The notes under the pieces are model-generated. The model was not told the origin of the DNA. It saw only the letters and a list, made by a program, of their open reading frames with translations, and did not search any database. Of a stretch of DNA of 40,747 nucleotides, positions 1-40,747 are shown in pieces; the stretch's first letter is position 1; each line of letters starts with the position of its first letter. Source of the DNA: Bacillota bacterium (GTDB lineage Bacteria > Bacillota > Sulfobacillia > Sulfobacillales > Sulfobacillaceae). The DNA is taken from assembly GCA_021797825.1 (NCBI GenBank), contig JAJZZA010000028.1, positions 1 through 40,747 on the forward strand. Direction: 5' to 3'. The translations under genes and the position numbers were made by a program.

Positions 1-344
1 CAGAGATGCCTGCCGTCGCGGTAAGGCCAGGTCGGCCCCCCCGCGTTGGCTGGCGTGTCCCCTGCCGGTGATGACCCTAGCATCGGCAACCCGATGATCT
101 TGCATTTCGCACCCCTGGAATTAGGGAATAACGGGGCCTCCGGTCAGGCGGGTGTGCTTCGTCAGCTGAGGCCCACCCTAACGGAAAAAAATGTCTACGG
201 TGGGCCTAAGAGCAAAGAGTTCCGGCGCTCGCTGGCGAAGTATCCCGTATGGACAAACAACCGATCGCCTCACCGGCATCGCGCATGGGGTTCTCCAGAT
301 TGCACTCCGCCGGTGCCTGAAAGACGGCACATTGCTCCAACATC
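1..344. other. Gene-free left edge with a 9-bp hairpin at 169-207
   Basis: I see no convincing gene here. The region lies downstream of the last gene of the minus-strand sugar cluster. It contains a perfect 9-bp inverted repeat (AGGCCCACC at 169-177, GGTGGGCCT at 199-207). On the minus strand the seven-T run falls in the loop, not after the stem, so this is not a textbook intrinsic terminator, though it may still mark the 3' end of the operon. A similar GAGGCCCACCC sequence begins the terminator-like hairpin at 36999-37028. Confidence 0.45.
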
Positions 345-824
345 TCAATCCCCGGCAACCGGTCGCTCCGATTGTTCCCACTCCGATTTGACCTCCCAGG
401 CCGCTTGCAGCGCCGCCTGGTAGACAAACTTGAGCGGGATGTGCCGGCCTACCGCCAGCTCGCGGCAATCCTCGTATTCCGGCGCCAAGTTGGCCACCTC
501 CGCACCGCGGTATCCCACTTTAATGCGCACGGGTCCCCAGGGTGTGGCGACCTCTTTCACCACGCTGGACTGCCGCTCTTTGTGGACCGCATGCCAGCGA
601 AGTCCCAAGGTGGTCGTCTCGGCCAAGATCACCCCCACGATTTCCTCCCGTTGGGAGGCTTGACACAGCACCGAGAGCAGGACCGCAGGCCGATTCTTTT
701 TCTTGTACACGGGCATCAGGTAGGCGTCCTGGGCTCCGCGGCGCTCCAATTCCTCCAGCACCCAGCCAGACCACTCAGGATTCATGTCGTCAAGCGTGCA
801 CTGAATCTCAACCGATTCCTCCAT
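345..824 (-). CDS. Free-standing LarC C-terminal domain (LarC2-like)
   Basis: A 159-residue protein matching only the C-terminal (LarC2) half of the LarC nickel insertase. It aligns along its whole length with residues from about 253 onward of the full LarC at 18931-20133. Shared features include an early LDDMNPE (IDDSTPE in full LarC), a K-K-K/G-R-x-A-V-x-L segment, TTTLGLR (TSTIGVR) and ANLAPEYEDC (VNLAPEFDAV). The ATG start follows a GGAAGGGAG ribosome binding site; the open frame extends further upstream, but only out-of-frame sequence of the isomerase gene is found there. It is the last gene of the sugar cluster, 44 bp after the SIS isomerase. In Lactobacillus LarC installs nickel in the pincer cofactor and LarC2 contributes the CTP-dependent part. 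What the domain does without LarC1 is unknown. Family assignment is firm, role is not. Confidence 0.82.
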   Translation of the reverse strand: MEESVEIQCTLDDMNPEWSGWVLEELERRGAQDAYLMPVYKKKNRPAVLLSVLCQASQREEIVGVILAETTTLGLRWHAVHKERQSSVVKEVATPWGPVRIKVGYRGAEVANLAPEYEDCRELAVGRHIPLKFVYQAALQAAWEVKSEWEQSERPVAGD

Positions 825-868
825 TGCCCGTCTCCCTTCCGATTTCGCCCTGACCCGCGGTTGCGAGC

Positions 869-1534
869 CTACCGGGCACGGTGTGCGTCGGCGGCAAAGA
901 AGTGGTCTTCGACCGCCTCGCACAAGATATGGTATACCGCGACATGCAGCGTCTGAATGTAGTCCACCCTTTGCTCGGGCACCGTCAACAGCACATCGCA
1001 AAGCGCCCCCAGACTTCCCCCGGTCTTGCCGGTCATTCCCAGCACTTTCATGCCGCGGGCATGGGCCGCTGTGGCCGCGAGCTGCACATTGCGCGACTCG
1101 CCCGAGGTGGATACCGCCCACAACAGGTCGCCGTCCCGCCCGTACGCCCAGATCTGCTGGGCAAAGACCATATCGCCCGCGACATCGTTGGCAATGGCGG
1201 TGCCGAGCGCGGTTTGGCTCACCAAAGGATAGACCGGCAACCCGCGCTCCAGCCGTTTCGCCAGATATTCCGCCAGGTCCGTCTCCGGCTGCGCCCTTAG
1301 CCGCCCCACCTCAAAGTCGCGCAAGGGCCGGGGCTTTAAAAAGGCTTTGACCAAATCGCCCGCGATATGTTCGGAGTCGGCGGCACTGCCCCCGTTTCCG
1401 CACACATAGAGCCGATTCCCTGAGGAAAACGTATCGCAGAGCAGGTTAAACGCCTGCCCAACCCTGTCCTGACTAGACGCCAGCGCCGGAAACCGCCCAA
1501 TCCAGTTTTGCCAGATCTTCGACTCCACTTCCAT
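869..1534 (-). CDS. SIS-domain sugar-phosphate isomerase, GmhA-like
   Basis: A 221-residue cytoplasmic SIS-fold protein. The CGNGGSAADSEH motif, the STSGESRN phosphate loop, the TGKTGG turn and a late His (QTLHVAVYH) match the sedoheptulose-7-phosphate isomerase (GmhA) family. Relative to short GmhA proteins it has an insert of about 35 residues after the first motif (AFLKPRPL to LPVYPL), which I associate with a subgroup found in sugar-catabolic clusters. The ATG start follows GAGGGGGAG; upstream in-frame codons overlap the kinase gene and look non-coding. It lies 16 bp after the ROK kinase, so the two are surely co-transcribed. With the kinase and phosphatase it probably interconverts aldose and ketose phosphates of a C6 or C7 sugar. 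The exact substrate is unknown. Confidence 0.8.
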   Translation of the reverse strand: MEVESKIWQNWIGRFPALASSQDRVGQAFNLLCDTFSSGNRLYVCGNGGSAADSEHIAGDLVKAFLKPRPLRDFEVGRLRAQPETDLAEYLAKRLERGLPVYPLVSQTALGTAIANDVAGDMVFAQQIWAYGRDGDLLWAVSTSGESRNVQLAATAAHARGMKVLGMTGKTGGSLGALCDVLLTVPEQRVDYIQTLHVAVYHILCEAVEDHFFAADAHRAR

Positions 1535-1550
1535 TCCCTTCTCCCCCTCG

Positions 1551-2477
1551 CTAGCCGCACGGCGGCCCAAATCGTTTTTCCAAAGCGGCGGCGATGCCGG
1601 CATAGTGCCCGATCCGCCGCCCCAAGGCCGACGGGACCACTCGGCACCCCTCCCAGGCTTGGGGCCATGCTCCCAACGACGCATATTCCCGGGCTCGCGG
1701 CCACAACAGATCGCGTTGGTAGGTGAAAATCCCGCCAATGGCTATACAGTCCGGGTTTAAGAGATTCACCAACAGACTCAGCAATCCACCGAGACCGCGG
1801 GCGCTCTCCTCATACAGTTGACGTGCTCGCGGCTCCCCGCCACGGGCTCTTTCAGCCAGCACCCGGGGGTCCGCCTCCGCGTCGGTCAAGCCTCGGGCCC
1901 GCGCCCGAACCGCCAAACCCCAGCCGCTGCAGTAAAGTTCATAGGTCTCTTCCGAGCCGGGCTGAACGGGAGTCCTGCCGATTTCCCCAGAAAATCCGCG
2001 ACCCCGGTAGGGAGCGCCATGTAAGATGAGTCCGGCCCCCAGGCCCGTGCCAAAAGTCAAATAGACCACGTTCTCCAAACCCCGGCCGGCGCCCCAGCGG
2101 GCTTCCGCCAGCGCCGAGGCCACCCCGTCGTGCTCCAGGGCGGCTTCGCGGCCAAAGCGAGTCGAAATCGCATCGACGATGGCCAAGCCGTGCCATCCCG
2201 GCAAATGGGGAGGGGAGCCAATCACGCCCCGGCACCGATCCAGCGGTCCTCCCAGCGAAATTCCGATAATCGCATCCCGGTCGGCGTTTAAGTATTGGCC
2301 GATGAGCGGCGTGCACCGTCCCAGCAGCTCCGCGGGATCGTCCCGCCCGGAACCCGTCGCCATCTCGTGCTGCGAGAGCAGTTCGAGCGAATCCCACGGC
2401 GCTGCATCATCGTAGCGGCCCAACGCCACGGTCGTCTTGGTTCCCCCCACATCGAGCCCGACGGCATGCCGGATCAT
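1551..2477 (-). CDS. ROK-family sugar kinase
   Basis: A 308-residue ROK kinase without a DNA-binding domain. The N-terminal ATP loop DVGGTKT is at residues 9-15, the sugar-binding and catalytic Asp segment (LEHDGVASALAEA) lies near residue 115, and FGTGLGAGL follows. The usual zinc-binding cysteine cluster after GEIG is absent: the sequence reads GEIGRTPVQPGS, whereas the ROK repressor at 16722-17891 keeps C-x-C-G-x-x-G-C. It therefore belongs to the zinc-less minority or has a changed substrate pocket. The ATG overlaps the HAD stop by 4 bp (ATGA) and follows a GGAGG site 8 bp away, so translation is probably coupled. It presumably phosphorylates a hexose released from the imported glycoside, possibly mannose set free by the mannosidase. 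Confidence 0.82.
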   Translation of the reverse strand: MIRHAVGLDVGGTKTTVALGRYDDAAPWDSLELLSQHEMATGSGRDDPAELLGRCTPLIGQYLNADRDAIIGISLGGPLDRCRGVIGSPPHLPGWHGLAIVDAISTRFGREAALEHDGVASALAEARWGAGRGLENVVYLTFGTGLGAGLILHGAPYRGRGFSGEIGRTPVQPGSEETYELYCSGWGLAVRARARGLTDAEADPRVLAERARGGEPRARQLYEESARGLGGLLSLLVNLLNPDCIAIGGIFTYQRDLLWPRAREYASLGAWPQAWEGCRVVPSALGRRIGHYAGIAAALEKRFGPPCG

Positions 2478-3271
2478 CTGGTCAGCCTCCGCGAAATCAG
2501 GTCAAGGATCGCGTCCAAGTCGGACAGGTCGTCGAAAACCGCGTGCGCTCCGGCGGCCTGCAGACGTTTTTGCTTGGCGGCGCCGCTGATGCCGGCCTCG
2601 CCCTCGTCGCTGGCAATGCCCAGGGCCAGGGCGCCGTAGCGACGGGCCAATTCCATCTCGACGGGACCGTCCCCAATCACCGCCAGCCGCCCCGCATCAC
2701 GCGCCGGCCATTGCGACAACGCCTGCCCCAGCAGATGTGCCTTCGGGTTTGCCATCGATCGGTCCGGGGCCCCCAGCATCTTGAAAAAATATTGGGACAC
2801 CCCTAAAACCCCGGCTTCCTCCACCAGGTCGTCATGGTCGGTGCCGCTGGCCAGCCACAGCACGAATCCTTTGGTCTGCAGCGCGCTCAGCAACGCTTTG
2901 CTGCCGGCTACCAGATAACGGTCGGCCGGCGCCTCGCCGCTGCGAACTTCCGCGACGCGATACGAAATCGCCGATTTCAGGCGGCGCCGGTACAGATCCT
3001 TGTACTCCCACTCTGAACGGGCGCGGGCGCCGCCTACCCTCTCGACTTGCTCTCGCAACCACACCATTTGTTCGGCGGTCTGGATCCCGGTGGACGCCGC
3101 AATGTACTCCCGAATGCGGTGGCTCCAGTCCGCCCGCGGGCTCCTAGCGCTTTCCGCGGGCAACGCCGCCGCCAGGCATTCCCACATGACCGATTCCATG
3201 ACCGTTTGCCAGCCAGCCCGCAGCAGCGAGATGGTTCCGTCGAAGTCAAATAGCACGCACCCACGATTCAA
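2474..3271 (-). CDS. HAD-superfamily phosphatase
   Basis: A 265-residue HAD hydrolase. Motif I is FDFDGTI (nucleophile and acid Asp near residues 9 and 11), motif II is LASGTDHDD, motif III includes NPKAHLL, and motif IV is VIGDGPVEM. The helical cap between motifs I and II is long, about 120 residues, as in phosphoglycolate or sugar-phosphate phosphatases. The likely start is a TTG preceded by GGGGAGGGA at good spacing; no better ATG lies nearby. It overlaps the stop of the pfkB remnant by 26 bp and the ROK start by 4 bp, so it sits in a tight operon. By position it could remove a phosphate from the product of the PfkB kinase, as GmhB does in heptose metabolism, but the sequence does not establish the substrate. 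Confidence 0.8.
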   Translation of the reverse strand: MNRGCVLFDFDGTISLLRAGWQTVMESVMWECLAAALPAESARSPRADWSHRIREYIAASTGIQTAEQMVWLREQVERVGGARARSEWEYKDLYRRRLKSAISYRVAEVRSGEAPADRYLVAGSKALLSALQTKGFVLWLASGTDHDDLVEEAGVLGVSQYFFKMLGAPDRSMANPKAHLLGQALSQWPARDAGRLAVIGDGPVEMELARRYGALALGIASDEGEAGISGAAKQKRLQAAGAHAVFDDLSDLDAILDLISRRLTR

Positions 3272-3887
3272 CCGAGTCCCTCCCCGCCTGATTTTTCCGA
3301 TAGCGCGCGTATGCAGCCGTCATCTCCCTGGCGGTGGCGCTGCCGGTGGTGCCGATCTTTTGCAGCACAATGCTCGTCGCCAACGAGCCGAACAGGAGCG
3401 CCTCCGGCACGGTGGCCCCTACCGTGCGGGCTCCCGCGAAGGCCGCCAAATAGGCGTCACCGGCGCCGACCGGATCGATGGGCGGCCCCACTTGCGGGGC
3501 GTCCGTGGCAAAGGTCTGGTCCCGACCCACCCACATCACCCCGTAATCAGCCCGGGTGAGGCAGATCTCCACGTCGGCCCGCTTGACCCATTCGCCACCC
3601 AGGGCCTTAAGCCAGTCCTCCGATGCGCCGCGAACGACGGCAAAGGGGGTTTGTAGCGCTTCGGCGAACTCCCATTCATTGGGTTTAACCATCACATGGC
3701 GATACTCCCCAAGTGCAATCCGGCTGTCGACATAGGTCGGTCGTTTAAGGCCCCCTTGACTGACGGCGGTACGAACATTTTCCGTAATCACCCCGTTGAC
3801 CCACTGATCGCTGACGATGACCGCTTCCGCCTGATTCCCCTGCTCCCGCATGCATTCCAGGAGGGTCGCCTCCACCGCCGGAGACAA
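3246..3887 (-). pseudogene. PfkB-family sugar kinase, 5'-truncated remnant
   Basis: About 213 codons corresponding to the C-terminal 60% of a PfkB kinase. It keeps VSDQWVNGVIT, the VKPNEWEF segment and the ATP/anion-hole motif DPVGAGDA, all parallel to the complete kinase upstream (3944-5005). Homology starts abruptly at an NRAPLSP segment equivalent to NHAPLPL at about residue 138 of the complete kinase. The codon before that Asn is an in-frame TGA at 3900-3902, and the 41 bp up to the next gene show no trace of the missing N-terminal half, which carries most of the substrate site. The only available start is a TTG without a ribosome binding site. The remnant is GC-rich like its downstream neighbours and unlike the complete paralogue. 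A separately made C-terminal domain cannot be excluded but seems unlikely. Confidence 0.75.
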
Positions 3888-3943
3888 CGGGGCACGGTTT
3901 CATAAATTGGGCCGCAGGTTTAAAGATAATCTGCCCGACGCCA

Positions 3944-5005
3944 TTAGTTGGCATTGTTCGCATTGGTGAACGTTGCGCTGATCATACTGTTGGCCACCTG
4001 GTCATGAATTGCCAAGATTTCATCAGGAGAAGCCGCGCCGGTAACACCGATTTTTTTCACAACCACGCTCGCAACCAGGGTTGCTAGGTAAACGGCTTCG
4101 TCTCGGCCAGCTCCGGCCGCCATGGCCGCTGCAAGCGCCGCGATAAATGCGTCACCGGCACCCACACTGTCAATCGGCATGGTGACAGGAACCGCTGGAT
4201 AATGGGAAATTTGATCGTCTTCCACCCATATCAGGCCCTGGCTACCCAACGTAGCACAAACGGATGCCTGTGTTTGTCTGTGCAATATCCGTCCCGCCTC
4301 CATTACCTTTTCTATGCCAGCTTCGTAACTGTCACGGTTCGGATATACGGCTCGCATCAATTCCAGGCAGTTCGGTTTAACGATCCCTTTGTGATACATT
4401 CTTAAACGGTACCGGCTATCTACGAAACACCGCTTCTCGTTCTGACTTTGCTGGTTTACCGCATCGATAACGGCAGACGTCATCACTCCGCTGCGAAATT
4501 GGTCGCTCACAACAATAGCGTCCATCTGGTCACCAAGCTCACGAACATATTCGCTCAGTTGATCCGACAATCTTAACGGCAATGGGGCATGATTAACAAA
4601 ATCGATCCGCGAATCCTCGTATTGTTCATGGGACAATCCGCGACGAATAGGTTTGCAATAGGCTGGGGTCGCCCACGAAGCCTCTTTTATAACGAATTGA
4701 TCTGAGATGTTCGCTTCCCGCAGTTTGGCACTCCATTCTCTGCCACGCCAGTCTTCTCCGATCACCGTAGCCATGGTCACGGTGCGGCAACCCATTCGTG
4801 ACAAATTCATAGCGACATTGCTACCGGCTCCCAACGACATCTGTTCTTGCACTACCGGCAGTGGAAAATAAGGGGTTTCGAGCGACAATTCGCTCAAACG
4901 CATGTCGGCCAACCAGTAAATATCGAGACACCCATCCCCAACAACCCCAACATCGACAGTGTTAATCCGTTCGAGAATGTCCTCCAAGCGCCGCCTATTC
5001 ACCAC
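3944..5005 (-). CDS. PfkB-family sugar kinase, RfaE1/HldA-like
   Basis: A complete 353-residue PfkB (ribokinase-fold) kinase. The early VVGDGCLDIYW strand, the GAGSNVAMNLSRMG substrate-binding segment near residue 59, VKPN near 209 and the catalytic DSVGAGDAF motif (Asp near 285) are all present. This pattern resembles the heptose-7-phosphate kinase domain (RfaE domain I), but there is no fused or neighbouring nucleotidyltransferase. The start is one of two adjacent GTG codons after an AGGGAGG site and overlaps the upstream stop by 11 bp. Sampled lines of this gene are about 48% GC, against about 65% downstream. It probably phosphorylates a sugar or sugar phosphate in the cluster's pathway; substrate unknown. 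Confidence 0.83.
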   Translation of the reverse strand: MVNRRRLEDILERINTVDVGVVGDGCLDIYWLADMRLSELSLETPYFPLPVVQEQMSLGAGSNVAMNLSRMGCRTVTMATVIGEDWRGREWSAKLREANISDQFVIKEASWATPAYCKPIRRGLSHEQYEDSRIDFVNHAPLPLRLSDQLSEYVRELGDQMDAIVVSDQFRSGVMTSAVIDAVNQQSQNEKRCFVDSRYRLRMYHKGIVKPNCLELMRAVYPNRDSYEAGIEKVMEAGRILHRQTQASVCATLGSQGLIWVEDDQISHYPAVPVTMPIDSVGAGDAFIAALAAAMAAGAGRDEAVYLATLVASVVVKKIGVTGAASPDEILAIHDQVANSMISATFTNANNAN

Positions 5006-5951
5006 GATTCCCTCCCTGATTCCGCAGTCCAGCCCGCAATGCGGGAATCGTCACCCAATGATCACCCTCGAAGTGAAATCCTCGGCCGCCGAGACTCGTC
5101 GGGCGATGCACAACGTTTTTTCGTGGGCGATAATAATAATCCCAATCGTCATATCCGACCGTCCGATGATAATCCCCCAGGCATACGACATCAAAGTTTG
5201 CCGTCGTGATTTTTTGCACAGTGTATCCCAAATTTCGTGCGATGGAGACGGCCTTTAAGAACACCTCGACGCCTGTCACGCTCGACCCAAAATTGAGAAA
5301 CACACCATTTTCCATACTAGCCACACTGGCACAAAACACACGAAAATCACGCCCGCTCGAGCCCCCTAAAGCGCCAAAATCGACTTGGGGATGTGCATGC
5401 ACCTCGTCAAGACCGATCGAAATATGGCACGTGTAAGGAATATCGTAGACGTAAGCCTGAAAAAACAGGCTTTTTTCGCGAAATGGAAAGTCGTCGGGCC
5501 TCTCCTCGACATACCGTCCCAAGCTTTCTCCATATCCCAGACCCTGGTGCCAACCCCGTGCGATGGCGCGATGAATGGCATTACCCGTTTCCCGCCACAT
5601 TCCGCATCTGGAAAGATTGTCGCCCCGTTCCTCGACCACTGCCGCCTGACCAACGATGGCCAATTCTACATCATATTCGCTGCCTGCACCGGTAACCGCG
5701 ATATGAGTAAGCCAGCCGTCTTGAATAAGGCTAATGAGATACGGTTGCAACCCGAGTTGCAAAACTTGCGACCCCAAAAAAGCGATGACCGGAGCTCCGC
5801 AGTTTCGCGCAGCAACAACATGGCGCAGAAGTTGGGAAAAACTCATACCCCCCCATTTTTGATGCACGAACTCCCGCGACTCTTTCAACTCGGTCAGGTG
5901 AGACCTGTCTATGGTGGAATAAAGCGAAATACGCTCAAACAATTCACCCAT
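4995..5951 (-). CDS. Deoxyhypusine-synthase-like protein, copy 2
   Basis: A protein of about 318 residues and close paralogue of the next gene upstream (5944-6927). Shared landmarks, in order, are a GAPVIAFLGSQVLQLGL segment (CPVIWSMGAHVIKNGL in the other copy), GAGSEYDVELAIVG, GMWRETGNA, GLGYGESL, IPYTCHISIG, VDFGALGGSSGRDF, FLNFGSSVTG and TANFDV. The conserved Gly-rich and Ser/Gly segments recall the NAD-binding fold of deoxyhypusine synthase; I know such proteins from bacterial sugar-kinase clusters, where their function is uncharacterised. I chose the ATG at 5951 because GGGGACGAG precedes it; the TTG 21 bp upstream has no such site. The GxDIIHQHP stretch of copy 1 reads GLDEVHAHP here. 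True eIF5A modification is very unlikely in a bacterium and in this context. Confidence 0.72.
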   Translation of the reverse strand: MGELFERISLYSTIDRSHLTELKESREFVHQKWGGMSFSQLLRHVVAARNCGAPVIAFLGSQVLQLGLQPYLISLIQDGWLTHIAVTGAGSEYDVELAIVGQAAVVEERGDNLSRCGMWRETGNAIHRAIARGWHQGLGYGESLGRYVEERPDDFPFREKSLFFQAYVYDIPYTCHISIGLDEVHAHPQVDFGALGGSSGRDFRVFCASVASMENGVFLNFGSSVTGVEVFLKAVSIARNLGYTVQKITTANFDVVCLGDYHRTVGYDDWDYYYRPRKNVVHRPTSLGGRGFHFEGDHWVTIPALRAGLRNQGGNRGE

Positions 5952-6927
5952 TGTCTCGTCCCCACTTCGCAACGATTTGGGCGTAAAGATTAGGAATCGT
6001 CACTTGATGCAATCCGTGAAACGCATATCCTATACCGCCAAGCCGCTTCGGCAAGTTGATCAATATTTCTTCAGCCGGGCTTGGATACACGACCCCAGGC
6101 ATGGCCACCGTTGTGCCCCGTAACGGACGGATATCAAAGTTCGCAACAGTGAACTCACGCACCCAACACCCGACATTGTGGGCCACCGCCAACGCGCGTT
6201 TAAACAAAAGCGGACCCGATACGGCCGATCCCAAGTTAAGTAAAACGCCCCCATTTAATGCCAGTACGGAAGCGCAAAATGTCTCAAAGTCAATACCGCT
6301 AGCTATCCCCAAAGCCGAAAAATCGACAGACGGATGTTGATGAATAATATCGGTTCCTATCGAAATGTGACAGGTGTAGGGAATGCCGAGACGTGCGGTT
6401 TCAGAAAATACGCAGTCCTGCAAATAGGGAAATTGAGCCGCATTGGCCGTGACATAGGAGGCCAGGCTGGCGCCGTAGCCCAAGCCTCGTTTCGCACCCA
6501 GGCGGATTGCTTCATTCATATAGCGTCCCGTCTCTTCCCACATCCCAAAAGACCCATCCTCAATGGCGCTTGACACATCCTCGGAGGTTGCTCCCAGCAA
6601 GGCAAGTTCAAAGTCATGGATGCTCGACGCCCCATTGCCAGCGACATGGGTTACTATCCCGCGTCGTACCAATTCGATGACATAACGTGATAAGCCATTT
6701 TTTATCACATGTGCACCCATCGACCAGATGACCGGGCAGCCCCGTTTGCGGGCGAGGATAATGGCCGCGATCAATTCCTTAAATCCCGGACTGTCCCACT
6801 CCGGGACCGGGTCAACGCCAGGATTGGCCATGTTGTCAAGCGACACCAGATTCCTGCGTGTTGTAACCGACGCGGTGCGAACTTGATCAAACGGCAGGGC
6901 GAAATATTTAGACGGACGAGCATTCAC
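5944..6927 (-). CDS. Deoxyhypusine-synthase-like protein, copy 1
   Basis: A 327-residue protein of the same family as 4995-5951. Its motifs are CPVIWSMGAHVIKNGL, GNGASSIHDFELALLG, GMWEETGRY, GLGYGASLASY, IPYTCHISIGTDIIHQHP, VDFSALG, LLNLGSAVSG and TVANFDI. The start is a GTG at 6925-6927 behind a perfect AAAGGAGG site; about 49 upstream in-frame codons look non-coding. It overlaps copy 2 by 8 bp, so the two are translationally coupled and may form a hetero-oligomer (inference). The 147 bp up to the mannosidase gene hold nothing I recognise. No signal peptide is seen, so the protein is cytosolic. The fold suggests NAD-dependent chemistry; its substrate is unknown. Confidence 0.75.
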   Translation of the reverse strand: MNARPSKYFALPFDQVRTASVTTRRNLVSLDNMANPGVDPVPEWDSPGFKELIAAIILARKRGCPVIWSMGAHVIKNGLSRYVIELVRRGIVTHVAGNGASSIHDFELALLGATSEDVSSAIEDGSFGMWEETGRYMNEAIRLGAKRGLGYGASLASYVTANAAQFPYLQDCVFSETARLGIPYTCHISIGTDIIHQHPSVDFSALGIASGIDFETFCASVLALNGGVLLNLGSAVSGPLLFKRALAVAHNVGCWVREFTVANFDIRPLRGTTVAMPGVVYPSPAEEILINLPKRLGGIGYAFHGLHQVTIPNLYAQIVAKWGRDNG

Positions 6928-7074
6928 GCCGCATGCCTCCTTTCGTTGGACAAAGTTGTGATGCGAAGCCAGGCGGCGACACCCGTTAGTGAGGTCGAAG
7001 ACCACCTGGTGCCGAAATGTCCGCCGAAAACCCCGATACCGGCCCCGCATTAACTTTGACCGGCCCACCGCCAT

Positions 7075-10000
7075 CTAAGCCGATGCATTTTTCTCAAATT
7101 CCCCCTCTACCAACCCACCGGTCATTTCGACCAGAAATGTCTTTATTTCATACGGATGAAGCAGAAAACTAAACGCCCCATTCTCCGTATCCCTAATCGG
7201 TCGTTCCATAAGATCGCACTCCTGCCAGGATACAACCGTAAAGTCACTTGTTACAGTCACGGTTTCTCTGCCGCCTGCAAATTCGTGCAATCTGAGCACA
7301 ATCCTGTCGTCGTCCTCGGCCAGCTTTATGGCGTCCACCATCGCGTGTTTTGACGACAACCTAAACAACGACACCCGGTCTTTCACCGGCTGGCCCGCTT
7401 CGGCTCGGAGGGGGCTGTTCAAGTCCCAGGCCAGCCGGACCGTCTCCCCCTCAAGCCAATTTCCCGCATGCGGCATTAACGAGTACGTAAACTCATGTAC
7501 CCCTTGGTCTGCCTCCGTATCCGGATGAATGGCCGCTCGCAATAACGATAACCGAATCGTATTGTTTTTGATGTCATATCCGTACTTGCAATCATTGGCT
7601 AGGCTCACCCCGTATCCGGTTTCAGACAAGTCAGCCCATTGGTGACCAACACTTTCAAACCGCCCGAAATCCCAACTGGTATTCCAGTGCGTTGGTCGCC
7701 TGACGTTGCCGAATTGCACGTCAAAAGTCGCTTCAACAGAACGCACCTCTACTGGAAACGCCACCTTCAGCAATTGCTGACGTTCATGCCAATCAACCTT
7801 GGTCACAAAGTCAATTTGATGTGAATGGCCATACGTAACCAGACGTTGGGAGATTGTCGATTCACCATATTGCCATGAAAACCGGATAATCGCGCAAACC
7901 GGCCCCGCGGTCACCACCTCGATCGCCACCAGTGCGTCAATCTCGCGCATTTTCTCTTGATAGAATAGATCGATATCCCACGCGTCGTGCGCTAACGGTT
8001 TGTCCTCAAAAACCTGCAACACATTGCCTCGCGCGCCCACTGGCAACACCTCACGATTAACCGATTTATCAAAGATGCCTGTGAGTTGCCCCGCATCATT
8101 CCAAATGATGTCATAAAACGGAGTTGACACGGTGTTGTTATCGACTTGAAAAGCGAATTTCTGGTGGTGAGTCCTGTTTTCACTGCTGGCGAGAGGGTTC
8201 TCCGCATTGCGAACATACCGGATCACGGATACGCCCAGGGCTGGCACCTCCTCCGCCAATACCCACCATTCCTCCTCTACCTGTTGCGCCAACAGTACGT
8301 TACCCCGGCCATCCACAAATTGACCGCCGGATCCAACCGACCTCAGCGGAATGCGTGCAATAGCCGTGCGATTCCAGCCAGCTGAGTTGAACACCGTAAA
8401 AACGTCGCGTTGTTCAATTAGTAAGTCAGAGGCCCCCGCCTGCCAGACCTCATTCGCCACAGTCCCACATACCGCGTATTCCTGGAAACTGTCCTCATAA
8501 ACCTCCCGGATTGACGACCCGGGAATAATGTCGTGAAACTGATTACGCAAGATAATTTTCCAGCCCTCATTCAATCGGTCTTGAATAATCCGCGCCGCAT
8601 TCCCAAGGCGTCGTTGCGGTTTCATGGCACGGGCCAAAATGCTTATCCACTCGGTTTCGCGATATGCCAGCTCCAGTTTTCGGTTCATCCGTTTGCTTTG
8701 CGCTTGGCTGGTGTAGGTTCCCCGATGGTATTCAAGGTAGAGCTCACCATCCCAGGTGTGCACATAATTATCGGCCTGCGAGACGGTGGTCTGTAATCGT
8801 TCGAAATACTCGTCCGCGCGTCCCGTAACCATATTCGGGAGACCCGGGATCCGATTAAAGCGCCTCCTCATCTCAAGCATGTCGCGCGTAACTCCACCAC
8901 CGCCGTCCCCAAAACCGTACGCAAGCAACAAGTCCTGGTTAATCCGCTTGTCCCGATACGCGGCCCACGAACCTACGATAGATTTCGCTGATAGCTGACC
9001 GTTGTACGTGTACGGAGCGTCAGGAGACTCCGATCCCGGTGTGGTAATGAAATGCGCCAACACTTCGCTGCCGTCCATACCACGCCATATGAACGTATCA
9101 TGCGGCATACGGTTATATTGGTTCCAGCTTATCTTGGTCGTCATGAACGCCTTGATCCCACTCTTCCGCAAAATTTGCGGAAGAGCCCAACTATATCCGA
9201 AAACATCTGGAAGCCACAAATAGGTACAGTCGTGATCGTATTCACGGGAGAAAAAACGCGTACCAAACAGGATCTGACGGACTAGCGACTCACCCGAAGT
9301 CAGATTGCAATCAGCTTCAAGCCACATTCCTCCACCGACTTCCCACCGCCCCTGCTTGATTCGCACCATCATCGCTTCATATATTTCCGGATAGTCCGAT
9401 TTTATATATTCGTACAATTGAGGCTGGGTCTGCAAGAAAATGTATTCAGGATAGAGTTCCATCAAGCGCAGCACGGTAGAAAACGAGCGGGCGCACTTCT
9501 CGCGGGTATGGACCAATCTCCAAAGCCAGGCCACGTCAATGTGGGTATGCCCCACCCCGTATACGGTCACCATGTGCTGTTGTTTCGGCACAGAGTCTAG
9601 ATAATGATTCAGAAGTCGCCGGGCATGCCCCAAAGAAACATAAAACCGCCCTGAACCAGATTGCGACCAATCGACAAGACGCAGGGCGCGATCTAGCGCA
9701 TTCAGCATCGCGATGCGTTCCGGCACGTGGTGATCCAACACTAAAACAGCCTGCAGCATGGCGCTCAGGGTATAATAGAGGTCGTCGGCATCCTCGTCCA
9801 GGTACGCGATCTCCGCCATTTGAAATACATACTCTTGTTCCCGGTGGACACCCCCCGCTTCCATGCCTGACCACAGTCGAAATTGCAACTCGACAGTGTG
9901 ACCCGCCCAATCGGAATGCATGAACACTTCCTGGTGATTGCTGTCCACGCCTTGGTAGGGACGTCCATCAACAAAAAGCAGTGATTCAAATCCGGAAGTG

Positions 10001-10284
10001 CTGCCAGGTCCGGTCCGGCCGAAGTTAAATCGGCCGACCACCCTCTTGCCCATCCATTGTGCTGGGATCGTTACCCGCGCACACAACCAGGCATACAGGT
10101 CCCGTCCCTGCCAACGGTCGCCAATTTTAACGGTGCGATCAAATACGATGCTTTCCGGTCGAGTGCCCACGTCCCCACGTGGATCCAAGGCGAATCGCCA
10201 GCATTCCAGTGTCCGAGAATCGCGATATCTGAACATGGATAGTTCTTGGATTCGGGCGGCAATTTTTTCTTCAGTCAGAAACAA
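7075..10284 (-). CDS. GH38 alpha-mannosidase
   Basis: A 1069-residue glycoside hydrolase family 38 enzyme of typical bacterial length. The order is an N-terminal beta-sandwich (about 1-230), the catalytic domain with VGHTHIDVAWLW (zinc ligands H248 and D250), WLPDVFGYSWALPQ with the nucleophile and zinc ligand D360, GDGGGG, and NQFHDIIPGSSI. The GH38 C-terminal beta domains follow. There is no signal peptide, so it acts in the cytosol on imported oligosaccharides, releasing alpha-linked mannose or a related sugar. The TTG start follows a GAGGTGA site and overlaps the upstream ATPase gene by 14 bp. Its position directly after the transporter genes supports an alpha-mannoside as the imported substrate. 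Family certain; exact linkage preference unknown. Confidence 0.93.
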   Translation of the reverse strand: MFLTEEKIAARIQELSMFRYRDSRTLECWRFALDPRGDVGTRPESIVFDRTVKIGDRWQGRDLYAWLCARVTIPAQWMGKRVVGRFNFGRTGPGSTSGFESLLFVDGRPYQGVDSNHQEVFMHSDWAGHTVELQFRLWSGMEAGGVHREQEYVFQMAEIAYLDEDADDLYYTLSAMLQAVLVLDHHVPERIAMLNALDRALRLVDWSQSGSGRFYVSLGHARRLLNHYLDSVPKQQHMVTVYGVGHTHIDVAWLWRLVHTREKCARSFSTVLRLMELYPEYIFLQTQPQLYEYIKSDYPEIYEAMMVRIKQGRWEVGGGMWLEADCNLTSGESLVRQILFGTRFFSREYDHDCTYLWLPDVFGYSWALPQILRKSGIKAFMTTKISWNQYNRMPHDTFIWRGMDGSEVLAHFITTPGSESPDAPYTYNGQLSAKSIVGSWAAYRDKRINQDLLLAYGFGDGGGGVTRDMLEMRRRFNRIPGLPNMVTGRADEYFERLQTTVSQADNYVHTWDGELYLEYHRGTYTSQAQSKRMNRKLELAYRETEWISILARAMKPQRRLGNAARIIQDRLNEGWKIILRNQFHDIIPGSSIREVYEDSFQEYAVCGTVANEVWQAGASDLLIEQRDVFTVFNSAGWNRTAIARIPLRSVGSGGQFVDGRGNVLLAQQVEEEWWVLAEEVPALGVSVIRYVRNAENPLASSENRTHHQKFAFQVDNNTVSTPFYDIIWNDAGQLTGIFDKSVNREVLPVGARGNVLQVFEDKPLAHDAWDIDLFYQEKMREIDALVAIEVVTAGPVCAIIRFSWQYGESTISQRLVTYGHSHQIDFVTKVDWHERQQLLKVAFPVEVRSVEATFDVQFGNVRRPTHWNTSWDFGRFESVGHQWADLSETGYGVSLANDCKYGYDIKNNTIRLSLLRAAIHPDTEADQGVHEFTYSLMPHAGNWLEGETVRLAWDLNSPLRAEAGQPVKDRVSLFRLSSKHAMVDAIKLAEDDDRIVLRLHEFAGGRETVTVTSDFTVVSWQECDLMERPIRDTENGAFSFLLHPYEIKTFLVEMTGGLVEGEFEKNASA

Positions 10285-11305
10285 CGGTCGTCACCTCATC
10301 CCTAAAAAGATAACATTTAACCTGATGACCCACCTCGGCGGACCGCATTGGTGGGGGCTCTTGCCGGCAGCGATTCATTACATGCGAACAGCGAAACTGA
10401 AATGGACAGCCAACGATCTCCTGACTCAGGTTCGGTGGTTCTCCCGAAAACACCGTCTCGTCCACATCTCCACGCCCGTGCCTTTGGGGATCTGGAGCAG
10501 CTTGGACCAATATTTGTGTATAGGGGTGCATGGCATGGGCAATAATTTCGTCCGCTGGACCTTCTTCAATGATCTCTCCCGCATACATGACCGCAATCCG
10601 GCTGGCCACATAACGCGCGCTGGCCAAATCGTGGGTAATGTACAAGTATCCAATCCCATACTGATCATTTAGGGATAACATCAGATTAAGCACACCCAAA
10701 CGGAGTGACACGTCGAGCATGGATACCGGTTCGTCGGCCACAACCAGGTCTGGCTTGCCCGCCAACGACCGGGCCAGAGCCACGCGTTGTCGCTGACCGC
10801 CGGACAATTCATGCGGATATTGGTGAAGAAAGTTGTCGGCGGGCGTCAAACCGACCTGATCAAGCACTTCACGCAACAAGGCATCACGCGCTCGGGATGG
10901 CAATGATCGCGCCCGCGTTGGCAGACTGCGCAACAGTATGGTCCGAACCTTATGGGTAGGATTCAAGGAAGCGAAGGGATCCTGAAACAGCATCTGAACG
11001 CGTTCGCGGTAGTTTTGCAATTGTCGCCCTGAAACCCGGGTAACGTCCTGGCCGTCAAATATCAACTTGCCCCCATCAGGCGTATAAAGACGTACGGTCG
11101 TTCGCGCCAGAGTGGACTTTCCCGAACCGGATTCGCCGACCAACGCCACAATTTCTCCGGACTTCACCGTTAAACTGACCCCGCGCAGAACATGGGCAAT
11201 TTTCGCCCCTTGCACGAACCGTTTGTGAACATTCTCTACCACCAGCGGAGCCCCTTTGTGCGCGGTGGTAGGAAGTTGCTTTCCCCACATAAACGGCTTT
11301 CTCAT
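10271..11305 (-). CDS. Opp/Dpp-type ABC transporter ATPase (OppF-like)
   Basis: A 344-residue ATPase of the oligopeptide/nickel/oligosaccharide importer class. It has Walker A GESGSGKSTLA, a Q-loop in MLFQDPFASLNP, the signature LSGGQRQRVALARSL and Walker B LVVADEPVSMLD. The C-terminal extension has three cysteines (GCPFQFRC and the downstream C residues) that in this class can carry an Fe-S cluster. The ATG at 11305 follows GGAGG and overlaps the OppD-like stop by 4 bp. The open frame extends about 45 codons further, but that part is a shadow of the neighbouring gene. It energises uptake together with the OppD-like subunit and the two permeases. Confidence 0.9.
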   Translation of the reverse strand: MRKPFMWGKQLPTTAHKGAPLVVENVHKRFVQGAKIAHVLRGVSLTVKSGEIVALVGESGSGKSTLARTTVRLYTPDGGKLIFDGQDVTRVSGRQLQNYRERVQMLFQDPFASLNPTHKVRTILLRSLPTRARSLPSRARDALLREVLDQVGLTPADNFLHQYPHELSGGQRQRVALARSLAGKPDLVVADEPVSMLDVSLRLGVLNLMLSLNDQYGIGYLYITHDLASARYVASRIAVMYAGEIIEEGPADEIIAHAMHPYTQILVQAAPDPQRHGRGDVDETVFSGEPPNLSQEIVGCPFQFRCSHVMNRCRQEPPPMRSAEVGHQVKCYLFRDEVTTVVSD

Positions 11306-12297
11306 TGGATAGAACCTCCAAATGTCCGATTCCCTGCGGCGTGATGGCAGGCAACGGCACGATTTCCATGAGTGACCAGGACAGGCATCTCCCGCAGGCA
11401 GACTTCTTTGGCCAAAATGCAGCGGGCGGCAAATGGGCAACCCTCTGGAGGATTGACCATGTCCGGAGGTGTTCCAGGAATTCCCTCCTGCCGAGTCATG
11501 ACCCCGTGCAAAGGCGGAAAAGACTGGATCAGCGCTCGCGAATAGGGATGCATCGCGTTGCCCAACAATTCGTTCGATGCCCCGGTTTCCATGACGCGAC
11601 CGCCATACATGATGACCACCTCGTCGGCCACTTCCAATACCAGCGTCAGGTCGTGCGTAATCAACAAGACCGCGAATCCCAACTGGCGTTGCAGCCTGCG
11701 AATCAAGGCAATAATCGCCCTTTGCGCGACAACATCCAACGCCGTCGTCGGTTCGTCCATAATTATTAGTTGGGGTTGCAGGATAAGTGCCAACGCAATT
11801 ACCACGCGTTGGCGTTGTCCGCCAGAAAGCTGATGAGGATAGCTGTCCAGTTTATTCACCGGAACATCAACGATCCGCAACACCTCTTCACACCGCTTGT
11901 CTGCATTCCCAGAGCTATACATAGAATCATGCGCCCGTATCGCATCGCGCATCTGAGCACGCACCGACATGACGGGATTAAGGGCGTTCATGGCACTTTG
12001 CGAAACAAATGCAAATGTTTTCCAGCGAGCCGCTCTTAGTTCGCGCACTGAAAGAGAAAACACGTCTCTGCCTATAATGCGGACACTTCCGCCGATACGC
12101 GCAGAGGGAGGCCGCAATACCCGGGTTGCGGCCATCGCCAAAGTAGATTTGCCACTCCCGGATTCGCCCGCTAGTCCTACCATTTGCCCTCGTTTAACTT
12201 GAAGGCTCACATCGCGCACCGCCTGTACCCATCCCCGGGGACTGGGATAACTGACAGACATCTGCTTTATCGTTAACGCTATAGGGTCATCGGCCAC
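11302..12297 (-). CDS. Opp/Dpp-type ABC transporter ATPase (OppD-like)
   Basis: A 331-residue ABC ATPase, the partner of the OppF-like subunit. Walker A is GESGSGKSTLA, the signature LSGGQRQRVVIALAL and Walker B LIIMDEPTTALD; the oligopeptide-transporter C-terminal extension contains GCPFAARC. The start is GTG behind GGAAGGTGA and overlaps the OppC-like stop by 11 bp. Two different ATPases per transporter is the normal arrangement for this class. Confidence 0.9.
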   Translation of the reverse strand: MADDPIALTIKQMSVSYPSPRGWVQAVRDVSLQVKRGQMVGLAGESGSGKSTLAMAATRVLRPPSARIGGSVRIIGRDVFSLSVRELRAARWKTFAFVSQSAMNALNPVMSVRAQMRDAIRAHDSMYSSGNADKRCEEVLRIVDVPVNKLDSYPHQLSGGQRQRVVIALALILQPQLIIMDEPTTALDVVAQRAIIALIRRLQRQLGFAVLLITHDLTLVLEVADEVVIMYGGRVMETGASNELLGNAMHPYSRALIQSFPPLHGVMTRQEGIPGTPPDMVNPPEGCPFAARCILAKEVCLREMPVLVTHGNRAVACHHAAGNRTFGGSIQ

Positions 12298-13192
12298 GAA
12301 CTTTCACCTTCCGCTGTCGCAGACGAGGATTGGTGATTTCGTCCAGCGAGAAATTGAGCAACGCCAAAGCTCCCCCAAAAAGCGTAATTGCCACACCGGG
12401 CGGTACAAACCACCACCACAACCCATTTAACAGGGCTCCATTGTTTTGGGCCCAGTAAAGCATCGATCCCCAACTCACCGCGGAGATATTTCCCACGCCA
12501 AGAAAATCGAGACTGGTAACAGTTAACAACGCGCCGATCATCGAATACAGCAAACCGGATACCACCAAAGAACCCATGTTAGGCAAAATTTCTCCGAACA
12601 CAATGCTCCACCAAGGCTGTCCCACCAACTTGGCGTGGAGTACGAAATCCCGTTCGCGCAAACTGAGCACCTGTGACCGCAAGGTACGCGCGCTATATGC
12701 CCAACTCGTCATGGAAATGACCAAGATGATGATCAAATCGCCTTTGGACGGCAAATAGGACGACAGCACAATTAACAGCGGCAAGGAAGGAATGACCAGA
12801 AAAACATTGGTTAAAAACGACAAAATGCGGTCAGTCCACCCTAACAACAGGCCGGACGTCACCCCGACGGCAACGGCTACAAACGTGGTAATTCCACCAG
12901 CGAGAAAAGACACCAGCAAGGAACCTCTAGCTCCCCACACCACTTGTCGCAATACGCCTTGTCCAAAAGACGTCGTTCCCAGCCAGTGCGCGGAACCCGG
13001 GGACAAATTTGGCAGATAGCTGTCGGCTGAGGGATTGCCCGGCGCAATCACCGGAGCAAATATGGCGACCACCACGAAGAGTCCCACGATGCTTAAGCCA
13101 ACGATGGCTTTCGTGTTAAGAAACCTTAAACTTACAAATCTTTCCCGTTTTGCCGATGTGAGTGTATCCGTAATAACGGAACGTGCAGACAC
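12287..13192 (-). CDS. Opp/Dpp-type ABC transporter permease (OppC-like)
   Basis: A 301-residue integral membrane permease. After a short cytosolic N-terminus there is a first membrane helix (AIVGLSIVGLFVVVAIFAPV), then the inner-membrane domain with the permease loop around LTVTSLDFLGVGN and a final helix near the C-terminus. The open frame runs back to 13270, but I prefer the GTG at 13192: GAAGGGAGTGG lies 9 bp upstream and the resulting length is normal for DppC. The alternative ATG at 13231 has no ribosome binding site. It pairs with the OppB-like permease. Confidence 0.88.
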   Translation of the reverse strand: MSARSVITDTLTSAKRERFVSLRFLNTKAIVGLSIVGLFVVVAIFAPVIAPGNPSADSYLPNLSPGSAHWLGTTSFGQGVLRQVVWGARGSLLVSFLAGGITTFVAVAVGVTSGLLLGWTDRILSFLTNVFLVIPSLPLLIVLSSYLPSKGDLIIILVISMTSWAYSARTLRSQVLSLRERDFVLHAKLVGQPWWSIVFGEILPNMGSLVVSGLLYSMIGALLTVTSLDFLGVGNISAVSWGSMLYWAQNNGALLNGLWWWFVPPGVAITLFGGALALLNFSLDEITNPRLRQRKVKVRGR

Positions 13193-13223
13193 TTTTATCC
13201 ACTCCCTTCGATCGATGAATTCA

Positions 13224-14222
13224 TCAAGCATCGCTAATTCGACGATCAAGGAAGCTGTATAAGAGATCAATGACCAGATTTGCCAGCAACACGGCCACCA
13301 CGATGATCAACAAAATGGCCTGCATCATGGGATAGTCGGAATTTATCACGGCATTAAACAAACCAAATCCGATCCCGGGGTAGTTGAACACCACTTCAAC
13401 CACGACGGCCCCACCAACAACAAATCCTAACGACATGGCAAAGCTGGTGAGTACGGGCAGGAGGGCATTTCTAGCCCCGTAATTAACCATGATTTCCCGC
13501 TCCGGTAGCCCTTTCATCTGGGCCAGGGTAACGTAGTCGTCCGATAAGATGCCTATCAAGTTATTGCGCATATCCAGTACCCATCTTCCCATGGTGGTAA
13601 TCACAATGGAAAAGGCGGGCAATATCGCGTGGTACAGCACGCTTCCCAACGATTGGAAATTCCATCCCAGTTGTATGTTGTGGCTGTATGCATGGGAGAT
13701 AGGAAACCAATTCAGCGTAAAGCCCAAGACATACAGCAGGGCCAAACCCGCCCAGAAATAAGGCATCGAAGACATAAGCGTAAACGCGACCGGCAAGGCA
13801 TCCGCTAACCGGTGTCCGCGGCGCCAGGCCGAATAAACCCCGATAATATTGCCCAGCACAAACGCGATAACCGTCGACAGCCCGATCAAAAACAGGGTCC
13901 ATGGCAACATACTCCCGATAACTTGGGCCACTGGCGTGGGAAAATACGTAAACGATATCCCAAAATGTCCTGTCAAGGTGTTCCGCAAATAGTCAACATA
14001 CTGGGTGAACATGCTAGCATGCGTATGGATTCCAAAAGCCAGTTCCAAGGCCCTAAGCGCACTAGGAGGAAGTGTACCCTGCGAACGAGCCATAAGCGCC
14101 GACGCAGCATTGCCAGGCATAAGCCGCGGAATAATGAAGTTGAGCGTGATGGCACACCAAAAAATAAGGATATATAAACCAATCCGGCGCAACACAAAAT
14201 GTCTGCCAGAAAACCGTTGCAT
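13224..14222 (-). CDS. Opp/Dpp-type ABC transporter permease (OppB-like)
   Basis: A 332-residue permease. An N-terminal helix (IGLYILIFWCAITLNFIIP) is followed by a long external loop and five further predicted helices. The conserved GGAVVVEVVFNYPGIG segment and the C-terminal D-R-R are typical of OppB/DppB. The ATG follows GGGAGGAGG. It is separated from the lipoprotein gene by 75 bp and from the OppC-like start by 31 bp, so one transcript is expected. Confidence 0.9.
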   Translation of the reverse strand: MQRFSGRHFVLRRIGLYILIFWCAITLNFIIPRLMPGNAASALMARSQGTLPPSALRALELAFGIHTHASMFTQYVDYLRNTLTGHFGISFTYFPTPVAQVIGSMLPWTLFLIGLSTVIAFVLGNIIGVYSAWRRGHRLADALPVAFTLMSSMPYFWAGLALLYVLGFTLNWFPISHAYSHNIQLGWNFQSLGSVLYHAILPAFSIVITTMGRWVLDMRNNLIGILSDDYVTLAQMKGLPEREIMVNYGARNALLPVLTSFAMSLGFVVGGAVVVEVVFNYPGIGFGLFNAVINSDYPMMQAILLIIVVAVLLANLVIDLLYSFLDRRISDA

Positions 14223-14297
14223 AGCGTTCCTCCTCCCGAATGAAACAGTAGGGAAGGATAGGTCTCGGCTCCTCCCCTACCTTTCTTGCTTTACAGT

Positions 14298-15983
14298 TTA
14301 CTTCTTGTAAAGATTGATCAACACCGGCAGGTTTCCTTCATTAAGATTCCAGTACGGATTGGCCTTAGTTGGCCACCCTCCAATGTTTTGGGTCGAATAC
14401 TCGATCGGCGTGTTGCGATAGGTCAAGGGAATGATCGGTAACTGCGACGCGAAAATCTGCTGAAGTTTTAGAACTACGGGCACCTGTTGAGCCTGGGAAT
14501 AGGTGCTCAGGAACTGCTGTCCCAAAGTTTGAACTTCAGGATTGTTGTACCGGCCGAAGTTTTCCACCGCATAGTGACCATAAGGTGCAGTATAAGTTTG
14601 GGACATGGCCGGGTAAAGCGTAAAAAATGGGTTGGCCCCCCAGGGTGACCACGATACGGCGATATCAAACTGTCCCAACTGCAATTTGCTGTAATAGGCA
14701 TTTCTGGAGTTGTCTTGCAGGGTAACGTTGATCCCTATCTGTTTAAGTTCCTGCGAAATCAATTGCGACGCAGCGACATCGTCGGAAAAAGGCGTTGGCA
14801 CGTCAATAGTGATATCAAACGGCGTTCCCCGCGGCGTTATCAACACCCCATTGGATCCCATTTTAAATCCGGCTTTCAGCAGCATTTGCTTCGCCGCTGT
14901 GGGGTTGTAGGTAGCCGGATATTGCGCCGCCAGAGCAGGTGTTGACCAGATGGACGCCATGCCGGGAGTAACTCCGGTCAGGTTGGTTACCGCCGGGGAA
15001 TATCCGCTCCAGGAAATTCTTGCCATCGCTGAACGGTTTATCGTCATACTGATGGCCTGGCGCACGACCAGCATATTCAAGGGGTAGGCATGCAGATTTA
15101 CCCACAAAATGTTCAGCCCGTTCGGGTATAATCCCACATGGTTATATTGCGGAGCTCGATCAACATAGGAACGCTGCAAATTGAACGAAAACGTTCCTGA
15201 CCATTGAATCTGGTTCTGAGCCAACGCAAGCACGGTCGAAGTATTAGACGATTCCGCCGGAAAGACGACCTTGCCCAAATATGGCTTAGGCGCCTGCCAG
15301 TAATGCGGATTGCGAACCATTGTGATTGATTCAGGGGTAAACGATTGCAGTATATAAGGTCCCGTCCCCACAGGGTGGGGATCAGCCCAGGTCACGGGGT
15401 TCTGCTTTGACCAGATGGCCTGCGGAACGATCGGCGTTTGGGAAAGGTAGTAAAAGAACATGGAGCTCGGTTGCTTTAGCGTTAGTTTTACCCCATAGGT
15501 GCCGTCTGTGGTGACCGATGCTAAGTAACTCCACACCCCATTAAAGTCGGTTGACGGGTACTTTTTCATCATCTGAAATGTGAATGCCACATCCTTGCTG
15601 GTAAACGGCGTCCCATTTGACCATTTGACGCCGTGATGAAGGTTTATGGTTAGGACCGTGTTCGAGCTATTCCACGACCAGCTAGTGGCCAGCCAAGGCT
15701 TGTATTGTCCATTGGCCGAATTCCACTGCACCAACGGTTCGTAGATTAAACCGGCCGCAGGATTGATGTTTGCGGTCGGAGAATACGGGTTGTTCTCATC
15801 GACCCAGGTGCCGTGAGGGCCACCAATGGTTGAAAGCGTACCGCCAATCGGATGCGGGCTGTTCTGATTCGTTGTCGTGGCGGATGACACTGTGCGCGCA
15901 GTGCCGCACCCCGCTAACGCCAGGCAGGCGACAATGCCCACCGTCTTTGAGAGAAGCCGACTGTTGGCTAATTTCTTGTTCAC
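14298..15983 (-). CDS. Family 5 extracellular solute-binding lipoprotein (OppA-like)
   Basis: A 561-residue binding protein. The N-terminus has Lys residues, a hydrophobic stretch and the lipobox LALAGC, so it is a membrane-anchored lipoprotein. The mature part has the family 5 pattern with LIYEPLVQW, a TINLHHGVKWSNGTPF segment and SKDVAFTFQMM. The start is a GTG behind AAGGAGGGG. Family 5 proteins bind peptides, nickel or oligosaccharides; in Thermotoga maritima several bind manno-oligosaccharides. Next to a cytosolic GH38 mannosidase, an oligosaccharide ligand is the better guess here (inference). It is the first gene of the transporter set and is preceded by about 740 bp without a gene. 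Confidence 0.88.
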   Translation of the reverse strand: MNKKLANSRLLSKTVGIVACLALAGCGTARTVSSATTTNQNSPHPIGGTLSTIGGPHGTWVDENNPYSPTANINPAAGLIYEPLVQWNSANGQYKPWLATSWSWNSSNTVLTINLHHGVKWSNGTPFTSKDVAFTFQMMKKYPSTDFNGVWSYLASVTTDGTYGVKLTLKQPSSMFFYYLSQTPIVPQAIWSKQNPVTWADPHPVGTGPYILQSFTPESITMVRNPHYWQAPKPYLGKVVFPAESSNTSTVLALAQNQIQWSGTFSFNLQRSYVDRAPQYNHVGLYPNGLNILWVNLHAYPLNMLVVRQAISMTINRSAMARISWSGYSPAVTNLTGVTPGMASIWSTPALAAQYPATYNPTAAKQMLLKAGFKMGSNGVLITPRGTPFDITIDVPTPFSDDVAASQLISQELKQIGINVTLQDNSRNAYYSKLQLGQFDIAVSWSPWGANPFFTLYPAMSQTYTAPYGHYAVENFGRYNNPEVQTLGQQFLSTYSQAQQVPVVLKLQQIFASQLPIIPLTYRNTPIEYSTQNIGGWPTKANPYWNLNEGNLPVLINLYKK

Positions 15984-16175
15984 TACGATTCCCCTCCTTG
16001 TAATCGATCGCATGGCGAACTTCCGATAACCGTCGAGGTTTGGATAACCCACCCATTTGGCCTTTTTTTGGTGCGTTTGCATCCGACACACACTGACAAG
16101 TCCTGTCCCTAAAAAACATCCACGACCGGGAACGTTACTTTCTTCATTTGTGACCAACCATAGGGATAGGTCATC

Positions 16176-16196
16176 CTCGGTTGTTACAACAACGAG
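16176..16196. promoter_or_regulatory. Candidate operator or leader hairpin
   Basis: CTCGGTTGT-TACA-ACAACGAG is an inverted repeat with one unpaired G. It could be a second operator or a hairpin in the leader RNA of the transport operon. There is no T run, so it is not an intrinsic terminator. Confidence 0.25.
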
Positions 16197-16251
16197 CCGG
16201 GTCACGGTAACGGGTTCCGCTTACCATGCTACGAATGCGAATGCTAGCCGA

Positions 16252-16264
16252 ACTGTCCGACAGT
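16252..16264. promoter_or_regulatory. Candidate operator: 13-bp perfect palindrome
   Basis: ACTGTC-C-GACAGT is a perfect 6+1+6 inverted repeat about 45 bp downstream of the minus-strand TTGACA box at 16312-16307. Its position suits a repressor site for the transport operon. The adjacent ROK regulator is the obvious candidate to bind it, but this is inference. Confidence 0.35.
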
Positions 16265-16721
16265 GTGTGGGTACAGCGGTATTCTCAATCTGACGGCACA
16301 AGACAATGTCAAAGGTTTCCTGCATCACATCCCTTGCTGACCCAATCCCACTTCCGAAGCTCGCCGCTTCCGCCATCTTTTGAACCCCATCTTGCCGACT
16401 TCCCAACCTCGCTCCTCTCCCGAACCTCTAGAGCTCCTGATCGCCCAGCAACCCCATTTGCTTCCGCTTGCCACGGCCACCCTACCAAATGGGAGAGAAG
16501 ATTCTGTGAAAAACATATTAAGAGTCTATTAATGTCTGGGCCGCTACGGTGGGTTGCACGTCTAAAACCGGCAATCGGGTACCATCCAGCACCCATTTGA
16601 CGCCACCCGTCGCGAGAAAGCCACGGTCAGGGGCTCCTGCCATAGCACACCAAGGCCTATGGTCTACTTTGCTGGTCTTGCCAGAATAACGTCCACCTCT
16701 TTTCTGTTCGTCGCTCCGACC

Positions 16722-17891
16722 TCAAATATCTAAGCCAAGCGTTGCCGGAAGGCCTATATCAGGCGCCAGTGCGGCATTAAGACGCATCAATCCGGCGCCA
16801 ATGCCGGCCGCGTTCTGGGCGCTGGCCGCGCGCACCAGCATGGGCCGCAAATTGTGCACAAATCCTTCGCGCTGCAAGGCTTCGCTCAGCGGAGCGATCA
16901 ACGAGGGCCCCACCGCCTGGCCCTGGGGACCGCCAATGACCAGCGCCTCCGGTTCGATCACATTGGCCGCGTCCACCACCGCCCGCGCCAGCCAGGGAAT
17001 TCCCTGAAGCCAATTCGCCAAGTAGGATTCCGACCCGTACGCAATGCTCTGGGCATACTCCTCGACCGAAACCCCGGCCTCCGACGCCAACCGGCTCAGT
17101 GACCACACCGCCTCCAGACACCCGGTGCGTCCGCAATCACAACCAGGGCTGGGGGCCACCGCCACATGCCCGATCTCCCCGGCATTGCCGGAAAATCCGG
17201 TCCAAACCCGGCGGTCCACCACCAGCGCGCCGCCAATCCCAGCCGAAAAATACAGGTAGAAGAACGACGAGGGCACGGCGTTGTTGAGCGCCCAGATTTC
17301 GGCCAGGGCGGCCGCATGGCTGTCCTTAAAGAGCGTAACCGGGCAGCCCAGCATATCGCCCAAACGCTGTTGCAGCGGCACAAATGTCCACTCCGGGAAA
17401 TTCGGCGGCCGCGACACGGCTCCGGTGCGAAAGTCAATCGGACCGGGGGTGGAGATCCCAACCCCCGCAAACCGCTCCGGGCTAACCCGGGCCTCCGCCA
17501 AGAACCGTTGAGTGATGTCCGCCATTTGGCGCAGTACCGCGTCGGGGTGCGACGAGCTAAACGGCATGCGCTGCTGAATCCGGCAATTGCCCAGCAAGTC
17601 GATAAGCACGGCTTCCAGCCCCGCCCGATCCAGCAGCACCCCCACCGCGTACAGACCATCGGGGTTCACTTTCAGCAATTCCGCGCGCTTGCCCGCACTC
17701 TGGTTGGCCAGTCCGTCGCTTAGCACCAAGGCAGTATCGGACAGTTCGGCGACAATGTTGGATACCGTCTGGAACGACAGATCGGTCTGCTGCATGAGTT
17801 GGCGGCGGGTCACCACCCCCGATTCCCGGATCTTACGAAAGACCATGCGTTGGTTGGGATAGCGAAATCCGTTCTCCAACAAGAATGCCAT
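16722..17891 (-). CDS. ROK-family transcriptional repressor
   Basis: A protein of about 389 residues with an N-terminal winged helix-turn-helix (VFRKIRESGVVTRRQLMQQT, then LSFQTVSNIVAEL) fused to a ROK sugar-binding domain. The ROK part has GISTPGPID, the sugar-site KDSHAAALAE and the zinc motif GEIGH with C-D-C-G-R-T-G-C. This is the XylR/NagC architecture. I chose the ATG at 17891, which has AAGGAGA 11 bp upstream; an ATG at 17969 and a TTG at 17981 are in frame but lack a binding site. Sampled lines are GC-rich (about 67%), unlike the transporter genes. It lies directly upstream of the sugar operon in the same direction and is divergent from larE. It probably represses sugar uptake until an inducer binds. 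Confidence 0.85.
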   Translation of the reverse strand: MAFLLENGFRYPNQRMVFRKIRESGVVTRRQLMQQTDLSFQTVSNIVAELSDTALVLSDGLANQSAGKRAELLKVNPDGLYAVGVLLDRAGLEAVLIDLLGNCRIQQRMPFSSSHPDAVLRQMADITQRFLAEARVSPERFAGVGISTPGPIDFRTGAVSRPPNFPEWTFVPLQQRLGDMLGCPVTLFKDSHAAALAEIWALNNAVPSSFFYLYFSAGIGGALVVDRRVWTGFSGNAGEIGHVAVAPSPGCDCGRTGCLEAVWSLSRLASEAGVSVEEYAQSIAYGSESYLANWLQGIPWLARAVVDAANVIEPEALVIGGPQGQAVGPSLIAPLSEALQREGFVHNLRPMLVRAASAQNAAGIGAGLMRLNAALAPDIGLPATLGLDI

Positions 17892-18002
17892 GGGCGTCAA
17901 CGTCTCCTTCGCCTGATTAGAGAGACTTGCGCGACAATACCGCCGCGTTTCCACAATAGCACTATTCATTATCGTATTCAATATGCTAATCGTTAGAATT
18001 TG

Positions 18003-18011
18003 TGCTAGAAT
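18003..18011 (+). promoter_or_regulatory. Candidate extended -10 promoter of the larECB operon
   Basis: TGCTAGAAT is an extended -10 element (TGn plus TAGAAT) about 95 bp before the larE start. No good -35 is seen, which is tolerated with an extended -10. A small inverted repeat (CTAA-TCG-TTAG) lies just upstream, between larE and the ROK repressor gene. Confidence 0.4.
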
Positions 18012-18104
18012 AACTAGGACGGATGATGACCCGATCCGCAGGAGACTGCGACCATTGGTTTTGGAGTGGGGAAGCCCATCCGAAAAAAAAGGGGGGGAGA
18101 TGGC

Positions 18105-18950
18105 TTGGAACCGCGGCTGAGTACCCGCTTGTTGACTTTGCAGCGCATATTGAGCGAGAGTCCACGCCTTATCGTGGCCTTTTCCGGGGGAGTGGACAGC
18201 ACCACGCTGCTAAAGGTGGCGACCGACCATCTCGGTGCCGACCGGGTGCTGGCCGTGACCTCCCGTTCGGAGAGTCTGGCCGCCCGGGAAGTCAAGGAAT
18301 GCGTGCGGCTGGCCGCGGTAATCGGCGTGCCGCTACGGTTCGTCAACACCCGCGAATTGGACCTGCCGCAATACCGGAAAAACGACGCGAATCGTTGCTA
18401 CTTCTGCAAGTACACCCTGTTTGCCACGCTGCTGCGCACCGCACGCGAACTGGGATACGATCGCGTCGTCTTCGGTGCCATCCGCGACGATTACGCGGAC
18501 ATTCGCCCCGGCCTGCTCGCCGCCCGTGAGCTGGCGGTTGGCGCGCCTCTGGCCGAGGCTGGATTTAGCAAAGCCGAGGTCCGCGCGCTCGCCCGCCACT
18601 ATCAACTGCCCAACGCCGAAAAACCGGCCAGCGCCTGTCTCGCCTCGCGGATTCCCACCGGCACGCCGGTCTCGGCCGCCGTGCTAAGCCAGGTGGAACG
18701 CGCCGAAGAGGATCTCTGGCAACGGGGCTTTGGCCGGGTGCGCGTCCGCCATCACGGGGAGATCGCGCGCATTGAAGTCGATCCGGAGGAATTTCCCCGC
18801 ATCGTGGCCGACGCCGCCGGCATCAGCGCCCGTTTGCGCGAGGTGGGCTATCGGTTTGTCACCCTCGATCTCGTGGGCTATCAAACCGGAGGGCGCGCCG
18901 GATCCGGCTCCCCCAGGCAGGAGGCGCTTGATGGCCACCCTGTTCCTTGA
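18105..18950 (+). CDS. larE: LarE, sulfur transferase for the nickel-pincer cofactor
   Basis: A 281-residue PP-loop ATPase. SGGVDST at about residues 27-33 is the AMP/ATP loop, NRCYFCK follows near 96-102, and the conserved Cys of PASACLASRIPTG (about C178) matches the sacrificial cysteine of Lactobacillus LarE. LarE adenylates and then thiolates the pyridinium dicarboxylate made by LarB. The start is uncertain. I prefer TTG at 18105 because GGGGGGGAG sits at correct spacing and it leaves the usual 25 residues before the loop; a GTG at 18066 is also in frame. The ribosome binding site lies in an unusual A8G7 run. larE overlaps larC by 20 bp. Confidence 0.9.
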   Translation: MEPRLSTRLLTLQRILSESPRLIVAFSGGVDSTTLLKVATDHLGADRVLAVTSRSESLAAREVKECVRLAAVIGVPLRFVNTRELDLPQYRKNDANRCYFCKYTLFATLLRTARELGYDRVVFGAIRDDYADIRPGLLAARELAVGAPLAEAGFSKAEVRALARHYQLPNAEKPASACLASRIPTGTPVSAAVLSQVERAEEDLWQRGFGRVRVRHHGEIARIEVDPEEFPRIVADAAGISARLREVGYRFVTLDLVGYQTGGRAGSGSPRQEALDGHPVP

Positions 18951-20133
18951 TCCCGTCTTCGGCATCAGCGGAAACATGATGCTGGGTCTGCTGCTCGATC
19001 TCGGGGCCGATGCCGACGCCCTGTTTGCTCCGCTCCACGCTCTGCTGAAAGACGAGTTTCAGGTGCACCGGCAACAAGTGAGCCGAAACCACATAGCGGC
19101 CACCCATGTCGAAATTGCTCCCGCATCGCCTTCCGCCGGCGATTCCCATCGGCATGCCGCCGCGATCGACGCGCTCATCGCCGAAAGCCCCCTTCCCGCC
19201 CCGGTCAAGGCGTCGAGCCGACGCATCTTCGCCCGGCTGGCGGAAGCGGAAGGGAACGTGCATGGGGTGCCTCCCGCCCGCGTCACCTTTCATGAAATCG
19301 GGGCGGTCGACTCCATCGTGGACATCGTCGGCACCTGCCTCGGACTTCACCACCTGCAGATTGAAGCCATCTACTGCGGACCGCTGGCCTTGGGAACCGG
19401 AACCGTGATGAGCCAACACGGCCTGTTGCCGGTACCGGCACCCGCCACCGCCAAGCTGGTCGAGGGGCTTCCGCTCACGTCTTTGGGTTGCCAGGCCGAG
19501 CTCACCACTCCAACCGGGGCGGCCATCATCCGGACCCTGGCCACGCCGGTCGACGCGCTGCCGCTAGGCGTCATCACGCGGACGGGTTATGGCGCCGGAA
19601 CCCGGGATTTCCCCGCCCATCCCAACGTTTTGCGGGGATTTCTGGGAGAAATCCACCCGACTGCCGCCCGTCCCGCCGGAACCCTCACCGAGACGGTGAC
19701 CGTGGTCTCGGCCAACATCGACGATTCGACCCCGGAGGTCATCGCCCACACCCTTTCCGCGCTGCTGGCGGCCGGGGCCCTGGACGCCTGGACCGAGCCC
19801 GTGGTGATGAAAAAAGGGCGCGCCGCGGTCATCTTGAATGCGCTGTGCCGCTGGGGCCAGGACGGGCCTCTGGTCGAGCTCCTGTTTCGCAATACCTCCA
19901 CCATCGGCGTGCGGGTTTCAGCGCCGCAGTCGCGCCACGCGCTTGCGCGGGAGATGATCCCCGTTGCCACCGGATATGGCGAGATTCCGGTCAAGGTGGC
20001 ATTTTGGGGAAACGAGGCGGTGAATCTGGCCCCGGAGTTCGACGCCGTGCAAGCGGCGGCGCTAACGCACAAAGTCTCCGCCAAAGACGTCTATCTTGCC
20101 GCCCTGACGAAAGGATGGTCGATGTTCCGTTGA
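18931..20133 (+). CDS. larC: LarC, nickel insertion protein (single full-length ORF)
   Basis: A 400-residue protein covering both LarC halves without a frameshift. The N-terminal part starts LFLDPVFGISGNM and contains a short His-bearing stretch (GDSHRHAAAID), FHEIGAVDSIVDIVG and TPTGAAI. The C-terminal domain starts near residue 253 with ANIDDSTPE and continues with VVMKKGRAAVIL and TSTIGVR. In Lactobacillus plantarum the two halves are joined by programmed frameshifting; here the reading frame is continuous. The ATG follows CAGGAGG at 6 bp and overlaps larE. It inserts Ni into the dithiolated cofactor, using CTP in the known case. Confidence 0.92.
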   Translation: MATLFLDPVFGISGNMMLGLLLDLGADADALFAPLHALLKDEFQVHRQQVSRNHIAATHVEIAPASPSAGDSHRHAAAIDALIAESPLPAPVKASSRRIFARLAEAEGNVHGVPPARVTFHEIGAVDSIVDIVGTCLGLHHLQIEAIYCGPLALGTGTVMSQHGLLPVPAPATAKLVEGLPLTSLGCQAELTTPTGAAIIRTLATPVDALPLGVITRTGYGAGTRDFPAHPNVLRGFLGEIHPTAARPAGTLTETVTVVSANIDDSTPEVIAHTLSALLAAGALDAWTEPVVMKKGRAAVILNALCRWGQDGPLVELLFRNTSTIGVRVSAPQSRHALAREMIPVATGYGEIPVKVAFWGNEAVNLAPEFDAVQAAALTHKVSAKDVYLAALTKGWSMFR

Positions 20134-20876
20134 TTTCCTACCGCACACTGTTAGAAAACGTCCAAACGGGCGGCCTGTCGGTCGAACAGGGGTTGGAGCA
20201 GTTGCGCCACATCAACACCGACGCGCTCGGCTTCGCCCGCGTTGATCGCCACCGGCTGCTGCGCACCGGATTCGCCGAGGTGGTCTACGGCGAAGGCAAA
20301 ACCGCCCAACAGATTATCGCCATTATGCAGAGCATCGCCGAGAGCGAGCCCCCCGCCGTGCTCGCATCCCGCGTCTCTTCGCCCACCGCCGAGTTGGTGC
20401 GGGAGGCCATCCCCGAAGCCGAATATTTTGCGCGCGCGCGCCTCTTGCGCTGGACCCTGCATCCCACCGAGCCGCATGGCCGGATCGCCGTGGTCTGCGC
20501 CGGCACCACCGATTTGCCGGTGGCCGAGGAGGCCTTTTATGCCGCCGAGGCCATGGGCAACGGGGTGCAGTTGACGGTGGATGTCGGCGTGGCCGGCCTG
20601 CCCCGGCTGCTCGACCAACTGGATGCGCTCAAAGAGGCGCGGGTGCTGATTGTCGTGGCGGGGATGGAAGGCGCCTTGCCCAGCGTGTTGGCCGGACTGA
20701 TCGGAAAACCTATCGTCGCGGTGCCCACCAGCGTGGGCTACGGCACCAGCTTCGGCGGTCTCTCCGCCCTCTTGACCATGCTGAACTCCTGCTCTTTGGG
20801 CCTTAGCGTGGTCAACATCGACAACGGCATTGGCGCCGCCTACGCCGCCTCCAAGATCAACCATTTGAGCGAATAA
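20115..20876 (+). CDS. larB: LarB, carboxylase/hydrolase of the nickel-pincer cofactor pathway
   Basis: A protein of about 253 residues. The N-terminal helical part contains GFARVDRHR; the C-terminal part is PurE-like, with CAGTTDLPVAEEA, DVGVAGLPRL, VVAGMEGALPSVLAGL and VPTSVGYG. LarB carboxylates and hydrolyses nicotinic acid adenine dinucleotide, the first step of the pathway. The ATG at 20115 overlaps the larC end by 19 bp but has AAGG immediately before it; a TTG at 20130 sits at better spacing from AAGGATGG, so the true start may be five codons later. The order E-C-B is a complete cofactor set, but no larA is present in the window. Confidence 0.9.
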   Translation: MVDVPLISYRTLLENVQTGGLSVEQGLEQLRHINTDALGFARVDRHRLLRTGFAEVVYGEGKTAQQIIAIMQSIAESEPPAVLASRVSSPTAELVREAIPEAEYFARARLLRWTLHPTEPHGRIAVVCAGTTDLPVAEEAFYAAEAMGNGVQLTVDVGVAGLPRLLDQLDALKEARVLIVVAGMEGALPSVLAGLIGKPIVAVPTSVGYGTSFGGLSALLTMLNSCSLGLSVVNIDNGIGAAYAASKINHLSE

Positions 20877-21062
20877 CGCCAGCCGCCGATTGGGTGGGCG
20901 TTGGCTCAAATAGGACGGGCGGTCCCGTTCCCGCGCTGACACCCATGACGCAGCGGCCCTTCTGGCAGAAAGTGCCCGAACCCGGGGAAATTGCGTGTTG
21001 GCCCCGAATGCCCTACGCCCGGTCTCTGCGGTCCTATCAACGCCATTATGTCTGGCGAAGGC

Positions 21063-21102
21063 AAAAAAGCGGCGCGCCCCCCCCGTTTTGGGGAGCCGCC
21101 GC
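21063..21102 (-). terminator. Intrinsic terminator reading leftward
   Basis: On the minus strand a strong stem (GCGGCG/CGCCGC at 21097-21102 and 21069-21074, with an inner CCCC/GGGG pair) is followed by six T's (21068-21063). It would stop transcripts coming from the iol genes, although it lies 1.2 kb past iolA. In the plus direction only three T's follow, so it is a weaker stop for larECB. Confidence 0.65.
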
Positions 21103-21505
21103 GGCTTTGCACAACCCCCATCCCCACTTTGTTGGGGTTGGCTGGCAGATGCCGGCTGAAGCACCGCGCAGCGCATCGTCTTGCACGTGCGCCAGCCTGA
21201 GGACTGCCAGAAGCGGCCGGGATTTTTGGGAATTTCCCGGGATTGCCCGGGATTGCCGTCGCTGCCCCGATCCCGGTGCGGTCGCCGCCGAACGGGTTTC
21301 ACGGTTCGGGTTGATCAGGGACCTGACGGACACCCCCGCGCCGCGTGCCCTCGGCCCATTTTCACCAACAGAGTGTACCCCTCGGGTATTCGCCCGATCG
21401 CGCTGTTGGCGCGCTCACGCCATTTGTCATCACTCCGCCTGACCCGTCTGTCGTGCGATCCCCACGTGCCATGGATATCCATAGGTCCCTTCGCAACCAG
21501 CAAAC

Positions 21506-21574
21506 AGCCCGCTGGGCTGGGATTCTCGTTTGCCGCACGGCCGATAGCCCACGGCCTGCGGCAAACGCGAATGC
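21506..21574 (+). repeat. Two-hairpin structured element, copy 1 (IS200/IS605 end or omega-RNA-like)
   Basis: A small hairpin AGCCC-GCT-GGGCT is followed by the link GGGATTC and a long stem. In the long stem 21522-21537 pairs with 21557-21572, with one mismatch in 16, and the apex carries GGCC...GGCC. The element at 37331-37398 has the same order and the same link but different stem bases that still pair. From memory, a GGGCTGGGA link before a terminal hairpin is common at the right ends of IS200/IS605 (tnpB) elements, where it is part of the omega RNA scaffold. No tnpA or tnpB is nearby. Confidence 0.55.
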
Positions 21575-22283
21575 TATTGTCTTAACACCCGTGCATCAGC
21601 CTCACTACCGGAGCGTTCGGAGAGCTCGGGGCCGATGGCATGATGACCACCATAGTGAGCCGAACCGATGCCAAAACGAGTTAGCCACAACCCCCGTCGG
21701 TCATTAATTTAGTCGCGTCACACCGGTCGTACGGTTGACCAGGCGAATTGGGCGAGGTTCCGTTGCGGGCGGCCTCCGCACATGGAATGCCCGGGCGACC
21801 GGCCAGGCCAGCATACGCCCCTGCGGGTTAACAGCCATGGTGGCCATCACGGATACCAACCCGCGAGCGTATACTCTGCCCGGGTCAGCGCACCATCCCC
21901 GGCCGCAGCCGCATTGACAGGCTCACCGGAGATCTTCCCGCCTAGCGACACGCTCCGTTGTCCGAGCAGATGAGATGAGCCGGGTCAAGTTGGGTCAACG
22001 CCATATCCGGCCCCGGCCTGGCCCGGAGCAGAGCACGGAAAACCCCGGTCCTCCCGGACGAAGGGCTTGCTGCCAGGCACCCATCTGGATGTCCTGCGCA
22101 GGGATGTTCGCGATGGGCGTCTGACCGTGACCTACGGCCCACGCTACGCAGTAAGACGTGGATGCCCCATCCCGTGCTCATTTCGCACCGACGGTATGGG
22201 TGCGGCACCGATACCTTCGGTGCCACATTCCCCAGCTCCGTTATGAACAGACCGGCAGAGCCCCGCCAACATGACGGCAGGGA

Positions 22284-23726
22284 TTAATACCGGGCGGTCA
22301 GGACCTTCTGTCGCGTATAGAACTCGATGGCATGGCGTCCGTTTGCATGCAGATCCCCGTAGAACGAAGCCTTCCAGCCAGAAAACGGGAAGAAGGCCAT
22401 GGGCGCCGGCACGCCGATGTTCACCCCGAGCATGCCGGCGTCTATCGTCTCGCGAAATGTTCGCACGGCATGGGCACTATCGGTAAAGAGGCAGGCACCA
22501 TTGGCGTAGCGGGAGCGGTTGGCGATGGCGATGGCCGCCTCCAAGTTCGATGCCCGACAAACGGATAGCACCGGGCCAAAAATCTCATCCTGCCATATGG
22601 TCATCTCCTCGGTGACCCGGTCGAATATTGTGGGGCCGAGAAAATACCCGGTGGAGGGCAGGGGGTCGCGCCGCCCATCGCGTGCCAGCGTAGCGCGACT
22701 GTCTATCCCGGCGGCAATGTACGAGCGAATGCGCTCCCGATGACTCGCCCGAATGACCGGGCCGAGCGTGACCTGCGGGTCCAATCCGTGGCCGAGCACC
22801 AGCCGATCTGCCGCCTGCACGAGCCGCTCGACGAGGTCGTCCCCAATCGGGTCGACCGCCACCACCACCGACGTTGCCATGCACCGCTCTCCAGCCGATC
22901 CAAAAGCCGATTTGATAATCTGATCGACGGCCCGGTCCAAGTCGGCATCGGGCAGCACAATGGTGTGATTTTTGGCACCGCCCAGGGCTTGCACCCGCTT
23001 GCCATGGGCCGCCGCGGTGGTATAGACGTATTCGGCGACAGCCTGAGAGCCGACGAAAGAGACGGCGGTCACGGCCGGATGGGTTAGCAAGGCGTTGACG
23101 GCATCCCGGGCGCCATGCACCACGTTTAAGACACCGCTCGGCAATCCCGCCTCGGCGAAAAGCTCCGCCAACCGATTGGCGGTAAGCGGGGTGCGTTCCG
23201 ACGGTTTGAGTACCACCGTATTGCCACAGGCGATAGCCATCGGAAACATCCAGGCGGGCACCATCATCGGAAAATTAAATGGGGTGATCGCCGCCACCAC
23301 GCCAACCGGGTACCGATAGACTCCCGATTCCAGTCCCGCCGCGATATCCGGCAATTGTTGGCCCATCATGAGCGAGGGAATCCCGGCCGCAAATTCCACG
23401 TTTTCGATCCCGCGTTGCACCTCTCCGCGCGCATCTTCTCGCGTTTTTCCGTTCTCTTCGGTAATTAATTCGGCCAATTCTTCCTGATGCGCGACCAATA
23501 GCTGCTGAAAGGCGAACAGGATGCGTGCGCGGCGCGGCACCGGCGTATGGCGCCACTTTAGCCAGGCCTGACGGGCCGCAGTCACCGCCTGGTCGACTTC
23601 CTGCGCGCGCGCGTGACGGACGACCCCCAGCACGACCTCCGTGGCCGGGTTGATGATGGGTTCCGTCACCTGCGGGCCACCCCTCTCCCACTGCCCCCCA
23701 ATCCAATGTTTGATCTCGTTGTCCAT
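22284..23726 (-). CDS. iolA: Methylmalonate/malonate-semialdehyde dehydrogenase (acylating)
   Basis: A 480-residue CoA-acylating aldehyde dehydrogenase that ends inositol catabolism by turning malonate semialdehyde into acetyl-CoA and CO2. Visible motifs are PFNFPMMVPAW and LKPSERTP (cofactor site), SFVGS, the catalytic Cys in GSAGERCMA, and SGWKASFYGDLHANG near the C-terminus, typical of the MmsA/IolA family. The ATG follows AGAGAGGAG. It is the last gene of the iol group, 16 bp after iolD. Confidence 0.93.
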   Translation of the reverse strand: MDNEIKHWIGGQWERGGPQVTEPIINPATEVVLGVVRHARAQEVDQAVTAARQAWLKWRHTPVPRRARILFAFQQLLVAHQEELAELITEENGKTREDARGEVQRGIENVEFAAGIPSLMMGQQLPDIAAGLESGVYRYPVGVVAAITPFNFPMMVPAWMFPMAIACGNTVVLKPSERTPLTANRLAELFAEAGLPSGVLNVVHGARDAVNALLTHPAVTAVSFVGSQAVAEYVYTTAAAHGKRVQALGGAKNHTIVLPDADLDRAVDQIIKSAFGSAGERCMATSVVVAVDPIGDDLVERLVQAADRLVLGHGLDPQVTLGPVIRASHRERIRSYIAAGIDSRATLARDGRRDPLPSTGYFLGPTIFDRVTEEMTIWQDEIFGPVLSVCRASNLEAAIAIANRSRYANGACLFTDSAHAVRTFRETIDAGMLGVNIGVPAPMAFFPFSGWKASFYGDLHANGRHAIEFYTRQKVLTARY

Positions 23727-23742
23727 AGGGTGCTCTCCTCTC

Positions 23743-25611
23743 TTATTCCACGAGGTCGCGCTGCGCTTGCTCCATCACGTCACGGGCTTTTTGCACCGTC
23801 TCCGATGACGAGACCGCCGCGACGCCAAGCCGCCACCACGCGCCAGAGTGCGCATCATCGGTCCCCGTGCCCATGCCGACTTTGACGTCGATAACGCAAC
23901 TCCGTGACGCCTGCCGCGCCTCGATCAAGGCCTGACGCAATGCATCAGCCGTGTGGGCCGTCCAACCGGGGGCCCCCAGCGCTTCGCCCAATCTGGCATA
24001 ATCGACCGGCAGGCGGTCGCCGATCAGATCCCGGTTGGGCGTCCGATACCGAAACTCGGTCCCAAAACCGTGCGATCCATGCGCTTTTTGCAGACTGTTG
24101 ATGGATCCGTAGCCACCATTGTCAAACACGATCACCGTCACCTTGGCGCGCTCTTGCAGACTGGTCAGCAGTTCCGAATGCATCAACAGAAAACTCCCGT
24201 CCCCCACCAAGGCGTAAACCTCGCGTTGCGGTTCGGCCCACTTCACACCGAGCGCCCCGGCGACTTCGTATCCCATGCACGAGAACCCATATTCCAGGTG
24301 ATAGGTCTTGGCTTGCGCACAACGCCAGAGCCGGTGCAAATCCCCGGGCAGGCTGCCGGCTGCCGCCACGATGACCGCCTCCGGCCCGATGGTCTCCTGG
24401 ATCACGCCGAGCGCGGTGGTTTGTGATAAAACCCCCTCGGCATCACGATCCTGGTCGCGGGCCATCTCGCGAATCCAGGCATCGCGCCGACCACGCGTGG
24501 TTTCGTCCGAATAGGGCGCCCGGTAGCCATGGCGCGCAAGCCCGGTCGTCAATGCCTCAATCCCGCGTTTGGCGTCGGCGACCCAGGGCACCGCATTGAG
24601 TTTCGCGGCATCGCGTCGATTGACGTTCAATCCGACCACGGTCGCGCCGGAATGGCTGAACAGGCTTTTGGACGCGGTGGTGAAATCCGCCAGCCGGGTG
24701 CCGATAGCCAAGACCAGGTCCGCCTCGCGCATGAGTTGATTGCCCGGTCGGCTGCCGGTGACCCCAATCCCCCCAAAATTCCAGGGATGGCTCCACGGCA
24801 ACGCTCCCCGGCCGGCCTGGGTCTCCACCACCGGCACGTGGAAAGTGGCGGCAAATCGGGCCAAGGCCTCCGTCGCGCCCGCGTAATGCACTCCCCCGCC
24901 CGCCACGATCACCGGTCGCTGTCGGGCCCGGAATAGGGTAGTAACGGTCTCCAGCGTATGGTTCTCGACGGGTGCGCGCCATATTTCCCACACCTGCCGC
25001 TCAAAAAACGAGACCGGATAGTCATAAGCTTCCGCCTGCACATCTTGGGGCAACGCCAACGTCACCGCTCCCGTCGCGGCCGGATCGGTCAAGACGGTCA
25101 TGGCTTCCGGCAGACTGGCGAGCAGTTGCTCGGGGCGCCAAATCCGGTCCCAAAACACGCTGACCGGTTTAAAGGCGTCATTGACGGACACCGTGCGGTC
25201 TTGGGGATATTCCAGTTGCTGCAACACCGGGTCCGGCTGCCGATCGGCAAAGATGTCCCCGGGCAACAACAGCACCGGCAACCGATTCACCGTCGCCGTG
25301 GCGGCGGCGGTCACCATATTTAAGGCTCCCGGACCTATCGAGCTGGTGCACGCATAGATCCCGAGGCGATTTTTTTGTTTGGCGAAGGCAACCGCCGCAT
25401 GCACCATGCCTTGCTCGTTGTGGCCTTGAATAAAGGGGAGCGTGCTAACCCCCTGCTCGAGGGCTTCCCCGATGCCGAGGACATTGCCATGGCCAAAAAT
25501 GCCGATCACCCCGTGAACCCATTTCTGGACCACACCGTCCCGTTCCACATACTGTTGATCCAAATACCGGAGTAGCGCCTGCGCCATAGTCAGGCGGATG
25601 CGATTACCCAT
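23743..25611 (-). CDS. iolD: 3D-(3,5/4)-trihydroxycyclohexane-1,2-dione hydrolase
   Basis: A 622-residue thiamine-diphosphate enzyme that opens the inositol ring by hydrolysing the cyclohexanedione to 5-deoxyglucuronate. The N-terminal pyrimidine-binding domain holds GIFGHGNVLGIGEAL; the C-terminal ThDP motif starts GDGSFLLMHSELLT and ends in DNGGYGSIN. The length is normal for IolD. The ATG at 25611 follows AAAGGAGGTCC; the 24 upstream in-frame codons overlap iolC and are not needed. It overlaps iolC by 8 bp. Confidence 0.94.
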   Translation of the reverse strand: MGNRIRLTMAQALLRYLDQQYVERDGVVQKWVHGVIGIFGHGNVLGIGEALEQGVSTLPFIQGHNEQGMVHAAVAFAKQKNRLGIYACTSSIGPGALNMVTAAATATVNRLPVLLLPGDIFADRQPDPVLQQLEYPQDRTVSVNDAFKPVSVFWDRIWRPEQLLASLPEAMTVLTDPAATGAVTLALPQDVQAEAYDYPVSFFERQVWEIWRAPVENHTLETVTTLFRARQRPVIVAGGGVHYAGATEALARFAATFHVPVVETQAGRGALPWSHPWNFGGIGVTGSRPGNQLMREADLVLAIGTRLADFTTASKSLFSHSGATVVGLNVNRRDAAKLNAVPWVADAKRGIEALTTGLARHGYRAPYSDETTRGRRDAWIREMARDQDRDAEGVLSQTTALGVIQETIGPEAVIVAAAGSLPGDLHRLWRCAQAKTYHLEYGFSCMGYEVAGALGVKWAEPQREVYALVGDGSFLLMHSELLTSLQERAKVTVIVFDNGGYGSINSLQKAHGSHGFGTEFRYRTPNRDLIGDRLPVDYARLGEALGAPGWTAHTADALRQALIEARQASRSCVIDVKVGMGTGTDDAHSGAWWRLGVAAVSSSETVQKARDVMEQAQRDLVE

Positions 25612-26569
25612 CACGTCGGACCTCCTTTCCGTGCTTGCTGAGAAAGGCCTCCACCTCGGTGCGGGTGGGCATGGCGTCTGCACAACTATGCCGGCTCACG
25701 ACTAACGCGCCGCAGGCACTGGCCCACCGTAACCGTTCCTCTGCACTCCACCCCGCCACATACCCGTGCACATACCCGGCGGCAAATCCGTCTCCCGCCC
25801 CCAAGGTGTTGAGAACGGATATTGAAAAGGCCGGCATGTACACGACACCCTGGGGCGTCACATCCCAACTCCCCGCCGCACCCCGCTTGGCCACGACCTC
25901 TGACACCCCCAAATCGAGCAGGGTCTGACAGGCGCGCTCCCGGTCCGGCGTGCCGCCAACCAACTCGAGTTCCGGTTCGTTGGCCAGTACCACGCTGACG
26001 TCGGCCAGAGCGCGCGCATAAAGCGCCTGCACCTCGTCCGGGCGCGCCCAAAAGCTGGGCCGCCAATCCACATCCAAGATCACCGGCACCCCGGCTTGCC
26101 GCGCCACGGTCAGCAGGGCCAGAGCCGCGCTGCGGCCCGGTTCCTCGGCTAAGAGCGTCCCGGCCAGCACAAGCGCCGACGCCGAGCGCACCGCAGCAAA
26201 GTTGATTCCGGCTACCGACAAGCCGGCGTTGGCGTTAGGCACACCACAAAACCACACGTGGGAATCGTTTGGAGGAAAGAGCGCCGCCAACGCAAGTCCC
26301 GTCGCCTGGCTGGGATGGGTCGACAGCATCTCCACGTTCACCCCTTCGCGGCGCAAGGCATCCCGAATAAAGTCGCCCATCGGGTCGGCCCCGACCCGGG
26401 CGATGAGGCCCACGGGATCGCCGAGCCGAGCCAAACCCACCGCGGTGTTGGCCGATGACCCGCCGACATACTTGCTAAACGACCGCACTGCGGGCAACGG
26501 CACATTGACCTCGTTGGCATAAAGGTCGGCAATGACGCGGCCCACGGTATAGATTAGAGGTGGGGCCAT
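25604..26569 (-). CDS. iolC: 5-dehydro-2-deoxygluconokinase
   Basis: A 321-residue PfkB kinase that phosphorylates 2-deoxy-5-keto-gluconate. It has the N-terminal VGRVIADLYAN strand, the GGSSANTAVGLARLG substrate loop, ILDVDWRPSFW (a DxDxR pattern I associate with IolC), VVAKRGAAGS and the catalytic LNTLGAGDGFAAG. The ATG follows AGAGGAGA and overlaps the aldolase stop by 16 bp. The IolC assignment rests on both motifs and neighbours. Confidence 0.93.
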   Translation of the reverse strand: MAPPLIYTVGRVIADLYANEVNVPLPAVRSFSKYVGGSSANTAVGLARLGDPVGLIARVGADPMGDFIRDALRREGVNVEMLSTHPSQATGLALAALFPPNDSHVWFCGVPNANAGLSVAGINFAAVRSASALVLAGTLLAEEPGRSAALALLTVARQAGVPVILDVDWRPSFWARPDEVQALYARALADVSVVLANEPELELVGGTPDRERACQTLLDLGVSEVVAKRGAAGSWDVTPQGVVYMPAFSISVLNTLGAGDGFAAGYVHGYVAGWSAEERLRWASACGALVVSRHSCADAMPTRTEVEAFLSKHGKEVRRDG

Positions 26570-27480
26570 TGGACTATCTCCTCTACCGGCCGGGCGTGCA
26601 GCAACGCCGCCAGATGCGCCAGGACGGCGCGCGGGTCAGCACCGTCCCGGGGATACAGCACACCCCGGCCCATCAAGATCCCGCGAACATTGGGGCTGAC
26701 ACGGAGACACGCCTGCACCCGTTGGAACAGGTCCTCAGGCGCGCCGGCATCGGCGCCCCCTAACAGGACTAATGGACAGGTGGTGGCGGCGGCAACGCGG
26801 GCAAATGGGGCCATCATCGGAACCTTAAGCCAGCGTCCCTGGGATGATGGGCCGAGCGCCGAGGCCACGCCCACCAGTCGGACGAGGTCGTCAACCGACG
26901 GCGGAATCGGAATCGGTTCGAGAAAGGCCGGGATGCGCGCCGCATTTAACGCATCCAGGGCCTCGACCACATAGCGCAGGGTTCGTGACGACGCATGAGC
27001 CTTAGGATCGATGCGAAGCAGCAGCTTGCCCGCATCCATCCGATTGGCGATCAGTGCCGGCGCAGTGTATCCCGTCACAAAGTCCTCCAGTTCAAAGACG
27101 GTCTCGGCCAGCCCCGCCCGATTCATCGACCCAATGAGGATTTTATCGTTCAAAAAATCGGGGCCGCCTTGGCTTGCGACCCAGGCCTGCAAGATCCACA
27201 ACTCCTCCATAATGTCCGGAGTCACCAACGCGCCGTCCACAAACGGTTGCATGAGCACGCGGACCAAACGCCGCAACAAATCGGGGCGATTCGCCATGGC
27301 CCACGCATCTTCGCCGGCCCCCACCGTCCGCCGGGCGGGATGGTCTGAAGCCACCAGGACTAAGCTCCGTTCGCCCCATGAGCGCGGCTGTTGCCGCGCT
27401 TGGGCCCACCGCAGCGGCCGCTCCGGATCTCTTAGGCGCGCGTCGACGATTAGTCCCATCATGTCCTGATCCGTGATCAC
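26554..27480 (-). CDS. Cgl0159-type (beta/alpha)8 aldolase, probable IolJ substitute
   Basis: A protein of about 308 residues resembling the Cgl0159 family of Corynebacterium inositol clusters, a DeoC/FbaB-like barrel. LVLVASDHPARRTVG near the N-terminus, LLLRIDPKAH in mid-protein and a probable phosphate-binding end (PLVLLGGADAG, then GILMGRGVLYP) fit a class I aldolase; the Lys of RIDPKAH is a candidate Schiff base residue. It probably cleaves 5-dehydro-2-deoxygluconate-6-phosphate to malonate semialdehyde and dihydroxyacetone phosphate, the IolJ step, since no IolJ is present (inference). The GTG start follows AAAGGAGGGG and overlaps iolB by 4 bp. Confidence 0.78.
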   Translation of the reverse strand: MITDQDMMGLIVDARLRDPERPLRWAQARQQPRSWGERSLVLVASDHPARRTVGAGEDAWAMANRPDLLRRLVRVLMQPFVDGALVTPDIMEELWILQAWVASQGGPDFLNDKILIGSMNRAGLAETVFELEDFVTGYTAPALIANRMDAGKLLLRIDPKAHASSRTLRYVVEALDALNAARIPAFLEPIPIPPSVDDLVRLVGVASALGPSSQGRWLKVPMMAPFARVAAATTCPLVLLGGADAGAPEDLFQRVQACLRVSPNVRGILMGRGVLYPRDGADPRAVLAHLAALLHARPVEEIVQWPHL

Positions 27481-28310
27481 GAAGTCCCCCTCCTTTCCCC
27501 GGGAACGGAAAATCCCGGAACATGCGCAAACGCCGGATCGGTGGTAAAAAGCCATTGGCGGGTTGGTCCCGCCATCACATTGAGGTAATACACGGTTGAT
27601 CCCGGCGGCGCGGAAACCGGATGGTACCCCCGCGGTACCACCACCAGGTCACCATCGCTGACAGCCAGCGCTTCCCCCCAGCCGGTTTGGTCATAGACGC
27701 GTTGAAACGCCCACAGTTTCGCGGGCGCCATGTGGTAATAGTAAATCTCCTCCAGGCAGGACTCGACGCCAGGAATATCCCGATCATGCTTGTGGGGTGG
27801 AAAACTCGACCAGTGCCCTCCGGGCGTGATGACCTCCACCAACCGGAGCCGTACCGCCTGACCGGGTTCTTCCAACAAATGCCGCACCTGGCGGCCGGTT
27901 ACACCCTCCCCGCGGAATTCGATCGGCATCTCCGCCGGCGTATAAATCCGACTCGCCAGCGACGCCGGTTCGTCAAGCGCGGCGCTCGCCCAGAGCAGCT
28001 CGCAATCGGTCTCCGCAACCAGCGACAGGGCCGCGCCGGATGTCACATACACCACATACGGCGGCGTCTCCTCGAAGACCGCGGCGCGGCCCTTAAGGGC
28101 CGTGTCCGGCAGGCCGTCTCCCAACACCCGGGCCTGCCCGGAGAGCAGCACTAAGGCCCGCTCTTGGTGCCGACCGACCCGATCCTGGAACCGTTGGCCC
28201 GCTGCCAAGCGATATACGGCGGTCCCGACATAGTGCACGGGGGCCGTCTCCGGCGTCACCATGAGGACGGGACCCTCGCTGGGGGACGTCGCGGGAACAT
28301 ATTTCAGCAT
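27477..28310 (-). CDS. iolB: 5-deoxy-glucuronate isomerase
   Basis: A 277-residue cupin-type isomerase that converts 5-deoxyglucuronate to 2-deoxy-5-ketogluconate. Typical IolB segments are VEVITPGGHWSSFPPHKHD, with metal-binding His residues, the ESCLEEIYYYH motif, and VVPRGYHPVSAPPG. The ATG at 28310 follows GAGGAGGG; about 48 upstream in-frame codons are non-coding. It is 43 bp downstream of iolE. Confidence 0.93.
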   Translation of the reverse strand: MLKYVPATSPSEGPVLMVTPETAPVHYVGTAVYRLAAGQRFQDRVGRHQERALVLLSGQARVLGDGLPDTALKGRAAVFEETPPYVVYVTSGAALSLVAETDCELLWASAALDEPASLASRIYTPAEMPIEFRGEGVTGRQVRHLLEEPGQAVRLRLVEVITPGGHWSSFPPHKHDRDIPGVESCLEEIYYYHMAPAKLWAFQRVYDQTGWGEALAVSDGDLVVVPRGYHPVSAPPGSTVYYLNVMAGPTRQWLFTTDPAFAHVPGFSVPGERRGTS

Positions 28311-28353
28311 GATGTGTACCCTCCTCTGTCTATCCTGTGCGCGACCAATAGGG

Positions 28354-29253
28354 CTATGCCGACGGTCCTTCCGCCGACAATCCGGCAAGATAGTCCAGGG
28401 CCAGGCGCATATACTGGTTGGGTTCGGCCACGGCCGGGTCCTGTTCGGCTTCAATGATGCACCACGCGCGAAATTCGATGGCTTGAAGCGCTTTCACGAT
28501 GGGCGCGAAATTGACCAGTCCGTCGCCCGGCACGGTGAACAACCCGGCTCGCACCGCACTGAGAAAACTCCGTCCCGCGTGATATTGGCTCATCATCGCC
28601 GGTCTCACCGACTTCATGTGCACATGGCGCACCCGGTCGGGATACTGGCGGATAAGCCCGGCCGGGTCGATCCCCATCACGCTCAAGTGCCCCGTATCGA
28701 CCACCAGCGACACCCATTCGGCATGGGTGTTGTCAAGCAAACGCACCACTTCCGGGCGCGACTCGATGTTGGTGCCCAGATGCGGGTGATAGACCAGTTG
28801 CAGACCGTAATCCGCACAGATTTGGCCGGCGCGGTCCAATCCCTCCTGCACCGCACGCCAGTCGTCGTTGGTCCATTCAATCCGTCGCGGCCGGTCGCCG
28901 CCCCGGTCCCAATGGACGCTACCGCTGCCCTCAGCGGTAACCACCACCGACGCGCCCAGATCGCGGAGGAATTTGACATGTTGCTCATACGCTGCGAGCT
29001 CTTCAGGCCAAAGCCTCCGGTCCGCGAGATGCACCTGGCTCCAGCCTGACACCAACGCTAATCCATAGCCCCGCAGCAACGCACCCAACCGCTCCGCATC
29101 CCGGGGAAACTTGCGGCCCAATTCGGTCCCGCGAAAGCCCAACCTCCGCATATCGCCGAGAATTTGCGCAAGCGTATAGTTGTCGCCGAGATCCAGCATG
29201 TCGTCGTTACACCAATTAATCGGTGACGCTCCGTATGTCCACAAATGCTGCAC
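28354..29253 (-). CDS. iolE: myo-Inosose-2 dehydratase
   Basis: A 299-residue TIM-barrel enzyme of the sugar isomerase/endonuclease IV family that dehydrates 2-keto-myo-inositol. It begins with YGASPINWCNDD, characteristic of IolE, and carries metal-site segments YHPHLGT, VDTGHLSVMGID and VRHVHMKSV. The GTG start at 29253 follows AGGAGGG. It is the first gene of the iolE-B-aldolase-C-D-A group. Upstream lies a 679-bp stretch without a gene, in which I could not find a clear promoter. Confidence 0.93.
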   Translation of the reverse strand: MQHLWTYGASPINWCNDDMLDLGDNYTLAQILGDMRRLGFRGTELGRKFPRDAERLGALLRGYGLALVSGWSQVHLADRRLWPEELAAYEQHVKFLRDLGASVVVTAEGSGSVHWDRGGDRPRRIEWTNDDWRAVQEGLDRAGQICADYGLQLVYHPHLGTNIESRPEVVRLLDNTHAEWVSLVVDTGHLSVMGIDPAGLIRQYPDRVRHVHMKSVRPAMMSQYHAGRSFLSAVRAGLFTVPGDGLVNFAPIVKALQAIEFRAWCIIEAEQDPAVAEPNQYMRLALDYLAGLSAEGPSA

Positions 29254-29932
29254 GGCTTGCCCTCCTGCCTCTGGACTACCCATCCCACTCTGGCGACACC
29301 TGGACACCGCAGTTAAGGACCGTCTGTCTCATGACCGGGACTTTCGTTGCGGTCCCGCCGTGATGTCGGCGCCGGTGCACGGCTTTCGTTCGCTCGTACC
29401 GAGTCGGCGTCCCTCCGGCGGGCCAGCGCCCGCGCCGATTTATCACCGAGTCGCCAAGGCGGTCCGATTTGAGCGGGAGCGAGTGTTGCCCGCTGCAGTC
29501 CCAACGCGCTGCGTCGGCCCCACACCTGCCTCGGCCGCGGCGACAGCGACCGCCCGGGTGCGTCCGCCCTTGACCCGACGGTTTTTGGTATCGCTGGGCA
29601 TGTTAAGGGCCGGGGAGCCTATTCGCGGGGGTCTCATGCGGTCCCCCTGCACCCCGCGCGATCCGCCGGACCGGTTGTCCCGTCCTTCTCGGCAGGTGTG
29701 GCGTCGCAACCGCCATGGGTTCGGTCTTTCACTGCCGTGCCCCCGGTCGGTGCCTCCGCCTCCAGAGACCCTGGCGACGCGTCGCGTGCGCACTCGGGAG
29801 CGGACCGCGGCCCGTCCGGCGTTCTGCGACAATGCGGGGGAGAGAGTTCTCGCCAAGTCCCCGCCCTAGTCGCCGCCTCATCATCCGCTGCGCTTCCGCC
29901 TCGCCCGCTCCACCCGGCAAATTGTCGCCGCA
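29254..29932. other. Gene-free GC-rich gap inside the inositol region
   Basis: 679 bp between the second dehydrogenase gene and iolE, both on the minus strand. The open frames on both strands are Arg/Pro/Gly-rich and look random. I see no clear -35/-10 pair, tRNA or intrinsic terminator. Either iolE has its own promoter hidden here, or a long spacer is carried within one transcript. Confidence 0.5.
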
Positions 29933-30982
29933 TCACACATCGTCGTGCCGCCAGCTATTGGGGATGGCTTCCGCGAACGATACCGCCTCCACGCTCCCCG
30001 ACTTCAGCGATCGCTCGGCGGCCATGGCGGCTGCTTGCGCGCGCACGGCATCCGCACTGGTCACCGAACACCGTGCCCCCGTGCCAATCGCCTCAAAAAA
30101 CGCTTGCAGCTCGTTTCGGTAGGCCTTTTCAAATCGCTCGGCGTAGGTGTGGTAGGTATCGCCGATGATTTCATTTTCGACCATCAAGACGGTTCCGGTG
30201 CGATGGCCCGACACGACCTGAACGGCTCCCCGTTCACCCAATATTTCGGCGCGAATGTCGTATCCATAGACCGCATTGCGGGACAGTTCGGCCAGACCCA
30301 GGCGTCCGCTTTGCGTGCGAAAGCTGATGTCAACCTGATCCACATCGCCAATCTCCGCCAATTCCCGGGACACAAACAACCCGCCTTGGGCGAACACGGA
30401 AATGATTTCGTCGTCCAGTAACCACCGCGCGACGTCAAACTCGTGAACCCCGGTGTCGACACAAAGGCCCCCGGAATACCGCGCGACGTCTAGCGAGGGG
30501 GCGACCTGATCGCGGCTCTGACCCCAAAAATGGTAGGGTGTCCCAATGTGTCCGTTCTCGATCAACTGTTTGGCGCGCTGGTAAAGCGGGTCAAATCGTC
30601 TCATGAATCCGACTTGCACGGGCAGTTGTCGTTCCTCGATGGCGTGATGCAGTCTCACCGCCTCGGCCAGATCCATTGCCAGCGGTTTTTCACAAAATAT
30701 CGGCATTCCGGCCGCAATGGCTTCGCCCAGAACCCGTTCATGGGTTGCGGTGGCGGAGGCAATCAGCACCGCATCGAGATCCATCGTCAACAGTTCGCGA
30801 TAGTCGACACATCGCTTGACGGCGGCCGGCAACTGCATCAGTCCCGCCTGTTCGATGGCCACAATTTGGGGGTCAGCCACAGCGTACAGACTGGCGTTGG
30901 GGAATCCTGCCACTAAGTTGGTCGCATGGATGCGACCCATGGTTCCGAGACCGACAATCCCAACCTGAAGTCTCTCGTGCAA
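29933..30982 (-). CDS. IolG/MviM-like inositol dehydrogenase, second in the operon
   Basis: A 349-residue NAD(P)-dependent oxidoreductase of the Gfo/Idh/MocA family. It has the Rossmann motif GLGTMG at residues 11-16, the catalytic Lys in FCEKPLAMD, and the DTGVHEFDVARWLL segment with the active-site Asp/His pair. Family members include inositol 2-dehydrogenase (IolG) and scyllo-inositol dehydrogenases. The start is a TTG at 30982 behind GGAGGAGA; about 79 further in-frame codons upstream are shadow. It lies 109 bp after the ABC ATPase. Which of the two dehydrogenases here oxidises myo-inositol cannot be told from the sequence. Confidence 0.82.
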   Translation of the reverse strand: MHERLQVGIVGLGTMGRIHATNLVAGFPNASLYAVADPQIVAIEQAGLMQLPAAVKRCVDYRELLTMDLDAVLIASATATHERVLGEAIAAGMPIFCEKPLAMDLAEAVRLHHAIEERQLPVQVGFMRRFDPLYQRAKQLIENGHIGTPYHFWGQSRDQVAPSLDVARYSGGLCVDTGVHEFDVARWLLDDEIISVFAQGGLFVSRELAEIGDVDQVDISFRTQSGRLGLAELSRNAVYGYDIRAEILGERGAVQVVSGHRTGTVLMVENEIIGDTYHTYAERFEKAYRNELQAFFEAIGTGARCSVTSADAVRAQAAAMAAERSLKSGSVEAVSFAEAIPNSWRHDDV

Positions 30983-31091
30983 TCTCGAATCTCCTCCATT
31001 CGCAAGATGTCGGACGTGCAAGGTTTGGCCGGGCACCAAACGGCTCGGATCGCAACCCGTGCACGTGGCGGATCTAAACTCTTCCCACTCT

Positions 31092-31853
31092 TTAAAGATG
31101 GATCTGGGAAGGGGGGACCCCGCTATGGATGCACTCGGCGAGGAGATGTTCGGTAAGTCCTTGATTAGGCAGATCCGCGACCAGTCCGCCGTGCCAGAAC
31201 ACGATAATGCGGTCAGCAATGTCCAGGATCTGACGCATACTGTGCATGATGGCTAACACTGCCAGCCCTTGTTGCCGGGCTCCCCGCATGTAATCGAAGA
31301 CCTTGGCGGTTTCTCTGACCGATAAGGCCGAGGTGGGCTCATCCAAAATCAGCACTTTTTTCTCAAACGCTACGGCTCGGCCGATGCTAATCGCTTGGCG
31401 TTCCCCGCCTGAGAGCCGTCCCACGTCCTGATCGACGCTCTTCAGATTGCGCAGTCCCAGTTCGTATAAGCGCCGCCGGGTCTCACTGCGCATCCGCGGC
31501 ACATCGAGCAATAGGCCCTTGCGCGGCTCCATGCCCAGAAAAAAGTTGCGGGCCACGCTCATGCTTTCGATGAGCCCCAGATCCTGATGCACCGCTTCAA
31601 TGCCCGCCCGCCGGGCATCGCGCGCCGAACGAAATCGCACGGGTTTGCCCTCGAAGTACAGTTCCCCCCGGCTGGGTTGTTCCACGCCGCAAATAATTTT
31701 GACGAACGTCGATTTCCCAGCCCCGTTGTCCCCAACAATTCCGGTAATCTCATGGGAATAGAACGTCACACTGATATTCTCGATGGCGGTCACCGCCCCA
31801 AACTTCTTGGTGATTCCTTGGGCACGAAGTCGTTGCTGGCGTTGCTCTTCCAT
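31092..31853 (-). CDS. Sugar ABC transporter ATPase (single domain)
   Basis: A 253-residue ABC ATPase with Walker A GDNGAGKSTFVK, Q-loop in AVHQDLGLIE, signature LSGGERQAISIGRA and Walker B VLILDEPTSALS. Unlike RbsA or MglA it has one nucleotide-binding domain, as in the FrcA type, so two copies must assemble per transporter. The ATG at 31853 shares its last base region with the permease stop (TGATG) and follows GAGGAGGGG, so the two genes are translationally coupled. A 7-bp inverted repeat (CTTCCCA/TGGGAAG, 31081-31111) spans the stop codon. Confidence 0.9.
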   Translation of the reverse strand: MEEQRQQRLRAQGITKKFGAVTAIENISVTFYSHEITGIVGDNGAGKSTFVKIICGVEQPSRGELYFEGKPVRFRSARDARRAGIEAVHQDLGLIESMSVARNFFLGMEPRKGLLLDVPRMRSETRRRLYELGLRNLKSVDQDVGRLSGGERQAISIGRAVAFEKKVLILDEPTSALSVRETAKVFDYMRGARQQGLAVLAIMHSMRQILDIADRIIVFWHGGLVADLPNQGLTEHLLAECIHSGVPPSQIHL

Positions 31854-32881
31854 CAGTCCCCTCCTCGCGCGGTTCTCCCCAAACGCGTGTGCATGGCCAC
31901 GGCCAGAATGACGATGATGCCCACCACCGCCTGGTACCAAAAGGTCGATACGCCGGAAAGAATTAACCCGGCATCCAACATCGAGAGAATGAGCGCCCCC
32001 AACATGGTTCCAAAGACCGACCCGCGCCCCCCGGTCAGTACCGTCCCGCCCACAACCGCGGCAGCAATCGAATACAATTGGTAGTAATCACCATAGGAGG
32101 ACGCCATCGACTGCAGGTGTCCCAACTGAACAGCCCCGGCCGCCGCTGAACACAAACCGCAAATCATGAAATTGAGGACGCGGACCCTGCGTACGGGAAT
32201 TCCCGCTTCACGGGCTGCTTGGGATCGCCCCCCGATGGCAAATATCGCATTCCCGAATGCCGTCCGGTGAAGCACCACCGCCATCACGGCCCCCAGCAGA
32301 ATCCACCAGATCACTTCCCATCGAATCCCCGCGCCGAATACGGAGCCCCCTAACGCATTCAACACCCGGGACTGTCGCAATACGGTGACGGTTGACCCTC
32401 CGGTCACGACCAGCGTCACCCCGACCCAGACCAGCCAGGTTCCCAATGTGGCTACAAAGGACGGAATAGCCAGATACACCGTAATCATTCCATTTAGGAA
32501 TCCGATAGCCAGTCCGATGCTCAAAGCCACGGCCAAGCCCAGCAGTCCGGAAACCCCGTGGGCGATAAGCGAGGCCATGACTAACGCCGCAAAGGAGAAA
32601 TTGGCGCCCACCGACAGGTCGAAGTCCCCGCCAATCATCAGGACTGCCACCCCGATGGACACGATGCCGAGCTCCGCAGTGCTGCTTAAAATGCTGGGCC
32701 AAATGCCCGCATGCAGGAACTGGCCCCCCGACGTAACCGAAAACAACAGCACTAAAATGATGGCCGCCAAGGCAATGCTGCTGTCTCGGGCGCGCAAGAG
32801 CCTTTGCACTTTGTCCCGGGCGGTGCGGCTCTCCGCGATAAATGCCCCGTCATCTTCTTTCAAGGTGGTGTCGTGACTCAT
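31853..32881 (-). CDS. Sugar ABC transporter permease (RbsC-like)
   Basis: A 342-residue permease of the ribose/xylose/inositol importer class. After a charged N-terminus of about 35 residues it has roughly nine to ten hydrophobic helices. The conserved IGIAVLMIGGDFDLSVGANFS segment (listed here in parts: IGIAVLMIGG and DFDLSVGA) is typical of RbsC-type proteins, as is VVGGTVLTGGRGSVFGT near the C-terminus. The ATG at 32881 follows GGGAGGT; a TTG one codon earlier is less likely. Confidence 0.9.
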   Translation of the reverse strand: MSHDTTLKEDDGAFIAESRTARDKVQRLLRARDSSIALAAIILVLLFSVTSGGQFLHAGIWPSILSSTAELGIVSIGVAVLMIGGDFDLSVGANFSFAALVMASLIAHGVSGLLGLAVALSIGLAIGFLNGMITVYLAIPSFVATLGTWLVWVGVTLVVTGGSTVTVLRQSRVLNALGGSVFGAGIRWEVIWWILLGAVMAVVLHRTAFGNAIFAIGGRSQAAREAGIPVRRVRVLNFMICGLCSAAAGAVQLGHLQSMASSYGDYYQLYSIAAAVVGGTVLTGGRGSVFGTMLGALILSMLDAGLILSGVSTFWYQAVVGIIVILAVAMHTRLGRTARGGD

Positions 32882-32919
32882 CAATTCAACCTCCCGGGTG
32901 CTATGCGAAACCAGACTTT

Positions 32920-32958
32920 AGGAGACTCCCTGGACCCCAGCGCGTCTAGGAGTCTCCT
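32920..32958 (-). other. Intercistronic 10-bp hairpin between binding protein and permease
   Basis: AGGAGACTCC (32920-32929) and GGAGTCTCCT (32949-32958) form a perfect 10-bp stem with a 19-nt loop, in the 100-bp gap after the binding-protein stop. No T run follows. Such hairpins often protect the upstream mRNA, so the binding protein is made in excess over the membrane parts (established for MalE/MalF-type operons; inferred here). Confidence 0.6.
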
Positions 32959-32981
32959 CCCGTCAAACCGTGCGGTCTTAA

Positions 32982-33989
32982 CTAAAACCCTGTTTGCCCC
33001 GCATACTTGCTGTACTTGCTGACGTTGTGGCTCGTCAAATATGAGGGGCCGGTGGCGATGGAAAGCGGGGCTGCGCCATACTTGGCCAGCAATACGAGTT
33101 CTTCGACGGCATCATAGCCTTGCAGGAACGGTTGTTGGTCGATGGTGTATTGGACGTTGCCGGTTTCGATGTCATGAAGCGTTGTGGGCCCGAAGTCAAA
33201 TGCGCCGACGGGAATTTGTCCGGTCTTGTTCAAGGCTTTGAGGGCGGTGACAATTTGCGCAGTGCCAATATTGCCCAGACTCAGCATGGCCGAAACATTT
33301 TGGTGAACGGTTAAGTAAGACTGAACGATGGAGGCACCGGACGACACATTATTGCTGGTATTGATGTACACCACGTGCATACCCTGCGGTTTCAGCGCCG
33401 CGGTAATGCCATTCTCGCGAGAGGTCAGGGATATGTTGGTGGGCTCGTGGTCGACCACCACCACAGTATCACCGGCTTTGAGATGAAAGAGCTTAATCGC
33501 CTCGTTGCCCGAGCCCACGCCAGCCGAATAGTTCCCCTGCCCAATGTACGCCAAATAAGGATTGCTGGCGCTTTCGGGCGGAGCGGTATTCATGGCAATG
33601 ACGGGAATACCGTTGGCTTGGGCGTGTTGCAACGCGCTGGAAAACCCGGTCGCACTGGGAATGGTGGTAATAATGCCCGTCGGGTGGCTTTGAATCGCCG
33701 TATCGAGATTGCTGACTTGGGCCGGAATACTTCCACATTGGGCCGAAGTCAAGCGGATGATGTCGAGCTTCACCCCAAAAGTTTTCGCGGCATCCTCCGC
33801 GCCGTTAAACACCGGCGGCCAAAACGTATCCGAGGGGCAGGCGTGGGTCACCATATCGATGGTAATCGTCGCCGGGGCCGCCGCGGACGCGCTGGCGGAA
33901 GATCCGGTAGCCGGCGAGCCGCAAGCCGCCAAGACCAGGGAACCCATGAGCAGCGGAACCGCCATGGCGGTTCTTTTGGTTATCTTCAA
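32982..33989 (-). CDS. Sugar-binding lipoprotein of the inositol-region ABC transporter
   Basis: A 335-residue periplasmic-binding-protein type 1 (RbsB-like) protein. The signal peptide ends in the lipobox LVLAACGS, followed by an Ala/Ser-rich linker. The mature part has the two-lobe pattern with PVFNGAEDAAKTFG, GIPVIAMNTAPPES and IPVGAFDFGP near the hinge. The TTG start lies behind GGAGGAGGT at 7 bp. Its neighbours (two IolG-like enzymes and the iol genes) make an inositol isomer the likely ligand. Confidence 0.9.
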   Translation of the reverse strand: MKITKRTAMAVPLLMGSLVLAACGSPATGSSASASAAAPATITIDMVTHACPSDTFWPPVFNGAEDAAKTFGVKLDIIRLTSAQCGSIPAQVSNLDTAIQSHPTGIITTIPSATGFSSALQHAQANGIPVIAMNTAPPESASNPYLAYIGQGNYSAGVGSGNEAIKLFHLKAGDTVVVVDHEPTNISLTSRENGITAALKPQGMHVVYINTSNNVSSGASIVQSYLTVHQNVSAMLSLGNIGTAQIVTALKALNKTGQIPVGAFDFGPTTLHDIETGNVQYTIDQQPFLQGYDAVEELVLLAKYGAAPLSIATGPSYLTSHNVSKYSKYAGQTGF

Positions 33990-34047
33990 GGCTATAACCT
34001 CCTCCGAAATAATTGGTGCGATGTCCTCGTTATCGTGGTGGCGAACA

Positions 34048-35058
34048 TCAGGATTCGAGACTTGCGAGCGTCACGGGTTTATCCGTTTGATGAGACTTGG
34101 TGGCGGCGAGTGCCGCCAATAACGCGGGGCGGGCCTCTTCGAGGGTGACGGGGGACGGAGCCTCCGTCTGCACTCGCTGAATGAATTCGCGCAATTCTTC
34201 CTCGTATGCGTTGCCAAACCGCTCAATAAAACCCGGTAAGGTGTCATGCTGGACCTGGTGCGGAATTAAGTGCAGGACGGGGGTTTGTTGCAAATACCCG
34301 ACTTGAAGGGTTCCTCGGGTTCCGATGATTTCGGCGCGAACATCATGTCCATACACCGCGCAGCGACTGCCTTCGACTTGGCCCAGCGCACCGTTGGCAA
34401 AATCAACGATGACATAAGCATGGTCCGCATCGTCATAGGGACGAAACGTTCCATACATCACATCCTTACCTCGCGCATAGACGCGGGTAATGGGTTGCCC
34501 CCCTAAAAACCGGGCAATATCAAACTCGTGAATCAATACGTCGAGATACATGCCCCCGCTCTGAGCAATAAAGTCTGGCGGGGGTGCCCCATTGTCCCGT
34601 GTGATCCCGTTAAAGGCAATGACTTCGCCGATACCGCCGGCTTCGATAATGCTTTTCGCCATTTGATAACCGGGGTCAAACCGCCGCATGTAGCCGACTT
34701 GCATATAGACACGAGACCGGTTGATGGTTTCAATCAATTGGTCGTAATCCCCCAAGCGGAGAGACACCGGTTTTTCGCAGAAGATCCCCTTTCCTGCGGC
34801 CGCGGCGGCGGATGCCAAAGCAATATGGGTGGGGGTGGGTGAGGCGATCACAACGGCATCGATTAATGGGTCGTCCATCACGTCCTCAAAGCGCTGAATC
34901 CCGGGCGTTCCATATTTGGCAGCAAATTTCGCCAATCTCTCCGTATCCGGATCGACTACGGCCGCCAAACGCGCCCCGGGGATTTTCGTAGCAATCGTTT
35001 CGGCATGGTGCCATCCGACTCGCCCCAACCCTAAGACTGCGCAATTCACTTCGGCCAA
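34048..35058 (-). CDS. IolG/MviM-like inositol dehydrogenase, first in the operon
   Basis: A Gfo/Idh/MocA oxidoreductase of about 336 residues. It has GLGRVG (Rossmann motif), FCEKPVSL with the catalytic Lys, QVGYMRRFDPGY and YLDVLIHEFDIARFL. It is paralogous to 29933-30982 and shares the Y-M/F-MRRFDP-Y and HEFD-I/V-AR segments. I prefer a TTG start at 35058, preceded by GGGGAGGCG; the ATG at 35076 lacks a ribosome binding site. As first gene after the divergent control region it may be the main inositol 2-dehydrogenase (IolG), but this is not certain. Confidence 0.83.
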   Translation of the reverse strand: MAEVNCAVLGLGRVGWHHAETIATKIPGARLAAVVDPDTERLAKFAAKYGTPGIQRFEDVMDDPLIDAVVIASPTPTHIALASAAAAAGKGIFCEKPVSLRLGDYDQLIETINRSRVYMQVGYMRRFDPGYQMAKSIIEAGGIGEVIAFNGITRDNGAPPPDFIAQSGGMYLDVLIHEFDIARFLGGQPITRVYARGKDVMYGTFRPYDDADHAYVIVDFANGALGQVEGSRCAVYGHDVRAEIIGTRGTLQVGYLQQTPVLHLIPHQVQHDTLPGFIERFGNAYEEELREFIQRVQTEAPSPVTLEEARPALLAALAATKSHQTDKPVTLASLES

Positions 35059-35101
35059 CGCGGTACGCCTCCCCATAAGTCTGTCAATTGTGATATTTGC
35101 A

Positions 35102-35130
35102 ACGGTACCGTATTCTTAAAACTGTGTCAA
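35102..35130 (-). promoter_or_regulatory. Candidate promoter of the inositol operon with overlapping palindrome
   Basis: On the minus strand TTGACA (35130-35125) is followed after 17 bp by TACCGT (35107-35102). The -10 is a weak match, but it lies within the perfect palindrome ACGGTACCGT (35102-35111). A repressor bound there would block the promoter, which fits the divergent LacI-family gene. Confidence 0.45.
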
Positions 35131-35152
35131 TATATTTGTGTTAATCTTGTAT

Positions 35153-35162
35153 GCAAATTTGC
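35153..35162. promoter_or_regulatory. Candidate operator GCAAATTTGC
   Basis: A perfect 10-bp palindrome between the two divergent promoters, followed by a direct repeat of TTTGCGT (35158-35164 and 35170-35176). It is a possible site for the adjacent LacI-family regulator. Confidence 0.35.
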
Positions 35163-35193
35163 GTCGTATTTTGCGTGCCTTCGGGAAAACTTA

Positions 35194-35221
35194 TTGACAA
35201 ATCCCCGAATACTCGCAGAAT
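35194..35221 (+). promoter_or_regulatory. Promoter of the LacI-family regulator gene
   Basis: TTGACA (35194-35199), 16 bp spacing, CAGAAT (35216-35221). Transcription would start near 35228, which argues against the ATG at 35228 as start codon and for the TTG at 35255. Confidence 0.55.
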
Positions 35222-35254
35222 GGAAGTATGGGATCTCCGAGGAGGAGAATGGGC

Positions 35255-36271
35255 TTGAGAATTTCTATTCATGACGTCGCACGAGAAGCCAAAGTGTCTC
35301 CTGCCACCGTTTCACGCATTTTGAACGGCCGGGGATCATTTAGCGAGCCGACACGCAAGCGCGTGCTGATCGCCGCCCGCCAATTGGGGTATCGCGTTGG
35401 GGCTGCGGAACAGCGGACGAGCCAAGATTTCCGAGGTACGGTCGGGCTATTGGTGCCATCGCTGGGTAATCCTTTTAATGGCGAATTAACCGAAGGCGTC
35501 CACACGCAGGCACTAGCTTTGAATTACCATGTTTTGGCCGTGTCCACAGGATATGACCGGCGTTATCAGCTCGACGTGATGGACGACTTGTATGTGCAGG
35601 GAATCCAAGGATTTCTTATCGCCAGTAGCGCAGCATTGGATGAAAGAGCCCTGGACGAGATTGAGGCCAAAGAATATCCGGTGGTGATACTGACCAAAGA
35701 ATCCAGCAGAAAAAATATCTCCTGCGTGCTCAATAACGACTTTCGGGGTGCTCTGCTGGCGACCAATCATCTCCTTGAGCTGGGGCACACGCATATTGCG
35801 GCGATCATGATGTCCGCCCATCTTGGCCCGCTGGACCGGATTAGAGGGTATCGGGAAGCCATGCGCGACGCAGGGCTGGAGAGCCATATGCGGGTGGTGG
35901 AACTCGAGGTGGAAACCATCCAAGGGGGGCGGGAGGCCGCGCAGGAACTGATCCGTGCAGATGAATCGCTCAGCGGCCTGGTGGCATTCAATGACCTGGT
36001 GGCGGTCGGAGTACTTCAAGCCTGCGACATCCTTAAAAAGGACGTCCCCGGTGACATCTCGATTGTGGGATATGACGGCACTTTGCTGTCGGAAGTCACC
36101 AATCCCCCGTTAACCACCATTTCTCAACCCATTGCCGAAATTGGTCAAGCCGGCATGAGCCTTTTATACAACCTTATCAACGGGCAGGTTTCGGTTGCGC
36201 AAAAAGTCATCATGGAACCGAGCCTTAAGATCCAAGGTTCGACGGCTAAACGTCGAGTCTTTACTTTGTGA
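35255..36271 (+). CDS. LacI-family transcriptional regulator
   Basis: A protein of about 338 residues. The N-terminal helix-turn-helix and hinge are classic LacI (ISIHDVAREAKVSPATVSRI, then LNGRGSFSEPTRKRV), followed by a periplasmic-binding-protein-like effector domain with VGLLVPSLGNPF, RIRGYREAM, AFNDLVAVGVLQ and SIVGYDG. TTG at 35255 is the favoured start, 9 bp after AGGAGG and downstream of the predicted transcription start; ATG at 35249 and 35228 are in frame. It is divergent from the inositol operon and probably its repressor, with an inositol-derived inducer (inference). Confidence 0.9.
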   Translation: MRISIHDVAREAKVSPATVSRILNGRGSFSEPTRKRVLIAARQLGYRVGAAEQRTSQDFRGTVGLLVPSLGNPFNGELTEGVHTQALALNYHVLAVSTGYDRRYQLDVMDDLYVQGIQGFLIASSAALDERALDEIEAKEYPVVILTKESSRKNISCVLNNDFRGALLATNHLLELGHTHIAAIMMSAHLGPLDRIRGYREAMRDAGLESHMRVVELEVETIQGGREAAQELIRADESLSGLVAFNDLVAVGVLQACDILKKDVPGDISIVGYDGTLLSEVTNPPLTTISQPIAEIGQAGMSLLYNLINGQVSVAQKVIMEPSLKIQGSTAKRRVFTL

Positions 36272-36998
36272 GCACATTGCCCGGTGAGGACAATGTCACG
36301 GGACAAGCGTTCAGGCGGATACGCAGCAGGGAACAACGCTGCGATACCGGATGGCGACGCATGACCGAACGGGAACCGTTGATGAGGCGCAGTGCCAGAC
36401 CGGTCGATCCCGGAAAACCACTGGAGATGCCCGATCAAATTGAGGTGCCAAGCACAATGCTCCAAACCAACCGCTCAAGTGTGGCCATTCTGCCACGGCC
36501 GCCAAGACGGCCGGATGCGCGGCCTCCATTCCGGTAGCCATCGCCGCCGTTTCCGGGATCGCACTGTCGCCGCGTATTCATTCCGACGGACCTGAAAGCC
36601 TTAACCCGCCATCGGGGTTGCCGCACCTTGGCAACCAAACTCCCGGAAACCTCAGAGAGCATCGTCGCACTGAACATCTTGCGCACCAGGCGCGCCCACC
36701 CTACCGCGACCCTGACGGCGAGGTTGCTGGAGAGGACCGCTGGCCGGCTGTTAACCTGCGGGCCATCGTCCTCCCGCAACCGTTTGGCCGTGGACACGCT
36801 GCCGAAATCCTCCTACGACCCCAGACGGTCGGATTTGCCGAGTCCGGCTCCGATTGCCGGTCTCCGGTCACTGCGAGGCCCGTTGCTCCGCCGGTCAGGG
36901 TTATATCGCGATACGGAGATGCGTCCCCTTCAACACAGCTTGGCTGGCGGGCAAACGCGCTCGCGAAAAGGCGAGGGACTAGTGGCGCGGGGAGCCGA

Positions 36999-37028
36999 GG
37001 CCCACCCAATAGAGCGTGGGCCGTTTTT
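36999..37028 (+). terminator. Intrinsic terminator
   Basis: GGCCCAC (36999-37005) pairs with GTGGGCC (37016-37022), then GTTTTT. It reads rightward, but lies about 730 bp past the LacI-family stop, so either the regulator has a long 3' tail or the terminator belonged to a lost gene. Confidence 0.65.
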
Positions 37029-37330
37029 GCTGCACACGGGGATGCGGATGGGGATACCGCTCTGCCTGGCGTATCGCCAGGTCCTCGGGGGAATCGAAAT
37101 CCGGATCATATGCCCGTCCTCCTCGTGGTCGATGGGGGACTGTCACGTCCCCCTCGCGCGGAATCGAGTAGGAACCTTTGGTCCAGCCCTGGAAAACAGT
37201 CCGCGAGCACTGGTGAGGAATACCCTCAAAACTTATCCGCGAGGAGAATAATTGGTCCTGTCACAATTCGGAATAACCTGGCTGCGATCAGTTCTCGTGT
37301 TGTGGAGGCGCTGACGGTGCAGGTGGCGTC

Positions 37331-37398
37331 AGCCCGATGGGCTGGGATTCGCCTGGGCCGAACGGCCTAAGACCGCGGCCTACGGCCCAGGCAAATGA
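37331..37398 (+). repeat. Two-hairpin structured element, copy 2 (IS200/IS605 end or omega-RNA-like)
   Basis: AGCCC-GAT-GGGCT, link GGGATTC, then a long stem (37347-37360 with 37383-37396, one mismatch in 14) capped by GGCC...GGCC. The small hairpin and link match copy 1 (21506-21574), while most of the long stem differs in sequence but stays paired. Same orientation as copy 1. No tnpA or tnpB is nearby. Confidence 0.55.
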
Positions 37399-37832
37399 TT
37401 CGTTGTACAGTGAGGTAGCCGTTTAGGTTGGTGTATTGTCGGGTGCTCAACAAGCAGACGGGAGCGCGAGAAGACAGAAACCCGGAAGAGGTAACCGCAT
37501 CATGACAACAAGAATGCGTTAAACCCATGACAAACCGAATTGGCGAAGACATCCCCTCCGGCAGCTGGGCCGGTACCCGCTGGAACGCATTTCGACGGTC
37601 CAGACCATCGCCCCGGTCGCGAGCAGGCAGCCGATTGGTCAGTTCGCCGACGGGGGCGCTGTTTTCCGGACAACATCGTGGCTACGGAGGACCACCCATC
37701 GCGGCCGGTTTCGAGCAGTGGTGGCACATCGGCTCCGGTCCTCTCGGGGACAGGGCAGGTTAGCTGTGCCCCCTGCGCGATGACCAATCCGTGTCCAGTA
37801 GAACAGACGCTGCCGTGGGGTCGACGTTCTTG

Positions 37833-37903
37833 GCAAAAAGCGGGTGCGCATTGTTAACTCGGCAAGCCAAGACTTGGCGAGGGACGGGGAGCCCGCTTTT
37901 GGC
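37833..37903. repeat. Nested inverted repeat
   Basis: GCAAAAAGCGGG near 37833-37844 pairs with CCCGCTTTTGGC (37892-37903), one mismatch in 12. Inside it, GCCAAG-A-CTTGGC (37866-37878) is a perfect small hairpin. It lies about 300 bp before the IS110 fragment. IS110 elements encode a structured bridge RNA upstream of the transposase, but I cannot show that this is one. Confidence 0.35.
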
Positions 37904-38208
37904 GCCCATAAGAAAGGGGAATTCATTTTTCTCGCCGCGAGGTGCCGGCGCCTTCCCATCAGTTCCCCATGCCGCGCAAGCCGCGGCGCCCCACCGCATG
38001 AAAAACGGGCCTGTGTGTCGAATGCGTCCGTGCGCTCCCGTGACGAGATATGTGGTTCTTTCGCGGCCGCTCATCAGTTTGTTCCAGAGCGCCGTGGGCA
38101 CCTCGCCTGGTCGCCAGCTTTTGGGCGGGGCCCGCGGAACAGAATCCTGGGTTCTTTTGGTCCTTGACGCCTACGGGCCACGCGGAGTAGCTTACCGGAA
38201 GGAGTACC

Positions 38209-38676
38209 GTGCCAATGGAGGTCCGGTTTTCCCGCTGTGCGGACCTGGCTATCCACAAGAAGATGGTGGTCGCGGGTGTGAGAGGCGAGACGCCTTCCGA
38301 AGATCGTCCACTCTTTGGCACCCCTACCGCGCAATGGCACACCCTGGCACCCTGGTTGACCGAGCCCCGCGCGACCCATGTGGCCATGGAATCGACGACC
38401 AACTACTGGAAGCCGGTGTTCAACCTGCTCGAGCCGACGTTCAACACCTGGCTGGTCGACCCCGCGCACATTAACCAAGTGCCGGGGCGGAAGACCGATA
38501 TCAAAGATAGCGAAGGGATTGCCGATCGGCTGCAACTCGGGTTGCGGCGGCCGCGCTGCGGGAACTGACCCGATTCCGCACCTCGCTGATCAGCGAGCGG
38601 GCCCGGAAGGTCAACCGCGTGCAAAAGGTCGTGGCGGGCGCCAATATCAAGATCAGCGCCGTGTTGAGCGATGTGT
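38209..38676 (+). pseudogene. IS110-family transposase, frameshifted N-terminal fragment
   Basis: The first 119 codons (GTG at 38209 or ATG at 38215 behind AAGGAG) match the DEDD domain of IS110 transposases: CADLAIHKKMVVAGV, AMESTTNYWKPVFNLLEP, then VPGRKTDIKDSEGIADRL. The usual first catalytic Asp in LDVHKK is replaced here (LAIHKK). The frame then breaks near 38560; homology resumes in another frame as LRELTRFRTSLISERARKVN and continues to ANIKISAVLSDV near 38670, after which it disappears. The C-terminal Ser-containing transposase domain is missing. The element is dead. Confidence 0.85.
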
Positions 38677-39211
38677 GTACTGAGGCGCGACGCCGCCCGC
38701 AGGGTACGACGGGCGGCCCGGAATCCGGCCGCATTGGCGCGAGCGCGAGCGGTGCGGAGTTGGGCCGTTAAGTCCCGGCGCCACTCCACAAGCCCCACCT
38801 GGGTTTGGATGGGCCAGTAGCGGCACCGGGCCTAGCCCTGGTTGTGGTGTCCGCCTGGGCCCGCGCTGCCAAGCATCTCTGGCGGAGGGCGGCCCCCATG
38901 CCGGCCCCCCGGTTGTTTGGCCGCTCCGGGGCGATCTGGCCCGCTGGCCGGGCATCCACGGCGCGTCGCTCGCGGATGCCGTCGTGATGGGCCAGACGCG
39001 GCTTCAATAACAAAATTCATAACCGGGTATTCGGGATTTCATGATTGGTCGCCCGCTTTTTGTCGGCGTCGTCACGGGGAGGCAAATTCGGATTTTGTGA
39101 TTGACCCGCAGATTCTTTAATGCACATAAGGGCCGTATAGCGACCCAGCACAATTTTCTGATAAATTCTTAATGGGCTACGGCGTGCTGCGTGCTGTGAG
39201 GAGGGTGAGCT
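38677..39211. other. Gene-free region after the IS110 remnant
   Basis: About 530 bp. The first 330 bp are very GC-rich and hold no recognisable gene; the transition to AT-richer DNA near 39005 may be the edge of the decayed element. A possible promoter for the next gene, TTGACC (39101-39106) with CATAAG (39125-39130) at 18 bp, lies near the end. Confidence 0.4.
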
Positions 39212-39649
39212 GTGGGTTCGTACGAAATTCCGGCCGAGGAGGAGCAATTGGCACGTTGGCAACGCGATTTGGCATTGTGGACGATGCGTGGAACCAACTT
39301 GGAGCCGACTGTCCCCGAGGGTAGCACGTTGTTGGTGCAGACCCGATGGCGAGTCATCCATCGCGACGATATTGTGGTCTTTAAGGCACCCGCCATTAAC
39401 CTACCGTATCTTTGGGTCTTGCGCATTCGGCTTGTTCCGGGCGACCTGTTGCCGGAATCCCTACAGCGGGACGATCGACCTCTCCAACTGCCGGAAAGCC
39501 ATTATTGGCTGCAGGGCGGAGATCGTGCCTACGATAGTCGTCACTTCGGATTCCTCCCTGGGTCCGCGATTCGCGGCATTGTGCTCGGCCTATTACAGGG
39601 TGGGCCACCGGTCACCATTGAGCACCTAAATTATGCGGGACCGTTGTAG
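39212..39649 (+). CDS. Signal-peptidase-I-like (S26) protein lacking the catalytic dyad
   Basis: A 145-residue soluble protein with the box order of type I signal peptidases: MRGTNLEPTVPEGSTLLV (box B), DDIVVFKAP (box C), VLRIRLVPGD (box D) and GGDRAYDSRHFG with SAIRGIVLG (box E). In box B the catalytic Ser of the usual S-M-x-P-T is Asn, and in box D the position of the general-base Lys is Leu. There is no N-terminal membrane helix. It resembles small S26 peptidases such as the nickel superoxide dismutase maturation type, but should be proteolytically inactive. The GTG start follows GAGGAGGGTGAG. A 7-bp hairpin (CGGCAAA/TTTGCCG, 39656-39681) lies just after the stop. Confidence 0.7.
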   Translation: MGSYEIPAEEEQLARWQRDLALWTMRGTNLEPTVPEGSTLLVQTRWRVIHRDDIVVFKAPAINLPYLWVLRIRLVPGDLLPESLQRDDRPLQLPESHYWLQGGDRAYDSRHFGFLPGSAIRGIVLGLLQGGPPVTIEHLNYAGPL

Positions 39650-39790
39650 CGCGGTCGGCAAAATTACCAGAGTCTTTGCCGGCGTGTGCGACGTAATAAC
39701 CTGTGACTGGAGATTCGGAGGCAACTGCGCACTAAGCCACCTTTATCAAGCATTCGGAACCTCGCCCAGGTGACGCTCCGGCGCATCCGC

Positions 39791-39819
39791 TTGACATGGC
39801 TACCGGGGATTTGTATGCT
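39791..39819 (+). promoter_or_regulatory. Strong sigma-A-type promoter before the MFS leader
   Basis: TTGACA (39791-39796), 17 bp, TATGCT (39814-39819). Transcription would start near 39826 and produce a leader of about 140 nt before the MFS start. Confidence 0.75.
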
Positions 39820-39851
39820 TGGGCCCACCAAACGCAAGGTAGGTGCGTCCC

Positions 39852-39917
39852 ATGTTCTCTCCGATGACGATGCGTAATGCGCCCGCCAGGGAGAGATCTG
39901 CCCGTTTGCGGATTTAA
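39852..39917 (+). CDS. Candidate 21-residue regulatory leader peptide
   Basis: A short ORF starting ATG at 39852 behind AAGGTAGGTG (6-7 bp spacing), about 25 nt into the predicted transcript. It ends with TAA 17 bp before the terminator stem. The peptide is rich in Arg and has two Arg-x-Arg motifs (RER and RLR near the C-terminus). Arg-x-Arg motifs are known sites of macrolide-dependent ribosome stalling in leaders such as ErmDL. It reads across one strand of every competing leader hairpin, as expected for translation-coupled attenuation. Expression is not proven. Confidence 0.55.
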   Translation: MFSPMTMRNAPARERSARLRI

Positions 39918-39933
39918 CCTCGGGCTTCGATCC

Positions 39934-39966
39934 TCCCTCCGCATTGTGAATTCGGAGGGATTTTTT
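39934..39966 (+). terminator. Intrinsic terminator/attenuator overlapping the MFS ribosome binding site
   Basis: TCCCTCCG (39934-39941) pairs perfectly with CGGAGGGA (39953-39960), followed by six T's (39961-39966), and the MFS GTG starts at the next base. The 3' strand of the stem contains the GGAGGG ribosome binding site, so the hairpin would both stop transcription and hide the start. An alternative pairing of GGGAGAGATC (39889-39898) with GATCCTCCC (39929-39937), one bulged A, would prevent it. CTCTCC (39857-39862) can in turn pair with GGGAGAG (39889-39895). Confidence 0.7.
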
Positions 39967-40656
39967 GTGCCATCCACCAAAGATGTGGTACTCCTGGCGA
40001 TCGACGATGCCACCGTCACCCTGGGCGCGCAGTTTCGCGAGGTCGCGTTGGGGCTTCTCATCACGGGGCTTAATCCAGCTTCATCCAGTTATGCGTGGTA
40101 CTTTCTTGTCGGCTCGATTCCCGGGTTGGTGCTCCCTCGGGCCTACTCGTGGGTTAGCCGACGCTTTAGCGCCAAGCGGGTCATGCTGGCGACCTATGCC
40201 GCTCGCCTCATGCTGGTCCTGGGGCTGTGGCGGGTGGTCAATTTTTGGGCGGCGTTGGCCCTGCTGGGCGGACTGTCGGTAGGACGCGGGTTCTATGCGT
40301 CCGCGCAGGCCCACTACGTAGCCGTCCCCGACGACTTTGCTGCCACACGCCACGTCATCATGCGCCTACGGCAGTCGGAGAGCGCCCTACGGCTCGCGGG
40401 TCCGCTCCTCGCCGGGCTCGTTCTGGCTGGGAGCGGGTTCCGCAACGGATTTGTCATTGCGGCGGGTGGTTATGTAATCGCCATGCTGGCAGTGTCACGA
40501 CTTTCCCGTGGCCAGGAGGGCTCCCCGGGTGCCGCATGGGATCGGATGGACTGGCGTCCGGATGGCGCTGCCGCGGCCCGGTTCGGGTTAAGCTTCTTGA
40601 CCTGGCAAGCTAATTCCCTGGCCTTGGCTTATACCGGGTGCACCTCAAAATTGTGA
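39967..40656 (+). CDS. MFS transporter (drug-efflux type), N-terminal half only
   Basis: 229 codons from GTG at 39967 behind GGAGGGA. The protein has about six hydrophobic segments; LVGSIPGLVLPRAYSWVSRR with the following K resembles the MFS loop 2-3 signature, and LRQSESALRLAGPLLAGLVL resembles helix 5 of the macrolide-efflux (MefA, MFS_3) group. Normal members have about 400 residues; here the frame stops at 40656, after SLALAYTG, in sequence that no longer looks like a transporter. I cannot tell whether an insertion near 40640, a frameshift or a small half-size protein explains this, because only 91 bases remain and I recognise nothing in them. The attenuator-like leader suggests it was drug-inducible. 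Confidence 0.65.
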   Translation: MPSTKDVVLLAIDDATVTLGAQFREVALGLLITGLNPASSSYAWYFLVGSIPGLVLPRAYSWVSRRFSAKRVMLATYAARLMLVLGLWRVVNFWAALALLGGLSVGRGFYASAQAHYVAVPDDFAATRHVIMRLRQSESALRLAGPLLAGLVLAGSGFRNGFVIAAGGYVIAMLAVSRLSRGQEGSPGAAWDRMDWRPDGAAAARFGLSFLTWQANSLALAYTGCTSKL

Positions 40657-40747
40657 TCACGCCGCGATGCGCCTTTGGACTGGCACGAGTTGGGCGCAGG
40701 GGTGTTGTGCCCAAAGGCTATCCCAGCGTTGGGAGCGGTGCAAGGCG

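Follow-up and report, generated by a model that had tools for sequence, protein, structure and literature searches.

A conserved leader with a short ORF and alternative hairpins precedes an MFS transporter gene in an order of acidophilic Bacillota

The vmlR leader of Bacillus subtilis is switched ON by a ribosome that is kept at initiation or close to it (PMC9226507), and in the same species the bmrB-bmrCD attenuator responds to several 50S inhibitors (PMC4191407). Other leader peptides are known to stall ribosomes at R/K-x-R/K motifs, as in the MTASMRLR peptide of mef(E) (PMC4335068) and at the RYR of tlrB, where the stalled ribosome itself blocks termination (PMC6851288). Here we describe a leader from the window, the whole stretch of 40,747 nucleotides that was analysed, which makes up contig C154 in a genome of 3.6 Mb. 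In its region 39791-39969 a promoter is followed by a leader ORF of 21 codons, by segments capable of three pairings that exclude one another, and by a terminator placed over the start of a gene encoding an MFS transporter (Table 1). This attenuator is real and conserved and probably belongs to the vmlR/bmrCD kind.

Architecture and conservation of the leader

Table 1. Features of the leader region and the MFS gene in window coordinates (asterisk, stop codon).
Feature	Position	Strand	Description
Promoter TTGACA-17-TATGCT	39791..39819	+	Found by sequence scan
Shine-Dalgarno region of leader ORF, AAGGTAGGTG...	39836..39851	+	SD is AGGTAGGTG
Leader ORF	ATG 39852..TAA 39917	+	21 codons, MFSPMTMRNAPARERSARLRI*
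Segment 1, CTCTCC	39857..39862	+	5' arm of anti-antiterminator; codons 2-4
Segment 2, GGGAGAGATCTGCCCG	39889..39904	+	3' arm of pairing 1:2 and 5' arm of antiterminator 2:3
GGGAGAGATC within segment 2	39889-39898	+	
Segment 3, CGGGC..GATC-CTCCC	39921..39937	+	3' arm of antiterminator
GATCCTCCC within segment 3	39929-39937	+	
Intrinsic terminator	39934..39966	+	TCCCTCCG (39934-39941) and CGGAGGGA (39953-39960), then T6
MFS ribosome-binding site, GGAGGG	39954..39959	+	7 nt before GTG 39967; inside segment 4
MFS gene, N-terminal 223 codons	39967..40635	+	Start GTG 39967; gene split in window genome

The preliminary description of this DNA had proposed a promoter, a 21-codon ORF with its own ribosome-binding site, competing stems and a terminator burying the ribosome-binding site of the MFS gene. 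The promoter, the ORF and the stems are present as placed, each pairing is stronger than its shuffles, and the GGAGGG of the MFS gene lies in the 3' arm of the terminator. Taken on its own the promoter match is at chance level (1 found vs 0.9 expected); nearly all homologues for which upstream sequence is available have a -10 box some 27-33 nt 5' of the leader start. The antiterminator of the window leader (W) is longer than first described, as GCCCG (39900-39904) also pairs with CGGGC (39921-39925), giving GGGAG-A-GAUC-U-GCCCG with CGGGC-UUC-GAUC-CUCCC in full. The terminator, from whose sequence termination is predicted, has a stem of 8 bp, a loop of 11 and a T6 tract, of which stem and tract are kept across 18 leaders, and was missed by a simple terminator scan because that scan takes loops of 3-8 only. 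All relatives keep a G-rich MFS ribosome-binding site. In the consensus fold, alignment columns 55-69 (window 39889-39903) are predicted to form a local hairpin, GGGAG-AGAU-CUgCCC, which could be a polymerase pause hairpin. Directly 5' of the leader the window carries a truncated-looking ORF with a signal-peptidase S26 match (39212-39649, 40.1 bits), other genes occupying this place in the relatives examined, and further upstream the N-terminal part of an apparently truncated IS110-type (DEDD) transposase (38209-38568, Pfam 34.6 bits).

MFS orthologues were collected by a DNA search in relatives and a protein search of the family and the order, and the genomes related to that of the window include Sulfobacillus benefaciens and other 'Bacillota' MAGs. 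Conservation in homologues had been set beforehand as a test of the proposal. The resulting alignment (A1) comprises 18 leaders of the window's own family (f1), 17 of which have an ORF reaching segment 2, and the pairings are kept. Every f1 orthologue of the MFS gene that retains an N-terminus has the leader, a unit of about 134 nt that occurs as a single copy per genome in 18 genomes and always 5' of the MFS gene. Control of other genes by the same leader was ruled out: searched with a covariance model built from A1, 18 genomes of the order yield a single site apiece, and every time this site is at the MFS start. The GGTG just 5' of the leader start codon is nearly invariant in A1 (G8 in all leaders, G7 and T9 in at least 90%), the GGGAG of segment 2 is invariant, and 34-37 nt separate the start codon from segment 2 in all leaders. 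The only leader to have lost the ORF, L034, reads MFSR* and lies 5' of an MFS pseudogene; that genome (G007) still has the leader's RNA segments above the pseudogene, whereas the ORF has shrunk to 4 codons. Neighbouring genes gave no operon clues, as the flanking genes vary between genomes.

All three pairings are seen at the level of the alignment. Segments 1 and 2 pair in 82% of the cells of A1 (45-76% in slid controls), segments 2 and 3 in 89% (53-66%) and segments 3 and 4 in 92% (48-76%), and the arms form stronger duplexes than their own shuffles, with mean z of -2.6, -2.6 and -1.8, respectively. Pair counts do not exceed the column-shuffle control, and formal covariation is weak because segments 2 and 3 hardly vary in their cores. 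The antiterminator hairpin folds in W and its relatives with a mean z of about -2.2 against interior shuffles (17 leaders), and has a z of -0.12 in the leader of the MFS pseudogene. Its upper stem differs from leader to leader, being GCCCG/CGGGC in W, UCCGUUU/AAGACGGA-like in L026, of the CGUUUGGG type in L018 and a 9-bp GAUGCGGGU/GCCUGUAUC stem in L028 and L030.

Selection on the architecture as such is best seen in a second family of the order (f2), whose four leaders have another sequence and the same design. The f2 MFS proteins are 31-35% identical, segment 1 is UUCCCG(CG) located at the leader start codon, segment 2 is CGCGGGAG, segment 3 is CACUCCCCGC and segment 4, GGGGAGUG, precedes the MFS start and closes a CACUCCCC/GGGGAGUG terminator. 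Segment 2 has thus changed in sequence together with its partners. The peptides are MIPAIGIRLAEALGPPRETCVLNAV, MVGIRLLEALGPPRETCALKAV, MIPGVGIRLAEALGPPRE* and the frame-shifted MAGLELAEAFAAAAGDVRP*, with the ending ..GPPRE, and the longer ORFs of both families stop 29 nt past the start of segment 2. The f2 segment-2 motif was not found away from the f2 MFS leaders, and in two f2 genomes (L059 and L061) the MFS gene follows straight after a hydrolase-like gene, with no leader in between.

Two halves of the leader peptide

The f1 leaders encode MFSPMTMRNAPARERSARLRI, MSLPLTIAQSPPRERSAQNSL, MSPLAIAKIPPRERSACWPI and MFAPLMIILAPPREESIRLRV among other peptides. Their coding signature was scored on a codon alignment made by hand, in an RNAcode-like manner, by comparing BLOSUM62 scores with the expectation for equal base changes and using column permutation as the null. 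Codons 2-12, in the part reading M-F-S-P-L-T-I-A-x-x-P-P, reach z=4.6 (0 of 1000 permutations attain it), the other two reading frames score negatively, and z is still 4.4 when near-duplicates are removed (14 representatives) and about 3.6-3.95 for codons 5-12. In contrast codons 13-21, scored over the 11 leaders with an unbroken frame, give z=0.79 (55/300). The first half of the peptide with its Pro or Pro-Pro is therefore under peptide selection, which supports, at the level of sequence comparison, conservation of the leader ORF as a peptide.

The preliminary description had named the leader peptide as the likely sensor through its Arg-x-Arg motifs. The ORF is conserved as a peptide, but the Arg-x-Arg part bears no coding signature and is lost in 6 of 17 leaders: three stop earlier (MFSPLAIANAP*, MFSPLLLTAPP* and MFTPRMQDISP*) and three pass segment 2 frame-shifted. 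As judged from the aligned codons, this half is not detectably under peptide selection and is the antiterminator arm read as codons. A programmed frameshift joining MFSPLLLTAPP to the RERS frame in L026 was considered and dropped because the leaders L020 and L028 likewise stop at the prolines.

These data bear directly on a sensor of the macrolide/ketolide type, in which a ribosome stalled at RER or RLR of the leader peptide would induce the MFS gene. Both motifs are present in the window peptide and have the precedents in mef(E) and tlrB given above, but the exact RER occurs in only 7 of the 17 leaders and RLR in 3 of the 17, in codons that carry no coding signature. A ribosome at this place covers or has passed segment 2, so that no antiterminator forms in the folding calculations, nor would it reach the terminator and cover it in the tlrB manner, as the CTCCC of segment 3 starts about 45 nt past codon 12. 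We therefore regard Arg-x-Arg stalling as a very improbable input.

The same signature weighs against a translation-independent leader, in which the ORF would be incidental and segment 2 would be the site of a ligand or a protein. Stems kept without the ORF would have been a sign of such a riboswitch; the ORF is broken only in front of the MFS pseudogene. It is true that GGGAGAGATCTGYCC hardly varies, whereas the frame in which it is read does, and that the local hairpin of segment 2 is also possible. However, z reaches 4.6 upstream of segment 2, the SD, the start codon and the distance from start to segment 2 are kept, the ORF is lost only together with a dead gene, and in f2 segment 2 has changed along with its partners. 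The claim that the leader belongs to no known riboswitch was borne out in Rfam, where nothing matched at gathering score and the only weak match was anti-hemB (14.6 bits vs 49.5). This explanation appears to us just as improbable as Arg-x-Arg stalling.

Ribosome position and the proposed mechanism

To relate the position of the ribosome to the pairings, leaders were folded with a 32-nt ribosome footprint masked and segment 4 not yet transcribed. In f1 the mean 2:3 pairing is 0.85, 0.89, 0.90 and 0.87 with codons 2, 4, 6 and 7 in the P-site, and falls to 0.57 at codon 8, 0.09 at codon 9 and 0 at codon 11. The absence of 2:3 with the ribosome at codons 10-12 follows from geometry, and what the calculation adds is that, with segment 1 covered, 2:3 wins. 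In f2, three of the four leaders form 1:2 when no ribosome is present (0.87-0.96), 2:3 forms in all four with the ribosome at codons 1-8 (0.67-0.87), and 1:2 returns in L058 and L060 with the ribosome at the late stop. At full-length equilibrium with an early ribosome, some two thirds of the f1 leaders prefer 2:3 to the terminator, and the terminator is favoured in W (even with segment 1 masked), in L025 and in most f2 leaders. The model therefore needs kinetic, co-transcriptional folding; kinetics usually matter in attenuators. As long as segment 4 has not been made, 1:2 does not win at equilibrium in W and several other leaders, and basal termination may consequently rely less on 1:2 than on a ribosome covering segment 2.

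From the anatomy, its conservation, the coding signature and a folding predicted to depend on where the ribosome sits, we consider it likely that the leader is a ribosome-mediated transcription attenuator, with translational locking of the ribosome-binding site, of an MFS exporter. The polymerase would make a leader in which segment 1 lies at the very start of the small ORF. An unhindered ribosome would free segment 1 to take segment 2 (1:2, the anti-antiterminator); alternatively, a ribosome reading Pro, Pro-Pro or Pro-stop at codons 11-12 would itself sit on segment 2. By either OFF route segment 3 would pair with segment 4, transcription would end, and any read-through mRNA would have its MFS ribosome-binding site locked. 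If translation were held at initiation or within the first ~8 codons, the ribosome would cover segment 1, the long 2:3 antiterminator would form, and the MFS gene would be transcribed with its ribosome-binding site exposed. Such a hold could come from a ribosome-targeting inhibitor acting on M-F-S-P-L-T-I-A, and the ON window, from initiation to about codon 8, coincides with this peptide-conserved stretch. It also matches the codons at which inhibitors that act early in translation would hold the ribosome, as in vmlR (PMC9226507). The inducer is probably a translation inhibitor, and we infer that the input is one that the transporter exports.

This ON/OFF logic would operate in vivo with the prolines acting in its timing: at their position a ribosome that pauses or terminates lies over segment 2, and they may thereby lower basal expression. 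A tentative extension, which we think possible though rather unlikely, is that the leader has two opposed control points, slow translation of codons 1-8 turning the gene ON and a Pro-Pro or Pro-stop pause at codons 11-12, on the antiterminator arm, keeping it OFF. If true, this would explain why some lineages have dropped everything after the prolines and yet keep the prolines.

The least probable reading is a trp/his-type attenuator responding to amino-acid starvation (e.g. for proline or leucine), the MFS protein being an amino-acid transporter. The codons Pro4, Leu5, Pro11 and Pro12 are conserved and the hairpin wiring is the same as in trp-type attenuators. However, no single regulated codon is repeated in a run; L019 and L024, in which segment 1 changes too, have another residue for Pro4, so that pairing can account for its conservation; a ribosome stalled at Pro11/12 would lie over segment 2 and give OFF, the wrong sign; and the top match of the fold search is drug-exporter-like.

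The MFS transporter and comparison with known attenuators

The MFS orthologues are about 380-395 aa long (Pfam MFS_1 39.9 bits vs a cut-off of 33.4 for L018), single-copy, apparently monocistronic and confined to this order among 154 genomes of the class searched. In the window, homology to them ends at residue 223, and from 40636 to 40747 the sequence is a repeat also found on contigs C113, C156 and C141. The window ends inside this repeat and the C-terminal half of the MFS gene is located at G000:C139:113-565; the gene has apparently been split by the inserted repeat, which is probably an insertion element. The closest relative, L064 (G048:C98, about 1870-2100), has a frame change near MFS residue 105, and MFS residues ~196-299 match on the opposite strand, a local inversion of about 300 bp in the gene. 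Pseudogenes were also observed in L034/L015 (G007:C92) and L055 (G010:C89). The damage in G048, G007 and G010 indicates that some lineages can do without the gene, which is what would be expected if it is of the resistance type.

The transporter had been called MefA-like. Its nearest curated family is indeed NCBIfam TIGR00900, which 12 of the 18 members match weakly (best E 4.8e-16) and which we take to be the TC 2.A.1.21 subfamily that includes Mef. However, the two members tested against its cut-off lie far below it (L018, 22.4 bits vs 319.6) or do not match (L021), so the label exceeds the evidence and macrolides are not specifically indicated. No characterised MFS subfamily matched above cut-off in NCBIfam, and neither a PDB profile match nor a plasmid relative was found. 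An AlphaFold model gives a confident MFS fold (pLDDT 88.6, pTM 0.86), and the top PDB match of a fold search is the multidrug exporter NorA (14% identity, E 2.5e-9), with VMAT and further MFS structures ranking next, a similarity that at 12-14% identity is generic for MFS proteins. The model points to an exporter-like MFS transporter.

A literature search for Sulfobacillus leader peptides returned nothing relevant, and we know of no earlier description of such an attenuator in the acid-mine relatives of Sulfobacillus. With the present leader, ribosome-mediated attenuation of the drug type would also reach an order of acidophilic Bacillota. The peptide family M-F-S-P-L-T-I-A-x-x-P-P is unlike the known Arg-x-Arg types and, to our knowledge, also unlike IFVI or MYLIFM. 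The locus also illustrates a general trap, namely that a stall-like motif can be an antiterminator arm read as codons; comparing the coding signature between parts of the ORF tells the two apart.

Among the described systems, mef(E)/mel shares with this leader an MFS exporter attenuated at transcription via a short leader peptide, but its peptide, MTASMRLR, has a C-terminal MRLR stall site within a 327-nt leader with four stem-loops (PMC4335068). The tlrB (yxjB) leader likewise combines a leader peptide, a terminator and a structure that sequesters the ribosome-binding site; it differs in that an RYR stall ends a 9-residue peptide, the ribosome blocks the terminator and the target is an rRNA methylase (PMC6851288). 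In bmrB-bmrCD of B. subtilis the leader ORF overlaps the anti-antiterminator, the antiterminator and the terminator and the target is a drug exporter, but this is an ABC exporter with a 53-codon leader and the terminator inside the leader ORF (PMC4191407), whereas here the terminator follows the ORF and overlaps the ribosome-binding site of the transporter. The vmlR leader resembles the present one in its uORF inside the anti-antiterminator hairpin, its antiterminator, its intrinsic terminator and the locking of the ribosome-binding site of the controlled gene, in vmlR a resistance gene, and differs in controlling an ABC-F gene with a 3-codon uORF, a separate hairpin for locking the ribosome-binding site and a NusG pause (PMC9226507). 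Host and gene are different in vmlR and in the leader described here, the relation of the two sequences having been compared through Rfam only; the two have in common the arrangement of their hairpins around a short ORF.
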